From Corallococcus macrosporus DSM 14697 (lineage in GTDB: Bacteria > Myxococcota > Myxococcia > Myxococcales > Myxococcaceae): 64,000 bases of DNA. Location of the stretch: positions 4,628,501 to 4,692,500 of the forward strand of contig NZ_CP022203.1 of the NCBI RefSeq assembly GCF_002305895.1, given 5' to 3'. Positions 1-64,000 of this stretch are shown piece after piece; position 1 is the first letter of the stretch, and each line of letters begins with the position of its first letter. The position numbers and the translations under genes were made by a program. The notes beneath the pieces are model-generated. The model worked only from the letters and a program-made list of their open reading frames with translations, was not told where the DNA came from and did no database searches.

Positions 1-2
1 GG

Positions 3-137
3 ATGGCCATTGGCCTGGCGGGGCTCGTGTTCGTGGGGGCCGTGCCCTTCGCCATCCGCGCCTACCGCAACACGTCCAAGGACATCGCGGGGCAGAACAC
101 CTTCGGCGCCAACCGTGGCGACGACGAAGTGGCCTGA
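3..137 (+). CDS. C-terminal end of a membrane protein (partial at window edge)
   Basis: The reading frame enters from the left edge and stops at TGA 135-137. The visible 44 residues contain one hydrophobic stretch (AIGLAGLVFVGAVPFAI) followed by a basic, polar tail ending DDEVA. This fits the last transmembrane helix and cytoplasmic tail of a membrane protein. A complete 44-residue protein starting at ATG 3 cannot be excluded, because the upstream DNA is missing. The family is not recognisable. It is convergent with rtcA, with 21 bases between the stops. Confidence 0.5.
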   Translation: MAIGLAGLVFVGAVPFAIRAYRNTSKDIAGQNTFGANRGDDEVA

Positions 138-158
138 AGCCCGTCCGGCCTCACTCCC

Positions 159-1241
159 TCAGGCCGGCCGGACCTCCACTGAACCGCCCGCCTCCACCGT
201 GACGCGCACCGGAAGGAAGCGCTCCACGACGCGGGCGTGGGTGGTGAGGTGGTCGGTGATTCGCGCCGCCGTGAAGCGCGTGGTGCCCGGCGACGCCGGC
301 CCCAGGCGCCCGGCGGCCAGCAGCGCGGCGGGCAGGAGGATCTGATCCGCCAGGTGCTCGTCGAGCGCCCCACCCGTCTCCATGAACCCCGCCAGGGCCT
401 CGCCCGCCTCGCGGCCCACGTCCTCGGCGGGCCGGCCGCGCTCCCCCAGCGCGGTGAAGCCCGCGATGGTGTGCTCGAACTGCGCCAGGACGAAGGTCAC
501 CGTCCCCACCGAGCGCGTCACCGCCAGCGGCCGGTTGTCCGCCTCCGCCAGGATGCCGCGCTCACGCAGCGCCCCCACGGCGGCGCGCGACTGACGCTCG
601 GCGATGGTGAAGGGCAGCCCGCCGGTGAAGGACGACACGCGCACCTCGCGGAGCATGCCGCGCGCGGGCAGCTCCACCAGCAGGGGCGGCTCCTGCGGCG
701 CCCCCACCTCCGCGACAAGCTCCCCCGCGCCCTCCGGGTAGAAGCCGGCGTGGACCAGGGACAGCAGCACGGGCAGCCCGTACGCGTGCGCCACCGGCTG
801 CCAGACGGTGGCCACGTAGTGGAAGCTGGGGCTGTGGGACAGGTGCGTGCCGCCTCGCAGCGTCAGGCGCCCGCCGCCGGCCAGGGCCAGCGGATAGACG
901 AGGCACTGGAAGAGCAGCGGCGTGCTGCCCGCGGTGCCCACCTCCAGCAGGTAGTCCCCGGGGCGCACGGGGCCCGGGGTGAAGGACAGCTCGGACGCGC
1001 CGACGGTGGCGCCCTCCGAGGACGCGGCGCCGCCACACAGGGCCTCCGCGCCGCGCACGCAGGCCAGGTGCTGGGGACGCAGACCGGGCGGCTCACGTCG
1101 CTCGCGCAGGCGCGTGAGGTGGAACGGGCGGCCGGTGATGAGCGACAACGACAACGCGGAGCGGAGAATCTGCCCGCCCCCTTCGCCCTCACTCCCATCC
1201 AGACGCACCAGCCCGGAGTCGGGCCCCTGGGTGCCGGTCAT
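159..1241 (-). CDS. rtcA: RNA 3'-terminal phosphate cyclase RtcA
   Basis: Converts RNA 3'-phosphate ends to 2',3'-cyclic phosphates using ATP, as part of cytoplasmic RNA end repair. The 360-residue protein begins with the family signature LDGSEGEGGGQILRSALSLS and carries the HLSHSPSFHY and GFYPEGAG segments. Near the C-terminus, DHLTTHARVVERFLPV corresponds to the HLxTN region that holds the catalytic, adenylylated histidine. ATG 1241 is chosen because GGGAGGG lies directly upstream; the frame is open further but that extension is unlike the family. No rtcB ligase or RtcR regulator is visible nearby. Confidence 0.93.
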   Translation of the reverse strand: MTGTQGPDSGLVRLDGSEGEGGGQILRSALSLSLITGRPFHLTRLRERREPPGLRPQHLACVRGAEALCGGAASSEGATVGASELSFTPGPVRPGDYLLEVGTAGSTPLLFQCLVYPLALAGGGRLTLRGGTHLSHSPSFHYVATVWQPVAHAYGLPVLLSLVHAGFYPEGAGELVAEVGAPQEPPLLVELPARGMLREVRVSSFTGGLPFTIAERQSRAAVGALRERGILAEADNRPLAVTRSVGTVTFVLAQFEHTIAGFTALGERGRPAEDVGREAGEALAGFMETGGALDEHLADQILLPAALLAAGRLGPASPGTTRFTAARITDHLTTHARVVERFLPVRVTVEAGGSVEVRPA

Positions 1242-1358
1242 GTCCCTCCCGCCTGGGGTGCCACCGCGTGAAGGCCCAGGGTAACAGGAACGCAAGGCCC
1301 GCACCCGCAGGACTACGCCCGTCCCTCCACCGCTGTACAGAAGCAGCCCTGATGGCGG

Positions 1359-3296
<1,938 letters not shown>

Positions 3297-3454
3297 GCAC
3301 GCTCCAGGAACGATGATGCTGGGGGACGCCCCGCAACAGCGGAGCGGCCCGCTTGTTCCCGGAATCAGCCGAGCGCTTCGCCGACGTCGTCCAGGCCGTC
3401 CTTGCGCGGCTTGTCATGCGGGGTGGCCCGGCCGGTGCCCAGCCGCCTCGCCGC

Positions 3455-3661
3455 TCAGGGGACGCCAGCCCGGCCTCCTTCGATGACCGTCAACAGGGCC
3501 CCGGCCTTGGGCTCCTGGGCGCGAGGCTCCGAGGCCGCGCGCTGTCCGGCCCCCGCGCGCTCGACGGACGCCGAGCGGGGGTTGGACGCCTGGGACACCG
3601 ACGCACGGCGCGGCGCGGGCCGCAACGGCAGGCCGAAGTACAGGTACATGTCGAGCAACAT
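3455..3661 (-). CDS. Possible small protein, unknown
   Basis: A 68-residue frame begins MLLDMYLYFGLPLRP and ends LTVIEGGRAGVP. AAGGGGAAG lies about 7 bases before ATG 3661, a reasonable ribosome-binding site. The short hydrophobic N-terminus is followed by an Ala/Arg/Ser-rich tail. No family is recognised and the frame could be spurious in such G+C-rich DNA. It lies in the otherwise empty stretch between the CocE-like and YdeI-like genes. Confidence 0.3.
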   Translation of the reverse strand: MLLDMYLYFGLPLRPAPRRASVSQASNPRSASVERAGAGQRAASEPRAQEPKAGALLTVIEGGRAGVP

Positions 3662-3946
3662 GGAATGACTTCCCCTTGGCGGATGCGTGGACGGTGAAAC
3701 GCATCCGGCTTGGAGCAATGGTGATGCCACCGGTTGTCCGGCCCTTCTCCGGGGCATGCCGCTTCGCGAGGAAGAAGCGAGCGGCACCGTGCCATGGGCG
3801 CCTGGGGGCTTCTCGTAAAAAAGGATGAAGTTACGTGTGGCCGACGTGGCCCCGGCGTGCGAGCCCTGCCACCCCGTGGGGGACGGTGCCCCGACACCCG
3901 CGAGGCGTCTGGCACCGGGCTGTGACGTGTTTGGGCCCCGCCCGGC
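3662..3946. other. Intergenic stretch with no recognised gene
   Basis: With 3297-3454 this makes up the 650-base gap between the CocE-like and YdeI-like genes, apart from the candidate small frame at 3455-3661. A short A-rich patch (3818-3832) interrupts the G+C-rich sequence. On the minus strand it gives a run of six T with no convincing stem before it, so no terminator is called. Frames on the plus strand here show no family resemblance. Confidence 0.5.
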
Positions 3947-4573
3947 TCAGGCGTGCAGGGATTCGTGCCGGGCCAGCATCTCGACGAACTGCTCGATGCG
4001 CCGGGCGCGCGTCTCCGCCTTCTTCGCGCTGTGGACGCGCCAGAGGATGGCGTACCGGTTCGCCGCGTTGAGGGTGGCGAAGAACTCGGCGGCCTTGGGG
4101 TTGGCGGCCAGCGCCTTCGCCAGGTCCTCCGGCATGGTGGCCTTGCTCTGGGATTCATAGGCCGCGTCCCAGCGGCCGTCCTTCCGGGCCTCCTCCACGA
4201 CCTTCATCCCGGAGGGCTTCATCCGGCCCGCTGCGATGAGCGCCTCCACCTTCCCGCAGTTGATCTTGGACCAGACGCTCTTCGCGCCCCGGGGCGTGAA
4301 CTTCTGGAGCCACCAGGCGTCGTCGAACGTGTTCTTCTGCCCGTCAATCCAGCCCCACTCGAGCGCGACGTCGAGCGCCTCCGCGTAGGTGACGGAGTCG
4401 ATGCCCGAGCCCTTCTTCGCGAGCTTCAGCCAGAGCCCTGGCGACGAGGCGTGATTCGCCTTGAGCCAGGCCGACCACGCGGCGGGTGACGCGAAGGCGA
4501 TGACGGAGAGCTCGGCGGCGGGGGACTTCTTCGTCGCGGACTTCGGGACGGCGGCCTTCTTCGTGGGGCTCAT
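3947..4573 (-). CDS. YdeI/OmpD-associated family protein
   Basis: 208 residues. A Lys/Ala-rich N-terminal segment (SPTKKAAVPKSATKKSPAA) precedes the conserved domain. Recognisable pieces are AWSAWLKANHASSPGLWLKLAKKG, VTYAEALDVALEWGWIDGQ, FTPRGAKSVWSKIN and the late ANRYAILWRVHSAKK with ARRIEQFVEMLA. These mark the YdeI/OmpD-associated (bacteriocin-protection) family, cytoplasmic proteins of unclear biochemical role. ATG 4573 is preferred because the family domain starts soon after it and the longer frame is merely Arg-rich. Monocistronic by appearance. Confidence 0.8.
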   Translation of the reverse strand: MSPTKKAAVPKSATKKSPAAELSVIAFASPAAWSAWLKANHASSPGLWLKLAKKGSGIDSVTYAEALDVALEWGWIDGQKNTFDDAWWLQKFTPRGAKSVWSKINCGKVEALIAAGRMKPSGMKVVEEARKDGRWDAAYESQSKATMPEDLAKALAANPKAAEFFATLNAANRYAILWRVHSAKKAETRARRIEQFVEMLARHESLHA

Positions 4574-4616
4574 GGCGGCCTCGACGGATACCACGGGCCC
4601 GCGGCGCGGCGCCAAT

Positions 4617-5981
4617 CTACGGAGGGCTCCCCGCCGCCGACTTCGCGTCTTCCCCACCGCCCCACAGCTTCTCCTTCAATGCGCTCAAGCCCTTGCCGCC
4701 AGCGGCCCGCACGCCGTCGAAGGACTCGCCCGCCGCGCGGGTGATGTCGTCCACGGAGCGCTGGGCGAGGCCGTGTCGCACCCGGTCCATCCACAGGAGG
4801 GGCGCCAGGACCTGCCCTGCCCGCTCCGGCCCCAGGAGCGTGACGGCGATCTTCTCCGGTCCGCCCGCCCGGGCCACGAGCGCCTGTCCCAGGATGGCGG
4901 CGGCCCGGGCCTGGAGGAAGATGGGCAGTTGGTCGCCATGCGCGCGCATCGCGTCCGCGCTGGCCTGGATGTCGCGCCGCGCGGCGTCACCCAGGTATGG
5001 ACTCTTCGCCAGGGTGTCGAGTGAGCGCGCGGACTGCTCGTACCGCTCCCGGCGGAAGTGGATGAAGGCCCAGCCCCACCACGTCAGCTCGTTCTCGATG
5101 CCAAGCCTCTCCAGGGACGCCAGGCCCCGCTCGAGGTCGTCCTCCGCCGCGCGCTCGCGCTCGAGCCCCATGCGGTTCCAGGCCCGCAGGAAGTACCCCG
5201 TGGCGAGCAGCGTCTCCCGCACCTGCGCCGGCGTGGCGTCCCGCACCGAGGGAAAGGCGCTGGCGGGAAGCGCCTCGGCGTCGGACAGGTAGGCGTTCAG
5301 CTCCTCCTCGGCCGCGTAGTGGTACCCCGCGTTGCAGAAGGCCAATCCCCGGCTCCCGCGCACGGAGACGCGAAGTCCGGGCGGCCAGCCGGGCCGAGGC
5401 GTGGCGCGCGACAGCTCGTACAGCACCAGGTCGGTGGCGGGCACGCGGTTGCCCGAGTCCGCCGCATCCAACACGAACCACAGCGCGGAGAGGAGCGCGT
5501 GCTCCTGGCCGGCGTCGTAGCCCGGCAGCGGGAGCGGCTGCGCTGGCTGCCAGCGGCTCCACAGGAGGGGGAACTCGTCCTCGTCGCGCTGCTCCAACGT
5601 CTTCTTGGCCTTGTAGAGCGCGACGCCCAGTTCCAGGTACGCCTTCGCCACGCGGAGCGTCTCCTCCTCCGAGGCGGCCTTGGCCGGCAGCTCCCGCGTG
5701 GCGGACAGCGTCTGCCAGAGCGCGGCGACCTCTGCGGGCGCGTCCGGGTGGCCCTCCGCGCGCAGCGTCAGCTTGAGCGCCCGGTACGGCACCAGCGAGT
5801 AGGCGTCGCGAATGCGCGTCTCAATCTCCTCCCGCTCCCGCGCCGCGCGCTCCGCATCGGACTTGCGGCAGCCGCTCAGGGCCGCGAGCAGCACCACGGT
5901 GAGGACGCGCCCCAGGAGACGTGGCCCCCTGTCGTGCCGGGCGTGGGACGGAGCCGCGCGAGAATCGGAGCGCGGGGCCAT
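4617..5981 (-). CDS. Large predicted lipoprotein, unknown function
   Basis: About 454 residues from ATG 5981; a start at 6002 adds seven residues and neither has a strong ribosome-binding site. The N-terminus has a hydrophobic helix ending in the lipobox LSGC, so this is probably an exported lipoprotein. The mature part is almost entirely helical (for example ASEEETLRVAKAYLELGVALYKAKKTL) and looks like TPR-type solenoid without clean repeats. The C-terminus (HGLAQRSVDDITRAAGESFDGVRAAGGKG) is also helical. No named family is recognised. It is transcribed away from the MFS gene, with about 130 bases between the starts. Confidence 0.7.
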   Translation of the reverse strand: MAPRSDSRAAPSHARHDRGPRLLGRVLTVVLLAALSGCRKSDAERAAREREEIETRIRDAYSLVPYRALKLTLRAEGHPDAPAEVAALWQTLSATRELPAKAASEEETLRVAKAYLELGVALYKAKKTLEQRDEDEFPLLWSRWQPAQPLPLPGYDAGQEHALLSALWFVLDAADSGNRVPATDLVLYELSRATPRPGWPPGLRVSVRGSRGLAFCNAGYHYAAEEELNAYLSDAEALPASAFPSVRDATPAQVRETLLATGYFLRAWNRMGLERERAAEDDLERGLASLERLGIENELTWWGWAFIHFRRERYEQSARSLDTLAKSPYLGDAARRDIQASADAMRAHGDQLPIFLQARAAAILGQALVARAGGPEKIAVTLLGPERAGQVLAPLLWMDRVRHGLAQRSVDDITRAAGESFDGVRAAGGKGLSALKEKLWGGGEDAKSAAGSPP

Positions 5982-6115
5982 GGCGTCGCGACGTGGGAGC
6001 ATCGTGAAAGGAAGGTATCACGGCGACCTGGGCGTACCCATGCCCCCGCCCCCGTGGAGGCCGACACGGGCAGACGGTGGCGCGTGGCGGCCGCGTGGAT
6101 TACAGCGCCGCCAGC

Positions 6116-7384
6116 ATGACTCCTCAGGCGACGGCACCCGCGCGCGGCATCTTCCAGCATCGCGACTTTCGCTTCTATCTGCTGGCCCGTCTGTGCGCGG
6201 TGCTGGCGGTGCAGATTGAGTCGGTGGCCATCGGCTGGCAGGTCTACGAGCTCACGGGCAGCGCGCTCGCGCTGGGCTACACGGGCCTGGCGCAGTTCGT
6301 GCCGTTCGTGTCGCTGTGCCTCGTGGGCGGCCAGGTGGCGGACCGGGTGGACCGGCGCACCATCCTGGCGGTGTGCCAGACGGTGATGCTGGTGTGCAGC
6401 CTGCTCCTGCTGGCCTTCACCCTGGGCCACATCCGTGACGTCCGCTTCGTCTACGGCGTCCTCGTCCTGTTCGGCGCGGCGCGTGCGTTCCATGCCCCGG
6501 CGGGCTCCGCGCTCACGCCGCACCTGGTGCCGCCCGAGCACCTGACCCGCGCGGTGGCCATCAACTCCACCACCTGGCAGGTGGCCACCATTGGCGGGCC
6601 GGCCGTGGGCGGCATCCTCTATGGCCTGGCGGGCGCCACGGGGGCCTATGCCGCCTCCGCGACGCTGTGCGCCCTCTCCGTCGTCTGGATTCTCGCCCTG
6701 AAGGTGCGGACCGGCCGGGCATCCTCGGAGCCCCTGTCCCTGTCCACGCTGGTCGCGGGGCTGGCGTTCGTGGGCCGGCAGCGGCTGCTGCTGGGCAGCA
6801 TCACCCTGGACCTGTTCGCCGTGCTCTTCGGTGGCGCGGTGGCGCTCCTGCCCATCTACGCGCGGGACATCCTGCACACGGGGCCGTGGGGGCTGGGCCT
6901 GCTGCGGTGCGCACCGGCCGCGGGCGCCGCGCTGGTGGCCGTCTTCCTGGCGCTGCGGCCCCTGGGCGGAAACACCGGCCGGAAGATGTTCATCGCGGTC
7001 GGCATCTTCGGCGCGGCCACGCTCGTCTTCGGCATGAGCCGCTCGCTGCCCCTGTCCCTGCTGGCCCTGGCGGTGGCGGGCGCCGCGGACATGATCAGCG
7101 TGGTGGTCCGTCACACGCTGGAGTTGATGGCCACGCCGGATGACATGCGAGGCCGCGTGGGCGCGGTGAACATGATGTGCATTGGCGCCTCCAACGAGCT
7201 GGGGGAGTTCCGAGCGGGCGGGCTCGCCGAGTCCGTGGGCGCCGTGCCCGCGGTGGTCGCGGGCGCGGTGGGCACGCTGGCGGTGGTGGCGCTGTGGGCG
7301 TGGGCCTTCCCGGAGCTGCGCCGCGTGGATCGCCTGGAGGCCTTCGCGAAGACGAAGGAGCCCCCGGCGGCCCCCGCGACCTGA
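6116..7384 (+). CDS. MFS transporter, EntS-like exporter
   Basis: About 422 residues with some twelve hydrophobic segments. The N-terminus HRDFRFYLLARLCAVLAVQIESVAIGWQVYELTGS and the loop GGQVADRVDRRTIL (the MFS loop 2-3 motif) place it in the major facilitator superfamily, near the EntS and DHA3-type drug and siderophore exporters. FGAARAFHAPAGSALTPHLVP and NSTTWQVATIGGPAVGG are further signatures of this branch. ATG 6116 is chosen because the family starts at this level; upstream codons are unlike any family sequence. The substrate is unknown and no siderophore genes are in the window. Confidence 0.85.
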   Translation: MTPQATAPARGIFQHRDFRFYLLARLCAVLAVQIESVAIGWQVYELTGSALALGYTGLAQFVPFVSLCLVGGQVADRVDRRTILAVCQTVMLVCSLLLLAFTLGHIRDVRFVYGVLVLFGAARAFHAPAGSALTPHLVPPEHLTRAVAINSTTWQVATIGGPAVGGILYGLAGATGAYAASATLCALSVVWILALKVRTGRASSEPLSLSTLVAGLAFVGRQRLLLGSITLDLFAVLFGGAVALLPIYARDILHTGPWGLGLLRCAPAAGAALVAVFLALRPLGGNTGRKMFIAVGIFGAATLVFGMSRSLPLSLLALAVAGAADMISVVVRHTLELMATPDDMRGRVGAVNMMCIGASNELGEFRAGGLAESVGAVPAVVAGAVGTLAVVALWAWAFPELRRVDRLEAFAKTKEPPAAPAT

Positions 7385-7468
7385 CGTCGTCGCGCCACGG
7401 GAGCGGTGCCTGGGCAGTGATTGCACGCGGCTGGAAGGCGTGGACCATCCGGAGTAAGGGGGCCGGAC

Positions 7469-8467
7469 ATGCCCCTTCGCCTCGTGAAACGCCTCGCCCG
7501 GGACTGGTTCCTGCTGGGGATGCTCTGCGCCGTCGTGCTGGCCGTGCTCTTCCCGGAGTTCGGCGCGTCCGGCGGACCGATGCACGCGGACGTGGTGGCG
7601 GACGTGGGCATCTTCGCGGTGTTCCTGCTGCACGGCCTGGGGCTGCCCGCCGCGCAGCTCCGCGCGGGCGTGGTGACGTGGCGGGTCCACGTGGTGGTCC
7701 AGACCTTCACCTTCGTCGTGTTCCCGCTGCTGTGGTGGCTGGGGGACGCGGCCGTGGGCCGCTGGCTGCCGTCCGACGTGTCGCTGGGGCTGCTCTACCT
7801 GTGCGCGGTGCCGTCCACCATCTCCTCGTCGGTCGCGATGACGGGCGCGGCCCGGGGCAACGTGCCCGCCGCCATCTTCAATGCCAGCCTGTCCAGCCTG
7901 CTGGGCATCGTGTTGACGCCGCTCATCATCGGCCTGTTCGCCAGCGCCACCGGGCAGTCGCTGTCCATGGGCGAAGCCGTCCTCAAGCTGGCCACCCTCC
8001 TCCTGCTCCCGCTGGCCCTGGGACAGCTCCTGCGCCCGCTCGTGGGCGCGTGGTTCGCCAGGTACCGGCCCTACACGAACGCCTTCGACCGGGCGATGAT
8101 CCTGCTCCTCGTCTACGCGTCGTTCTGTGACTCGATTGCCTCGGGCGCGTTCTCCAAGTACGGCGCCCAGGTGCTGGGCCTGGCCTTCCTGGGCGCGGTG
8201 CTCCTCCTCGCCATCGTCCTGGCGCTGACCACGCGCGTGGCGCGGGGGCTGGGCTTCTCCAAGGAGGACGAAATCGCGGTGGTCTTCTGTGGGTCCAAGA
8301 AGACGCTGGCCTCGGGCGTCCCGATGGCGCGGCTGCTCTTCGGCGCCAACCCCGCCCTGGGGCTCATCGTCCTACCCCTGATGTTCTATCACCAGGCCCA
8401 GCTCCTCGTGTGCTCGCTGCTGGCGGAGCGCTACGCGAGGCGGCCGGCGCCTCCCCCCGGCGCGTAG
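7469..8467 (+). CDS. BASS-family transporter of the YfeH/SBF-like type
   Basis: 332 residues with about ten transmembrane segments. VRDWFLLGM-like opening (LARDWFLLGMLCAVVLAVLFPEFG), LYLCAVPSTISSSVAMTGAARGNVPAAIFNASLSSLLG and FCGSKKTLASGVPMARLLF are hallmarks of the SBF-like (PF13593) branch of the bile acid:sodium symporter superfamily. Members are sodium-coupled carriers of organic anions; the cargo here is unknown. ATG 7469 follows GGAG and GGGGG stretches at 7451-7462. It lies about 84 bases after the MFS gene on the same strand and may be co-transcribed. Confidence 0.87.
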   Translation: MPLRLVKRLARDWFLLGMLCAVVLAVLFPEFGASGGPMHADVVADVGIFAVFLLHGLGLPAAQLRAGVVTWRVHVVVQTFTFVVFPLLWWLGDAAVGRWLPSDVSLGLLYLCAVPSTISSSVAMTGAARGNVPAAIFNASLSSLLGIVLTPLIIGLFASATGQSLSMGEAVLKLATLLLLPLALGQLLRPLVGAWFARYRPYTNAFDRAMILLLVYASFCDSIASGAFSKYGAQVLGLAFLGAVLLLAIVLALTTRVARGLGFSKEDEIAVVFCGSKKTLASGVPMARLLFGANPALGLIVLPLMFYHQAQLLVCSLLAERYARRPAPPPGA

Positions 8468-8615
8468 GGGAAAGTGGGCGTGCGCCCTCCCCGCCCCTGG
8501 CGCACCTGGGAGCCCGCGGCTGTGATAGGTGCGCGGGCCACGCATGTCAGCGCCACACAGAACGCCCTCGGGCTCGCTTGACCCGGCGGGTACAGCCCGG
8601 GCTGGAATGCACACC

Positions 8616-9170
8616 ATGGCCGACAGACTCGTCTTCCCACCCATCGTGGAAGGGCTCTTCGTCCGGGGACTCTCCGGGCGGGTGTCGCCCCTGCTGCGGC
8701 AGCAGTTGCGCAGCGAGGGCCTGGACCTGGACCGGCCGCTGCTCCCCGCCTACACGCTGGAGACGTGGATCCGCTGCGTCACGCTGACGGCGAAGTCGCT
8801 GCACCCCCACGAGCCCGACGAGGTGGCGTGGCGGCTGCTCGGCGAGCGGATGATTGATGGCTACCGTGACACGCTGATGGGCCGCGCCCTGCTCGGAGTG
8901 ATGAAGCTGCTGGGGCCCTGGCGGATGCTGTCCAAGGCCCAGCACGGCTTCCGGACCAGCAACAACTACACGGAGGTCCGCATCACCGAGACGGGGCCGA
9001 CGGAGGCCGAGGTCTGGCTCAACGAGCCCGGCATGCTGCGCTACTTCAAGCAGGGCGTCATGCTGGCCATGTCCCGGGCCGCGGGCGGCGTGGCCGCGAC
9101 GGTGGACGTGCGTGACTTCGACGAGCACTGCGTCACGTACCGCGTCGCCTGGAAGGAGCCGGGCCGCTGA
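8616..9170 (+). CDS. DUF2378 (TIGR02265) family protein
   Basis: 184 residues of the DUF2378 family, known mainly as a large set of Myxococcus paralogues and of unknown function. Recognisable parts are the opening VFPPIVEGLFVRGL, the segment LLGERMIDGYRDTLMGRALLGVMKLLGPWRML and the later GMLRYFKQGVMLAMSRAAGG. It is probably cytoplasmic, with no signal peptide. The start could be ATG 8607 or 8616; GGA at 8602 is a weak ribosome-binding site for either. Its presence supports a myxobacterial origin for the window. Confidence 0.75.
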   Translation: MADRLVFPPIVEGLFVRGLSGRVSPLLRQQLRSEGLDLDRPLLPAYTLETWIRCVTLTAKSLHPHEPDEVAWRLLGERMIDGYRDTLMGRALLGVMKLLGPWRMLSKAQHGFRTSNNYTEVRITETGPTEAEVWLNEPGMLRYFKQGVMLAMSRAAGGVAATVDVRDFDEHCVTYRVAWKEPGR

Positions 9171-9215
9171 GGCGGCTTGCCCTCGGGGGCGCCCCTCTGC
9201 GACGGTAGCCCCGCG

Positions 9216-9233
9216 ATGGCGCGCCGGCGCCAT
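9216..9233. promoter_or_regulatory. Perfect hairpin in the leader of the next gene
   Basis: Seven-base arms ATGGCGC and GCGCCAT enclose a GCCG loop. The stem ends eight bases before a G-rich ribosome-binding site (GGGGGGG at 9241-9247) and 18 bases before ATG 9252. It could influence translation of that gene or serve as the end signal of the DUF2378 transcript, but has no T-run. Confidence 0.35.
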
Positions 9234-9251
9234 GGGTGAGGGGGGGACATC

Positions 9252-10331
9252 ATGCCGTCGAGCGAGCACGCCAATCTTCCGCGATGGAAGGGGCAGCAAG
9301 GCTTCTTCGAGATCTGGTTCCTGTGCGTGCTCGACCCGGGCGGGGAGCGCGCCTGGTGGTTCCGCTACACGCGCTTCACGCCCGCGCCAGGAGCCCCCGG
9401 TGAGCCACGCGCCATGCTGTGGGCCGCCGCCTTCGACTGCGCGTCGGCCACGCCCGCGCTGGGGCTGAAGGCCATCCATCCCCTCTCCCGCTTCTCCGCG
9501 GACGCCTCCGGCCCGTTCGGCATCCGGCTTGGCGACGCGGAGCTGGCCCCGGGCCGCTGCCACGGCCGCGTGGCCTCCGGGGGCCACTCCATTGACTGGG
9601 ATTTGCGCTACACGCCCGCGTCCTCGCAGGCGGTGCGCCGCGCGCCCCGGGGCTCGGACCTGCTGCCGCTCCCCACGCACGTGGCCCACGCCCACGACGA
9701 CATCACCTTCACGGGCACCGTCACGGTGGACGGGCACCGGTATGACGTCCAGGGCGCTCCGGGGCTCCAGAAGCACCTGTGGGGCCACCGGCGGCTGGAG
9801 GAGCTGACGTGGCTCTACGTGCCGCGCTTCCAGGAGGACCCGGACGCCCGCCTGGAGGTGCTGTCCGTGCGCGCCCGCCGGCACGCGCTCAGTCCCCGGC
9901 TGTCGCCCATCTACCTGCGCACCGCCCAGGGCGAGCACCGGTTCCACGAGGCGCCGGAGCTGCTCTTCACGCGGCTGGAGTCACCACACGCGGGTGAGCT
10001 GCGCTTCCAGGCGCGCTCGGCCACCGTCACCGTGAAGGGCCGCGCTTGGTGCGACCCGAAGACGCTGGTGGGCTACGTCTACCGTGACCCGGCGGGCTGG
10101 GACGTCCACGTGGCCCAGAGCGACGTGGCCACCTGTGAGCTGGAGCGCTTCACCCGCCCCCACCCCTTCGCGGCGTGGAAGCCGGAGGGACGGCTCACCT
10201 CCACCGTGGGCGCCCTGGAGTTCCACGCGCCGGAGCCACTGGAGGGCGTGCGCTACATCGGCTGGGATGAGACCTGCCTGTCCGAACCCGGCGCGCTGCC
10301 GTCCACGGCGGCAGGGGGCGGCCAGGGCTGA
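9252..10331 (+). CDS. AttH/CrtC-like (tocopherol-cyclase-like fold) protein
   Basis: 359 residues, no signal peptide or membrane helix. The sequence alternates short beta-like segments, and the features GPFGIRLGDAEL, GHSIDWDLRYTP and APGLQKHLWGHRRLEELTW resemble the paired lipocalin-type domains of the AttH/CrtC/tocopherol cyclase group, where a lipid or carotenoid-like substrate is bound. That assignment rests on pattern resemblance only. ATG 9252 follows a strong G-run. The gene is convergent with the Nramp-like gene, with only four bases between stops. Confidence 0.5.
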   Translation: MPSSEHANLPRWKGQQGFFEIWFLCVLDPGGERAWWFRYTRFTPAPGAPGEPRAMLWAAAFDCASATPALGLKAIHPLSRFSADASGPFGIRLGDAELAPGRCHGRVASGGHSIDWDLRYTPASSQAVRRAPRGSDLLPLPTHVAHAHDDITFTGTVTVDGHRYDVQGAPGLQKHLWGHRRLEELTWLYVPRFQEDPDARLEVLSVRARRHALSPRLSPIYLRTAQGEHRFHEAPELLFTRLESPHAGELRFQARSATVTVKGRAWCDPKTLVGYVYRDPAGWDVHVAQSDVATCELERFTRPHPFAAWKPEGRLTSTVGALEFHAPEPLEGVRYIGWDETCLSEPGALPSTAAGGGQG

Positions 10332-10335
10332 GCGT

Positions 10336-11628
10336 TCAGCGGCCCGCGAGCTTGCGGAGCGCGTCGAACGCCTCGCTCGCGCCCACGCCCAGGAACAGCA
10401 GCAGCGTGGCGGTGAGCGCGGCGTTGACGAGCCAGGTGTTGCGCAGCCCGCCCACCCACGCGGCGCGGTTGTTCATCCACAGCAGCGTCGCGGCCAGCAG
10501 CGGCATGAACAGCGAGCCCATCACCGCATAGGCGAGCTGCGCGCGCTGCAAGGGCACCCACAGGAGCGGCAGGGGCACCACCGCCAGCGCCACCAGAGAG
10601 CCGCGCCACGCGCGGGTGTCGCGCAGCGGCACCGCGGCGCTCACAGGCTCCCGGCGATGGACGCGCAGGAAGTCCGCGAAGAGGTACGGCACCCCTTCCC
10701 AGACGCCCAGCAGGCTGGAGAACACCGCGGCCCAGAAGCCCCACAGGAAGAGCCAGTAGCCGAACGGCCCGATGACATCGGACAGCCGCTGCGCCAGCAG
10801 GGTCGCCACGCGCAGGCCGCTCCCCTGGAGCTGCACCGTGGAGCCGATGATGACCATGGCGATGCCGAACAGCGCCGTCAGCGCGTAGCCCACGGCGAGG
10901 TCGGCCTGACACGTCCGGAGCCACCCGGCGCCCTCCCGGCCTCGCTCCCGAATCCAGTAGCCGTAGGACAGCACCGTCACCGTGCCGCCCACGCCGCCCA
11001 GCAGGCCCAGCACCCACGCGGTGCCGCCCGCGGGCATGGACGGAATCACCAGCCCTCTCGCCGCGGCGCTCCAGTCCGGCCCCGAGGCCACGGCCGTGAA
11101 AATCACCGTGACGAACATCACGCCGATGCACGCCGCCATCAGGCGTTCAAAGAAGCGGAAGCCGCCGGCCCAGACCAGCCCCAGGCCCACCAGCGAGTGC
11201 GCCACGCCCCAGACGCGCCGCGACGTCTCCGGGTCGCTCGACAGGGGCCACAGCGCGTCGCCCGCGGCGCCGCAGGCGGAGATGAGGGCGCCGCCGGTGA
11301 ACAAGCTCCACCCGAGCAGGTAGACGAGGAAGACGTAGCGCAGCCACGCGCCGAAGCGGGCCCAGCCCTCCAGCACCGTGGTGCCCGTGGCGAGCTGCCA
11401 CCGGGCGATGCCTTCATTGAGGAAGCTCTTCAGCACCGCGCCCACGACGGCGGCCCAGAGGATGCTCATCCCCACCGCCGAGCCCCCCAGGCTCGCGGTG
11501 AGCAGGTCCCCCGCCCCCACGCCCGTCGCCGCGACGAGCATCCCGGGGCCGAAGCGGGCCATCCAGCTCAGGCCGGCCGGCGGCGCACCGGCGGGGGCCT
11601 GCGCCGTTGAAGGAGAGGACGTGTCCAT
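10336..11628 (-). CDS. Nramp-family transporter with non-canonical metal site
   Basis: 430 residues with about eleven membrane segments. GPGMLVAATGVGAGDLLTAS, YVFLVYLLGWSLFTGGALISACGAA and the overall length identify the Nramp (SLC11) family. In canonical manganese/iron transporters helix 1 carries DPGN and helix 6 carries MPH. Here helix 1 reads GVGAGDLLTAS and helix 6 GGVGGTVTVLSYGYW, so the classical metal ligands are missing. It may carry another ion or solute. ATG 11628 lies 34 bases downstream of the alpha/beta hydrolase stop, making it a possible last gene of the GMC oxidoreductase run. Confidence 0.8.
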   Translation of the reverse strand: MDTSSPSTAQAPAGAPPAGLSWMARFGPGMLVAATGVGAGDLLTASLGGSAVGMSILWAAVVGAVLKSFLNEGIARWQLATGTTVLEGWARFGAWLRYVFLVYLLGWSLFTGGALISACGAAGDALWPLSSDPETSRRVWGVAHSLVGLGLVWAGGFRFFERLMAACIGVMFVTVIFTAVASGPDWSAAARGLVIPSMPAGGTAWVLGLLGGVGGTVTVLSYGYWIRERGREGAGWLRTCQADLAVGYALTALFGIAMVIIGSTVQLQGSGLRVATLLAQRLSDVIGPFGYWLFLWGFWAAVFSSLLGVWEGVPYLFADFLRVHRREPVSAAVPLRDTRAWRGSLVALAVVPLPLLWVPLQRAQLAYAVMGSLFMPLLAATLLWMNNRAAWVGGLRNTWLVNAALTATLLLFLGVGASEAFDALRKLAGR

Positions 11629-11662
11629 GGGCGAGGCTGGGACGCTACCCCGCCTGCCCCGC

Positions 11663-12706
11663 TCAGGCCATGGCCTCCAGCGCGCCGCGGATCACCGGAT
11701 ACGTGTCCTGCGACGCGGTGCTTCCCATGAAGGTATCCAGGTGCCCGTACCCCGCCAGGACCTTGCGCTGGTAATACGACGCGCCGTTCTCTTCGCGCAG
11801 CCACTCGTACGTGAGCTCCGTGGACGCGGGCATGTACGTGCCATTCTGCGCTCCGGACACGAAGGTGATGGGGCGCTTCAGGTGCTCGGCGCGGAGGTAC
11901 GACGGCGGCTTCTCCCTCCCGTAGCGCCGGAGGTTCTCCTCGCGGCCGTGGTCGAAGCCCAGCGCGTAGCCCGCGCGCGCCATCTGCGCCAGGTGCCGGA
12001 ACGTCAGCATGTTGCAGGGGCCGAACTGCTCGTCCAGCCGGTCATGCGTCTCCCGGTTGATGCGCGCGTGCCGGTAGAGCTGCCCGTACATGAAGGTCAG
12101 CCGGTGGCAGACGGTGCTGTCACATTCATGCCGGAGCAGGCCCGCCAGGGCGCCGAAGGCCGCCTGGAACAAGGGGCTGCCCGGGTCCTCGTCCGGCGTG
12201 AGGTAGTCCCGCGGGAGGTCCAGCACGTCCGGCAGCCGCAGCATCGCCTTGAGCTGCGTGGACGGCGGGACGATGTGGTGCAGCGCCACCTGCGAGGCCA
12301 CCACGGCGCGCACGTCCGGCAGCAGCCCCGCCGCCATCGCCATGAAGAAGGTCGCCGAGCCCGCGCAGTGCACCACCGCCTGCACGGTGGCCGCGCCGGT
12401 GCGCTCGCGGACGAGCCGGACGGCGGCGGGCATGTCGTGGCGGGCGGCGTCATCCAGCGTGAATTGCCGCAGCGGCAGCTCCACGCTGGCCCGCCAGTCC
12501 AGCAGCCAGGTGTCGTAGCCGTGGCGCACCAGGTGCTGCACGAAGTTCTCCCGCACCGTGGGCAGGAGGAACATGCCGCTCCACACGCCGGCGCCATGGA
12601 CCAGGAGGACCGGGCCCTTGGCGCCGCCCTGGTAACGGGTGAGCTGCAACGGAACACCGTCTCCCGCGGGGAAGTCATGCCGCTCGGCGGGGGGAAGCGT
12701 GCTCAT
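11663..12706 (-). CDS. Alpha/beta hydrolase with cysteine nucleophile
   Basis: 347 residues. VLLVHGAGVWSGMF gives the oxyanion-hole HG, and VQAVVHCAGSATFFMAMA is the nucleophile elbow. Aligned with the usual GHSMGG, the nucleophile position is Cys114 rather than serine, as in dienelactone hydrolase. A C-terminal GYGHLDTFMG supplies the catalytic histidine. ATG 12706 overlaps the stop of the upstream GMC oxidoreductase by four bases (ATGA), so the two are translationally coupled. The context suggests it cleaves an ester, lactone or acyl bond in the product of the oxidoreductases. The substrate is unknown. Confidence 0.82.
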   Translation of the reverse strand: MSTLPPAERHDFPAGDGVPLQLTRYQGGAKGPVLLVHGAGVWSGMFLLPTVRENFVQHLVRHGYDTWLLDWRASVELPLRQFTLDDAARHDMPAAVRLVRERTGAATVQAVVHCAGSATFFMAMAAGLLPDVRAVVASQVALHHIVPPSTQLKAMLRLPDVLDLPRDYLTPDEDPGSPLFQAAFGALAGLLRHECDSTVCHRLTFMYGQLYRHARINRETHDRLDEQFGPCNMLTFRHLAQMARAGYALGFDHGREENLRRYGREKPPSYLRAEHLKRPITFVSGAQNGTYMPASTELTYEWLREENGASYYQRKVLAGYGHLDTFMGSTASQDTYPVIRGALEAMA

Positions 12707-14274
12707 GAGGCGCTCCTCGAAGGGGATGAGAAGCCGTGCACCACGGCCTCGGCGATGCGCTCCGCCACCGCGCTGATGGTCATCACCGGGTGGAAGCCAA
12801 TGGCGGTCGGGATGACGGAACCGTCCGCGACGTGAAGGCCGGGATAGTGGAAGACCTCTCCCTCTGGAGACACCACGCCGCGCTCGGGAGCTTCCGCCAG
12901 GTGGGCACCGCCAAGCGAGTGCACCGTGAAGGGCCGCTTGAAGAGCTGCCAGGTGACCAGCGGCGCGAAGGTGGCGCCGTACTGGGCGGCCAGGTCCTGC
13001 ATCGCGTCGGTCATCCGGCGCACCAGCTCCGCGTTCTCCGCGGCGAAATCCCACGACACGTCCAGCTGCCCGTCGCTCAGGTGCATGCGCCCGTTGGCGT
13101 TGTCCTGCCCGATGCCGAAGAGGTTGGACGTGCGCGCCGCGTCCACGTCGTCCTGGAGGGGCCGGCTCAGCAGCCCCTTCCTGAAGGCGGCGTGGACGGC
13201 CGGGCCCAGGCAGGTCCACAGCGGCGCCCCCAGGCCCTGGAGCCGCCCGAGGTTCGGCTGGCCCAGGCCCGCGATGACCTCCGTGGCGGGCTGGTTGAAC
13301 GTGGCCTTCACCAGCGTGAAGCGCGGCTCCCGGTCGGTGAAGCGCATCACCGTGGACACGTCGGGGCCCACCCAGGGCTGGAGGTCCTCGCGCGCGCCCT
13401 GCATGGACGCCAGGAAGTCGCCGTTGCCCGAGTAGCCCTGCCCCAGCCGCCGGCTCACGCGCGGCAGCGTGCGCGCCACGTCCCGGCTGCGCAGCAGTAT
13501 CTCCACCGTGCCCAGCGTCCCCGCGGCCAGCACCACGCGCGAGCCCTCCACCGTGTGCCGCTCCCCCGACACGAGGTCCTGGCAGTGGACGCGGTAGCCG
13601 CCCCAGACGTGCTCCACGTGGGAGACGAGCGTGCGGGCCAGGACCAGCGCCCCCAGCGCCTCCGCCCGCGCCAGGTACGTCAGGTCCATGGTGTTCTTCG
13701 CGCCGTGCTGGCAGCCGAATTCACACTCCGCGCAGAGCTGGCACACGCGCCGGCCCGGCCCGGGCGGCTCGGAGAACGCCACGGCCACGGGCGGGTCGAA
13801 CGTCTCACGGCCCAGGCCCCGGGCCGCGCGCTGGAAGAGGTCCCGCTTGCGCAGCGGAATGGACGGGGGCACGGGGTTGAGCCGCAGCTCCCGCGCCACC
13901 TTGTCGAAGTACGGCTCCAGCGAGGCTCGACGGTACGACGCGGGCCAGCGGGGATCCTCGAAGACCTCGGCGTCCGGCCGCACGTGGACGTTGGCGTAGA
14001 TGAGCGAGCCGCCGCCGACGCCCGCCGCCGTCACGGTGCCGATGCCGGACAGGAAGCGCACGTCGTAGAGCCCCTGGGCCCTGCGCCGTGAGGCGTGGCG
14101 CCAGAGCACCTCGTCCGCGCGCGTCACGTCCCGGGGGAAGTCGCCGGGCCGGTAGCGCTTGCCGCGCTCCAGCACCAGCACCGACTTGCCGGCCTGGGCC
14201 AGCCGCAGCGCGCTGATGGACCCTCCGAAGCCGGAGCCCACCACCACCACGTCGTACCGCGTTGCCGTCGCCAC
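12703..14274 (-). CDS. GMC-family flavin oxidoreductase (cholesterol oxidase-like), copy 2
   Basis: 523 residues. The N-terminal dinucleotide fold VVVVGSGFGGSISALRLAQAG binds FAD, followed by LERGKRYRPGDFPRD and GVGGGSLIYANVHVRP. A cysteine cluster (CQLCAECEFGCQHGAKNTMDL) matches the iron-sulphur-like cysteine patch of the cholesterol oxidase/ChoD branch rather than simple GMC oxidases. The C-terminal VHSLGGAHLAE and GLHVADGSVIPTAIGFHPVMTISAVAERIAE are typical of GMC proteins. It would oxidise a secondary alcohol, perhaps on a sterol-like lipid. It starts with GTG 14274, twelve bases after the other GMC gene, and overlaps the hydrolase gene by four bases. Confidence 0.88.
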   Translation of the reverse strand: MATATRYDVVVVGSGFGGSISALRLAQAGKSVLVLERGKRYRPGDFPRDVTRADEVLWRHASRRRAQGLYDVRFLSGIGTVTAAGVGGGSLIYANVHVRPDAEVFEDPRWPASYRRASLEPYFDKVARELRLNPVPPSIPLRKRDLFQRAARGLGRETFDPPVAVAFSEPPGPGRRVCQLCAECEFGCQHGAKNTMDLTYLARAEALGALVLARTLVSHVEHVWGGYRVHCQDLVSGERHTVEGSRVVLAAGTLGTVEILLRSRDVARTLPRVSRRLGQGYSGNGDFLASMQGAREDLQPWVGPDVSTVMRFTDREPRFTLVKATFNQPATEVIAGLGQPNLGRLQGLGAPLWTCLGPAVHAAFRKGLLSRPLQDDVDAARTSNLFGIGQDNANGRMHLSDGQLDVSWDFAAENAELVRRMTDAMQDLAAQYGATFAPLVTWQLFKRPFTVHSLGGAHLAEAPERGVVSPEGEVFHYPGLHVADGSVIPTAIGFHPVMTISAVAERIAEAVVHGFSSPSRSAS

Positions 14275-14286
14275 GATGCGCCGCTC

Positions 14287-16650
14287 CTATTCCAGCTTGG
14301 TTCGCGCGAAGACGTCCCAGAGGTTGCCCATGAACATGCTCCCAAAACGCTTCAGCGCGTGGGCCTTCGCCACCGGGGAGGTCGTCCCCAGCACCGCGAA
14401 GGTCGTGAGCTGCTGGAGGAAGTCCGGCATGCCCAGGCGGATGATGCCGCTGGCCACCGCGGGTGACCCCCGGTCGCCGCCCCGGCGGATGACGGTGTAG
14501 AGCGTGGACGTGTCCGCCCACATGTCGAAGCCGTCGTCGTCCCGGACGTGCTTGTAGCCGTCCAGCAGGTACTGCTCGCCGTCCAGGCCGGTGAAGGGCA
14601 GCAGGTAGAGCATCCGCCGCTCGTAGTAGCTGTCCGTGTCCACGAAGAGGTTGAACACGCCGCGCTCCACCTCGGCGCCGCCCGGCGGCGTGAGGCCGTG
14701 GACGTGGACCGTGCCTTGCGCGATGCCGGCGTGGGCCTTCTCCGCCAGGAAGCGGTCCAGGTTGGTCAAGGTGATGGTGAGGGTGAACTCGGCCCCCCTG
14801 CCCTGTGACTTGCCCTCGTGCTCCGCGCCCGCGTAGTCCGTGACGGGCTCGTGGCCCGGGTGGATGAAGCCACGCATCCGTTCGGTGAAGCGCAGCCCCA
14901 CCACCGGCGTTGGCGACAACACGGTGCCCCCCTCGGGTATCACCACGCTCCGCATCGGGTCCTCCCTGGGCACCACCTTCGGAGGTGCCACACGCGTGCT
15001 CATCCGCATCGACGCGCGGAAGGGCTCCGCCGCCGCCCGGCCCGACGGTGTCCCCGCCCGCTCCGGAGCGGTCCAGCCCGGGTGGCCCAGCGCCTCGCGG
15101 ATGGCCGCCTCGACGTTCCGCTCCGCCACCGCGGCGATGGTGGACGACGGGTTGACGCCGGTGCTCGCGGGCAGCGCGGCCCCGTCCAGGACATAGAGGC
15201 CCGGGTGGCCGTGCACCTCGCCGTCCGGGGTGAGCACGCCATACGCGGGCTCCTCCGCCATGGTGCAGCCGCCCAGGTTGTGGACGGACACCGGGATGTG
15301 CAGCCGCTCCCACAAGGGGTTGAACACGGCGCGCGCGCCGAGCGCCCGGGCGATGTCCTGGCAGAGCTGCTCCTGCGTCCGGTACAGCGGCAGGTTGGAC
15401 GGCACGTCCCAGCGCACCTCCATGTCACCGGAGAGGGGCCGCAGCGCCAGCCGCCCGTTGGCGCGATCCCGCCCCATGGCGAGGAACACGGCCTGGAAGC
15501 GGCCTTTCTGCTTCTGGAGGTCCGACTCGCTGGGGGAGCGCCGGCGCAGCGCTCGCACCAGCTCCTTCTGGAGCAGGTCCGCGGGGACACGCAAGTCCCG
15601 GCCCAGGTCCAGCACCTGGAGCAGCCCCGCCGCCTGTCCTGGGTGGCCGCCCTCCTGGAACAGGAACCACGTCTTGTCCTTCCCCTGCCCCTGGTCCACC
15701 ACCAGGCTGGTGGTGATGGTGGGGCCCTCCGCCGGATCCCACACCTCGCGCGTGTCGAAGGCGAAGGCCAGGAAGTCCCCATTGGCGGAATAACGGCAGC
15801 CCAGCCGGTCGCTGATGCGCGGCAGCGTGCCCCACTGGTCGCGGCAGCGCAGCAGCAGCTCGGTGGTGTTCACCGTGCCGGCGCACAGGAAGACGCGGCG
15901 GGCGTCCACCGTGCGGGGTGCGCCGTCCGCGGCGTGGTCGGTGTACGTGACGCGGTAGCCGGCGGAGGACAGAGGCTCGATGCGCGTGGCCTCGGCCTGG
16001 GTGGTCATCTCCGCGCCGTTCTGTTCGGCGACGGCCAGGTAGTTCAGGTCCAGCGTGTTCTTCGCGCGGACGTTGCAGCCGATGTCACATTCGCCGCAGC
16101 CGTTGCAGCCCTCCTGGGGCACGCCGAACTTGTTGGGCATGGGCTCGCCGCGAGAGGCGAAGCGAACGGCGAGGTCCGGGTAGAAGAACTGCTGTTCGCG
16201 GCCGAGCTTGCGCGCGACCTCACGCATCCGCTGGGTCTTGGTGGGCAGGTCGCGCCCGGACGCGGTGATGGGCTGGAGGTCCAGCATGTACGCGACCAGG
16301 TCGCAGTACGGGTCCAGCGCGGCGCGGCTGTAGCCCTCTGGCCAGTCGGAGTCGAACGTCTCCGCGGGCGGGCGCAGGTGGACATTGGCGTAGATGAGCG
16401 AGCCGCCGCCGTACCCCGCGGCCTGGACGATGCTCATCCCAGGCAGCAGCTTCACGTCGAAGAGACCCTGCCCGTACCGCCACAGCCAGCCGTTGAAGGG
16501 GTTGCTCCAGTCGCGGGGGAAGCTCCCCTTCGGGTAGCGCAGGCCCCGCTCCAGGACGCGCACGGACAAGCCCGCCTGCGCCAGCCGGCACGCCGCCACC
16601 GCTCCCCCGAAGCCGGTGCCAATGACCAGCGCGTCGTACGTCGGCGCCAT
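14287..16650 (-). CDS. GMC-family oxidoreductase (ChoD-like) with extra C-terminal domain
   Basis: 787 residues. Positions 1-530 are a GMC oxidoreductase: FAD fold VIGTGFGGAVAACRLAQAG, GYGGGSLIYANVHLRPP, the cysteine patch EGCNGCGECDIGCNVRAKNTLDL, and VHNLGGCTMAEEP with GLYVLDGAALPASTGVNPSSTIAAVAERN near the domain end. Residues about 560-787 form an added, mostly beta-rich domain (FTLTITLTNLDRFL, GVFNLFVDTDSYYERRMLYLLPF, DGYKHVRDDDGFDMWADTSTLY) seen in some long ChoD-like proteins. It probably oxidises a hydrophobic alcohol. ATG 16650 follows GAGGGGGAA. It heads a leftward operon of two GMC genes, a hydrolase and possibly an Nramp-like transporter. Confidence 0.88.
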   Translation of the reverse strand: MAPTYDALVIGTGFGGAVAACRLAQAGLSVRVLERGLRYPKGSFPRDWSNPFNGWLWRYGQGLFDVKLLPGMSIVQAAGYGGGSLIYANVHLRPPAETFDSDWPEGYSRAALDPYCDLVAYMLDLQPITASGRDLPTKTQRMREVARKLGREQQFFYPDLAVRFASRGEPMPNKFGVPQEGCNGCGECDIGCNVRAKNTLDLNYLAVAEQNGAEMTTQAEATRIEPLSSAGYRVTYTDHAADGAPRTVDARRVFLCAGTVNTTELLLRCRDQWGTLPRISDRLGCRYSANGDFLAFAFDTREVWDPAEGPTITTSLVVDQGQGKDKTWFLFQEGGHPGQAAGLLQVLDLGRDLRVPADLLQKELVRALRRRSPSESDLQKQKGRFQAVFLAMGRDRANGRLALRPLSGDMEVRWDVPSNLPLYRTQEQLCQDIARALGARAVFNPLWERLHIPVSVHNLGGCTMAEEPAYGVLTPDGEVHGHPGLYVLDGAALPASTGVNPSSTIAAVAERNVEAAIREALGHPGWTAPERAGTPSGRAAAEPFRASMRMSTRVAPPKVVPREDPMRSVVIPEGGTVLSPTPVVGLRFTERMRGFIHPGHEPVTDYAGAEHEGKSQGRGAEFTLTITLTNLDRFLAEKAHAGIAQGTVHVHGLTPPGGAEVERGVFNLFVDTDSYYERRMLYLLPFTGLDGEQYLLDGYKHVRDDDGFDMWADTSTLYTVIRRGGDRGSPAVASGIIRLGMPDFLQQLTTFAVLGTTSPVAKAHALKRFGSMFMGNLWDVFARTKLE

Positions 16651-16828
16651 GTTCCCCCTCGTTGCGACCCAGCCCCTGGGCAGGTTTCAACTGCCAACCT
16701 ATTAACGCACGAGGGTCTGATCCTTCGACCTCCACAGACCGAGCCGGTCCAACCCCTTGAATTCTTTGTTTCACGCGCGGAGCCACGGGGTGGAAGCCGA
16801 CGCCTCCCCCCGTTCCGCGCGCGGACGC

Positions 16829-18328
16829 TCAGTTGGCGCCGCGGTGATGCTCACACTCCCCCTTCGGACGGAACGGCAGCGCCCACAGCTCACGTCCCGT
16901 CGTGCCGTCATCCGCGGAGAAGAACACGTCCCAGCCCGAGCGCACGAAGTCACGGGGGGACGACGAAGCGCTCCCATGCGCCAGCCCGCGGAGCTGCTTC
17001 GTGCCTGAACGGGTGCCATCACTCACCCAGGGCTCGAAGCCGTGCACGCCATCGTTCGCGGAGAAGAACAGCGTGCCTTCAATGGACGCCAGCGCGTTGG
17101 GATCCGACGAAGCACCACCGGACGCCAGGTCCTTGAAGAGCCGGGTCCCCGCTCCGGTGCCATTGCTCACCCAGAGCTCACGCCCATCACCCGAACCATC
17201 ATTCGCGGCGAAGAAGACGCGCGAGCCCAGCACCGCCAGCGAGCCCGGCGAGGAGCCCATGGGTCCTGGCCAGATGTCCTTCACCAGCCGCGTGCCCGGC
17301 GGCGGCGAGCCGTTGCTGATCCAGAGTTCCTCGCCCTCGGCTTCCCCGCTCCCGGCGCTGAAGACGACCCGGTGCCCCAGCGCGACCAGGTCGTGCGGGT
17401 ACTCGCCAACGAAATGCCGCAACCGCTCCGTGCTCGAGGCGGCCCCATCCGTCCTCCACAAGCTGGCCTCGCCCTCGTCGTTATCCAGGAGGAAGTAGAG
17501 GCGCGACTTCACGGCCAGCGGACTGAAGATGACGTTGTCGCCCGCCCGGCTGAGGACGGAGATGGCGCCTGGCACTCCGGTGCTACGCCAGAGATGAACC
17601 GTGTCGCTGGAGCCCTCCTCCTGGGCCGCCACGAAGTAGAAGGCCTCGTCGCCCACGCGGGCGAAGGTGTGCGGGAATGAGTCAGCGGGTCCGGGTTCGA
17701 TGTCTTCGACGAGGTACGTCCCCGCTTCCGTGCCATCGCTGCGCCACAGCTCGCTTCCGTTCACGCCGTCATCCGCGCCGAAGTACAGGACACCGCCGAA
17801 CTCAACCATCAAGGGCGAGTTCCTCCTGAAGAAGGGGCTCGGACGGTGGACCCCATCCGCCGGCCCCGGGTAGATGTCCTTCACCAGGTACGTGCCAGCC
17901 GACGTCCCGTCGGTCACCCACAACTCGTAGCCGTGAACACCATCATCTGCGGCGAAGAACACCCGGTTCCCCACCCGGGTGAAGTTCGAGATCTCCGAGC
18001 TCGCCAGCCCCGGGTAGATGTCCTTCACCAGGGCCGTGCCGCTCCCGCCGGTTCCGCTGCTTCGCCACAGCTCACGTCCATGTGTGCCGTCGTTGGCCGT
18101 GAAGAAGAGGACCCGGTCGCCGTGGAACAAGTCGGCGGGATCGGACCCCGCCGCGCCGGGGTGGATGTCCTCCAAGCGGACGGCCTTCTTCCCACACAAC
18201 TCCCACTTCTGACTCAGGTCGGACGCCTGACTCGCGGCAGCGACGTCTTGGACCTCGGTGACGTCTTCGACTTCGGTGCCACAGCCCGCGGCGCCCAGAA
18301 GGATGAGGAGTGGAAGATGGGGCTTCAT
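16829..18328 (-). CDS. ELWxxDGT-repeat lipoprotein
   Basis: 499 residues. The signal peptide ends in the lipobox GAAGC (Cys16), so the protein is lipid-anchored. The rest is at least eight repeats of about 50 residues built round ELWxSDGTxxGT (for example ELWRSSGTGG, ELWVTDGTSAG, ELWRSDGTEAG, ELWVSNGTGAG, EPWVSDGTRSG), each followed by LVKDIYPG or a variant and FFAADDGVHG. This is the ELWxxDGT motif family, expected to fold as a beta-propeller, often on myxobacterial surfaces. Two central repeats are degenerate (HLWRSTG, SLWRTDG). ATG 18328 has AAGGAGG eight bases upstream. Its molecular role is unknown. Confidence 0.85.
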   Translation of the reverse strand: MKPHLPLLILLGAAGCGTEVEDVTEVQDVAAASQASDLSQKWELCGKKAVRLEDIHPGAAGSDPADLFHGDRVLFFTANDGTHGRELWRSSGTGGSGTALVKDIYPGLASSEISNFTRVGNRVFFAADDGVHGYELWVTDGTSAGTYLVKDIYPGPADGVHRPSPFFRRNSPLMVEFGGVLYFGADDGVNGSELWRSDGTEAGTYLVEDIEPGPADSFPHTFARVGDEAFYFVAAQEEGSSDTVHLWRSTGVPGAISVLSRAGDNVIFSPLAVKSRLYFLLDNDEGEASLWRTDGAASSTERLRHFVGEYPHDLVALGHRVVFSAGSGEAEGEELWISNGSPPPGTRLVKDIWPGPMGSSPGSLAVLGSRVFFAANDGSGDGRELWVSNGTGAGTRLFKDLASGGASSDPNALASIEGTLFFSANDGVHGFEPWVSDGTRSGTKQLRGLAHGSASSSPRDFVRSGWDVFFSADDGTTGRELWALPFRPKGECEHHRGAN

Positions 18329-18651
18329 GACGGCCTCCTTGTGATGGCGCGGCCCGTCCGCGCCGATGCCGGAGGGTGAGCGTCACGCACACCCGCATCC
18401 ACTGCGCACGAGTGGCATGCCGCTGGCGGAATACGACAGTCACGCGCCGCGGGCCTGCGCGGTCGGGGCCGCGCCTGTGCCTCACCAGGTCGGCACGGCG
18501 ACTGCACTGACTGTCCTTCGAGCCCGGCTCCGAAGGCGGTCACCGGCGCTCAGCGGCATCGGCGCGAGCAACGCGGCCCCAACGCCAGACATCACGCCAC
18601 GACGGGCACGCACGCGCCGGACACAACGTCACACGAGGTCAAAACCCCAAG
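18329..18651. other. Divergent intergenic region, no gene
   Basis: Lies between the leftward ELW-repeat gene and the rightward gspG, so it must hold both promoters. No clear -35/-10 pair or sigma-54 site could be defined, and no frame here resembles a protein family. GAGGTC just upstream of ATG 18652 may be the gspG ribosome-binding site. Confidence 0.5.
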
Positions 18652-19104
18652 ATGAATCCAACCCAGCAGAAGCTGAAGGCCCGGCGTCGTCCCGTTCGCG
18701 GCTTCACACTGATTGAAATCATGGTGGTCATCACCATCCTCGGCCTCATCGCCGCGGCGGTGGGCGTCTCCGTGATGTCGAACCTGGAGGAGGCCAAGCT
18801 GAAGACCGCCGCCCTGGACATCAAGACCTTGGAGACGGGGCTCAAGCTCCACTACATGAAGACGGGCAGCTTCCCGGAGACCCAGCCCGGACTGGAGGAG
18901 CTCCTCCAGGCGCGCACGCTGGATCGCCTGCCCAAGGACCCGTGGAACCGCGACTACGTGTACACGAATGAGGGCGGCAGCCCTGTCATCCTGTCGTACG
19001 GCGCGGACGGTGCCCCCGGGGGTGACGGCAGCGACGCGGACATCTCCTCCCAAGTGGAGTCCCCGTCCGCGAGCGCGGCCCGCAAGCCCAAGGGGCTCCG
19101 TTAG
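18652..19104 (+). CDS. gspG: Type II secretion major pseudopilin GspG (orphan copy)
   Basis: 150 residues. The class III prepilin leader ends RRPVRG, with cleavage expected between Gly17 and Phe18, followed by FTLIEIMVV with the conserved glutamate at mature position 5 and a long hydrophobic helix. The globular part has GFP-like features of GspG: TLETGLKLHYMKTGSFPETQPGLEELL, DPWNRDYVY and SYGADGAPGGDGSDADI. In the secretion system GspG forms the periplasmic pseudopilus. No other gsp gene is adjacent, so it is an orphan or paralogous copy. The C-terminal Ser/Ala/Lys tail after the aspartate-rich calcium-site region is somewhat extended. Confidence 0.93.
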   Translation: MNPTQQKLKARRRPVRGFTLIEIMVVITILGLIAAAVGVSVMSNLEEAKLKTAALDIKTLETGLKLHYMKTGSFPETQPGLEELLQARTLDRLPKDPWNRDYVYTNEGGSPVILSYGADGAPGGDGSDADISSQVESPSASAARKPKGLR

Positions 19105-19121
19105 TCCGCCCCCCGCTCACG

Positions 19122-19823
19122 TCAGCGGCCCGCCGCCACGCGCGCGAAGTGATGGGCCAGCCGGTGCAGGACCTCCGTGTTGTCGGCCTCCGCGGCCTTC
19201 AGCTTGGGGAGCTGCGCCTTCAACTCCTGGAGGTTCTTCCCGCGCTGCTGGAGGCTGTCCGCCTCCAGGTCGATCCACCGGCCCATCTCGGTGGCGGTCA
19301 GCTCCAGGTGGAACTGGAAGCCATAGGACGTTCCCAGCCGGAAGGCCTGCTGGGTGTAGCGGTCCGTGGACGCCAGCAGCGTCGCGTCAGGGACTGGCTG
19401 GTACGTGTCCCCGTGCCAATGCGCCACCGCCGCGCGCGGACGGGCCCCGGACAACACGGGGTCCTTCTGCGCGTCCGCCGTCCAACGCACCGGGCCCACT
19501 CCGACCTCGAGGCCATTCTTGCCGGGGAACACGTCCGCGCCGGCCGCCGACGCGAGGAGCTGGGCGCCCAGGCAGAAGCCCAGGCAGGGGCGCTCATAGG
19601 CGAGCCGCGCCATCAGGATGCCCAGCTCCTGCCGCAGGAAGGGATGCTGGTCCGACTCGTAGACGGCCATGCGGCCGCCCATGACGACCAGCAGCTCCGC
19701 GTCCACGTCCTCCCGGCGCACGGCGCGGAAGCGCGGCACCAGCGTGAAGCCCGCCTCCTGCAACACCGGCCCCAGCAGGCCGGGCCCTTCGTGCTCCTCG
19801 TGCTGGAACACCACCGCGCGCAT
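19122..19823 (-). CDS. Class I glutamine amidotransferase (GMP synthase-like)
   Basis: 233 residues of the GATase1 fold. The nucleophile is Cys84 in CLGFCLGAQLLA, with the base histidine in YGFQFHLELT and the following glutamate completing the triad. Other family features are VVMGGRMAVYESDQHPFL and AHWHGDTYQPVP. Such stand-alone domains hydrolyse glutamine or glutamyl bonds and are often annotated as GMP synthase-like without being purine enzymes. ATG 19823 is chosen over the in-frame GTG 19832 because GGAGG sits eight bases before the ATG. The gene is convergent with gspG, leaving 17 bases. Confidence 0.87.
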   Translation of the reverse strand: MRAVVFQHEEHEGPGLLGPVLQEAGFTLVPRFRAVRREDVDAELLVVMGGRMAVYESDQHPFLRQELGILMARLAYERPCLGFCLGAQLLASAAGADVFPGKNGLEVGVGPVRWTADAQKDPVLSGARPRAAVAHWHGDTYQPVPDATLLASTDRYTQQAFRLGTSYGFQFHLELTATEMGRWIDLEADSLQQRGKNLQELKAQLPKLKAAEADNTEVLHRLAHHFARVAAGR

Positions 19824-19866
19824 CGACGTCACCTCCGAGGCCGCGGGCGCCCTGCCCGCGCAGGGC

Positions 19867-20145
19867 TCAATCGTATGCGCAGGACGGGCAGGTGTTGAGG
19901 CAGACCCCCACCTGCTCTCCGTACTCCTTCACACACTCCTGGTTGGAGGCGCAGTTCACGTCGCTGGTGCAGCCCAGCTCGCAATAGCTGAGCGTGGCGT
20001 CCGCGCAGTACTGCCCCGGCTGGCAGGGGTCGTCACCCATGAAGTCCCCGCACTCGGTGTAGCCAGGCTGAAGCGGCGCCATCACACAAGCGCTGGCACC
20101 CAACGAGAGCACGGCGAGGACGGACAGCCACACACGGGTACGCAT
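19867..20145 (-). CDS. Small cysteine-rich lipoprotein
   Basis: 92 residues. The N-terminus MRTRVWLSVLAVLSLGASAC is a lipoprotein signal with the lipid-bearing cysteine at position 20. The mature part contains about ten further cysteines in pairs (YTECGDFMGDDPCQPGQYC, YCELGCTSDVNCASNQECV, CLNTCPSCAYD), like the small disulphide-rich modules found in myxobacterial exported proteins. The function is unknown. ATG 20145 is preferred over the longer frame because it begins the signal peptide. It lies about 115 bases downstream of tesB on the same strand. Confidence 0.65.
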   Translation of the reverse strand: MRTRVWLSVLAVLSLGASACVMAPLQPGYTECGDFMGDDPCQPGQYCADATLSYCELGCTSDVNCASNQECVKEYGEQVGVCLNTCPSCAYD

Positions 20146-20261
20146 CGGAGGACCTTTCGGGAGCAAGCAGTGGAGGCCTGCCTGCTCCCGACGGCCGAGC
20201 CGGCGCCGTATTCACGGCACGTGCGTCCGGGCTCGCCGGCACCGGGCACCGTCCCCGCTTC

Positions 20262-21131
20262 TCAGGCCTTGGGTTTGCGGATGCGCAGCAGCCCTTCCTG
20301 GGCCACCGAGGCCACCAGCCGGCCGTCGCGGGTGTAGACGCTGCCTCGCGACAGGCCGCGCGCGTTGCCCGCCCAGGGGCTGTCCATGGCGTACAGCAGC
20401 CAGTCGCCCACCTTCAGGTCGCCGTGGAACCACAGGGCGTGGTCCAGGCTGGCGCCCAGGATGCGGGGCTGGAAGAAGCTGGCCGCGTGGGGCTGGAGCG
20501 CGGTGCTGATGAGGTTGAAGTCGGACGCGTAGGCCAGCACGTAGCGGTGCACCTGCGGGTCCTCCGGCAGGTCGCCGTTGGCCCGGAACCACACGTGCTT
20601 GATGGGCGCCTTCGCCTCCGGGTTGAACGGATCGCTCGGGGCCACGGGGCGGATCTCAATGGGCTTGTCGCCCAGGAACTTCTCCCGCAGCGCCTCCGGG
20701 ATGCGGTCCTTCAGGCGGCCCAGCAGCTCCTGCTCGGTGGCCAGCCCCTCCGGCCCTGGCACCTCCGGCATGGGCGCCTGGTGGGCGAAGCCCTCCTCGT
20801 CTCCATGGAACGAGGCGATCATCGTCAGGATGGGCTCGCCCTTCTGCACCGCCACCACGCGGCGGGTGGTGATGCTGCCGCCATCCCGCACCCGGTCCAC
20901 CGTGTAGACGACCGGGAGCGACGCGTCCCCCGGCCGCAGGAAGTACCCATGCAGGGAGTGGACATGGCGGTCCGCCGGCACCGTCTGGCTGCCCGCGGAC
21001 AGCGCCTGCCCCAGCACCTGGCCGCCGAAGAGCTGGCGGAACCCCAGGTCCTGACTCCTGCCTCGAAACAGGTTTTCCTCGATCTTCTCCAGCTTGAGGA
21101 GTGACAACAGCTCGTCCAGGACTCGGCTCAT
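20262..21131 (-). CDS. tesB: Acyl-CoA thioesterase II (TesB family)
   Basis: 289 residues forming the double hot-dog fold of TesB, which hydrolyses medium- to long-chain acyl-CoA to fatty acid and CoA in the cytoplasm. The N-terminal half has LKLEKIEENLFRGRSQD, RLFGG-like RQLFGGQVLGQAL and HSLHGYFLRPGD; the C-terminal half has ASLDHALWFHGDLKVGDWLLYAMDSPWA and GSVYTRDGRLVASVAQEGLLR, containing the catalytic Asp and Gln regions. ATG 21131 begins at the family start (MSRVLDELLSLLKLEKIEE). It is divergent from a BASS transporter, with a palindromic operator-like site between. Confidence 0.92.
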   Translation of the reverse strand: MSRVLDELLSLLKLEKIEENLFRGRSQDLGFRQLFGGQVLGQALSAGSQTVPADRHVHSLHGYFLRPGDASLPVVYTVDRVRDGGSITTRRVVAVQKGEPILTMIASFHGDEEGFAHQAPMPEVPGPEGLATEQELLGRLKDRIPEALREKFLGDKPIEIRPVAPSDPFNPEAKAPIKHVWFRANGDLPEDPQVHRYVLAYASDFNLISTALQPHAASFFQPRILGASLDHALWFHGDLKVGDWLLYAMDSPWAGNARGLSRGSVYTRDGRLVASVAQEGLLRIRKPKA

Positions 21132-21285
21132 GGGCCCTGTCCTAACCGACCCGAGGACGCCTGTCGCGGGGAGCTCGGCCCCTGTCACGGTCCACCAAGC
21201 GACATCGGCCCGGAGTGAGGGGGGGCAATTTCACAGTGGGAATAGCCGGCTCATGCGCTGCGCCGCAGTGCATCAATGATATACA

Positions 21286-21308
21286 GCATCATGGGTCACC
21301 CATGACGC
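21286..21308. promoter_or_regulatory. 23-bp palindrome, probable operator between tesB and BASS gene
   Basis: Left arm GCATCATGGGT, centre C, right arm ACCCATGACGC: 10 of 11 positions are complementary, and the inner 15 bases are a perfect inverted repeat. The one-base centre argues against an RNA hairpin and for a site bound by a dimeric repressor. A small AT-rich patch (ATGATATACA, 21276-21285) abuts it, as expected of a promoter. No regulator gene lies next to it in the window, so the binding protein is unknown. Confidence 0.6.
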
Positions 21309-21398
21309 ATGCAACCTCTCAGAATAGGGGAGCTTGAAGCGCACCGCCCTCCTGCGCGACGCTGATGCTCAACGCAGAACACTCCATCCGGGGGGCGA

Positions 21399-22319
21399 AT
21401 GCAGTCGAATGTCTTCACGGCGGTGCTCATGCCGCTGGCGCTGGCCGTCATCATGCTCGGGCTTGGCCTGACGCTGACGCTGGCGGACTTCAAGCGGATC
21501 ATCGTCTACCCCCGCGCCATCCTGGTGGGCCTCGTCTGCCAGATGTTGCTGCTGCCGGTGGCCTGTCTGGGCATTGCCCACGCCTTTGCATTGCCGCCAG
21601 AGCTGGCGGTGGGGTTGATGTTGCTGGCGGCCTCTCCTGGCGGCGCGACGGCGAACCTCTTCAGCCACCTGGCCCGGGGGGACGTGGCGCTCAACATCAC
21701 GTTGACGGCGGTGAACAGCGCGCTGTCGCTCGTCACGCTGCCGCTGATCATCAACCTGTCGCTCATGCACTTCATGGACGACGGCCGCGCGGTGCCCATG
21801 CAGTTCGCGAAGGTGGTGCAGGTGGTGCTCATCGTGCTGGTGCCGGTGAGCGTGGGCATGTTGATCCGCTCGCGCAGCGCTTCGGCGGCGCAGCGGATGG
21901 ACAAGCCCATCCGCGTGCTGTCCACCGCCTTCCTCGTCGCGGTGATTGGCGCGTCCGTGTACACCGAGCGGGAGAACGCGCTGGGCTTCTTCCGCCAGGT
22001 GGGGCCCGCGGCGCTCGCCTTCAACCTGGTGAGCCTGGCGGTGGGCTACTTCGTCCCCGTCCTGCTGCGCCTGCCGCGGAAGCAGGCGGTGGCCATTGGA
22101 ATGGAGATTGGCATCCACAACGGGATGCTTGCGATTGCCATCGCGCTCAGCCCGACGCTGCTGGCGAATTCGACCATGGCCATCCCGCCGGCCATCTACA
22201 GCCTCATCATGTACTTCACCGCGGCGGCGTTCGGCTTCTACGTGAGCCGGCGCTACGCGGACGAGCAGTCCCCCGCAGTAGACCGCACCCCCACGTCACT
22301 CCCCGAGAAGGTGTCTTGA
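21399..22319 (+). CDS. Bile acid:sodium symporter (BASS/SBF) family transporter
   Basis: 306 residues with nine to ten membrane helices. MPLALAVIMLGLGLTLTLADFKRI, GLMLLAASPGGATANLFSHLARGDVALNITLTAVNS and GMEIGIHNGMLAIAIALSP are diagnostic of the classical SBF family (PF01758), sodium-coupled importers of organic anions such as pantoate-like or bile-acid-like compounds. ATG 21399 follows GGGGGG. Its TGA overlaps the ATG of the next gene by one base, so the two are translationally coupled. It is divergent from tesB across the palindrome at 21286-21308, which may control both. Confidence 0.9.
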   Translation: MQSNVFTAVLMPLALAVIMLGLGLTLTLADFKRIIVYPRAILVGLVCQMLLLPVACLGIAHAFALPPELAVGLMLLAASPGGATANLFSHLARGDVALNITLTAVNSALSLVTLPLIINLSLMHFMDDGRAVPMQFAKVVQVVLIVLVPVSVGMLIRSRSASAAQRMDKPIRVLSTAFLVAVIGASVYTERENALGFFRQVGPAALAFNLVSLAVGYFVPVLLRLPRKQAVAIGMEIGIHNGMLAIAIALSPTLLANSTMAIPPAIYSLIMYFTAAAFGFYVSRRYADEQSPAVDRTPTSLPEKVS

Positions 22320-23296
22320 TGACGCTGCGTCGCCCGCTGTCCGTGCTCTCCCTGTCGCTCTGCCTGGGATTCTCCGCGCCAGCCGCCGCCGAAGAGGCCG
22401 AAGCCGAGGCCCTGCCCTCGACTCCGCAGACCACCCCCAAGCCCACGGATGCGCCCACGGCCCCCACGCTGCCGCCGCTGGGGCCCGACACCCGCCTCTA
22501 CTTCGCCAACATCAACTTCCTGCGCTGGAACCCGCTGGGCATGGAGACGCAGAACCGGCTCGTGCTCCAGAAGCGGATGTTCGACGGCGAGTCCATGCTG
22601 ACGCGCGACAACTTCGTCAACGGCGCCTTCGCCCTCAAGGCGAACCCGGCGTCGATGAAGATTGGCCCGGTGCTGGAGATCCAGCCGCTGGCCATCTTCA
22701 ACCTGCGCGCCACCTATGAGTACGTGCGGTACTTCGGCACCTTCGGGTTCCTCCAGTCGTACAACAACCCGCTGCTGGACTTCTCCGACGACGCGCGCAG
22801 CCTCACGCAGGACGACGCGTACAGCACCTCCGGCCACCACTACATGGTGGAGCCCACGCTCCAGGCGCGCTTCGGCTCGTTCGTGGTGCGCAGCAAGACG
22901 TCCATCGAGTACTGGAACGTGGCGCTGCGCGAGGGTCAGGGCGCGTCCTTCTATGACGCGCTGCTGGACACGCTGATCCCCGGCCGGGGCTGGGTGTTCA
23001 CCAACGACACGGACCTGATGATGCTGACCACGCCGCAGCTCACGCTGGGGGCCCGGTTCAGCGGGGTGTGGCCGCGCTACCAGGATGGCTCGGGCGGCGC
23101 GCAGAACGTGGACAACAGCCACACGCGCATCGGCCCCATGGTGGCCTACGCGCTGAACACGCGCGAGGGCTCGTCGTTCAACCGGCCGACCATCCTGCTG
23201 AACTTCGCGTGGTACCTGAACCACCCGAACCGTGGCGGCGCCCTGCCCTACATGATGGGCGCCTTCGCCTTCACGTCGGACTTCCTGGGCGGCTAG
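22319..23296 (+). CDS. Exported envelope protein coupled to the BASS transporter
   Basis: 325 residues with a signal peptide (LSVLSLSLCLGFSAPAAAEE) and then a Pro/Thr-rich linker (TPKPTDAPTAPTLPPLGP). The remainder has many aromatic, alternating segments (LRATYEYVRYFGTFGF, HYMVEPTLQARFGSFVVRSKTSIEYW, TLGARFSGVWPRYQDG, MVAYALNTREG, ILLNFAWYLNHPN), consistent with an outer-membrane beta-barrel. The family is not recognised. The one-base TGATG overlap with the transporter suggests a joint task, perhaps passage of the same organic anion through the outer membrane. Confidence 0.72.
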   Translation: MTLRRPLSVLSLSLCLGFSAPAAAEEAEAEALPSTPQTTPKPTDAPTAPTLPPLGPDTRLYFANINFLRWNPLGMETQNRLVLQKRMFDGESMLTRDNFVNGAFALKANPASMKIGPVLEIQPLAIFNLRATYEYVRYFGTFGFLQSYNNPLLDFSDDARSLTQDDAYSTSGHHYMVEPTLQARFGSFVVRSKTSIEYWNVALREGQGASFYDALLDTLIPGRGWVFTNDTDLMMLTTPQLTLGARFSGVWPRYQDGSGGAQNVDNSHTRIGPMVAYALNTREGSSFNRPTILLNFAWYLNHPNRGGALPYMMGAFAFTSDFLGG

Positions 23297-23308
23297 GCGG
23301 AGACCTCC

Positions 23309-23338
23309 GCCGGGCGTCCCCAGCGCGGGGCGCCCGGC
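23309..23338. terminator. Strong bidirectional hairpin between convergent genes
   Basis: Arms GCCGGGCG and CGCCCGGC pair, and inside them CCCC pairs with GGGG around AGCGC, giving a twelve-pair stem with one bulged T. It lies 13 bases past the envelope-protein stop and 42 bases past the stop of convergent slyD. No T-tract follows, so it may end transcription by another route or simply protect 3' ends. Confidence 0.5.
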
Positions 23339-23379
23339 GAGGCTTCAAGGGTGGGCCCGCGAAGGCGCCCGCCTTTGTC

Positions 23380-23862
23380 TCAGTGGTGGTCGTGCGGGCC
23401 GTGGGCGTGGCCGTGCTCCAACTCCTCGGCCGTCGCGGCGCGGACGTCACGCACCGTCACCTCGAAGTGCAGCGTCTTGCCGGCCAGCGGGTGGTTGAAG
23501 TCCACCAGCACGGAGTCGGCCTTCACTTCCTTGATGAAGAAGTCCACCTCGTCCCCGTCCGGGTCCGTGGCGCTCAGCACGCCGCCGGCCACCAGCTCCA
23601 GGCCCTCCGGGAACTCCGTCTTGGGGACCTCCTCGACGCCCTCGGGGTCGTAGTCGCCGTAGCCCTCGTCGGGGCCCACCGTCACCTGGAGGGTGTCACC
23701 GCGCGACTTGCCGTCGAGCGCCTTCTCCAGGCCCGGGACGATCTCCTCGTGTCCCTGCAGATAGACGAGCGGCTCCCCGGGCTCGCTCTCGTCCACGGCC
23801 TTGCCGTCGCCGAGGTGGAGGCGGAAATCGATGGAGACGACGCTGTCCTTGGTAATTTTCAT
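23380..23862 (-). CDS. slyD: FKBP-type peptidyl-prolyl isomerase SlyD
   Basis: 160 residues. The split FKBP fold (KDSVVSIDFRLHLGDG and LVYLQGHEEIVPGLEKALDGKSRGDTLQVTVGPDEGYGDYDPEGV) encloses the insert-in-flap chaperone domain (PKTEFPEGLELVAGG to FFIKEVKADSVLVDFNHPLAGKTLHFEVTV). The C-terminus EHGHAHGPHDHH is histidine-rich and suits nickel or other metal binding, as in SlyD used for hydrogenase maturation. It acts in the cytoplasm as a prolyl isomerase, chaperone and perhaps metal store. ATG 23862 begins at the family start. Confidence 0.93.
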   Translation of the reverse strand: MKITKDSVVSIDFRLHLGDGKAVDESEPGEPLVYLQGHEEIVPGLEKALDGKSRGDTLQVTVGPDEGYGDYDPEGVEEVPKTEFPEGLELVAGGVLSATDPDGDEVDFFIKEVKADSVLVDFNHPLAGKTLHFEVTVRDVRAATAEELEHGHAHGPHDHH

Positions 23863-23981
23863 GAGGCCCTCATAGCGCACGGGCGTGGCGCATGCCTCAA
23901 GGATGTGCCTGTCTGACAATGGGGCGAGCGTCCCGGCCCGATGGACTGTCCGATTCCAGCGGTGCCACAGCCCCCGAATGC

Positions 23982-25664
23982 TCAGGTTCCCGAGCGGGGA
24001 CGCTCCATTCCCAGGTCCAGCGAGGCCGCCCGGGTGCTCCGGGCGAGCCGCGCCTCCAGGCGCAGGATGCGGCGGTGGTGGTCCGCGGGCAGCTCCGCCG
24101 CCGAGGCCAGCTTCGCGTGGTGCAGCGCCCGCGCGAGGTCCTTGAGGTCGTGCTCGTAGAGCTTGGTGAGCTGCAGGTGCAGCGCCGCGGCCTGGAAGCC
24201 CTGGGCGGTGTTGAGCGCCTGGTGCAGGTGCGCCGCCGCGGCCGCGGCATCTCCCGCCTTGCGGGACAGGCGGGAGGCCAGGGCCAGGGCCTCGATGCCC
24301 ACGGCGCCGGTGTCCCCCGCCGCCGCGGCCCGGGCGAAGGCCTGGGCGCGCTCGTAGTCACGGGCCCGCAGCGCCACGCCCGCGAAGCCGAGCAGGTCGC
24401 GAGGGTCCTCGCCCCGGGGCACCGAGGCGCCGGCGCCGCCCGCGCGGAAGCGGCGGACGAGCTCTCCCAGGAGGGCCGCCAGGAGCAGCAGGTCGTTGAC
24501 GTTGTGCTCCAGCACGGGCGTCAGCGAGGCGCCGTCCCCGCCGCGCAGGTAGCGGAAGTACAGGTCCGGAATCAGCGAGCCGTCCACGTCGTCGACGCGG
24601 CGGAAGCCCAGGACCTGGTCCTCCAGGTGGACCAGCCGCGCCCCGGCGCCCCGGTGCTTGAAGACGCGGCGGGCGCAGTGGAGCAGGTCCAGGTGTGGCA
24701 GCTCGGCGGGCGCGGGGACGCGGTTGAGGACGAAGCGCGTGCGCAGCAGCGGCCAGTCGAAGCTCTTGCCGTTGAAGGTGACGAGGCAGGAGGACGTGGC
24801 CATGCGCTCGGCGAGGGCGCGCAGCATGGGGGCCTCTTCGCCCAGGCGCCGCAGGAAGAGCTGGTGGACCTTGAGCGAGCGGCCCTCGAACCACGCGAGG
24901 CCCACCAGGAAGGGCACGGTGCCGGTGCCGCCCGCCAGGCCCGTGGTCTCCGTGTCCAGGAAGAGCATCCGCTGGAAGTCCACGCCCGCCAGGTCCGCGT
25001 GCAGCGCGAGGCTGGCGACCAGCGGCCCTTCCACGTCCAGGGCCGCCGCCACCGGGGCGGAGCCATGGCGGTGCTCCGGCGTGTGGATTCGCTCGGAGAC
25101 GTGGATGGTGCCGTGGGCCGTGGCGCGGGACTCCACGGGCAGCGGCCCCGGAGGCGCGGGAGGCGGCGTGCCCCGGCGCGCGGCGGCCTGGCCCTGGCGC
25201 TCCGACCAGTCCGACAGCAGACGGCGCAGGCTGTCGATCCGGGGATCGCTCGGCCTGGGCGCGGCTGCTTCCGGCGCCGGGCTGGAGGTGCTCGGCCGCG
25301 GAGCCGGATGCGCTCGCGCGGAGGTGGGGACCTGCGCCTCAGCGCCGATGGTCGCTGGGGCGGGTGTCCCCTGCCCGGCAGGCGCCGTTGGGGAGTCGCC
25401 CGCGTCAGGTTGCGACGGAGCTTCCATGCGCCGGGCCTGGGCCAATCGCGCCAGGGCCGCGGGCACGCCCGGCTCAGCCTGCGTCGAGGGCGGCTCGTCC
25501 ATGCGCCGGGCTTGCGCCAACCGCGCCAGCGCCTCGGACACGTTCGACTCGGCGGTGGTGCCGGCTGGCTCCTCCGCGCGCGGCTCCGCCACGGCGGGAC
25601 GCGGGGGCGCCTTGCCCCCGGGGCCCACGCTCGTCAGGCGCGCCAGCTTGCGCTTCAGGTCCAC
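23982..25664 (-). CDS. mrfB: RNase H-like 3'-exonuclease MrfB (YprB)
   Basis: 560 residues. The central domain is a DEDD-type exonuclease: FLDTETTGLAGGTGT gives the Asp-Glu pair, TFNGKSFDWPLLRTRF the second Asp and HNVNDLLLLAAL the third, matching YprB_RNaseH_like. The C-terminal 140 residues are helical and TPR-like. The N-terminus is a disordered Pro/Ala linker with two copies of ALARLAQARRM and a related opening KRKLARLTSVG. In Bacillus subtilis MrfB works with the helicase MrfA in a mitomycin-repair route independent of nucleotide excision. Here it follows mrfA after 15 bases, conserving the order. Confidence 0.87.
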   Translation of the reverse strand: MDLKRKLARLTSVGPGGKAPPRPAVAEPRAEEPAGTTAESNVSEALARLAQARRMDEPPSTQAEPGVPAALARLAQARRMEAPSQPDAGDSPTAPAGQGTPAPATIGAEAQVPTSARAHPAPRPSTSSPAPEAAAPRPSDPRIDSLRRLLSDWSERQGQAAARRGTPPPAPPGPLPVESRATAHGTIHVSERIHTPEHRHGSAPVAAALDVEGPLVASLALHADLAGVDFQRMLFLDTETTGLAGGTGTVPFLVGLAWFEGRSLKVHQLFLRRLGEEAPMLRALAERMATSSCLVTFNGKSFDWPLLRTRFVLNRVPAPAELPHLDLLHCARRVFKHRGAGARLVHLEDQVLGFRRVDDVDGSLIPDLYFRYLRGGDGASLTPVLEHNVNDLLLLAALLGELVRRFRAGGAGASVPRGEDPRDLLGFAGVALRARDYERAQAFARAAAAGDTGAVGIEALALASRLSRKAGDAAAAAAHLHQALNTAQGFQAAALHLQLTKLYEHDLKDLARALHHAKLASAAELPADHHRRILRLEARLARSTRAASLDLGMERPRSGT

Positions 25665-25679
25665 GGCCGCGCCTCCCGC

Positions 25680-28097
<2,418 letters not shown>

Positions 28098-28206
28098 GGG
28101 CCGGGCACTGTACAGACGTGTACCAGGGCAGACAACGCGGGAGCGCGCGCGGGTGGTTTGAGCTCCAGCGAAATCCCACAGAGGCGGACACGCGGGCGCT
28201 CCACTA

Positions 28207-29466
28207 GTGTGCCGCGCCGTGGCCCTCGCCATCTTCCTGTTCACCTACGTCTTCATCGCCGGCGCGCGGCTTCCGTACCTGAAGCTGGACCGCCCCGGCG
28301 GCGCGCTGCTGGGCGCCGTGCTCATGGTCGTCTTCGGCGTCGTCACGCCCGCGGAGGTCTACAACCACAGCGCGGACGCGAACCGGCACGCCATCGACGC
28401 GGACACCATCGTCCTGCTGCTGGGGATGATGTTGCTGGCCGCGTACATGTCCCAGGCGTCCTTCTTCCGCACCGCGGGGGCCTGGGCCGTCCGCAAGGCG
28501 CACACGCCCCGGCTGCTCCTGCTCGCCGTGACGTTCATCTCGGCCGCGCTGTCCGCGTTCCTGGTGAATGACACGGTGTGCTTGATGCTCACGCCCCTGG
28601 TGCTGGCCACCGTGGAGGACGCGCGCCTCCCCCCCGCGCCGTACCTGCTCGCGGTGTGCATGGGCAGCAACAGCGGCTCGGTGGCCACCTTCACCGGCAA
28701 CCCGCAGAACATGCTCATCCAGGGCGCCTCCGGGCTGTCCTACGCCAGCTTCGCGGCGTACATGGCGCTGCCCGCCCTGCTCTCCACCGCCGTGGTCGCC
28801 GCGGGGCTGCTGTACCTGTTCCGGCATGACCTGCCGTCAAAGCGCTTCGAGCCCAACCCACCGCCGCCGCCGGTGGACCGGGGCCTGATGGCGCTCACGC
28901 TGGGGGTGTTGACGGGCGTCGTCGTGGCCTTCTTCGCCGGGCTGCCCATGAGCTGGAGCGCCCTGGCCGGCGCGGCCCTGGTGATGGCCCTGGCCCGGCG
29001 CGAGCCCCGCGAGGCGCTGGAGCGCGTGGACTGGGTGCTGCTGCTCTTCTTCGCCAGCCTGTTCGTGGTCGTCTACGGCGTGAACAAGCACGGCTGGGCG
29101 GAGGAGATTCGCGTCCTGTTCGAGCCCCTCATGACGGGGCCGCCGCTGCGGGAGATGGTGGGCTTCGCGGGGCTGACGCTGGTGGCGTCCAACCTGTTCA
29201 GCAACGTGCCCTTCGTCATGCTGGCGCGGACGTGGGTGCCCACGCTGCACGACGCGGAGCTGGGCTGGCACGTGCTGGCTCTCGGCTCCACGCTGGCGGG
29301 CAACCTCACCCTGGTGGGCAGCGTGGCCAACCTCATCGTGTTCGAGGCGGCGCGCGGGAAGGTGAACATGACCTTCCTGCGCTACCTGCGCGTGGGCCTG
29401 CCGGTGACGCTCGTCAGCTTCGTGGTGGGGCTGACGGTGCTCCTGCTGGAGCACGCGCTGTTGTGA
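28207..29466 (+). CDS. ArsB/NhaD-SLC13 superfamily anion permease
   Basis: 419 residues with ten to eleven membrane helices. ALSAFLVNDTVCLMLTPLVLA, SNSGSVATFTGNPQNMLIQ and, in the second half, GNLTLVGSVANLIVFEAA are the paired hairpin signatures of the ion-transporter superfamily containing ArsB, NhaD and SLC13 carriers. ASNLFSNVPFVMLA repeats the SNxP motif. The substrate may be a dicarboxylate, arsenite-like anion or sodium; the sequence does not decide. The start is GTG 28207. It shares a 109-base divergent region with mrfA and is convergent with the lipoprotein at 29483. Confidence 0.87.
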   Translation: MCRAVALAIFLFTYVFIAGARLPYLKLDRPGGALLGAVLMVVFGVVTPAEVYNHSADANRHAIDADTIVLLLGMMLLAAYMSQASFFRTAGAWAVRKAHTPRLLLLAVTFISAALSAFLVNDTVCLMLTPLVLATVEDARLPPAPYLLAVCMGSNSGSVATFTGNPQNMLIQGASGLSYASFAAYMALPALLSTAVVAAGLLYLFRHDLPSKRFEPNPPPPPVDRGLMALTLGVLTGVVVAFFAGLPMSWSALAGAALVMALARREPREALERVDWVLLLFFASLFVVVYGVNKHGWAEEIRVLFEPLMTGPPLREMVGFAGLTLVASNLFSNVPFVMLARTWVPTLHDAELGWHVLALGSTLAGNLTLVGSVANLIVFEAARGKVNMTFLRYLRVGLPVTLVSFVVGLTVLLLEHALL

Positions 29467-29482
29467 GCGGAGGCCGCGCGCG

Positions 29483-30313
29483 TCAGGGGTCGGGGTCGGG
29501 CAGCTCGCCGGGGGCCAGCGTGTCCTCGGCGGGCTTCTCGGCCTCGGGCGCCGGGGCTCCCGCCTGGCCGGGGACGACGTCCGACGCCGCGGAGGCCCGT
29601 GACGGCGGAGGGGCCGCGCCGCGGTCCTGGGGCGTGAGGTCCTTCACGAACAACTGGGCCACCTCGTCCAGCAGCTCCGTCATCGCGTCACGGAAGAGCG
29701 AGGGGTTCTTGCCCACCTTGAACGGGTCCAGGTGGGGCTTGCCCTGGGTCACCTGGTCCAGGTCGAACGGGCGGCGCCACACCTCGGTGCGTCCGTCCAG
29801 GGTGAACATGCGCCCGTAGCCGCGCAGGTACGCGCCCGCGTGGCCGTCGTCGCTGCGCATGCCGTAGTCCTCGATGACGAACTCGACGATGGTGTCCGCG
29901 CCCAGGGAGGCCACGAGGTCGTAGTCCGGCGCGTTGGCGGGCACCTCCTCCACCAGGAAGCTCTCCAGCACCGAGGCCACCCGCGCTGGGTCCACCACGT
30001 GCGTCCAGGGGAACTCACGCGGGAGCTGGGTCAGCGTGTTGACCCGGAGCCGCTCGGAGACCTCGAAGCGCGTCACCGCCTGGAGCAGCTTCACCGTGAG
30101 GCGCCGGTCCGCCTCCACCGGCTCCAGCTTCTTGAGCTTGTCCCCGTAGGCGGAGTCCTCGCGGAACACGAGGCTCTTGGGGCCGGCCCCGTCCTTGATG
30201 CGGGAGATGAACGCCGGACGCCGGACCTGGTCCAGGTCCGCGCCCGTCAGGCGCTGAGACGCACAGCCTGAAGCGAGCACCAGTGCGAGAAACGGCAGAA
30301 TCCGTCGCGTCAT
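29483..30313 (-). CDS. Predicted lipoprotein, unknown
   Basis: 276 residues. MTRRILPFLALVLASGC is a lipoprotein signal with Cys17. The mature domain includes RRPAFISRIKDGAGPKSLVFREDSAYG, LLQAVTRFEVSERLRVNTLTQLPR and GADTIVEFVIEDYGMRSDDG, a mixed alpha/beta fold resembling periplasmic lipoproteins that precede surface assembly factors, but no named family is recognised. The last 50 residues are Pro/Ala/Glu-rich and probably disordered. ATG 30313 starts the signal peptide. Divergent from the GspE-N gene. Confidence 0.68.
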   Translation of the reverse strand: MTRRILPFLALVLASGCASQRLTGADLDQVRRPAFISRIKDGAGPKSLVFREDSAYGDKLKKLEPVEADRRLTVKLLQAVTRFEVSERLRVNTLTQLPREFPWTHVVDPARVASVLESFLVEEVPANAPDYDLVASLGADTIVEFVIEDYGMRSDDGHAGAYLRGYGRMFTLDGRTEVWRRPFDLDQVTQGKPHLDPFKVGKNPSLFRDAMTELLDEVAQLFVKDLTPQDRGAAPPPSRASAASDVVPGQAGAPAPEAEKPAEDTLAPGELPDPDP

Positions 30314-30418
30314 GTGGAGACCGTTGTACCCCATTCCCCGCCCGCATGCCGCTCCCCGGCCCCCCGGGGTGAGGCGCGGCCACTGGCGGTGCCCGACGGG
30401 CTGCTATGCTTGTCAGCC

Positions 30419-31186
30419 GTGAAACAGCCGCCTGTCACACCTTCTGTCTCGCTCCCTGGCCGCAAGCGCCGGCTCGGGGAGATTCTCATGGACGCCGGGC
30501 TCCTCTCGGAGACCCAGCTCCGCTCCGCCCTCGCCGAGCAGCGCAAATGGGGCGGCAAGCTGGGCCTCACCCTGGTGCACATGGGGTACGTGGACGAAAG
30601 CTCCATGGTCCACGCCCTGTCGCGGCAGCTCGCCATCCCCACGGTGGACCTGGAGCAGCACACGCCGGCGCCGCTGGCCTTGCAGGCGCTCCGGGCGGAC
30701 ATCGCCGAGCGCTACACCGTCTTCCCCATTGCCGCGGACCCGGCCACCAAGACAGTCACGGTCGCCACCGCCGACCCCACCAACGTGGAGGCCTTCCAGG
30801 AGCTGGCCTTCCACAGCGGGCAGCGGCTCCAGGTCGTCGTCGCGAGCGCGTCCTCCATCGAGCGCGCCATCCGCCGCCACTACCATGGGGAGGTCACTTC
30901 GACGACGGCGACCCCGCTGTCCTTCGGCATGGACGAGCCCACCTTCGAGCTGGCGCCTCCGGCCGAGAGCGAGCCCCTGTCCGTGGCCGTGCGGGCGGCC
31001 TCGGCGGCCCTGGCCCAGCCGGGCCGTGAAGCGGAGCTCGCCCAGCGCGTGGAGGAGCTGACGCAGCAGGTGGCGGGGCTGGAGCGGATGGTGGCCCAGC
31101 AGGCCCGGTCGCTGCGGGCCATGCTGGAGCTGCTGGAGACGCGCGGACTGGTGACGCGGGACGACTACCTCGCCAAGGTCCGCTGA
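30419..31186 (+). CDS. Stand-alone GspE N-terminal (MshEN) domain protein
   Basis: About 255 residues. RRLGEILMDAGLLSETQLRSALAEQRKWGGKLGLTLVHMGYVDESSMVHALSRQLAIPTVDLEQH is the type II secretion/type IV pilus ATPase N-terminal domain; in MshE this domain binds cyclic di-GMP through RLGxxLxxxG and LxxxL-type motifs, which are present here in recognisable form. There is no ATPase domain. A coiled-coil follows at the C-terminus (AELAQRVEELTQQVAGLERMVAQQARSLRAML). It may be a c-di-GMP-responsive adaptor. GTG 30419 is taken as start; ATG 30488 is an alternative. Convergent with the gene at 31225. Confidence 0.75.
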   Translation: MKQPPVTPSVSLPGRKRRLGEILMDAGLLSETQLRSALAEQRKWGGKLGLTLVHMGYVDESSMVHALSRQLAIPTVDLEQHTPAPLALQALRADIAERYTVFPIAADPATKTVTVATADPTNVEAFQELAFHSGQRLQVVVASASSIERAIRRHYHGEVTSTTATPLSFGMDEPTFELAPPAESEPLSVAVRAASAALAQPGREAELAQRVEELTQQVAGLERMVAQQARSLRAMLELLETRGLVTRDDYLAKVR

Positions 31187-31224
31187 GGCCTCCCGGGTGG
31201 ACCTCCGGGGGCGTTCCGCGCGCC

Positions 31225-33261
31225 TCAGACGAGGATGAGGTCCTCCTCCACGCCGGCTTCGGTCAGCACGCGCTGCGTGCGCCGGAGCCGCTCGTCGCTC
31301 AGGTCGGAGATCAGCGCCAGGATCTGCGGGTGGCTGGAGATGAGCGTGTCGAAGTCGGCGCGCGGCAGCCGCAACAGCGTGGTGTGCCGGGTGGCCGTGA
31401 CGGTCGCGGTGGCGGGCGTCTTCTGGAGCAGGGAAATCTCTCCGAACACCTCCCCTTCCCGGAGCTGCGTCAGGAGGTGGCCGTCCTTGCGCACCTCCAC
31501 CTCGCCGGACAGGACCACGTAGAGGCCGTCGGTCGGGTCGCCATCTCGGATGATGACGGTGTCCCGCTCCACGTCCCGGGAGCGGAAGCGCTCCACGAGC
31601 GCGCGCCGGTCGCTCCGGCCGAACAGCCGGAACAGCTCCGACGTGTTCATGACGTTCGTGAGCATGCGCTGCCGGCAGAACTTCTTCAGGGCCTGGGCCA
31701 CCTGGGGGTGGCTTCGCGACAGCTCGGCGAGCACGCCCGCGGAGATCTCCAGGAGCTGCGTGTCCTCGGACGCGGACTCCACCGAGGCCGTGCGCGCCGC
31801 GCCCGAGAGCAGCGCCATCTCTCCGAAGAAGGTGCCGCCTTCCAGCGTCGCCAGGTCCTGGCGCGCGCCGTTCTCCGTCCGGAAGACGCGCACCGCGCCC
31901 TCACAGATGACGTAGAAGGCGTCGCCGTGGCTGCCCTGCTGGATGATGCGCTCGCCGGGGCCGAAGCGCCGCAGCGGGCAGCGCTCGAACAGCTCGATGA
32001 AGGCGTCGCGGGGCAGGTCGGAGAAGAGTGGAATCGTGGGCAGCGTGTCCAGGGAGGCCGCATCCGCCGGGGCCTCCTCCGTCAGGCTGTCGAGCTCCTC
32101 CTCGACGCCGTCGCTGCTGGCCGGGGCCGCCAGCCCCTGACGGTGGAGCCCCGCCTGTGCCGCCAGCTCCACCGCGTGCAGCAGGGAGTCCGCCTCCAGC
32201 TCCAGCTCCGTGAAGGACGACGGGCTCGACGCCGTCCGGAGGGAGGCGCCCAGCGCGGAGGACAGGTCGTGCACCGGGAGCACGCTGGCGCCCGCGGGCG
32301 CCGCTTGCTCCGCGCGGCGGGGGCGCAGGCCCGGGGGCGCGGAGGACGCCGAGGCATCAACGGTGGAGGGAACGGGCGCCGTGGGCGGCTGCTCGCTGAT
32401 GGGTGATGCCAGGGCCTGCCAGCGGCCGCTGTTCGAGACGGGACGCGGCGTCGGAGCCTCGGGCTCTGACGCGCGAGGTGCTCCGACGGCGGGCACCCGC
32501 TGGGACGCGCGAGGCGCCAGACCGGGAGGCAGCGCGCTCGTCGCCGCGCGCGCGCCCCCGGGCTGCACAGCGGGGAGCCGCGTCGCGAGCGGCGGCGTCA
32601 CCGGCTCGCTGGCGGGCATCGCGGTTGGTTCGGGTCGAGATTCAGGCGGCACGGCGGCGGTCGAGGTGGCGATGTCCAGCGTCAGCTCCACACCCGCCGA
32701 GGCTTCGTCGTGGGCCAGGCCGATCTGGACGGAATGGACGACTTCTTCGTGGCCACTGGAGGGCTCGTTCGCGGACAGCGCCAGCTCGGGTGGCGGCTCC
32801 GAGGAGACGTCCACTGCCGGGCCACGCGCCGCCAACGGCGCTGGCGAAGCGCCGTCCCCCCCACCGCTCCGTGCCGCTGGCGCCTCGGGCTTCGTCACGG
32901 CCGACGCGCTGCTCATGGGGCCACGGACGCGAGCGCCCGCAGGCGTGCCTCTGCGGGCATACAGGTCCGCGAGCATCTGCTGCACCCCGCGATGCGCCGG
33001 GTCCAGCTCCAGGATGAGCTTGCTCGCGGCGATGGCGCGCGGGAGGAAGCCGTCCCTCGCGAAGCCTTCCGCCGCGGCCTGGTACGCCGAGATGGCCCGG
33101 TCCTTCTGCCCCGCCTTCACCCAGGCATCCCCGGAGCGGAGTCTCGACTGGTGGTCCTTGGGTTCGGCCCGGCAGTAGTCCTCGTAGAGCTCCGCGGCTT
33201 TGGAAAAGCGCCCCTTGGTGAATGCCTCGGTCGCCTTGTCCTTCAGCTTGCGCAGCTCCAT
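31225..33261 (-). CDS. TPR protein with two cyclic-nucleotide-binding domains
   Basis: 678 residues. Residues 1-105 form TPR-like helices (AFTKGRFSKAAELYEDYCRAEPKD). About 300 residues of low-complexity Pro/Ala/Ser linker follow. Two cNMP-binding domains end the protein. The first has GDAFYVICEGAVRVF and FGEMALLSGAARTASV with the arginine that grips the cyclic phosphate; the second has DGLYVVLSGEVEVR and FGEISLLQKTPATATV, where that arginine is replaced by alanine, so it may not bind ligand. Probably cytoplasmic. Its ATG overlaps the stop of the HEAT-repeat lipoprotein gene by one base (TGATG). Confidence 0.85.
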   Translation of the reverse strand: MELRKLKDKATEAFTKGRFSKAAELYEDYCRAEPKDHQSRLRSGDAWVKAGQKDRAISAYQAAAEGFARDGFLPRAIAASKLILELDPAHRGVQQMLADLYARRGTPAGARVRGPMSSASAVTKPEAPAARSGGGDGASPAPLAARGPAVDVSSEPPPELALSANEPSSGHEEVVHSVQIGLAHDEASAGVELTLDIATSTAAVPPESRPEPTAMPASEPVTPPLATRLPAVQPGGARAATSALPPGLAPRASQRVPAVGAPRASEPEAPTPRPVSNSGRWQALASPISEQPPTAPVPSTVDASASSAPPGLRPRRAEQAAPAGASVLPVHDLSSALGASLRTASSPSSFTELELEADSLLHAVELAAQAGLHRQGLAAPASSDGVEEELDSLTEEAPADAASLDTLPTIPLFSDLPRDAFIELFERCPLRRFGPGERIIQQGSHGDAFYVICEGAVRVFRTENGARQDLATLEGGTFFGEMALLSGAARTASVESASEDTQLLEISAGVLAELSRSHPQVAQALKKFCRQRMLTNVMNTSELFRLFGRSDRRALVERFRSRDVERDTVIIRDGDPTDGLYVVLSGEVEVRKDGHLLTQLREGEVFGEISLLQKTPATATVTATRHTTLLRLPRADFDTLISSHPQILALISDLSDERLRRTQRVLTEAGVEEDLILV

Positions 33262-35381
33262 CAGCGGGCCCCCTCCGAAGCCGTGCTCTCGGACAGTGGC
33301 GCCGCGCCCGCGGCCTCACGCACCGTGCGGAAGTAGTCCCCCTTGAGGGCCTCCAACGGGTCCGCATGGGCAGCGCTGCCCAGCTTCCGCAGCGAGGACG
33401 CCGCCGCCGCGCGGATCTCCGGCATGTCGTGGAACAGGTCCTTGGCCACCGCGTCGGCCGCCTGCGCGTCGCCGATGCTCCCCAGCGCCAGGAGCACGTC
33501 CCGGCGGGCCACGCTGTTGGGCTCGTCCAGGGCCTTCACCAACGTGGGAACCGCGTCCTTCGCCTGCAGGCGCCCCAGCAACGCCGCCGCGAGCGCCGCC
33601 TCCGGCCCGCCTTCACGGACCACCGCCTGGAGCGGCGCGGACGCCGAGGCCGGCACGCCACTGCCCCGCGTGAGCGCATCCAAGGCCAGCAGCTTCTCGC
33701 TGCCCATCTTCGGCAGCAGCTCGATGAGCGCGGCCTGCCCCGCCTCTCCCGCGTCCGCGAGCGCCTGGGCCAGGGCCTTCTGCAGGTCGCGGTCGGGATC
33801 GATGAGTCCAGCCTTGGCCACCGCCACGCCCTCGGGGCCCAGCCGCGCCAGCCCCACCAGGGCCGCCACGCGCAGCGCGGGGCTGGAATCCTGGGTGTAG
33901 CCCGTGAGCAGCTCCAGGGCGCCGGGCGCCTTCAGCGTTCCCAGCGCCCGCAGCAGCGTCGCCAGGGGCACCAGCCGCTCCGCCGCCACGTCGTCGTAGA
34001 GCTCGGTGGGCACGCGGTGCCGCACCACGTCCCGGCCGCTCTCGCGCACCCGGGCGGCGTTGAGCTCCTTCACACGCCCCAGCAGGTCCGCGTGCCGCGA
34101 GGGCCGGTCATCATTCATGCCGGGCATCGTCTGAGTCGGCGGCATGGTCGAAGGATCGAAGCCCAGGCCGAACTTCTCTGGCAGCGCCTGGGTCACCCAG
34201 TCGGCGCGCAGCGCCTCCAGGCCCTTGCTCTCCTGCTCGTACAGCTTCTGCACCGCGGGCACCACCGATGCATCGCCCAGCTCGGCCACGGCCTCCACCG
34301 CGAGCAGGCGCATGGACGCATCCGGGTGGCTCAGCCACGGCACGACCTTCCCGAGCAGCGGCAGCGCCGTGGGGCCCAACCCCGTGATGGCCTGGAGCCC
34401 ACCGACCGCGGTGGCCGGACGCGCCAGCCGCTCGCCAATGGGGTCCACCGGGCAGCCCCCCCGAGCGCGCATGGCCCGGCCGGCGACCAGCGCCTCCGCG
34501 GGCGCGCCCTCCAGCACGATGGCGCACAGCGCCGCGTCCGTCTGTGGCGTCCGGGGGAAGGACACGATGGCATCGGTGGCCAGCGGGCTGACGGCGCTCT
34601 TCTCCACCGCCACGAGCTGGAGCCGCTGCGTGGCCACCGGGTCCTGGAGCTTCATCAGGGCGTGGATGGCGGACTCGCGCAGCTCGGGGAAGTTCTCCTC
34701 CAGGAGCAGCGCGATGGGCCCCACCGCGCGCTTGTCCCCGGCGTCGCCCAGGCCGCGGACGGCGGCGGCGGCGAGGATGACCTGGCTGTCGCGCACCATG
34801 GGGAGCAGCCGGTTGACGGCGTCGGGGCGGCCGCTCTTGCCCAGCTCCTCGGCGGCGCCCACGCGCTCGGGCAGCGCGCCTTCCGTCAGCGCGAGCTGGT
34901 TGCGATCCCACTGCGAGCGGGCCTCGGCGGCGACCACCTCCGCCATGGCGCCGGGCACGTTGGCGTTCTTCAGCGCCTGGACGATGATCCGCCGCGTGGC
35001 CCGGCCCCGCCGTCCGTACTGGAGCGTGAGGTAGGCCTTGGCCTTCTCGTTGTTCACCTTGGACAGCGCCATGGCGGCGCGGCCCTGGACCTCTTCGTCG
35101 GCGTCCTCGAGCAGCTCGCCCAGGAGGTCGACGACGCGGGCGTCCTGGCTCTCCCCCAGGGCCACGGCGGCCTCGGCCCGGACGATGGCGGCGAAGTCCT
35201 TCGCCGCGCGGGTGAACAGGACGAGGTCATCCGGGTTGCCCTGCCCGGCCAGCTTCTTCACCGCGAGAGCGCGGACCTCCGGGCGGGGACTCTGGAGGTC
35301 CGCGAGGAGCTGATCCCTGCTGCCGTTACAGCCGAGGAGCAGGGCAAGAGCGAGAATGAGGGGGCGCGCGCCGGTTCGCAT
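33261..35381 (-). CDS. HEAT-repeat lipoprotein
   Basis: 706 residues. The signal MRTGARPLILALALLLGC anchors the protein by Cys18. Nearly all the rest is HEAT/PBS-lyase-like helical repeats of about 30 residues, for example SPRPEVRALAVKKLAGQGNPDDLVLF, AIVRAEAAVALGESQDARVVDLLGEL, SNSVARRDVLLALGSIGDAQAADAVAK and MPEIRAAAASSLRKLGSAA. Such solenoids bind other proteins. It is translationally coupled to the cyclic-nucleotide-binding protein downstream, although one is predicted outside and the other inside the inner membrane, which is puzzling. ATG 35381 begins the signal peptide. Confidence 0.83.
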   Translation of the reverse strand: MRTGARPLILALALLLGCNGSRDQLLADLQSPRPEVRALAVKKLAGQGNPDDLVLFTRAAKDFAAIVRAEAAVALGESQDARVVDLLGELLEDADEEVQGRAAMALSKVNNEKAKAYLTLQYGRRGRATRRIIVQALKNANVPGAMAEVVAAEARSQWDRNQLALTEGALPERVGAAEELGKSGRPDAVNRLLPMVRDSQVILAAAAVRGLGDAGDKRAVGPIALLLEENFPELRESAIHALMKLQDPVATQRLQLVAVEKSAVSPLATDAIVSFPRTPQTDAALCAIVLEGAPAEALVAGRAMRARGGCPVDPIGERLARPATAVGGLQAITGLGPTALPLLGKVVPWLSHPDASMRLLAVEAVAELGDASVVPAVQKLYEQESKGLEALRADWVTQALPEKFGLGFDPSTMPPTQTMPGMNDDRPSRHADLLGRVKELNAARVRESGRDVVRHRVPTELYDDVAAERLVPLATLLRALGTLKAPGALELLTGYTQDSSPALRVAALVGLARLGPEGVAVAKAGLIDPDRDLQKALAQALADAGEAGQAALIELLPKMGSEKLLALDALTRGSGVPASASAPLQAVVREGGPEAALAAALLGRLQAKDAVPTLVKALDEPNSVARRDVLLALGSIGDAQAADAVAKDLFHDMPEIRAAAASSLRKLGSAAHADPLEALKGDYFRTVREAAGAAPLSESTASEGAR

Positions 35382-35436
35382 CGGCGGCGGTTATATCAAT
35401 CCCCCTCGGTTCCCGCCCAATCCACCGCGTCAGGTC

Positions 35437-37788
35437 TCAACGCGGACGGCGAGGCCCCCGGGGAGGTGGCCGGCCCGCGCCGCCCCGGGGCCGCTCGTTG
35501 CTCCAGCGCGGCGCGCTCGCCCGCTCCTTCTTCTTGTCCCAGGCCTGGAATCCGCCGGACTTCTCGGCGGGAGGGCCCTTGCGAGCCCCGGCCCGAACCA
35601 CGCGTTCACGGGGATTCCCGCTTTCGTCGGTGGGCGTCCAGGTGGAGCGCGCGGGGCGTCCGCCCGCGGCCCCCTCACGGCGAGGCCCGCCCCGGCCACG
35701 CGGGGCGCTCCCCTCTTCCGAGCGGGGCTTCCATTCCCGGCGCTCCGGGCGGCCCGCGCCCGCGGCGCCGGAACGCGGCGAGGAGGCACGGCCCTCACCC
35801 CGCGGCGCACGGCTGGCGGTGCCTCCCGCGCGCGGCGCGCGGCTCCGCGGAGCATCGTCTCCGCCCGCGCTCCACTCGCGGCGCTCCGGCCGGCCCGCGC
35901 CACGGCTCCGGGGGGCGTCTCCCTCGCCGCTGCCCCAGGTGCGGCGCTCCGGGCGGCCCGCGCCAGGGGCTCGGCTGCGCGGCGCGGCGTCACCACCCGC
36001 GCTCCACTCACGGCGCTCCGGCCGGCCCGCGCCACGGCTCCGAGGGGCAGCGCCCTCGTCTCCGTCGGCGGAACGACGGCCAGCGGCCGCGCCACCACCG
36101 AACGCGCGGCGCTCACCGCCACGCCCACGCGGCGCGGCGCCTTCGTCGCCTCCGAAAGCACGACGGGCGCCACCGGCACCACGAGCCGCGGAAGCACCAC
36201 CTTCGTCACGGCCGAAGGAGCGGCCCGTTCCACGGCCACGGGGGGCGCCCTCGTCGCCACCGAAGGTGCGGCCCGCACTACGGCCACGAGGCGCATCGGA
36301 CTCACCGAAACCAGCGCGAGCGCCACGCCCACGCGGCGCGCCTGCGTCATCGCCACCGAAGGTGCGGCCCGCGCTACGCCCACGCGGAGCCTCGGACCCG
36401 CCGAAGCCAGCGCGAGGTCCCCGGCTACGCGGCGCGCCCTCGTCACCACCGAAGGAGCGGCCCGCGCTACGGCTGCGCGGCGCGCCCTCGTCGCCACCGA
36501 AGGAGCGACCCGCGCTACGCCCACGCGGAGCCTCGGACCCGCCGACGCCAGCGCGAGTTCCCCGGCCACGCGGCGCGCCCTCGTCGCCACCAAAGGAGCG
36601 GCCCGCGGCACGGCCACGCGGTGCGCCCGCTTCGTCGCCTCCGAACGAACGGCCGCCACGACCACCCTCGGCACCCGGCGAGCGGCCCGCGCTCCGGCCA
36701 CGCGGCGCACCCTCGTCACCACCGAAGGAGCGGCCCGCACCCCGGCCACGCGCCGCGCCGCCTTCACCGAAGCCAGCACGCGCGCCCCGGCCACGCGGCG
36801 CACCCGCGTCATCGCCACCGAACGAGCGACGCGCCGGCTTGCCCGCTGCCGAGGCCCCCTTGGCCCGCCCGAAGCGCGCCAGGCTCGAACCGCCCTCGGC
36901 GGCGCCCTTGGCAGCACGGGCCGGCGCCTTGCGCGCGGGCCTGGCGGCCACCGGCGAGTCCTCATCCATGGACAGCTCCGCCTCATCATCCGAGTCGAAG
37001 CCCGGCGCCGCACGGCCATGCCGGCGCGGCGGCAGCTTCAGCTCACCCGCCGGCGGCGCGGCCTTGCCATCCGACACCGCGTTCAGCAGCTCCACCTCGC
37101 TCGTCTTGAGCGGGCGCAGCTCACCGGGGCGCAGCCCTTCCACGCCCACGCCGGCGTAGGACGGACGGAACAGGCGCACCACCGGGTGCCCCACCGCGGC
37201 GCACAGCCGCTTGATGAGGTGCGGGCGGCCTTCCGCTACGACAATCTTCAGCCAGGTGTTCCGCTCCGCCGCCTCGAACACGCCCACCGACACCGGCGTG
37301 GCCATGCCGTCTTCCAGCCGCACGCCGCCGCGCAGCTTGTCCAGCGTGGCCGCGTCCGGCGAGCCCTTCACCTTCGCCAGGTAGGTGCGCGGGACCTGGA
37401 AGCTGGGGTGCGTCAGCTTGTGCGCCAGCGCCCCATCGTCCGTGAACAGCAGCGCGCCCTCGGCGTCGTAGTCCAGGCGGCCCACGGGGAACAGGCGCTT
37501 GCCCGTCTCTTCCACGTAGTTGGCCACCGTGGGCCGGCCCTGCGGATCCGACAGCGTCGTCACGACGCCCACGGGCTTGTAGAGCAGGAAGTAGGAGGAT
37601 TCATCCGGCGGCGTGACGAGCGTCCCGTCCACCGTCACCAGGTCCGTGCCGGGCTCCACGCGGCTGCCCAGCTCCGTCACCGTCTTGTTGTTCACCGCGA
37701 CGCGGCCCGCGGTAATCAGCTCTTCTGCATGCCGGCGCGAAGCAACTCCCGCGCGGGCCAGGTACTTCTGTAGTCGTTCGGCCGCCAT
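35437..37788 (-). CDS. rluB: RsuA/RluB-family pseudouridine synthase with giant Arg/Gly-rich tail
   Basis: 783 residues. Residues 1-60 are an S4 RNA-binding domain (ERLQKYLARAGVASRRHAEELI). Residues 65-235 are the pseudouridine synthase: YKPVGVVTTLSDPQGRPTV, PVGRLDYDAEGALLFT with the catalytic Asp106, and LIKRLCAAVGHPVVRLFR. This family isomerises uridine in large or small subunit rRNA; RluB-type is the likelier member. Residues about 250-783 are low complexity: an acidic patch (DSDDEAELSMDED), then roughly ten units around RSFGGDEGAPRGRGAR and several around GRPERREW. The tail is over twice the size of the enzyme, strongly basic and probably disordered, suggesting RNA or ribosome tethering. 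Confidence 0.9.
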   Translation of the reverse strand: MAAERLQKYLARAGVASRRHAEELITAGRVAVNNKTVTELGSRVEPGTDLVTVDGTLVTPPDESSYFLLYKPVGVVTTLSDPQGRPTVANYVEETGKRLFPVGRLDYDAEGALLFTDDGALAHKLTHPSFQVPRTYLAKVKGSPDAATLDKLRGGVRLEDGMATPVSVGVFEAAERNTWLKIVVAEGRPHLIKRLCAAVGHPVVRLFRPSYAGVGVEGLRPGELRPLKTSEVELLNAVSDGKAAPPAGELKLPPRRHGRAAPGFDSDDEAELSMDEDSPVAARPARKAPARAAKGAAEGGSSLARFGRAKGASAAGKPARRSFGGDDAGAPRGRGARAGFGEGGAARGRGAGRSFGGDEGAPRGRSAGRSPGAEGGRGGRSFGGDEAGAPRGRAAGRSFGGDEGAPRGRGTRAGVGGSEAPRGRSAGRSFGGDEGAPRSRSAGRSFGGDEGAPRSRGPRAGFGGSEAPRGRSAGRTFGGDDAGAPRGRGARAGFGESDAPRGRSAGRTFGGDEGAPRGRGTGRSFGRDEGGASAARGAGGARRAFGGDEGAAPRGRGGERRAFGGGAAAGRRSADGDEGAAPRSRGAGRPERREWSAGGDAAPRSRAPGAGRPERRTWGSGEGDAPRSRGAGRPERREWSAGGDDAPRSRAPRAGGTASRAPRGEGRASSPRSGAAGAGRPERREWKPRSEEGSAPRGRGGPRREGAAGGRPARSTWTPTDESGNPRERVVRAGARKGPPAEKSGGFQAWDKKKERASAPRWSNERPRGGAGRPPPRGPRRPR
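36111..36825 (-). repeat. Tandem coding repeat (SFGGD-GAPRGR units) in the rluB tail
   Basis: About ten imperfect units encode (S/T)FGGD(D/E)(A)GAPRGRxA, alternating with AGFGxxxAPRGR. The DNA repeats are near-identical in places, so slippage or recombination is likely to change the unit number between strains. A second, looser set encoding GRPERREW follows downstream to about 35740. Strong G over C bias keeps several other frames open, producing long spurious reading frames on both strands. Confidence 0.8.
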
Positions 37789-37812
37789 ACCATCCTTCTT
37801 CCATGCTGCCCG

Positions 37813-38802
37813 TCACTCGGGCTTGGGCCCCGTCGTATCACCCGTCTCGGGTTTTGGGGGCGTCGTGTCCAGGACGCTGGAGCTGACCTTCTGTGTCCGG
37901 TCCGCGGCCGCCATGGCCTCTTCCAGGTCCTCCAGCGCGGCTTCGCTGGCCGCCGCGCTCTTCTCCATCCGCTTCGTGAACGCCGGGTCCGACAGCGCTT
38001 CCACCGTCCCCGCCGCCGGCGGCGCCGGCTTGTCTTCCTTCTCGACGATCTCCCGGTGCTCCTGCGTCAGCTCGTGGAACTCACGCAGCGTGGGCAGCGC
38101 CGACAGGTCCTTCAGCGCGAAGAACTCCAGGAACTCACGGGACGTTCCATAGAGGATGGGCCGGCCCACCTCTTCGCGCTTGCCCAATATCTTCACCAGC
38201 TTGCGGTCCATCAGGGCCTTGATGACCGCGCCGCAGTCCACGCCGCGGATGTCTTCAATCTCCGGCCGCGTCACCGGCTGCCGGTACGCGATGATGGCCA
38301 GCGTCTCCACCGCCGCGCGGGTGAGGCGCTGCGGCTTCACCCGCAGGTAGCGCCGGACGTACTCGCCCGAGTGCGGGTCCGTCCGGAACTGCCAGCCGCC
38401 CGCCACCTCGTACAGCACGATGCCGCTGATGCCGTCGCGGTGGATGCCGGAGAGCTGGTTCAGGGCCTCGGCGATGAGCTCCCGCTCGATGCCCGTGGCC
38501 ATGTACAGCTCGTCCACCGACAGCGGCCGCTCCGCCACGAAGAGCACGCTCTCGATGACGGTGCGGATGCGGTCCGTGGACAGCTTGCGGCTCTTGGAGA
38601 CGAGCTTCTCGAAGGACGTCTCCAGGTCCGGAGGCGCCTCGTCCGAGTCCTCCTCGATGGAGGCCGCCTCGAACTCGTCCAGCTCGTCCGCGGGGCCGGG
38701 GCCCGTGACGGCAGCGATTTCCTCTTCGGAGAACGGGCCGGGGCCGCCGGGGGTGCCCGGTTCGGGAGTCTCGTCCTGCGGTCCGTCGCTACCGGTAGTC
38801 AC
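37813..38802 (-). CDS. scpB: Condensin-associated protein ScpB
   Basis: 329 residues. The winged-helix pair of ScpB is clear: LSTDRIRTVIESVLFVAERPLSVDELYMATGIERELIAEALNQLS, GGWQFRTDPHSGEYVRRYL, LTRAAVETLAIIAYRQPVTRPEIEDIRGVD and VGRPILYGTSREFLEFFALKDLSALP. ScpB dimerises and binds ScpA to form, with SMC, the chromosome-segregation condensin. A Pro/Glu-rich N-terminal extension of about 70 residues and an 80-residue C-terminal tail exceed the usual size. GTG 38802 overlaps the end of scpA by 14 bases, giving coupling. The rluB start lies 24 bases past its stop, so rluB probably belongs to the same operon. Confidence 0.93.
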   Translation of the reverse strand: MTTGSDGPQDETPEPGTPGGPGPFSEEEIAAVTGPGPADELDEFEAASIEEDSDEAPPDLETSFEKLVSKSRKLSTDRIRTVIESVLFVAERPLSVDELYMATGIERELIAEALNQLSGIHRDGISGIVLYEVAGGWQFRTDPHSGEYVRRYLRVKPQRLTRAAVETLAIIAYRQPVTRPEIEDIRGVDCGAVIKALMDRKLVKILGKREEVGRPILYGTSREFLEFFALKDLSALPTLREFHELTQEHREIVEKEDKPAPPAAGTVEALSDPAFTKRMEKSAAASEAALEDLEEAMAAADRTQKVSSSVLDTTPPKPETGDTTGPKPE

Positions 38803-39658
38803 TGTCGTCGACCTCCGCGGGGGCCAGCTTCTCCAGCGCGTCCCCATTGGGCAGCAGCAGGATGGGCCCCAACGGCTCGTCCTGCACCACCCGGATGAGC
38901 CGCCGCTTCACCATCTCCAGGATGGCCAGGAAGGTGATGACCACCTCCTGCCGCGACGGCGTGTCCTCTTCCGTGAACAGGCTCTCGAAGAGAACCTGTC
39001 CATCCGGGCGCAGGCGCTCTACTACGCGGAGGATGGCCTCGGACAGCGTCACGCGCTCCCGGACCACCTCGTGCTGTAGTTTGGGCTGCAACCGCTCCAG
39101 CACCCGGTCGAGCGCCTCCACCAGCTTGAGGACGCTGAACTCCTGGAGCCCCACCTCGTCTTCCGGGATGGGGACGGCCTCCACGGGCACGCTGCGGGCG
39201 AAGACGTCGCGGCCGAGCAGGTCCTGGGTGGCGAGCTGCTCGGCGGCGTCCTTGTACTTCTGGTACTCCAGCAGGCGCCGCACCAGCTCCGCGCGCGGGT
39301 CCTCGGCCTCCTCGGAGACGGAGAGGACCTCCCCTGCTTCCTGCGCCGCCACGACGTCCTGCCGGGGCAGCAGCATGCGGCTCTTGAGGTGCGCCAGCGT
39401 GGAGGCCATCACCAGGAACTCCCCGGCGATGTCGAGGTTGATCTCCCGCATCCGGTCCAGGTGCTCGAGGTACTTCTCCGTGATCAGCGCCAGCGGGATG
39501 TCGAAGATGTCGACCCGGTGCTCCTTGATGAGATGGAGCAGCAGGTCCAGCGGACCTTCGAAATTGGGCAGCGCGATGCGGAAGTTGTCGCCAGGACTCC
39601 GCGGCAACTCCCCTTCACGAAGGGCCTCATCGGCCGGCGAGCGACGTTCCTCACTCAC
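38789..39658 (-). CDS. scpA: Condensin kleisin ScpA
   Basis: 289 residues. FRIALPNFEGPLDLLLHLIKEHRVDIFDIPLALITEKYL is the kleisin N-terminal domain that contacts the SMC neck, followed by NLDIAGEFLVMASTLAHLKSRMLLP, and the C-terminal winged helix includes VVITFLAILEMVKRRLIRVVQDEPLGPI. ScpA bridges the two SMC heads. The start is GTG 39658. It is the first gene of scpA-scpB-rluB, and a candidate promoter and palindromic site lie in the 160 bases upstream. Confidence 0.94.
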   Translation of the reverse strand: MSEERRSPADEALREGELPRSPGDNFRIALPNFEGPLDLLLHLIKEHRVDIFDIPLALITEKYLEHLDRMREINLDIAGEFLVMASTLAHLKSRMLLPRQDVVAAQEAGEVLSVSEEAEDPRAELVRRLLEYQKYKDAAEQLATQDLLGRDVFARSVPVEAVPIPEDEVGLQEFSVLKLVEALDRVLERLQPKLQHEVVRERVTLSEAILRVVERLRPDGQVLFESLFTEEDTPSRQEVVITFLAILEMVKRRLIRVVQDEPLGPILLLPNGDALEKLAPAEVDDSDYR

Positions 39659-39753
39659 CGGATGTCCTGGGTGGCGTCAACGGTATGGGTGGGGGCGCAT
39701 CGCGTAAGGGCCCGACTTTCTTAGGCAGCGGGCACGAGCCTGGAGGACACACA

Positions 39754-39782
39754 CCCATACCAGTGCCCCCCAGGTGGGTCAA
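39754..39782 (-). promoter_or_regulatory. Candidate sigma-70 promoter for scpA-scpB-rluB
   Basis: On the minus strand TTGACC (39782-39777) and TATGGG (39759-39754) are 17 bases apart, a good -35 and a moderate -10. Transcription would start about 90 bases before the scpA GTG. The -10 overlaps one arm of an inverted repeat (GGTATGGGT at 39682-39690 against ACCCATACC at 39753-39761) that could fold in the leader. Confidence 0.4.
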
Positions 39783-39792
39783 ACAATTGACC

Positions 39793-39809
39793 GTGAACGC
39801 CCGTTCAGG
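39793..39809. promoter_or_regulatory. Palindrome resembling a myxobacterial LexA box
   Basis: GTGAACGCCCGTTCAGG contains the perfect inverted repeat TGAACG-CC-CGTTCA. From memory, the Myxococcus xanthus LexA motif is CTRHAMRYBYGTTCAGS; this site fits 16 of 17 positions. It begins ten bases beyond the trpS stop on the far side of the candidate scpA -35 element, so it could regulate scpAB. No lexA or recA is present here to support it. Confidence 0.4.
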
Positions 39810-39818
39810 CACACGGAT

Positions 39819-40865
39819 TCATGGGATTCCCACGGCCTTGCGGACCTGGTCCATGAGGCGGGTCGCCTCGGCGCGGGCCCGGTTGGCGCCGTCCTGGAGG
39901 ATGCGCTCCACCTCGCCCGGGTCGGCCGCCAGCTCGGCGTACCGCTGACGGGCCGGGCCAAAGGCCGCGTGGTAGGCCTCCAGGAGCTTCTTCTTGTAGT
40001 CCCCGTAGCCCTTCCCGCCCGCCTTCCAGGTGGCGTCCACCTCGGCGAAGTCGGACTCGGGCAGCATCAGCTTGAGCAAGTCGTAGAGCGGCGCGTCGCT
40101 GATGAGGCCGGGCGTCGTCGCCGGCTGCGTGGGCACCGGCTTGGGCGCGTCCACCGGCGTCGAGTCCGTCTTGATGGACATGATGCGCTTCTTGATCTCC
40201 TTCTCGTCGCCGAACAGCTCGATGGTGTTCCCGTACGACTTGGACATCTTCTGTCCGTCGACGCCGGGCACCGTCTGGGTGGCCTCCTGGATGCGCGCGG
40301 CGGGCAGCTTGAGGATGCCGGGCGCGTGGCCCCGCTCCTTGCCCTCCGGGTCCGCCGGGTCGTAGCCGGGCACGTACTGGGTGTTGAACTTCACCGCCCA
40401 GTCGCGCGCGAACTCGATGTGCTGGATCTGGTCCTTCCCCACCGGGACGAAGTCCGCGCTGTAGAGCAGGATGTCCGCGGCCATCAGCACCGGGTAGGCG
40501 AAGAGGCCGAAGTCCGGGCTGATGCCCTTGGCCACCTTGTCCTTGTAGCTGTGCGCCCGCTCCAGGTGCGCGTGCGGCGTCACGGTGCCCAGGATCCAGT
40601 ACAGCTCCAGCACCTCGCGCACGTCGCTCTGGCGGAAGAGCACGGCCTTCTTCGGGTCCAGCCCCAGCGACAGGTAGGCCATCGCGGCCTCGCGCGTCAG
40701 CGCCAGCGCGGCCTTGGGGTCCCGCACCGTGGTGAGCGCGTGCAGGTTGGCGATGAAGTAGTACCCCTCGCCCTCATCCTGGAGCTGCACGAACTGGCGG
40801 AGCGCGCCGTAGTAGTTGCCGATGTGCAGCCTGCCGGACGACTGAACTCCTGAGAGAATCCGCAT
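39819..40865 (-). CDS. trpS: Tryptophanyl-tRNA synthetase
   Basis: 348 residues. The class I motifs are GRLHIGNY (HIGH, residues 11-18) and GQKMSKSYGN (KMSKS). Other TrpRS features are MRILSGVQSSG at the N-terminus, YWILGTVTPHAHLERAHSYKDK and FAYPVLMAADILLYSADFVPVGKDQIQHIEFARD. It charges tRNA-Trp in the cytoplasm. ATG 40865 fits the family start exactly; the frame is open another 73 codons upstream but that part encodes the AT-rich repeat region and no family sequence. No ribosome-binding site is obvious. Single-gene transcript likely. Confidence 0.95.
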   Translation of the reverse strand: MRILSGVQSSGRLHIGNYYGALRQFVQLQDEGEGYYFIANLHALTTVRDPKAALALTREAAMAYLSLGLDPKKAVLFRQSDVREVLELYWILGTVTPHAHLERAHSYKDKVAKGISPDFGLFAYPVLMAADILLYSADFVPVGKDQIQHIEFARDWAVKFNTQYVPGYDPADPEGKERGHAPGILKLPAARIQEATQTVPGVDGQKMSKSYGNTIELFGDEKEIKKRIMSIKTDSTPVDAPKPVPTQPATTPGLISDAPLYDLLKLMLPESDFAEVDATWKAGGKGYGDYKKKLLEAYHAAFGPARQRYAELAADPGEVERILQDGANRARAEATRLMDQVRKAVGIP

Positions 40866-40871
40866 ATGGGT

Positions 40872-40930
40872 TTGAACCTGGAATCGGGAATCGGCAGGTC
40901 TTGAGCCTGGATTTTGGAATCGAAAATCGG
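40872..40930. repeat. Imperfect tandem duplication upstream of trpS
   Basis: Two units of 29 and 30 bases, TTGAACCTGGAATC... (40872-40900) and TTGAGCCTGGATTTTGGAATC... (40901-40930), share their first twelve or so bases and the GGAATCG core, which occurs three times. The patch is AT-richer than its surroundings and starts seven bases upstream of the trpS start codon, in its untranslated leader. No T-box features are seen. Confidence 0.45.
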
Positions 40931-41149
40931 ACGGGGGTGGTTCGCATACCCGCCGCGGCGCCGCAACCTTCCGTTCTGCCCGCGCAACGTCCGTCCGATA
41001 CCGGAAGTCAAGACGGACTCTCCCTGGAACTTTGCGCCCCACCAGGAAATCCCGAGCAATTCCAGGCACTTGCAATTGAATCACGACAGGGTGCGCCGGT
41101 ACCCTGGGGGTTCCTCACGCGGGCAACCCACCTTGGAGGAAGCACCGGC

Positions 41150-42322
41150 ATGGAGCCATTCAACGGAAGTCTCGCCAGCTATCGCTTGCAGTTGGTGATG
41201 CCCCCGCTGTTCAGCGCGCCCGGCGTGGAAGGGGTGCTGCGGGTGGAGCGAGGCGCGGTGCGGCGCTGCTTCCACGTCAAGGACGGCTACCTGGTGGGCG
41301 AAAGCTCGAACGACCCTCGCGAGCACCTGGCGCAGGTGCTGGTGAACCTCCGCATCCTGGACGCGCCCCGGGCCGCGGCCGCCTTCGAGGCCGCCGAGGG
41401 AGCGGGCATGCCCTACGGCACCTTCCTCGTCCAACGCTGCTTCGTGGAGCTGCCGCGGCTCATCGAGGCGCTGGAGCACAAGGCGCGCGAGTCCCTCTTC
41501 GACTGCTACGCCTGGGAGTCCGGCGAGGTGGAGTTCACCCCCGGCCTGCCGCCCAACACCCGGGCCGTGGGCCTCAAGCTGTCCCTGTCCACGCTGCACC
41601 GGGACGCGGTGACGCGGCAGCGCGAGTGGGCCATGTTCCGCGACATCTTCCCGCGCCTGGACACGACGTTCCGCGTCTACCGCGAGTTCGCCGTGGAGAC
41701 CTACTCCGAGGAGGAGGACGTCCTGCTGGACCTCGCGTCGAGCGGCGCCACGTTGGGCGAGCTGCTGGCCAGCGCCCGCGAGGCCCCGCTCTTCGCCGCG
41801 CGCTGGGTGCTGCACCTGTACCGGCGCGGAGCCCTGGCGCCGCGCAAGGCCCGAGGCCCCCGGCTGGGCGAGGCCGCCGAGCTGGCGGAGCTGCTCACCC
41901 TGGTGAAGCGCTTCCTGGAGAACGGCAAGTATGACCACGCCGTCGCCCTGGCCGCGCAAATCCTGGAGCGAGGCCCCGTCCCCGAGGCCCACGCCCTGTA
42001 CCGGGAGGCCGAGATCCGCCTGACGCTGGCCCTCAGCGACGAGCTCTTCGCGCTGGACGGGCGCCTGGTGTTCGAGCCGATCCCGCGCCCCACCCCGCCG
42101 GACCTGACGGCGGACGACCTGTACCTGTACTCGAAGCTGCGCGGCAGCCGGAGCATCCGGCAGGCCCTGCGCACGGCGGCCATGGGCGAGCTGGCCGCGT
42201 CCCGCTCCGTGCACCGGCTGATGGCCACCGGGCTCATCCGCGTGGCCCCGCTGCCAGGCAGCGAGCCCCGGCGCGCCCAGACGGACCCGTTCGGCCTCCC
42301 CGTCCACGTCGCGGGGAGCTGA
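41150..42322 (+). CDS. DUF4388 (PATAN-type) domain protein
   Basis: 390 residues, no signal peptide. The N-terminal part is DUF4388-like: FNGSLASYRLQLVMPPLFSAPGVEGVLRVERGAVRRCFHVKDGYLVGESSNDPREHLAQVLV followed by QRCFVELPRLIEALEHKARESLFDCYAWESGEVEF. These domains are frequent in delta-proteobacterial signalling proteins. The middle and C-terminal helical parts (LASSGATLGELLASARE; ADDLYLYSKLRGSRSIRQALRTAAMGELAASRSVHRLMATGLI) look like winged-helix-like response domains. No enzyme motif is seen. ATG 41150 follows TTGGAGGA. Convergent with xerD. Confidence 0.75.
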   Translation: MEPFNGSLASYRLQLVMPPLFSAPGVEGVLRVERGAVRRCFHVKDGYLVGESSNDPREHLAQVLVNLRILDAPRAAAAFEAAEGAGMPYGTFLVQRCFVELPRLIEALEHKARESLFDCYAWESGEVEFTPGLPPNTRAVGLKLSLSTLHRDAVTRQREWAMFRDIFPRLDTTFRVYREFAVETYSEEEDVLLDLASSGATLGELLASAREAPLFAARWVLHLYRRGALAPRKARGPRLGEAAELAELLTLVKRFLENGKYDHAVALAAQILERGPVPEAHALYREAEIRLTLALSDELFALDGRLVFEPIPRPTPPDLTADDLYLYSKLRGSRSIRQALRTAAMGELAASRSVHRLMATGLIRVAPLPGSEPRRAQTDPFGLPVHVAGS

Positions 42323-42364
42323 GCCCCCGGAGCGAGGCGGAGGCCAGGGTGACGCCCCCGCCCC

Positions 42365-43300
<936 letters not shown>

Positions 43301-43345
43301 CGCCGCGCAGGCTACCGGAGGCGCGCGGCGAGGCAACTCAGCGGC

Positions 43346-44326
43346 TCACCGCCGGGGCTCCCCCGCCCCCTCCGGCACCGCGGACTCCAGCGCCTGCACC
43401 ACCCACGGCCAGCCCACCACGATGTTCCCCGGGGAGCGCAGGCAGGCATCCGCCACCGCCAGCACCTCCGCCGGCCTCGAGCGCACCGCCAGCGCCAGGT
43501 GCCGCCCCAGGAAGGGGTGCGGCAGGTAGCTGAGGTTGTGGTGGCGCACCGGCACCCAGCCCAGCGTGGGCCGTCCCGTCCAGCGCTCCACCGCATACGC
43601 CACCGCCGACGCCAGCACCTCCAGCGCGTACAGCGGCAGCCGGAACGCGCTCACCAGGAACGCCACCAGCGCGCTGGCCGCCACCGCCCCGGCATAGGAC
43701 ACGTTGGTCGTCCCGCTCCAGACCGCCATCGGCGTCAGGCTGGTCAGGATGGCCGCCAGTTGGACCCACACCACGGTGGGCCCCCGGCCAATGGCAATGC
43801 CGCTGATGCTCCCGCAGGCCAGCCCGGCGACCCCGCCGAGACAAAGCCCCACCATCATGCCCGCCGCCCCCCCCAGGTCCGGCCCGAAGGCGTTCGCGGC
43901 CGTGGCGTGCAGCCCCAGCAGCGTGGCCAGGCTGGCCAGGGAGCCCAGCAGGACGCCCGCCGCCAGCCCCAGCGTCTGCGCCAGCACCAGCCCCACCGCC
44001 GAGCAGCACAGCGCCGACAGCACCCAGCCCCGCTCCAGCGGCAGGCCCGCGCTCAACAGCGCCAGGCCCAGCAGCTCCGTCACCACCGGCGCCCAGACGA
44101 GCAGCAACAGCAACATGCGCCGGAGGTAGACGCTGGTCGCCTTGTGCCCCTCGGCGGCGTGGCCGTTCAATGTCGCCAGACGAGCGCCCGGCAGGGCGAT
44201 GCCCGCGCTCCGCAGCCGGTAGTGCAGGTCCACCGGCCGGAACAGCAACAACAGTAACAATCGCAGCAGCCCTGGAACCTGCTCCGGTCCATCCACGGAG
44301 CTCGGCCGTGTTCCCCCCTGTGCCAA
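43346..44326 (-). CDS. Hypothetical polytopic membrane protein
   Basis: 326 residues with about seven hydrophobic stretches and notable Gly/Ala content (GMMVGLCLGGVAGLACGSISGIAIG). An N-terminal LLRLLLLLLFRPVDLHYRLRSAGI may be an amphipathic or membrane segment. The C-terminal 80 residues (RPTLGWVPVRHHNLSYLPHPFLGRHLALAVRSRPAEVLAVADACLRSPGN) are soluble and resemble the tails of NACHT/PBS-associated membrane proteins, but no family is assigned. The start is probably TTG 44326, five bases after GGGGGA. It lies between xerD and the YrdC-like gene on the same strand. Confidence 0.6.
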   Translation of the reverse strand: MAQGGTRPSSVDGPEQVPGLLRLLLLLLFRPVDLHYRLRSAGIALPGARLATLNGHAAEGHKATSVYLRRMLLLLLVWAPVVTELLGLALLSAGLPLERGWVLSALCCSAVGLVLAQTLGLAAGVLLGSLASLATLLGLHATAANAFGPDLGGAAGMMVGLCLGGVAGLACGSISGIAIGRGPTVVWVQLAAILTSLTPMAVWSGTTNVSYAGAVAASALVAFLVSAFRLPLYALEVLASAVAYAVERWTGRPTLGWVPVRHHNLSYLPHPFLGRHLALAVRSRPAEVLAVADACLRSPGNIVVGWPWVVQALESAVPEGAGEPRR

Positions 44327-44348
44327 GAAATCCCCCTATTCTCGGGTT

Positions 44349-44960
44349 CTAGTCCTCCAGCCTACCCTTCCCTTGCCGGAGGATTTCAAGTGAATCGCCG
44401 ATGAGTGAAATCACGGTCGACGGTTCATTGAGCGTCACCCCCCCGTCAAGGATGAGCTCCAGACCGTGTCCCAGCTCGGCCTTGATATCCTTTGCGTCCG
44501 TGAGGGGCTCACCCTCGGTGTTGGTGGCGGAGGTCGTCACCAGGGGGCGGCCCAGGGCGCGGGCCAGCTCCCGGACGAGCGCCGAGTCAGGCACCCGGAT
44601 GCCCACCTGCTTCTGCTTGGACATCATCAAATCCGGCACCAGGCGCGTGGCCTCCAGGATGAAGGTGAACGCACCCGGAGTGAGGCTCTTCATGGTCCGG
44701 TACGCGAAGTTGCTCACGTGCGCGTAGCGGGCCACGTCCGACAGGTCCGGACAGAGGAAGGACAGCGGCTTCTTCTTGTCGCGGCCCTTGAGCTGATAGA
44801 GCCGCTCGATGCCCTTCTTGGAGCTCAAATCACAGCCGAGCCCGAAGTAGGTATCCGTCGGGTAGGCCAGCAGGCCGCCGCGCTCCAGCACCTCCACCGC
44901 GCGCTGGATGTGGCGGGGTGAGGGGTGCTCCATGTCCACCTCGAGGATGGGTGCGGCCAT
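44349..44960 (-). CDS. YrdC/Sua5/YciO-family protein (tRNA threonylcarbamoylation type)
   Basis: 203 residues. The YrdC fold is shown by RGGLLAYPTDTYFGLGCDL, the substrate-site KGRDKKKPLSFLC, SLTPGAFTFILEATRLVP and VGIRVPDSALVRELARALGRPLVTTSAT. TsaC/Sua5 makes threonylcarbamoyl-AMP for the t6A modification of tRNA. Segments such as LCPDLSDVARYAHVSNFAYRTMKSLTPGAFTFIL are closer to the paralogue YciO, so the symbol is left open. ATG 44960 has GGAGGACATC directly upstream. Confidence 0.85.
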   Translation of the reverse strand: MAAPILEVDMEHPSPRHIQRAVEVLERGGLLAYPTDTYFGLGCDLSSKKGIERLYQLKGRDKKKPLSFLCPDLSDVARYAHVSNFAYRTMKSLTPGAFTFILEATRLVPDLMMSKQKQVGIRVPDSALVRELARALGRPLVTTSATNTEGEPLTDAKDIKAELGHGLELILDGGVTLNEPSTVISLIGDSLEILRQGKGRLED

Positions 44961-45013
44961 GATGTCCTCCGTGCCTCCCGTGACTGCTGCTGTCGGCTCT
45001 GATGCCTGAGAGC

Positions 45014-46312
45014 CTATGCCGTTCCCTGCGCGTCCTCCGAGCGGATCTCACCCGAGGCGGCCAGGGCCTTGCGCGTGAGGACCGGCCCCACCAGCTCGTG
45101 GGCGGTGATCATCGCGACGATGAGCACCTCCACCTGGGGACCGAAGGTGGGAAACGTCCTCGACACCAGGGCCGCCAACCCGAAGGTGACACCGGCCTGG
45201 GAGATGAGCCCCATCCACAGGTAGCGCTTGAGCCGCGGGTCGTCCGCGGGCGCGAAGCGGCGGCAGGAGAACCAGATGGCCGCGCCTCGCAGCGCCACCA
45301 GCAGCAGCGCCGCCGGGCCCACGGACACCAGGGTGTCCAGCTTCAGGCCCGCGCCCGCCGCGGCGAAGAAGAGCGCGAACACCGGCAGGCCCGCCTGCTG
45401 GATGGCGTTGTGGATGCGCTCGCCGGCGTGCTCGTCCAGGTTGGCGATGAGCGCCCCGGCCGCCAGCGACACCAGCAGCGGGGACAGGTGCAGGCGCGTG
45501 CCCCCTTCCGCCGCCGCGAAGCACAGCCCCACCAGGAACAGCGGCAGCTCCTGCTTCACGCCGCGCATGTAGATGAGCATCCCCACGGCCAGCACCAGGC
45601 CCACCACCACCGAGCCGAACAGCTCCCACCCCACCCCGCCCAGCAGCCCCGGCACGTCCAGCCCGCCGCCGAAGCTCGCCTTCGTCACGCCCGCGGCCAG
45701 CGCGAAGGCTACCATCACGAACAGGTCGCCGATGATGACCAGCGCCATCAGGAACTCCGTGAAGGCGCCTCGCGCGCTCGTCTCCTGGACGATGGCGATG
45801 GTGACGGTGGGAGAGAAGGACACCACCACCGTGGACATCAACGCGCTGACCGCCAGGGCCTGCGGCACCGTCATGGCCGTCAGGAAGGGCAACACCGGCT
45901 TGAGCGCGAAGGTGGCCCCGAAGCACACCAGGAAGGTGAAGCCGCACACGGCCGCGCACAGCAGGGCCACGCGCGCGCCCACGCGGCGGATGAGCCCCAG
46001 GCGCAGCTCCGTGCCGGCCACCAGCGCGATGAGGCTCACCGCCAGCCCCTTCACCAGCTCCAGCCCCTTCACGCCCGCGTTCGGGATGAAGCCCAGCGCG
46101 TGGGGCCCCACCGCCACGCCCACCAGCAGGTAGCCCGTGAGGCGCGGCAGGCCCATCCCCTTGGCCACCTTGCCCGCGAACAGGCCACACAGCAGCAGCG
46201 CGCCCGCGGCCAGAATCACCGGCGTCCCGGAGTCCGCCCGGAGCACCTGCGCCCGGCTGATGATGGCCAGCAGCACCATCAGCAGCAGCAACCGGATGAC
46301 GCTCCCGTTCAT
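45014..46312 (-). CDS. CPA-type cation/proton antiporter, Gly-Asp variant
   Basis: 432 residues with about twelve membrane segments and no C-terminal RCK/TrkA domain. GKVAKGMGLPRLTGYLLVGVAVGPHALGFI is the family opening; SALMSTVVVSFSPTVTIAIVQE and LMALVIIGDLFVMVAFALA hold the ion-site helices. Where CPA2 exchangers usually carry Asp-Asp, this protein has Gly-Asp. The second half (RLHLSPLLVSLAAGALIANLDEHAGERIHNAIQQAGLPVFALFFAAAGAGL) is typical. ATG 46312 overlaps the upstream antiporter stop by four bases (ATGA), so both are made together and may act as a pair. Confidence 0.87.
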   Translation of the reverse strand: MNGSVIRLLLLMVLLAIISRAQVLRADSGTPVILAAGALLLCGLFAGKVAKGMGLPRLTGYLLVGVAVGPHALGFIPNAGVKGLELVKGLAVSLIALVAGTELRLGLIRRVGARVALLCAAVCGFTFLVCFGATFALKPVLPFLTAMTVPQALAVSALMSTVVVSFSPTVTIAIVQETSARGAFTEFLMALVIIGDLFVMVAFALAAGVTKASFGGGLDVPGLLGGVGWELFGSVVVGLVLAVGMLIYMRGVKQELPLFLVGLCFAAAEGGTRLHLSPLLVSLAAGALIANLDEHAGERIHNAIQQAGLPVFALFFAAAGAGLKLDTLVSVGPAALLLVALRGAAIWFSCRRFAPADDPRLKRYLWMGLISQAGVTFGLAALVSRTFPTFGPQVEVLIVAMITAHELVGPVLTRKALAASGEIRSEDAQGTA

Positions 46313-47532
46313 GCCGCCACCTTGTCCCCATCCGAGGAGGAGGGCGTCAGGGCCCCGCGGGGCGGCTCCATCACGTGCTGGAAGGCCTGGCCCGCCAGCA
46401 GCTCGTTCACCACCGCGCCCATCACCACCACGTCCAGCACCCGCCGCGCCAGCACGCCAGGGACGAGCATCCCGTACTCCGCCACCAGGCACAGCGCGAG
46501 CCCGCCCTGGGCGATCAGCGCGTAGCCCAGCCGGGGCGGCAGCACGAGCGTCTGCTGCACCAGCCGGCTCGCGAGCCGGCCCCCCGCCATCTTCCCCAGG
46601 AAGCGCAGGCCCACGTAGGCCGGCATCAGCGCCCAGGCCCAGTAGTCCCGCGCGTGCACCGCGCACCCCACCAGGAACACCAGCACCAGGAAGACGGGCC
46701 GCTCCACCCGGCCCAGGGCGCGCGCCACCCGCTCCGAGGTCCGCCCGCCCACCACCGCCAGCGTCGCGCCGCACGCCACCCCCGCGAGCAGCGGCGACAC
46801 GCGCAGGTACGCCGCCGCGCCGCCCACCAGCGCCACGCCGCCCAGCGTCACCGTGGTCAGCTCCGCCAGGTCCTTCAACCCATGGGTGAGGAACGCCAGC
46901 AGCGCGCCGCACATGACGCCCAGCAGCAAGGCCAGACAGACCAGGCCCAGCCCCTCGCCCACGTTGTCGGCCGAGCCAATCATCAACGCCAGCGCCAGCA
47001 CGCCCAGGCCCACCGCGTCATCCAGCATGGTCAGCAGCGCCACGCCCAGGCCGCGCGCCCGATCCAGCCGCCCCGCGCGCCACGCGAGCACGGCCGAGTG
47101 CCCCGACGACAGGCTGGCCGCCGCCCCCAGCATGGCCGCCGCGCCCACCGCGCCGAGCACGCCGCGCCCGGACGTGAAGAGGAGCGGCACTAGCAACGGC
47201 AGGGCCACGAAGAAGAAGGCCGTGCCCGAGTGTGCCATGGCCGACAGGTAGACGGGCCGAGGCAACAGGCGCAGCAGCCGGGGCTCCAGGTTGAGGCCCA
47301 GCAGCACGCCCGCGGTGCCCAGGCCCAGCGCCATCACCGGACGCAAGGCCTCCACGTTCCGCTCGGTGAGCACCCCGGCCACCGAAGGCCCCAGGAGGAT
47401 GCCGAGCAGGACGAAGAGAAAGCCGCTGGCCGCCAGCCTCGCCAGGGCCGGGAAGCGCCCCGGATCCAGCGCGCGGCTGGAGGCGAGCAGCGACAGCGCC
47501 GCGATGGAAAGAAAGACGAGCAGCGCTTGCAC
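46309..47532 (-). CDS. CPA2-type cation/proton antiporter, Asp-Asp variant
   Basis: 407 residues, about twelve membrane helices, no cytoplasmic regulatory domain. GFLFVLLGILLGPSVAGVL opens the family, and GVALLTMLDDAVGLGVLALAL has the Asp-Asp ion-binding pair of electrogenic CPA2 exchangers. Also LAGVACGATLAVVGGRTSERVARALGRVERPVFLVLVFLVGCAV and LIAQGGLALCLVAE. The start is GTG 47532. It is coupled to the downstream antiporter, and a small soluble protein gene lies 32 bases upstream, giving a three-gene operon. Confidence 0.85.
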   Translation of the reverse strand: MQALLVFLSIAALSLLASSRALDPGRFPALARLAASGFLFVLLGILLGPSVAGVLTERNVEALRPVMALGLGTAGVLLGLNLEPRLLRLLPRPVYLSAMAHSGTAFFFVALPLLVPLLFTSGRGVLGAVGAAAMLGAAASLSSGHSAVLAWRAGRLDRARGLGVALLTMLDDAVGLGVLALALMIGSADNVGEGLGLVCLALLLGVMCGALLAFLTHGLKDLAELTTVTLGGVALVGGAAAYLRVSPLLAGVACGATLAVVGGRTSERVARALGRVERPVFLVLVFLVGCAVHARDYWAWALMPAYVGLRFLGKMAGGRLASRLVQQTLVLPPRLGYALIAQGGLALCLVAEYGMLVPGVLARRVLDVVVMGAVVNELLAGQAFQHVMEPPRGALTPSSSDGDKVAA

Positions 47533-47564
47533 AGGCCGTGATTACACCGGCGGGGCACTCCCCG

Positions 47565-47903
47565 TCACGACCGGCGATGCGTGGGCGCGGAAATCACTGG
47601 CATGGCGACCAGGCGTCCCATGGGGGGATCGTCCGCATCCATCTCCAGTTGCACCCGCTGGACCAGCCGCTCCATCTCCTCCGCCGGGACGCCCGGCAGC
47701 AGGCTCAAGAGAATGACGCGGTCGTCATCCGCGCCCAACGCCAGGCTGCGGAGCCCCGCGAACACGGGCACCTCGGCGGACAACGCGGCGGCCGCGCTCC
47801 GAGCCCGCACCACCAACGGCTCCGGGATGCCGAACTCCCGGAGCCGGCGGATGGCCCGCTCGGTTCCTTCCAACTGTTCGAGGAACGTGATGACCAGGTA
47901 CAC
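47565..47903 (-). CDS. Small soluble protein, possibly PII-like regulator
   Basis: 112 residues from GTG 47903. MYLVITFLEQLEGTERAIRRLREFGIPEPLVVRARS, then LSAEVPVFAGLRSLALGADDDRVILLSLLPGVPAEEMERLVQRVQLEM, has the beta-alpha-beta-beta-alpha-beta order of a ferredoxin-like PII/DUF3240-type protein. That is judged by pattern only. PII-like proteins encoded beside ion transporters usually gate them according to nucleotide or bicarbonate levels, so a regulatory role for the two antiporters downstream is inferred. Confidence 0.55.
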   Translation of the reverse strand: MYLVITFLEQLEGTERAIRRLREFGIPEPLVVRARSAAAALSAEVPVFAGLRSLALGADDDRVILLSLLPGVPAEEMERLVQRVQLEMDADDPPMGRLVAMPVISAPTHRRS

Positions 47904-47949
47904 GCGGCCGTCTTAGTCGGTCCGCGAGCCTGACGCCACGCTCTCCGCG

Positions 47950-48402
47950 CTACTCGTTCTGGCCCGGCCCCGCCGGCTCCCCGGAAGACGGTGTGGACGG
48001 CGCCGCCCCCTCCTGGGTGGGAGCACCTGCCGCGCCTTCCTGGGTGGCCATGGCGGCACGCGCCGCGCGCTTGCCCTCTTCGATGAGCTTCTTCACCTTC
48101 TGCCCACCCTTGCGGCCAATCTCCTCGTAGAAGTTCGGCCCGCGGGTGGCCTTCACCCGGTCGCCGCCCTTCTTGCCAATCTCCTCGTAGAACTTGGCGC
48201 CGCGCTCGGCCTTGACCGTCTCGCCGCCTTTTCGGCCAATCTCCTCGTAGAAGGAACGACCGCGCTCGGCCTTCACCGTCGCGCCGCCCTTGCGGCCAAT
48301 GGTCTCGTAGAACTCGCGACCGCGCTCGTTCCGGACCGTCTCTCCACCCTTCCGACCCGCTTCAGCCACCGTCATGCTGCCCTTGTTGTCCTTGTCCGAC
48401 AT
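47950..48402 (-). CDS. KGG-repeat (stress-induced) protein
   Basis: 150 residues, highly charged and soluble. Five consecutive copies of a roughly 20-residue unit occur, with consensus GRKGGxxVKxERGxxFYEEI (GRKGGETVRNERG, GRKGGATVKAERG, GRKGGETVKAERG, GKKGGDRVKATRG, GRKGGQKVKK). This is the KGG motif of GsiB-like general-stress and YciG proteins, related to plant group I LEA hydrophilins that protect against desiccation. The tail is Ala/Pro/Gly-rich. ATG 48402 follows GAGGAGATGGCGAA. In a fruiting myxobacterium a role in spore or desiccation tolerance is plausible but inferred. Confidence 0.85.
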   Translation of the reverse strand: MSDKDNKGSMTVAEAGRKGGETVRNERGREFYETIGRKGGATVKAERGRSFYEEIGRKGGETVKAERGAKFYEEIGKKGGDRVKATRGPNFYEEIGRKGGQKVKKLIEEGKRAARAAMATQEGAAGAPTQEGAAPSTPSSGEPAGPGQNE

Positions 48403-48710
48403 TTCGCCATCTCCTCTCGTGACTGCCCCAGCCCTCGCCTTGGTGCCCCTTGCCTGAAACCTTGGGACGGAAGCGCCCCGATGCAAGCAAGCTCCGTACA
48501 CCGCCAGCCGTTCACGCCGCTTCCGCCACACGAAAACACCAATGATTTCGCGCACTTCGCAACGCCTGCCGAGCTTTCGGACCGGGCAGCGGGCTGCCCG
48601 GCCGGATGCTTTCATGTTGGAAACACCCCACTGCGCATTGCGGATTCCCGAAACCACCTTCACTTTCAGGCCCACGGCGCGGCGGAAGTGGGGCCGCGGG
48701 GAGGAACGGC
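48403..48710. other. Divergent intergenic region with palindrome
   Basis: Separates the leftward KGG gene and the rightward VTT-domain gene. It is AT-richer than the flanks around 48530-48660. It contains a perfect 20-base palindrome at 48582-48601, listed separately. No protein-like frame was found, and no clear -35/-10 pair could be fixed. Confidence 0.5.
48582..48601. promoter_or_regulatory. Perfect 20-bp palindrome, operator candidate
   Basis: CCGGGCAGC-GG-GCTGCCCGG has nine-base perfect arms and a two-base centre. The short centre disfavours an RNA hairpin and favours a protein-binding site. It lies about 180 bases upstream of the KGG gene and 110 bases upstream of the VTT gene, so it could act on either. 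Confidence 0.4.
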
Positions 48711-49466
48711 GTGGCGCAGTCGATGAAGACCTGGCTCCGGGTGTTGGCCCCGATGCTCGCTTCCGTGGGGGGCCTCGTGGCGCTCCGGCTGCTCGGGCCG
48801 GACTTCGTTGATCAGCAACGCCTTGCAGGCTGGTTGGAGCCCCTGGGGAAGTGGGCGCCTATTGCATACATCGGCTTCCTTGCCATCCGGCCCGTGACGC
48901 TGCTTCCGGGTCAGCTCCTCACCGCCGTGGGCGGGATGATGTTCGGCACGCTCGCAGCGACCCTCTATTCACTAACAGGTAGCTTGCTGTCGGGCCTGCT
49001 GCTTTTCGCTGGGGCGCGCAGGCTGGGCACGGGGCTGATGAAGCGCCTGGCGGGCAGTAAGTACCCCGCATTGGTGCGGGCGGCGAAGAAGCATGACTTC
49101 CTCTTCGCCTTCACCGCCTGCATCAACCCGCTGTGTCCCACGGACGTGATGCTCGCGGCGGCCGCGGCGAGCGGCGCGAGGATGGTGCCCACGCTGGCGG
49201 GCGTCATCCTGGGCACCATCCCGGGGACCTTCCTCACCGCGCAGCTCGGCAGTGGCCTGGCCCAGGGCCGCACGGTGATGACCTCGGTCTCCGCCGTGGG
49301 CCTGGTGGTGTCGCTGGTGCTGGGCGTCTTCATCGGCCGGCGCTTCTACAAGGAGCTCAACGGGGACGTCCCGGAGCCCCACGAGGAGCCGCCAACGCCC
49401 GCACCGCAGGCGCCGCGCCCGCTGGCGCCGCGGGACGCCCCCAAGCCCGTGGCCTACCAGCCCTAG
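48711..49466 (+). CDS. TVP38/TMEM64 (VTT/DedA-like) membrane protein
   Basis: About 251 residues. The VTT domain is shown by IGFLAIRPVTLLPGQLLTAVGGMMFGTLAATLYSLTGSLLSGLLLFAGARRLG and CINPLCPTDVMLAAAAASGARMVPTLAGVILGTIPGTFLTAQLGSG, with the re-entrant loop and five to six membrane segments of this family. Members are linked to lipid scrambling or flipping and to membrane homeostasis. GTG 48711 is preferred because GGAGGAA lies five bases ahead; ATG 48723 is an alternative. The C-terminal tail is Pro/Ala-rich. Its TAG overlaps the stop of the convergent patatin gene (CTAG). Confidence 0.83.
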   Translation: MAQSMKTWLRVLAPMLASVGGLVALRLLGPDFVDQQRLAGWLEPLGKWAPIAYIGFLAIRPVTLLPGQLLTAVGGMMFGTLAATLYSLTGSLLSGLLLFAGARRLGTGLMKRLAGSKYPALVRAAKKHDFLFAFTACINPLCPTDVMLAAAAASGARMVPTLAGVILGTIPGTFLTAQLGSGLAQGRTVMTSVSAVGLVVSLVLGVFIGRRFYKELNGDVPEPHEEPPTPAPQAPRPLAPRDAPKPVAYQP

Positions 49467-50407
49467 GCGTGCATGGGCGGCTCCGGGAACAGCTCCACCC
49501 GCCGCTGCACCCGCTCGCCGGGGCCCACCCCGGTGGGCAGGGAGACGGCCCGGGCCACCTCCTCGCCGTGCCGCAGCCGCATCCGGATCACCTCCGGCGC
49601 GAAGTCCAGCATGTCCCCCATGGGGCGTGCGGGCTCGATGACGGTGATGCGGCAATACCGGTAGGGCACCCCGTCCGGGCGCTTCACGGTGAGGCCCGCT
49701 TCATAGGCCTGGCGGACGATGTCGTTGATGCGCACGAAGGCCTCCACGTCATTGAGCAGGATTTCGTTGAGGGTGATGTCGGCGAGGCTGCGCGTGGCCA
49801 CCTCCAACAGGTTGGCTGGCGGCTTCACCCGCTCGATGCGCGACGGTGAGCAGCCGATGACGACGAGCTCCGTCGGGCCGAACTCCAGCGCGTCCCCCAG
49901 GGGCGTGGCGTTGCGCAGGCCTCCATCGACCAGGGCCGAGGCGCCCACCGGCTCCCAGAGGATGGGCAGCGTCGCGCTCTGCCAGACGGCGTCCAGGAAG
50001 TCCCTCGAGTCGCTGGGCACCAGCTCGTAGTTGCCGGACACCAGGGACACGCGCCCCACGTGCGCGGGCACCCGGAAGCGGTGGCCGGCGACGTGCCGCT
50101 GGATCAGCTCCCGCATGGGGGTGTTGTCGTAGAGCCCCAGCTTGCGGAACAGGCCCACGCGCAGGGCGACCAGCGGCCAGGGCAGCTTCCGGTACAGGTC
50201 CGTCTCGCGGAGGTTCAGCCAGATGTCGTTCAGCGCCCGGTAGGCGTGCTGGGCCAGCAGCGCGGCGTTCAGGGCGCCCACCGACACGCCGAAGATGCGC
50301 TCCCAGCGGAAGCCGTGGACCTCGCGGAGGACGCGCTCGGCGCCGACGTGAAAGGCTCCCTTGGCGCCACCGCCGGACAGAACGAGCGTTGCGGGACGAT
50401 CCTTCAT
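49463..50407 (-). CDS. Patatin-like phospholipase
   Basis: 314 residues. LVLSGGGAKGAFHVGAERVL gives the oxyanion glycine loop, IFGVSVGALNAALLA the nucleophile Ser42, and ALVDGGLRNATP the catalytic Asp161, the complete Ser-Asp dyad of patatins. There is no signal peptide, so it is probably cytoplasmic or membrane-associated on the inner face. It hydrolyses acyl chains from lipids; the specific lipid is unknown. ATG 50407 follows AGGAGGCGTGCC. Divergent from the NTF2-like gene. Confidence 0.88.
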   Translation of the reverse strand: MKDRPATLVLSGGGAKGAFHVGAERVLREVHGFRWERIFGVSVGALNAALLAQHAYRALNDIWLNLRETDLYRKLPWPLVALRVGLFRKLGLYDNTPMRELIQRHVAGHRFRVPAHVGRVSLVSGNYELVPSDSRDFLDAVWQSATLPILWEPVGASALVDGGLRNATPLGDALEFGPTELVVIGCSPSRIERVKPPANLLEVATRSLADITLNEILLNDVEAFVRINDIVRQAYEAGLTVKRPDGVPYRYCRITVIEPARPMGDMLDFAPEVIRMRLRHGEEVARAVSLPTGVGPGERVQRRVELFPEPPMHA

Positions 50408-50594
50408 GGCACGCCTCCTGGGATGGGAACTGGCGAAGATGGATAGGCGCGTGCCAGCGCGGCTGGAATCGCCCCGGGGCGTGGGCCCCTGTCCACCGGC
50501 CCTCGGCGCCCCGGGGCCCCCCGGGCGGCAACTTCCGTGCACCCGCGGCCCCAAGGCTCTCTAGGATGGGCGGATTCCCTCCTCTGGAGCCTCG

Positions 50595-51218
50595 ATGATC
50601 CGCTTGCCTGGCTGTTGTGTGGTGGCGCTGCTGTTCGCGTTCAGTCCGTCCGCGGTCCTGGCCGAGCCCTCCTCCGCCGACGCGGCCACCCATGACGCCT
50701 TGCGTGTCCTCAAGCAGGAGATGCAGGACGCGCTCAACGCCCAGGACCTCGACCGGCTGCTGAGCCACCTGCACCCGGACGTCTCCTTCACCACCATGAA
50801 CAACGACGTGCGCGTGGGGAAGGACGCCATCCGCGCGTACTACGAGGAGATGATGCGCGGCCCCCACCGCATCGTGGACCGCGTCCAGGCGAACTTCGAG
50901 GTGGACGACCTCACCCGCCTGTACGGCGACACCGGCGTCGCGCGGGGCTCGTCCAGAGACCACTACGTCCTCACGGACGGCACGGACATCGTCATCGACG
51001 GCCGGTGGACCTGCACCCTGGTCCGGGAGGGCGACCGTTGGTTGATCGCCGCGTTCCACTACTCCACCAACGTCTTCGACAATCCCCTCCTCACGCGGGT
51101 GAAGCACCTGGCGCTGGCGGGCGTGACGGTCATCGGCCTGGGCGCGCTCCTGGCGGGCGCCGTCATCGGCCGGCGGCTCCGGCGCAGGTCCGCCGGGCCG
51201 GCCCCTCACGCCCCCTGA
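50595..51218 (+). CDS. Exported NTF2-like (SgcJ-type) protein with C-terminal membrane anchor
   Basis: 207 residues. A signal peptide (RLPGCCVVALLFAFSPSAVLAEP) is followed by an NTF2/SnoaL-like domain: LKQEMQDALNAQDLDRLLSHLHPDVSFTTMNNDVRVGKDAIRAYYEEMM and RWTCTLVREGDRWLIAAFHYSTNVF. A single membrane helix (LALAGVTVIGLGALLAGAVIG) and an RRLRRRS tail anchor it. The domain would face the periplasm. No catalytic residues are evident. It runs into the terpenoid-like operon convergently, overlapping the end of the fusion gene by 13 bases. Confidence 0.75.
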   Translation: MIRLPGCCVVALLFAFSPSAVLAEPSSADAATHDALRVLKQEMQDALNAQDLDRLLSHLHPDVSFTTMNNDVRVGKDAIRAYYEEMMRGPHRIVDRVQANFEVDDLTRLYGDTGVARGSSRDHYVLTDGTDIVIDGRWTCTLVREGDRWLIAAFHYSTNVFDNPLLTRVKHLALAGVTVIGLGALLAGAVIGRRLRRRSAGPAPHAP

Positions 51219-52705
51219 AGCCGGCCCGCGGTCGTAGCCCTCAGGAAGGGATGACGCCCGGGCAGGCGCCGGCGCCAGAAGGACTCGATGGAGCGCTGGA
51301 ACAGGCGCAGCAGGGGCAGCCCCGGGCGGCCCTCCAGCGCCGCGAGCTGCCGGGCCGATTCGTCCAGCAAGGCCCTTGCCCGGCCGTACTCCGCCACCAT
51401 CCACGCGCGGCCCGCCTCCGACCCCAGCAGCGCGTCGATGCGCGTGGGGTCCGCGCCTTCCCCCCGGGCCGCCGCCGCGACGGCCGCAGGCACGTTGTAG
51501 AGCCCCTGGGCCAGGTCCTCCCGGAGGTCCCGCATCACCGAGCACCAGGCGAACGCTTCAATCAGCGCGGGCGCGTCCTTGGCGCGGACCTCCGCCCTGG
51601 CGACTTGAAGCATCAGGTCCACGGACAGCCGGAAGGTGTCCCGCTGCTGCGCGCGAAGCGCCTCCTCGTCCCACCACTGCGCTGACTTCACCCGCTCCCG
51701 GTCCTTGCGCATGGTCCGCACGAGCGCGAAGACCTGGGCGCGGGCCGCCTCGTCGTCCAGCCGCTCCAGCAACACGCGCCCCAGGGAGACGGCCGCTCCG
51801 CTGCCCTCCCCTCGCCCGGACTCGAGCTCCACCAGGAGCGCGTCCACCCAGTCGAGCGGCTCACCCTCCACCGCGCGGTCTCCGTCCAGCACGTCGTCCA
51901 CGAGCTGGAGGAAACAGAAGCCCACGCGGGCCACCTGGGCCTGGCGCCACCACCGGCTGAGCGCGTAGCGGTACAGCACCAGGGCAATCAGTCCGTAGCG
52001 CAGGTGACGGCGCGCGAAGCGGTATGACTCCCGGGCGCACAGCGCCTCCACCCGAAGGGCCTCCAGGAAGGACGCGCGGCGCGCCCAGGGGGCCACCCAC
52101 CGCCACGTGCCCCAGGCCAGCAGCGCGCCCGCCACGACGTCCACCAGGTGGTGCTCATGGATGAGCAGCGTGGACGCCGCGATGGCCAGCGCCCACAGGG
52201 CGAACACGGCGCGCCCCAGCGCCCCCGCCCGCTCCGCGTAGGCCAGGGCCGCCATGCACGCGAAGGCCACGTGGAGGGATGGAAGGTAGTTGCGCTCCAG
52301 GTTCATCGTGTCTGCGAGCTGGAACACGTCCGCCCAGGCGCCCTCCACGACGCGCGGAGGCCACGCCACCTCCACCGGCAGCAGCAGGAAGCACACGGCG
52401 GCGAGCGCCGTCTCCGCGCAGAGCGCCAACGCGAAGGGCACCATGTCGCGCCACGTCCGGAAGATGAACAGCGACAGCAGGAGCAGCACGTCCATGCTGA
52501 CGTAGACGAGCGCCCAGGACGGCATGAACGGGATGTGGCGCTCGAAGGGCAGTTCCACCCGGAGGCCGCCTGGATAGAAGCCCGTGAGCCAGCTCGCGCC
52601 GCCGTAGATGGCCAGGAAGAACAGCGCGAAGCCCATGGCCATCGCCGCCGTACGCGGCAGCTCGTCCTTCCGGGGCCAGCCGAACAACGCGGGACGCGGG
52701 CTCAT
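51206..52705 (-). CDS. Fusion of PAP2/Aur1-type phosphatase and squalene/phytoene synthase-like domain
   Basis: 499 residues. Residues 15-205 are polytopic with PAP2 features of the Aur1/PAP2_3 kind: YLPSLHVAF (142-145 PSLH) and LIHEHHLVDV (183-189). Residues about 225-490 are a trans-isoprenyl diphosphate synthase fold: QLVDDVLDGD (Asp270-Asp276) and RDLREDLAQGLYNVP (393-406), the two aspartate-rich motifs of squalene/phytoene synthase. The fusion could condense or dephosphorylate prenyl diphosphates at the membrane. ATG 52705 overlaps the upstream desaturase stop by four bases. Neither product nor reaction is known. Confidence 0.78.
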   Translation of the reverse strand: MSPRPALFGWPRKDELPRTAAMAMGFALFFLAIYGGASWLTGFYPGGLRVELPFERHIPFMPSWALVYVSMDVLLLLSLFIFRTWRDMVPFALALCAETALAAVCFLLLPVEVAWPPRVVEGAWADVFQLADTMNLERNYLPSLHVAFACMAALAYAERAGALGRAVFALWALAIAASTLLIHEHHLVDVVAGALLAWGTWRWVAPWARRASFLEALRVEALCARESYRFARRHLRYGLIALVLYRYALSRWWRQAQVARVGFCFLQLVDDVLDGDRAVEGEPLDWVDALLVELESGRGEGSGAAVSLGRVLLERLDDEAARAQVFALVRTMRKDRERVKSAQWWDEEALRAQQRDTFRLSVDLMLQVARAEVRAKDAPALIEAFAWCSVMRDLREDLAQGLYNVPAAVAAAARGEGADPTRIDALLGSEAGRAWMVAEYGRARALLDESARQLAALEGRPGLPLLRLFQRSIESFWRRRLPGRHPFLRATTAGRLQGA

Positions 52706-53625
52706 CGTTCCTCGGGGGTGGCGGGCAGCGGCCGGGGCCCTCGCCACATGGACAGCCAGATGCGCAGGAAGGAGGGCCGCGTCACGTCCGGGTCCACGTA
52801 GCGGCCCAGGTACAGCCAGGGCACGTGCGGGTGCCGGTGATGGGCGCGGTGGTAATGGTAGTTGAGGAACACCCAGCGCACCGGCGCGGCCACCCGCAGG
52901 TCCCACGCGCCGTCGCGGACGTGAAGCGGCGACCAGGCGTGGTCCGCGTACTGGAGCGCGCTCCAATTGATGGCGAAGGCGGCGTAGCAGAGGCACCACC
53001 CCACCAGGGACAGCTCCAACGCCACCGCGAGGCCGGCTTGAATACACGCGGCCAACACCACCTCCGCGCGAATAGCGGCCCCCGGCACCGACTCCAGGCG
53101 CCCGAGATAGGCGTCGGCGCCCGTCTGCTCGCCATACCGCGTCCCCGTGCCGCGCAGCCGGTGCAGCAGCCCGGGGACGAGCGCGAAGGCCACGGCCCCC
53201 ACGGGGACGAACAGCCAGTAGATCCCGCTGAGAATGGCGTACCACTGCGCCCGCTTGAGGAAGCGGTTGTCCCCGGGACGGAAGTAGTCGAACTGCTCCA
53301 GGTGGGTCCGGTTGTGGCGGTGGTGGTTCAGGTGGAAGGCGCGCTGCATGGTGAAGGACGTGGGGAAGAACGCCGCCGCCACACGGCCGAGCGCGTCGTT
53401 CACCCGCCGCCGGGGATGCAGCACCCCGTGCGTGGCCTCGTGCAGCAGCGAGAACACGGTGTTGTTCACGAAGGAGAAGACCCCCGCCGCCAGCACCTTC
53501 ACGCCGAACCGCTCCGCGTGTGACGCCAGCCACAGACTGCTCGCGCAGGCCGCCATGGCGCAGACCAGGAGCACGGCGTTGAGCGCGGCCGGAATCGGCG
53601 TCTCCCGCCCCTCACCCGCGCTCAT
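52702..53625 (-). CDS. Membrane fatty-acid-desaturase-type enzyme
   Basis: 307 residues with four to five membrane helices. Three histidine boxes for a di-iron centre are visible: HEATH (62-66), HLNHHRHN (98-105) and HYHRAHHRHPHVPW near the C-terminus. This is the FA_desaturase superfamily, which includes desaturases, hydroxylases and carotenoid ketolases. It would act at the inner membrane using oxygen. ATG 53625 lies 14 bases inside the upstream Rieske gene and the stop overlaps the next ATG, so all three genes are coupled. Confidence 0.87.
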   Translation of the reverse strand: MSAGEGRETPIPAALNAVLLVCAMAACASSLWLASHAERFGVKVLAAGVFSFVNNTVFSLLHEATHGVLHPRRRVNDALGRVAAAFFPTSFTMQRAFHLNHHRHNRTHLEQFDYFRPGDNRFLKRAQWYAILSGIYWLFVPVGAVAFALVPGLLHRLRGTGTRYGEQTGADAYLGRLESVPGAAIRAEVVLAACIQAGLAVALELSLVGWCLCYAAFAINWSALQYADHAWSPLHVRDGAWDLRVAAPVRWVFLNYHYHRAHHRHPHVPWLYLGRYVDPDVTRPSFLRIWLSMWRGPRPLPATPEER

Positions 53626-54571
53626 CTTCGGGCGCCTCCGGCAGGCTGGCGGTGAAGTCGAGCACCTGGCGCAACACCGGATCCTCCGCCGCCCCCGCCA
53701 TGTTGAAGCGCATGCCGTCGAGCACCGACAGGTCGCGCCGCAGGAAGGACGTGAACAACCACCGCGACACCTGGAGCGCCAGCCAGTCCACGCCGGGGAG
53801 CCGGCTGCGGCGGGCGGCGTAGGCCAGCCGCACGGACACGCCGTCGCGCGTCGGGTGGAGGCCGGCGAGCAACGCGCTGCGGGTCCGCCCCAGGTCACTC
53901 TCCACCGACAGCAGCGTGCCCCCGTGCAGCGTGAGGGTGACGCCAATGTGATTGCCGGACAGCGACTTCATGACCCGGTCACTGAGGCCCCGCCCCGTGA
54001 CGCGGGACGTGTACCGCACGCGCAGGGTGAACGGATCCGGGCGCTCCACCACGGGCGCGTCCCGCAGCTCCCGGTGATGCACCGTGCGCAGGTGCTCCAG
54101 GTCGAAGGCGTTGGCCACCACGGGCAGCCAGTCGCACTGGACGGTGAAGGGAGCCGACGTGCCCCAGCGCATATCCCCGGTGCCCACCTCGGGCGGAGGA
54201 AAGAGCACCACCGGGCCGTTGAAGACGAGGATGGCGCCGTACCGCTCCACCACCGGGAACGCCCGCTGCGCCGTCTTCCCAGGGCAGGCGCCGCGGCCAT
54301 CGAACCGCCAGTGGTGCAGCGGGCACTGCAGGGAATCCCCCACCACGGTGCCACCGCCCAGGTGCGCGCCCATGTGGGGACAGTGCGCGGCGAGCGCGTG
54401 GACTCCGCCGCTCCGTCCCCGGAAGAGCACCAGCTCCCGCGCGCCCGTGCTCCAGTGGAGCACCTGCCCGGGCCGCAGCGCTCGCGAGGGCCCCACGACG
54501 TGCCACGCGCGGAGGCGTCCCAGTTCGGAAAAACGGACTTGATCCTCGTGCGCGGCGATCTTCACCAGCAT
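53612..54571 (-). CDS. Rieske non-haem iron oxygenase
   Basis: 319 residues. The Rieske [2Fe-2S] ligands are Cys64-Pro-His66 and Cys83-Pro-Leu-His86 in CPHMGAHLGG and CPLHHWRF. The mononuclear iron motif NAFDLEHLRTVH gives Asn154, Asp157, His160 and His165, the N-xx-D-xx-H-x4-H pattern of Rieske oxygenases such as KshA and the Neverland/DAF-36 sterol desaturases. It needs an electron donor that is not encoded here. ATG 54571 has AGG nine bases upstream. It is the first gene of a three-gene operon with a desaturase and a phosphatase/prenyl-synthase fusion. Confidence 0.88.
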   Translation of the reverse strand: MLVKIAAHEDQVRFSELGRLRAWHVVGPSRALRPGQVLHWSTGARELVLFRGRSGGVHALAAHCPHMGAHLGGGTVVGDSLQCPLHHWRFDGRGACPGKTAQRAFPVVERYGAILVFNGPVVLFPPPEVGTGDMRWGTSAPFTVQCDWLPVVANAFDLEHLRTVHHRELRDAPVVERPDPFTLRVRYTSRVTGRGLSDRVMKSLSGNHIGVTLTLHGGTLLSVESDLGRTRSALLAGLHPTRDGVSVRLAYAARRSRLPGVDWLALQVSRWLFTSFLRRDLSVLDGMRFNMAGAAEDPVLRQVLDFTASLPEAPEDERG

Positions 54572-54874
54572 GGTGGAAACCTACTCTGTGCCGCGCCGAA
54601 TTGTTGAGGCACCAAATGGGTCGAGAGCAGGCTGGGCGCTTTCAACCGGTCATCGAAACGGCCCGGGCGACCGCCTTCGGAAGTTGGGCAATGCGCGAGC
54701 CACGGGTAATGCAGCATCCGGAGTAACGTCAGCGCCTGCTCGGTTCGAGATCCGACGTCGAACCATGGGAACCATCGGCTCTGTCCGAGAAGCGTCTCCC
54801 GCATCCATCGAGAAAACAACGGCAGCGCGGCGGAGCGCTGCACCTCAATGAGCATGCCTCCCTGTGCCGACGGG
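54572..54874. other. AT-richer gap between Rieske operon and Toprim gene
   Basis: About 57 percent G+C in the 60 bases from 54601 (34 of 60), against more than 70 percent in nearby operons. It must contain the Rieske operon promoter. A 97-codon minus-strand frame at 54562-54855 (beginning MLIEVQRSAALPLFSRWM) reads into the Rieske start but has no family resemblance, so it is not called. No repeats or att-like ends were found. Confidence 0.45.
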
Positions 54875-55708
54875 TCAAGGACCCGTCAAGTCAATGGGTG
54901 GAAGCGGCGTGGTGGTGGCGTGAGGCGCCGTCGTGAGGGCAGACAGGAACTCCACGAGAGCAGCTATTCGCGGGAGAACGACAGTACTACTCGCGATCCA
55001 TCGATTGTCTTCGATGGTGGCCTGGACAGGCCGACCAGGCTTCAGGATGGCGCTCATCGCCGCCACCACCGCTTTGTGCCGGCCAGCGGGCGCAGACAGG
55101 TCCTTGAGTTCCCCAGACATGAACTCCGGCGCCGCGCGATCGAGGCCATCTACGAACTGCTCCGAATGCGTTCGCAATTTCGGATATGCGACCGCCGCAC
55201 ACTCAAGCAGGAGGTCTTCCAGCGTCCCGGGCAGTCCTCCTCCAGGAAGGACGAACACTCCCGTTCGCGGCTGCCCCGCGACGCCCCCCATCACCGCAGG
55301 GCGCGGATACCCATTGGCAGCGATTGAATCCGCCATTCTCGTGAACCGCTGCTGCGGCGTTTCCTGGGAATCGGCATCAAGCACGACTCCCACTGCATCC
55401 AAATTCACGCCGTCGAGCGCCAACGCTTTCCGGTGCGTCTCCAGTTTTCTGGCCAGTTCACTGATGCCTTGGGAGTTTACGACGGCAACAGTGGTTCCAC
55501 TGGATGGGGCACGGTAGAAAATTGGAGCGGGTACAGCGGGTCGAAGCGACCCGTCATGAGGCCACTTTGTGGGGAGGATGCGCTTCCAAACAGGGTCCAA
55601 CCCTGCTTCCCTGGAGACGTGCTCAAGCCCCAGCGAAAGCTTCAGCAGCCTGGCCAGAAATGCGACGTCATGCACACCTTCGGTCAGCAGGTAGATGCGG
55701 TTGCTCAT
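54875..55708 (-). CDS. Toprim-domain protein (DUF3226-like), partner of the ATPase
   Basis: 277 residues. YLLTEGVHDVAFLARLL provides the conserved Glu10 and Asp14, and AVGVVLDADSQ the Asp111-x-Asp113 pair, the two acidic motifs of a Toprim nuclease/primase fold as in DUF3226 and DUF4435 proteins. GVFVLPGGGLPGTLEDLLLECA is a further DUF3226-like segment. ATG 55708 overlaps the stop of the AAA ATPase by four bases. In PARIS-type defence an ATPase of this class restrains a Toprim (DUF4435) toxin until infection; a similar job is inferred. Base composition is lower than the neighbours (34 of 60 G+C from 55321). Confidence 0.78.
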   Translation of the reverse strand: MSNRIYLLTEGVHDVAFLARLLKLSLGLEHVSREAGLDPVWKRILPTKWPHDGSLRPAVPAPIFYRAPSSGTTVAVVNSQGISELARKLETHRKALALDGVNLDAVGVVLDADSQETPQQRFTRMADSIAANGYPRPAVMGGVAGQPRTGVFVLPGGGLPGTLEDLLLECAAVAYPKLRTHSEQFVDGLDRAAPEFMSGELKDLSAPAGRHKAVVAAMSAILKPGRPVQATIEDNRWIASSTVVLPRIAALVEFLSALTTAPHATTTPLPPIDLTGP

Positions 55709-56775
55709 CGGATGTCGAGCCCTTCATCACGCAAGCTGCGCAGTCCATCCAGGTCGTAGCGGAGACATGCATGGCCGCCTTCCGATCGCCGAAGGTGATA
55801 GGTGATGACCTCATCTGAAGGAGCGCTTACGAAGGCCCCTAGGGACGCATCCACCGCTTCCAAGCTATGGGTCGTCGCGACAATCTGCACTTTCGCTTCT
55901 CCCGCCGCCCGCACAAGCCAGGGCAGGACAGAGTCCAGTGCGCGCGCGTGGATCGCGGATTCGATTTCGTCCACGAGCAAGATGCCACCGCTCGCCCGGG
56001 AGAGTGCAACGCTCATCGCGAACGCCCTCCGCATGCCATCGCCGAAAGTCGCGAGATCGACAACGCCTCGTCTTTCATGGACCACACGAATCGCGTCGCG
56101 CCCAAACGGGCGACTGATCAAGACATCGCTGACGTGCGGGTCGAACATCCTCAGTAGCTCGACGGCCTTGCCTTTCGTGCCCTCGTCGATCACGTGGCTG
56201 AGATGGGTGATGAGCTGCGCCGTGGACCGATGCGTCATGGGTGTGACGACGAATACACGGAACAGCGCGACCCCATGTGGGATGGGCAGGCGCCGAGGCG
56301 TTGAGCCGAAATCCAGTTCATGCTTCATGGGCGTCGCGTCGCCAGCGCTCACCTCCATCTGGAGGCGGACCACGACATCGCTTCGAGGATCTGGACTTGC
56401 CCGGTCGCTGTCCGCCCACCGCTGCTCGATAAACGCAAGTGCCTCAGCGCGGAGTTGTCTGGACTGCCCCTCGAACCGCGCCTGGATGGAGATGGGTCTT
56501 GACTCTTCGCTTTCGCCCTCAAGCGTGAGCGCAGTACTCCCAGGGAAAAGAGCCCAGAGCCCATCCACGAGAGGACCGGAGGCGTCCCGGTTCGTAACTG
56601 TCTGAATCCACTGCCCCGGATCCACGGGCCGAGCGACCAACCCGATTGCCTCCAGAACGGAGGTTTTCCCCGCGTTGTTACCACCCACGAGCAGGTTCAT
56701 TCGGCCGAGACGCTCAAGCCGCACATCCCGCAGTGAGCGGTACGTGCCGACACACAGTTCTTCGAGGCTCGCCAT
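55705..56775 (-). CDS. AAA15/OLD-like ABC-type ATPase of a two-gene defence cassette
   Basis: 356 residues. Walker A is GGNNAGKTS (31-39), the signature region FGDGMRR (244-250), Walker B GILLVDEIES with Asp269-Glu270, and the switch His303 in IVATTHSLEA. The N-terminal YRSLRDVRLERLGRMNLLVGGNNAGKTSVLEAIGL is characteristic of AAA15/OLD-family ATPases. The family is common in anti-phage systems such as PARIS, Septu and OLD. It is the first gene of an operon with the Toprim protein. G+C is lower than in flanking operons, suggesting acquisition. Confidence 0.87.
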   Translation of the reverse strand: MASLEELCVGTYRSLRDVRLERLGRMNLLVGGNNAGKTSVLEAIGLVARPVDPGQWIQTVTNRDASGPLVDGLWALFPGSTALTLEGESEESRPISIQARFEGQSRQLRAEALAFIEQRWADSDRASPDPRSDVVVRLQMEVSAGDATPMKHELDFGSTPRRLPIPHGVALFRVFVVTPMTHRSTAQLITHLSHVIDEGTKGKAVELLRMFDPHVSDVLISRPFGRDAIRVVHERRGVVDLATFGDGMRRAFAMSVALSRASGGILLVDEIESAIHARALDSVLPWLVRAAGEAKVQIVATTHSLEAVDASLGAFVSAPSDEVITYHLRRSEGGHACLRYDLDGLRSLRDEGLDIR

Positions 56776-57126
56776 GTGGCTCCATGTACCAGCGACCGCC
56801 GGTAGCAGTCATCGCGAATCAGCGCCACGCGCCGGGACCCGTCCTTCTACCCGCTTCCGCGTTCCACCGGAAAGTTAACGGCCTGGTCAACCAAGTCCGA
56901 ACGCGCTCTTCGCCTGCGTCCATCTTCAACGAAATGGCGCGAATCCACTGAGCCTCGCCACGGCCCCTCCTCGTCGGGCATGGACCACGCTCGCTGGAGG
57001 ACACGGCCGGCCCTGGAGCGTCACCAGCGGGACATGCCAGTCGAAGGTCCCTTCGTCGCCCCCACCGTCAGCGCCCGGAGTCCCCATCTTCCCCAGGCAG
57101 ACCGTGCATCACCCGGGAGGTGCGGG
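56776..57126. other. Divergent intergenic region between defence cassette and formate dehydrogenase
   Basis: 351 bases holding the promoters of the leftward ATPase gene and the rightward formate dehydrogenase operon. The first half is AT-richer (for example GGAAAGTTAACGG near 56868). No confident sigma-70 or sigma-54 element was found. The formate dehydrogenase frame is open upstream to 56980, but GGGAGG just before ATG 57127 marks the real start. Confidence 0.5.
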
Positions 57127-60100
57127 ATGGGACTCTTCGACTGGCTCGGCCAATGGCCCCTGCTGCGGCAACTCAAGGCCGGGGACGCCCTGGCGCTGGG
57201 TGAGAGCGCGATGTCGGAGCGCAGCCGCACCCTGGCGCCGCGCACGGCCCGGGCCGACCGCGTCGTGAAGTCCGTCTGTCCCTACTGCGCCGTGGGCTGC
57301 GGTCAGGACGTCCACGTCCAGGACGGGCGCATCCTGGACATCGAAGGGGACGCGGACTCGCCGGTGTCGCGCGGGCGCCTGTGTCCCAAGGGCTCGGCCA
57401 CCTTCCAGCTCGTCACCGGCACCCACCGCGTGAAGGACGTGCTGTACCGGCGGCCGGGCGGCACGGCCTGGGAGCGCATCCCGCTGGAGCAGGCCATGGA
57501 CATGGTGGCCGACCGCGTGAAGCAGACCCGCGACGCCACCTGGGAGGCCACCGACGCCCACGGCCACGACGTCCGGCGCACGCTGGGCATCGCCCACCTG
57601 GGCGGCGCCACGCTGGACAACGAGGAGAACTACCTCATCAAGAAGCTCTTCACCGCGCTGGGCATCGTGCAGGTGGAGAACCAGGCTCGAATATGACACT
57701 CCTCCACGGTGCCCGGTCTGGGCATCACGCTCGGGCGTGGCGGGGCCACGACCTTCCAGCAGGACCTGGCGAACGCTGACTGCATCGTCATCCAGGGCTC
57801 CAACATGGCCGAGTGCCACCCCGTGGGCTTCCAGTGGGTCATGGAGGCGAAGCAACGGGGCGCCACCGTCATCCATGTGGATCCGCGCTTCACGCGCACC
57901 AGCGCGATGGCGGACCTGCACGTCCCGCTGCGCGCCGGTTCGGACATCGCGTTCCTGGGCGGCCTCATCCGCTACGTGCTGGAGAACGAGCGCTACTTCC
58001 GCGAGTACGTCGTCCACTACACCAACGCCGCCAACATCCTGCGGGAGGACTACCAGGACGCGGAGGACCTGGACGGCCTCTTCAGCGGCTACCAGCGCGA
58101 GCGCAACGAATATGACTCCGCCACCTGGCAGTACGAAGGGGCGACGGGCGCCATCCCCGCCGCGGGCCACAAGGAGGTCTTCGCCACGGCCGGCGCCGGC
58201 GCGCGCGGGGAGACGGGCGCCCTGCCGCCCTTCGAGGCCCCCAGGGACCTCACGCTCCAGCATCCCCGCTGCGTCTTCCAGGTGCTGCGCCGCCACTACC
58301 AGCGCTACACCCCGGCCATCGTCGCCAAGGTGTGCGGCGTCCCCGAGGCGCAGTTCCTCCAGGTGGCGGAGGCGCTGTGCGCCAACTCCGGCCGCGAGCG
58401 CACCAGCGCCTTCTGCTACGCGGTGGGATGGACGCAGCACTCCGTGGGCGTGCAGTACATCCGCACGGCGACCATCCTCCAGCTCCTGCTGGGCAACATC
58501 GGGCGGCCCGGGGGCGGCATCCTCGCCCTGCGGGGGCACGCCTCCATCCAGGGCTCCACGGACATCCCCACCCTGTTCAACCTGCTGCCCGGCTACATCC
58601 CCATGCCGTACTGCGAGCACTCGGGCGTGCTCGACGAGTACATCTCCGACCACCAGTCCAAGACGGGGTGGTGGCACCACTTCCCGAAGTACATCGTCTC
58701 CCTGCTCAAGGCCTGGTTCGGCGACGCGGCGACGGCGGAGAACCACTACCGCTTCAGCCACCTGCCCCGCCTCACCGGCAACCACTCGCACATGCAGACG
58801 GTGGCGGACATGGTGGATGGCCGGGTGAAGGGCTACTTCGTCATGGGGGAGAACCCGGCGGTGGGCTCCATGAACGGCGCGCTCCAGCGGGAGGGGCTGC
58901 GCCAGCTCGACTGGCTGGTGGTCCGCGACCTCACGCTCATTGAAACCGCCGAGTTCTGGCGCACCGCCCCGGAAATCCAGCGCGGCGACGTGACGACGGA
59001 GGACATCCGCACGGAGGTCTTCTTCTTCCCCGCCGCCGCGCACACGGAGAAGGACGGCTCGTTCACCAACACGCAGCGGATGCTCCAGTGGCACCACAAG
59101 GCGGTGGAGCCACCGGGGGACGCGCGCAGCGAGCTCCACTTCATGTACCACCTGGGCCGCCGGCTGAAGGCGCGCTACGCCGCTTCGCGCGAGGAGAAGG
59201 ACCGGCCCCTCCAGGACCTCACGTGGGACTACCCCACCGTCGGCCGCGACAACGAGCCGGACGCGGAGGCCGTGCTCCACGAAATCAACGGCTACCGCGT
59301 GGCGGACGGCGCACCCGTGAGCGGCTTCGCGGAGCTGAAGGACGATGGCTCCACGGCCTGCGGCTGTTGGATCTACTCCGGCTGCCGCGCCGACGGCGTC
59401 AACCAGACCGCGCGGCGCAAGCCGGGGCGCGAGCAGACCTGGGTGGCGCCGGAGTGGGCCTGGGCCTGGCCGGCCAACCGCCGCATCCTCTACAACCGCG
59501 CCTCGGCGGACCCGGAGGGCCGGCCCTGGAGCGCCCGCAAGAAGTACGTGTGGTGGGACGCGGCCAGCGCGCGGTGGACCGGCGAGGACGTGCCGGACTT
59601 CATCGTGGACCGGCCACCGGGCTACCGGCCGACGCCGGAGGCCCGGGGCATGGACGCGCATTCGGGCACCGACCCGTTCCTGATGCTGGCGGACGGCCGG
59701 GCCTGGCTCTTCGCGCCCAGCGGCCTGATGGATGGGCCCCTGCCCACGCACTACGAGCCCATGGAGTCGCCCGTGCGCAACGCGCTCTACGGCCAGCAGT
59801 GCAACCCGGCGCGGCGGGAGTGGCGCCGGCGCGGCAACCCGTACCACCGCGCCTGGGATGACCCACGCTTCCCCTTCGTGCTCACCACCTACCGCCTCAC
59901 GGAGCACCACACGGCGGGAGGCATGAGCCGCTGGCTGTCCTGGCTCAGTGAGCTGCAACCCGAACCGTTCTGCGAAGTCTCCCCCGAGCTGGCCCGCGAG
60001 CGGGGCCTGACGAACGGCGGCTGGGCGACGCTGCGCACGGCGCGGGGGGACCTGGAGTGCCGGGTGCTCGTCACCCAGCGCATCCCGACGCTGAAGCTCA

Positions 60101-60399
60101 ACGGGACGTGGGTGCACCAGGTCGGCATTCCGTATCACTGGGGCGTGACGGGCCGCCTGCGGGCGGACGGCGCCAACGAGCTCACCCCCTTCGTGGCGGA
60201 CCCCAACGTGGAGATTCAGGAGTCCAAGGCGCTCACCTGCGACATCGTCGCGGGACGGCAGGCCACCCGCGCTCGCGCCGCCACCGGGGCCACGCAGCCC
60301 GCGCTCCCTCCGGGACTGCCCCGGCTGCACCGCGACAGCCCCTTCCTGGGGGACGTCTCGCACGCCACGACGCAGGAGCCGGAGACGGAGGACGCATAG
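57127..60399 (+). CDS. fdnG: Formate dehydrogenase catalytic subunit, selenoprotein (TGA = Sec190)
   Basis: 1,090 residues counting the in-frame TGA at 57694-57696 as selenocysteine 190. Around it, VENQARI-Sec-HSSTVPGLG matches the active-site segment of FdnG/FdoG formate dehydrogenases, and the frame continues intact to 60399. Cys51, Cys54, Cys58 and Cys86 (CPYCAVGC, CPKG) bind a [4Fe-4S] cluster; molybdopterin-binding segments include CIVIQGSNMAECHPVGFQWV and GENPAVGSMNGALQREGL. It oxidises formate to CO2 at a Mo or W bis-MGD centre. Unlike FdnG there is no twin-arginine signal, so it probably faces the cytoplasm. ATG 57127 follows GGGAGG. First gene of a three-gene operon. Confidence 0.93.
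57694..57724 (+). promoter_or_regulatory. Selenocysteine codon and SECIS hairpin
   Basis: TGA (57694-57696) is followed 13 bases later by a perfect five-pair stem, TGCCC (57710-57714) with GGGCA (57720-57724), closing the loop GGTCT. This copies the bacterial SECIS apical stem-loop of Escherichia coli fdhF (GC-AGGUCU-GC) in loop and spacing, the site bound by SelB. The hairpin lies in the coding sequence. It implies selA, selB, selC and selD elsewhere in the genome; none is in the window. Confidence 0.9.
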
Positions 60400-60402
60400 G
60401 CC

Positions 60403-61200
60403 ATGGGACAGAAGGGCTTCTTCACCGACACCACGGTCTGCATCGGCTGCAAGGCCTGCGAGGTCGCGTGCAAGCAATGGAACCAGTTGCCCGACGACGG
60501 CTTCCACTTCACCGGCATGTCCTATGACAACACGGGGGCGCTGGGCGCGTCGACGTGGCGCCACGTCGCCTTCGTCGAGCGGCCGGTGCCCCTGCCCGGC
60601 GTGTCCACGGCCATCGCGGACTTCTCGTGGCTGATGCTGTCGGACGTCTGCAAGCACTGCCAGCGCGCGGCGTGCCTGGAGGCCTGTCCCACCGGCGCCA
60701 TCATCCGCACCGAGTTCGACACCGTCTACGTGCAGCCCGACGTGTGCAACGGCTGCGGCTACTGCGTGGCGGCCTGCCCCTTCGGCGTCGTGGCGCGCCG
60801 CGAGGACGATGGCCGGGCCTGGAAGTGCACGCTCTGCTACGACCGGCTGGGGGAAGGCCTGACGCCCGCGTGCGCCAAGGCGTGCCCCACCGAGTCCATT
60901 GTCTATGGCGACCTGGAGGCCCTGCACGCGCGCGCCGAGGCCCGCGTCCAGAGCCTGCACGCGCGGGGGCTGAAGGACGCGTACCTGTACGGGAAGGACG
61001 CGGCGAACCAGCCAGGGACGGGGGGCCTCAACGCCTTCTTCCTGCTGGTGGACCGGCCGGAGGTCTACAACCTGCCGCCCGACCCCGTGGTGCCCACGAT
61101 GAAGGCGAAGGAGTCCTGGACGGCCGTGGCGCTGGGCGCGCTGGGCATGGCCGCTGTGGCGCTGGGCGCGGTGTGGCTCGGCGAGGAGGCACGCCGATGA
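60403..61200 (+). CDS. fdnH: Formate dehydrogenase iron-sulphur subunit
   Basis: 265 residues. Four cysteine groups hold four [4Fe-4S] clusters: CIGCKACEVACKQW, CKHCQRAACLEACPTG, CNGCGYCVAACPFG and CTLCYDRLGEGLTPACAKACP. One C-terminal membrane helix (AVALGALGMAAVALGAVWL) anchors it. It relays electrons from the catalytic subunit to the membrane quinone-reactive subunit. It begins three bases after the catalytic gene, and its TGA overlaps the ATG of the NrfD-like gene, giving tight coupling. Confidence 0.94.
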   Translation: MGQKGFFTDTTVCIGCKACEVACKQWNQLPDDGFHFTGMSYDNTGALGASTWRHVAFVERPVPLPGVSTAIADFSWLMLSDVCKHCQRAACLEACPTGAIIRTEFDTVYVQPDVCNGCGYCVAACPFGVVARREDDGRAWKCTLCYDRLGEGLTPACAKACPTESIVYGDLEALHARAEARVQSLHARGLKDAYLYGKDAANQPGTGGLNAFFLLVDRPEVYNLPPDPVVPTMKAKESWTAVALGALGMAAVALGAVWLGEEARR

Positions 61201-62333
61201 GCTCGCCGCACGAGCCCACGGCGTCGCTGCTGGACCAGCTCCAGCGCCGGGCCGATGGACGCAACGTGGACCCCACCCTGGGGGTGCTCACGGGTGAAGG
61301 GGCGCAGCAGCGCGTGAAGACGCTGGAGCGCGCGCCGGGCATCCGCCCTTCCCTCGCGGCGTCACCGGCGTCGCCGAGCTACCACGGCCTGCCCGTCATC
61401 AAGGAGCCGGTGTGGATCGCCGCGATCCCCACGTACCTCTACGTGGGCGGCGTGGCGGGCGCGACGAGCGTCCTCGGGCTCGCGGTGGAGCTGGCGGGGG
61501 GACGCCGCCTGCGCCAGCTCGCCCGGCGCTGCCTCTGGGTGGGCACCGCGGGCGACCTGGTGAGCGCGGGGCTGCTCACCTACGACCTGGGCCGGCCTGC
61601 GCGCTTCCTCAACATGCTGCGCGTCTTCCGTCCGACGTCGCCCATGAGCATCGGCTCGTGGGTGCTGGCGGGCTCGGGCGGGCTCAACACCCTGGCGCTC
61701 CTGCTGAGCCACCGGCGCGGCGTGCCGGGCAAAGTGGGCCGGGCGGCGGGGGCCGGGGCCGCCGTGCTGGGGCTGCCGTTGTCGGGGTACACGGCGGTGC
61801 TGCTCACCAACACCGCCGTCCCGCTGTGGCAGTCCATGCACCGCACCCTGCCCCTGTTCTTCATGGCCTCGGCGACGGCGGCGGCGGGGAGCCTGCTCTC
61901 CCTGCTGCCCCATGCACGCCACGAAGCCCGCGTGCTGCGCGCTTTCGGCCTGGCGGGCAAGGTGGCGTCACTGGCCGCCGGGCTCGCGGTGGAGCGGGAC
62001 GCGGAGCGCGTCACGGAGGTGGCCCGGCCGCTGCGGGAGGGCGTGTCGGGCGCGCTGTGGCGGACGTCGAAGGCCTGCGCCGTGGCCGGGCTGGTGCTGG
62101 ACCTGCTGCCCCGGCGTCGTCGATGGGCGCGGGTGGCGGCGGACGTGCTGACCACGGTGGGCGCGGTGTCGGCCCGCTTCGCCCTCTTCGAAGGCGGCAA
62201 GGCCTCCGCGCGCAATCCGCAGGCGACCTTCCAGGCGCAGCGTCGGGGGCTCGGCGCGGCGGAGGCCATCGCGAACCACACCCTCGCCTCCGATGGCCGG
62301 CCGTTGAGCTTCCCGCTCCGGGTGCTGCGCTAG
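61197..62333 (+). CDS. NrfD/PsrC-type membrane subunit of formate dehydrogenase
   Basis: 378 residues with about eight membrane helices after a soluble 60-residue N-terminus. IPTYLYVGGVAGATSVLGLAVEL, GDLVSAGLLTYDLGRPARFLNMLRVFRPTSPMSIGSWVLAGSGG and LSGYTAVLLTNTAVPLWQ are signatures of the NrfD/polysulphide reductase family, which exchanges electrons with quinone and lacks haem, unlike the cytochrome b FdnI. The operon therefore pairs an FdnG-like catalytic subunit with an NrfD anchor. It is the last gene; 200 bases follow before the sensor kinase. Confidence 0.88.
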   Translation: MSSPHEPTASLLDQLQRRADGRNVDPTLGVLTGEGAQQRVKTLERAPGIRPSLAASPASPSYHGLPVIKEPVWIAAIPTYLYVGGVAGATSVLGLAVELAGGRRLRQLARRCLWVGTAGDLVSAGLLTYDLGRPARFLNMLRVFRPTSPMSIGSWVLAGSGGLNTLALLLSHRRGVPGKVGRAAGAGAAVLGLPLSGYTAVLLTNTAVPLWQSMHRTLPLFFMASATAAAGSLLSLLPHARHEARVLRAFGLAGKVASLAAGLAVERDAERVTEVARPLREGVSGALWRTSKACAVAGLVLDLLPRRRRWARVAADVLTTVGAVSARFALFEGGKASARNPQATFQAQRRGLGAAEAIANHTLASDGRPLSFPLRVLR

Positions 62334-62535
62334 CGTTTCCTCCAGGGAATGGCATGGAGCAGGCACCCGCCCGCCTCCCCGACCTGCGGCCAGGAGCCAG
62401 ACGCGACCGAACGTTTTCTTCCAGGCGCAAGCCCGGGGCGTCCCTGGCGGGTTGATACATCGAGCCTGCCACGTCGAGCGCCCTCTCATGCGGGACGTGC
62501 CTGGCGATGTCCAGCTTCCCAAATGGGGTATCGCG

Positions 62536-64000
62536 ATGGCGAGCGTTGCGGGTGTCATCCGCCGGCATCAGGACGAAATCATCCGGCGTTGGACCGAGGA
62601 GGCGTCCCGCGCCGCCTCCGCCCGGGGGCTGGACGGGCCCGAGTTCAAGAACGTCATGCCCACCTACCTGGCCTCGCTCGCCGACGAGGAAGGGGCACCT
62701 GGCACGCTGGCCAGCGTCCGGCAGGCGCACGTCGAGAGCCATGTGGCCGCCCGCCTCCGGCAGGGCTTCAACGTGGCGGAGGTCATCGAGGAGTTCGCCA
62801 TCCTGGGGCGGTGCATCACCAGCATGTGGTTGAACGCTCCGACTGAAGCCCGTCCCAGCGCCCTTGACGTCGAGCGGCTCTTCACCGGCCTGCATGCCGC
62901 TTCAACCGTCGTGACGGAGCGCTTCAGCCGGCACCTGAACGAGGATGAGCAGACGGAAAAGCGCTACATGCGGCTCCTCCAGAAGGTGACCAGCGAGGCC
63001 ATCCTGGAGGAGGAGCCGACGTCCCTGCGTGACCTCTTGAAGGAAATCCTCGCGTTGCTCATCGAGGCCATGGGGGCGCAGAGCGCGGCCGTGCTCCTGT
63101 ATGAAGCCGAGGGAGAAAAGCTCGTAACGGCGGCCGCGGCGGGACTGGCGAGCGAGCACCTGGAGCAGCACGCGACCTCGATGCGCCCCTGCTCCCTTCT
63201 CCGAAAGGTTGGCGCGGGGGGCGAGGAGACCCGCTCGGTCTCGGATGAGGCGACGGCGCCGCTCGAGGTGAGCCCCACGCTTCGCCAGCACGGGTTGAAC
63301 ACGCTGTTCGGCGTCCGGCTCCCCCTTCACCGCGCGCTGGTGGGCTTCGTCTACGTCGGCCTCGCCGAGGTCCGGGACTTCACCGCCCGGGAGAAGGAGC
63401 GACTCCTGTCGCTGGGACAACAACTGATTGTCCACCTGGACAACGCCAAGCTGTACGCGGAACTACGAGAGAAGATTGAGGCATTGCAGGCCGAACGCGC
63501 GCTCCGCGAGCGCTTCGTGTCCGTCCTCGCCCATGACCTTCGCGGGCCGCTGTCGGCGGCGAAGTCAGGGGCCCAGCTCCTCATGCGGCACCCCGAGCGT
63601 CTGGACCAGCGACGTAACCTGGCGCTGCGCATCGATCAGAACATCGAGCGCACCGACCAGATGGTGCGGGACCTGCTCGACGCGAACCGCATCCGGGCAG
63701 GCCAGCGGCTCCCGCTTCGACTCGATACGTGTGACCTGGGCATCATCGCGCGGGAGGTTTTTGAAGAGCTGACGGCGCTTCATGGCGAGCGCTTCATTCT
63801 CCTGGCGGAGGAGCGCGTCCGGGGAATCTGGAGCGCGGAGGAGCTCCGCCGCGCCCTCTGGAACCTGGGCAGCAACGCCCTCAAGTACGGCTCCCCCACG
63901 GAGCCCATCACCTTCACCGTCAAGCGGGACGGCGACCGGGCGCGAGCGTCCGTCCACAACTTCTGCTCCGTCATCGCGCCCGAGGATCAGGAGCGGATCT
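62536..64000 (+). CDS. Sensor histidine kinase with RsbRD-like and GAF domains (partial at window edge)
   Basis: At least 488 residues; the frame leaves the window without a stop. Residues about 5-140 resemble the RsbRD N-terminal sensor domain (VIRRHQDEIIRRWTEEASRAA, HVESHVAARLRQGFNVAEVIEEFAILGRCI). A GAF domain follows (LLIEAMGAQSAAVLLYEAEGEKLVTAAAAGLASEHLEQH, FVYVGLAEVRDFTAREKERLLSLGQQLIVHLDNAKLYAEL). FVSVLAHDLRGPLSAAKSG is the HisKA dimerisation motif with the phosphate-accepting His333, and LRRALWNLGSNALKYGSP is the N box of the ATPase. ATG 62536 has GGGG eight bases upstream; ATG 62488 is in frame as an alternative. Probably cytoplasmic; signal and partner regulator are unknown. Confidence 0.88.
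   Translation, partial: MASVAGVIRRHQDEIIRRWTEEASRAASARGLDGPEFKNVMPTYLASLADEEGAPGTLASVRQAHVESHVAARLRQGFNVAEVIEEFAILGRCITSMWLNAPTEARPSALDVERLFTGLHAASTVVTERFSRHLNEDEQTEKRYMRLLQKVTSEAILEEEPTSLRDLLKEILALLIEAMGAQSAAVLLYEAEGEKLVTAAAAGLASEHLEQHATSMRPCSLLRKVGAGGEETRSVSDEATAPLEVSPTLRQHGLNTLFGVRLPLHRALVGFVYVGLAEVRDFTAREKERLLSLGQQLIVHLDNAKLYAELREKIEALQAERALRERFVSVLAHDLRGPLSAAKSGAQLLMRHPERLDQRRNLALRIDQNIERTDQMVRDLLDANRIRAGQRLPLRLDTCDLGIIAREVFEELTALHGERFILLAEERVRGIWSAEELRRALWNLGSNALKYGSPTEPITFTVKRDGDRARASVHNFCSVIAPEDQERI

Follow-up and report, generated by a model that had tools for sequence, protein, structure and literature searches.

A predicted selenocysteine-dependent formate dehydrogenase with a conserved SECIS hairpin in Corallococcus macrosporus

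Introduction

In formate dehydrogenase N (FDH-N) of Escherichia coli, a SECIS hairpin follows the UGA codon. The alpha subunit of formate dehydrogenase (FDH) is the most widespread selenoprotein family of bacteria (PMC5029168; PMC13188914), and in Geodermatophilaceae UAG is already known to be read as selenocysteine (Sec) by a tRNA-Sec with a CUA anticodon (PMC5330540). Among myxobacteria, a survey published in 2006 listed 11 selenoproteins, three of them FdhA, in Anaeromyxobacter dehalogenans (PMC1794560).

Here we describe a gene that appears broken by an in-frame TGA and that we read as intact. It lies in a window of 64,000 nucleotides from the genome of C. macrosporus DSM 14697 (NZ_CP022203.1, positions 4,628,501 to 4,692,500), for which a first-pass annotation had been made from the sequence letters. 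Topic searches for literature joining selenoproteins and myxobacteria found nothing direct, the Anaeromyxobacter entry having come to us through the 2006 survey, and in the literature searched we found no paper on this particular Myxococcus fdhA gene.

Results and discussion

The fdhA reading frame and its operon

The features discussed below are collected in Table 1. The fdhA frame consists of 189 codons, a TGA, exactly 900 sense codons and a terminal TAG, and the TGA is the only in-frame stop before that TAG, which bears out the first-pass claim of a TGA at the Sec position with 900 intact codons downstream. Third-position GC is 0.94 on the 5′ side of the TGA and 0.96 on the 3′ side, indicating that both halves are coding. 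Around the Sec site the predicted protein reads QVENQARI-U-HSSTVPGLG, and its other recognizable motifs are a 4Fe-4S site CPYCAVGC (51–58), LCPKG (85–89), the U190-H191 pair itself, and LRGHAS (468–473).

Table 1 Features of the fdh locus (window positions) and Sec-related genes elsewhere in the genome (contig positions)
Feature	Position	Strand	Evidence
fdhA, formate dehydrogenase alpha subunit (predicted)	57127..60399	+	1090 aa including Sec190; NF041513; alignment to 1kqf and 1h0h
Predicted Sec codon TGA	57694..57696	+	codon 190; TGA in 102/110 homologs
Bacterial SECIS hairpin (predicted)	57708..57726	+	GGTGCCC / loop GGTCT / GGGCATC; 7-bp fold, SECIS_3 match, covariation
fdhB, 4Fe-4S beta subunit, hydrophobic C-terminal stretch	60403..61200	+	TIGR01582 E=2e-54 (below curated cut-off); Fer4_11
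NrfD-like membrane subunit	61194..62333 (start codon inside the stretch)	+	PF03916 E=1e-14
tRNA-Sec (selC)	5528215-5528309		anticodon TCA, 69.8 bits
selB	at 1323567		283 bits; C-terminal part in same frame
selA	at 3930838		545 bits
selD	at 2412812		386 bits
fdhD	at 8848150		214 bits
SelW-like/Rdx gene, CxxU, one TGA (candidate)	8065650-8065856	-	Rdx/SelW family search; reads YCTAU-GYRPRAARAAA

The gene is the first of an fdhA-fdhB-nrfD operon, and fdhB followed by nrfD lies downstream of fdhA in many homologous loci. The NrfD-like protein is likely the quinone-reducing partner of the enzyme. A simple motif search of the window protein found no twin-arginine (RR) signal at the FdhA N-terminus, so that a cytoplasmic-side dehydrogenase feeding quinone via NrfD is the likely arrangement.

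Directly 3′ of the operon, and running off the window, is a sensor histidine kinase with an RsbRD-type N-terminus and a GAF domain (62452-63999), which could possibly regulate the fdh genes. Upstream of fdhA on the opposite strand (54875-56775) lie an AAA ATPase (PF13304) and then a DUF3226 protein, a pair that, by impression, recalls OLD-like ATPase/nuclease systems with an anti-phage role.

Family assignment

With the TGA read as Sec, FdhA residues 6–1050 match NF041513 (formate_DH_Act, the actinobacterial-type FDH) at 1872.7 bits against a cut-off of 1400 bits, making this the nearest curated family. TIGR01553 (formate dehydrogenase-N alpha) also matches above its cut-off (988.6 versus 814.2 bits), and Pfam assigns Fe4S4, molybdopterin and dinucleotide-binding domains (PF04879, PF00384, PF01568). 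The best matches among solved structures are 1h0h and E. coli FDH-N, 1kqf; Sec190 aligns to the non-standard residue (X) of both chains, with which FdhA also shares the LCxKG, Sec-His and LRG motifs.

We also considered that FdhA might belong to this superfamily but use its Sec on a substrate other than formate, as nitrate, DMSO, arsenate and other reductases are members too and their models also match FdhA. Those matches are weaker and fall under their cut-offs, however, whereas both FDH models score above theirs; the Sec-His pair and LRG motif correspond to FDH structures, and fdhD is present in the genome. We consider another substrate very unlikely.

The hairpin downstream of the Sec codon

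A perfect 5-bp stem, TGCCC-GGTCT-GGGCA, begins 13 bases beyond the TGA, and the coordinates and distances given for it by the first-pass annotation were right. The foldable stem is longer, at 7 bp, pairing 57708-57714 with 57720-57726 around a loop at 57715-57719. This element has what defines a bacterial SECIS, namely a hairpin shortly after the UGA with G-U in the apical loop. Rfam SECIS_3 matches 57691-57752 with 34.2 bits (E=4.3e-5, 4 kb searched), below a gathering score of 63 that is the criterion for that SECIS sub-family only. Rfam SECIS_1 (RF00031) gave no match in the whole genome, but its controls gave none either, so that this negative carries no weight. Measured against shuffled sequences, the folding energy of the hairpin is unremarkable for DNA this rich in GC (z −0.8 and −0.15).

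We therefore rely on comparison among 110 homologous genes, drawn partly from the order and partly from named genomes. The codon at the Sec site is TGA in 102, TAG in three and TGC in five, with TGG in none, and the source records of the TGA homologs carry Myxococcota, Geobacterales, Acidobacteriota-type and Actinomycetota names. Of all named records the nearest, at 92% identity, bears the title ‘Comamonas sp. KCTC 72670’, which appears to be a mislabel for what is probably a Myxococcus strain.

Numbered from the T of the TGA (position 1), pairs 16-32, 17-31, 19-29, 20-28 and 21-27 form in all 102 TGA homologs and pair 18-30 in 101. This last pair links the third-position bases of a Val and a Gly codon; it is G-C in 34 genes, U-A in 29, C-G in 26 and U-G in 12, swaps that keep the RNA pairing and leave the protein unchanged. 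Ranked among 335 variable third-position pairs, the remainder of which serve as a control for relatedness, it has the highest mutual information (1.13, against 0.63 for the runner-up) as well as the highest pairing (99%, against 78%). In a 31-sequence alignment, 99.5% of stem cells are paired and the covariation score of the stem exceeds that of all 500 shuffles and all slid registers. The loop U, which also occupies a third codon position, is T in every one of the 102 genes even though G or C fills ~93% of third positions. On these sequence comparisons the hairpin is real above chance, through TGA conservation and covariation, which its folding energy alone does not say.

Homologs with other codons at the Sec site differ in the hairpin. 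In the five TGC homologs the stem has been lost: pair 18-30 is broken in every one and pair 19-29 in four. The full hairpin is retained only where the Sec site holds a stop codon, including the three TAG homologs (Geodermatophilus, Blastococcus). The Cys homologs have Ala or Ser after the Val, where Sec genes have Pro; this fits a Pro CCC codon that is maintained for the hairpin stem and not for the protein.

These results bear on two other readings of the gene. An in-frame stop inside an otherwise normal gene is what a pseudogene would present, the TGA having arisen in what was once a Cys enzyme, by nonsense mutation or through a sequencing error. But the same TGA recurs in 102 homologs under all the record names given above, the hairpin is maintained by synonymous covariation, and the genome holds selABCD; we regard the pseudogene reading as scarcely credible and, given this conservation, as already refuted. 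UGA readthrough also occurs in bacteria, so that the codon might be read as Trp or another residue by ordinary suppression, or the gene might yield a truncated N-terminal product only. Against this, homologs without TGA have TGC (Cys) or TAG and never TGG, the hairpin accompanies a stop codon, and TAG is the Sec codon of Geodermatophilaceae, decoded by the CUA tRNA-Sec (PMC5330540). We give ordinary suppression or truncation next to no weight.

The base preceding the Sec codon

The base before the Sec TGA (in the codon at 57691-57693 of the window) is A or T in 100 of the 102 TGA FDH genes, a count that overstates independence because the genes are related; the pattern recurs, with different codons, in both myxobacterial and actinobacterial records. 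The preceding codon is ATA in 47, ATT in 39, GTT in 14 and ATC in two, while elsewhere in these genes an A or T ending occurs in only ~4% of Ile and Val codons. All three TAG genes have ATA before the stop, and all five TGC genes have G or C at this base. A general A/T rule before any Sec codon was rejected, since in SelW-like genes this base is mostly C or G, and the preference therefore looks specific to this FDH signal. Tentatively, we suggest that the recoding signal of this FDH clade might extend 5′ of the Sec codon, requiring an A or U (perhaps unpaired) in addition to the downstream SECIS. A limited literature search found no description of such a preference before the FDH Sec codon.

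Sec-decoding machinery and its distribution

The first-pass annotation had made its reading depend on selB and selC, and selA, selB, selC (anticodon TCA) and selD are all present in the complete genome, a single contig of 8,973,512 bases. Recoding signal and machinery can thus both be read from the DNA itself. No in-frame stop occurs in the selD of C. macrosporus. The sel genes and fdhD are scattered and not clustered with fdhA.

We sampled 117 genomes of the order, counting FDH matches at E<=1e-100. Sec decoding appears common, with selA in 103 genomes and tRNA-Sec in 94; FDH occurs in 64, a figure that also counts some genomes whose only matches are more distant paralogs (~40–45% identity). 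The selA gene accompanies FDH in 63 of these 64, the exception being a genome of 61% completeness in which tRNA-Sec is nonetheless present. Conversely, 13 of the 14 genomes without selA also lack FDH (Fisher p=2e-4; relatedness not corrected). FDH is absent from 40 of the 103 selA-bearing genomes, so the machinery is not tied to fdhA alone and other selenoproteins are presumably in use.

A second likely selenoprotein of the C. macrosporus genome is the SelW-like CxxU protein. A TGA-containing SelW-like copy was found in 60 of the 117 genomes, all 60 of which carry selA, and many of these genes have predicted hairpins 3′ of the TGA. In one genome the only SelW-like copy lacks a TGA, and that genome has neither selA nor tRNA-Sec. 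The first-pass remark that selenoproteins are not commonly described in myxobacteria is weak in light of these 60 genomes and of the 11 Anaeromyxobacter selenoproteins listed in 2006 (PMC1794560). Thirteen genomes have selA with neither FDH nor a SelW-like TGA gene, and these may hold other selenoproteins. A gene caller that treats TGA as a stop would truncate both the FDH and the SelW-like protein.

Proposed function

Given the homology, the synonymous covariation of the hairpin, its loss in Cys homologs and the presence of selABCD in the genome, fdhA almost certainly encodes the catalytic subunit of a Sec-dependent molybdopterin FDH, with UGA 190 recoded via the GGUCU hairpin. We hypothesize that SelB carrying Sec-tRNA(UCA) binds this hairpin just 3′ of UGA 190, and that Sec would be inserted there instead of termination. 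Sec, together with His191, would take part in the oxidation of formate to CO2, and electrons would reach the NrfD-type membrane subunit, and from there quinone, by way of the 4Fe-4S clusters of FdhA and FdhB. We infer Sec insertion, the formate substrate, the membrane side and the electron acceptor from the respective families. For these bacteria, a Sec enzyme that oxidizes formate could plausibly supply additional electrons.

Comparison with known systems

A Sec FDH of this arrangement is a familiar and broadly distributed feature of myxobacteria and actinobacteria, and the present find is therefore sound but ordinary. The first-pass annotation had recognized an FdnG/FdoG active-site motif. 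Its identification of a Sec FDH stands, and the Sec-His active site, the alpha/beta organization and a hairpin 3′ of the UGA are all shared with E. coli FDH-N (FdnGHI). In detail, though, the enzyme is not of the exported FdnG/FdoG type: NF041513 is the closer curated family, FdhA differs from FDH-N and FDH-O (FdnGHI, FdoGHI) in having no Tat motif by the simple search, and the third gene is NrfD-like (PF03916) rather than a cytochrome b gamma subunit of the FdnI type.

The likeness to the NF041513 FDHs extends over the full length of the protein, and genes from Actinomadura, Streptomyces and Amycolatopsis are 63–66% identical with the same TGA and hairpin. The myxobacterial branch described here differs in that its hairpin pair is mostly Val GTG / Gly GGC, and C. 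macrosporus in its scattered sel genes, which in a number of other loci lie beside fdhA. The Geodermatophilaceae UAG-Sec FDH is the same enzyme with the same hairpin, with TAG in place of TGA. The Sec FDHs of Geobacterales (Geomonas, Geomesophilobacter) share 69% identity, the TGA, the same hairpin and the succession of fdhB and nrfD, whereas their covarying pair is C-G and that of C. macrosporus is G-C.
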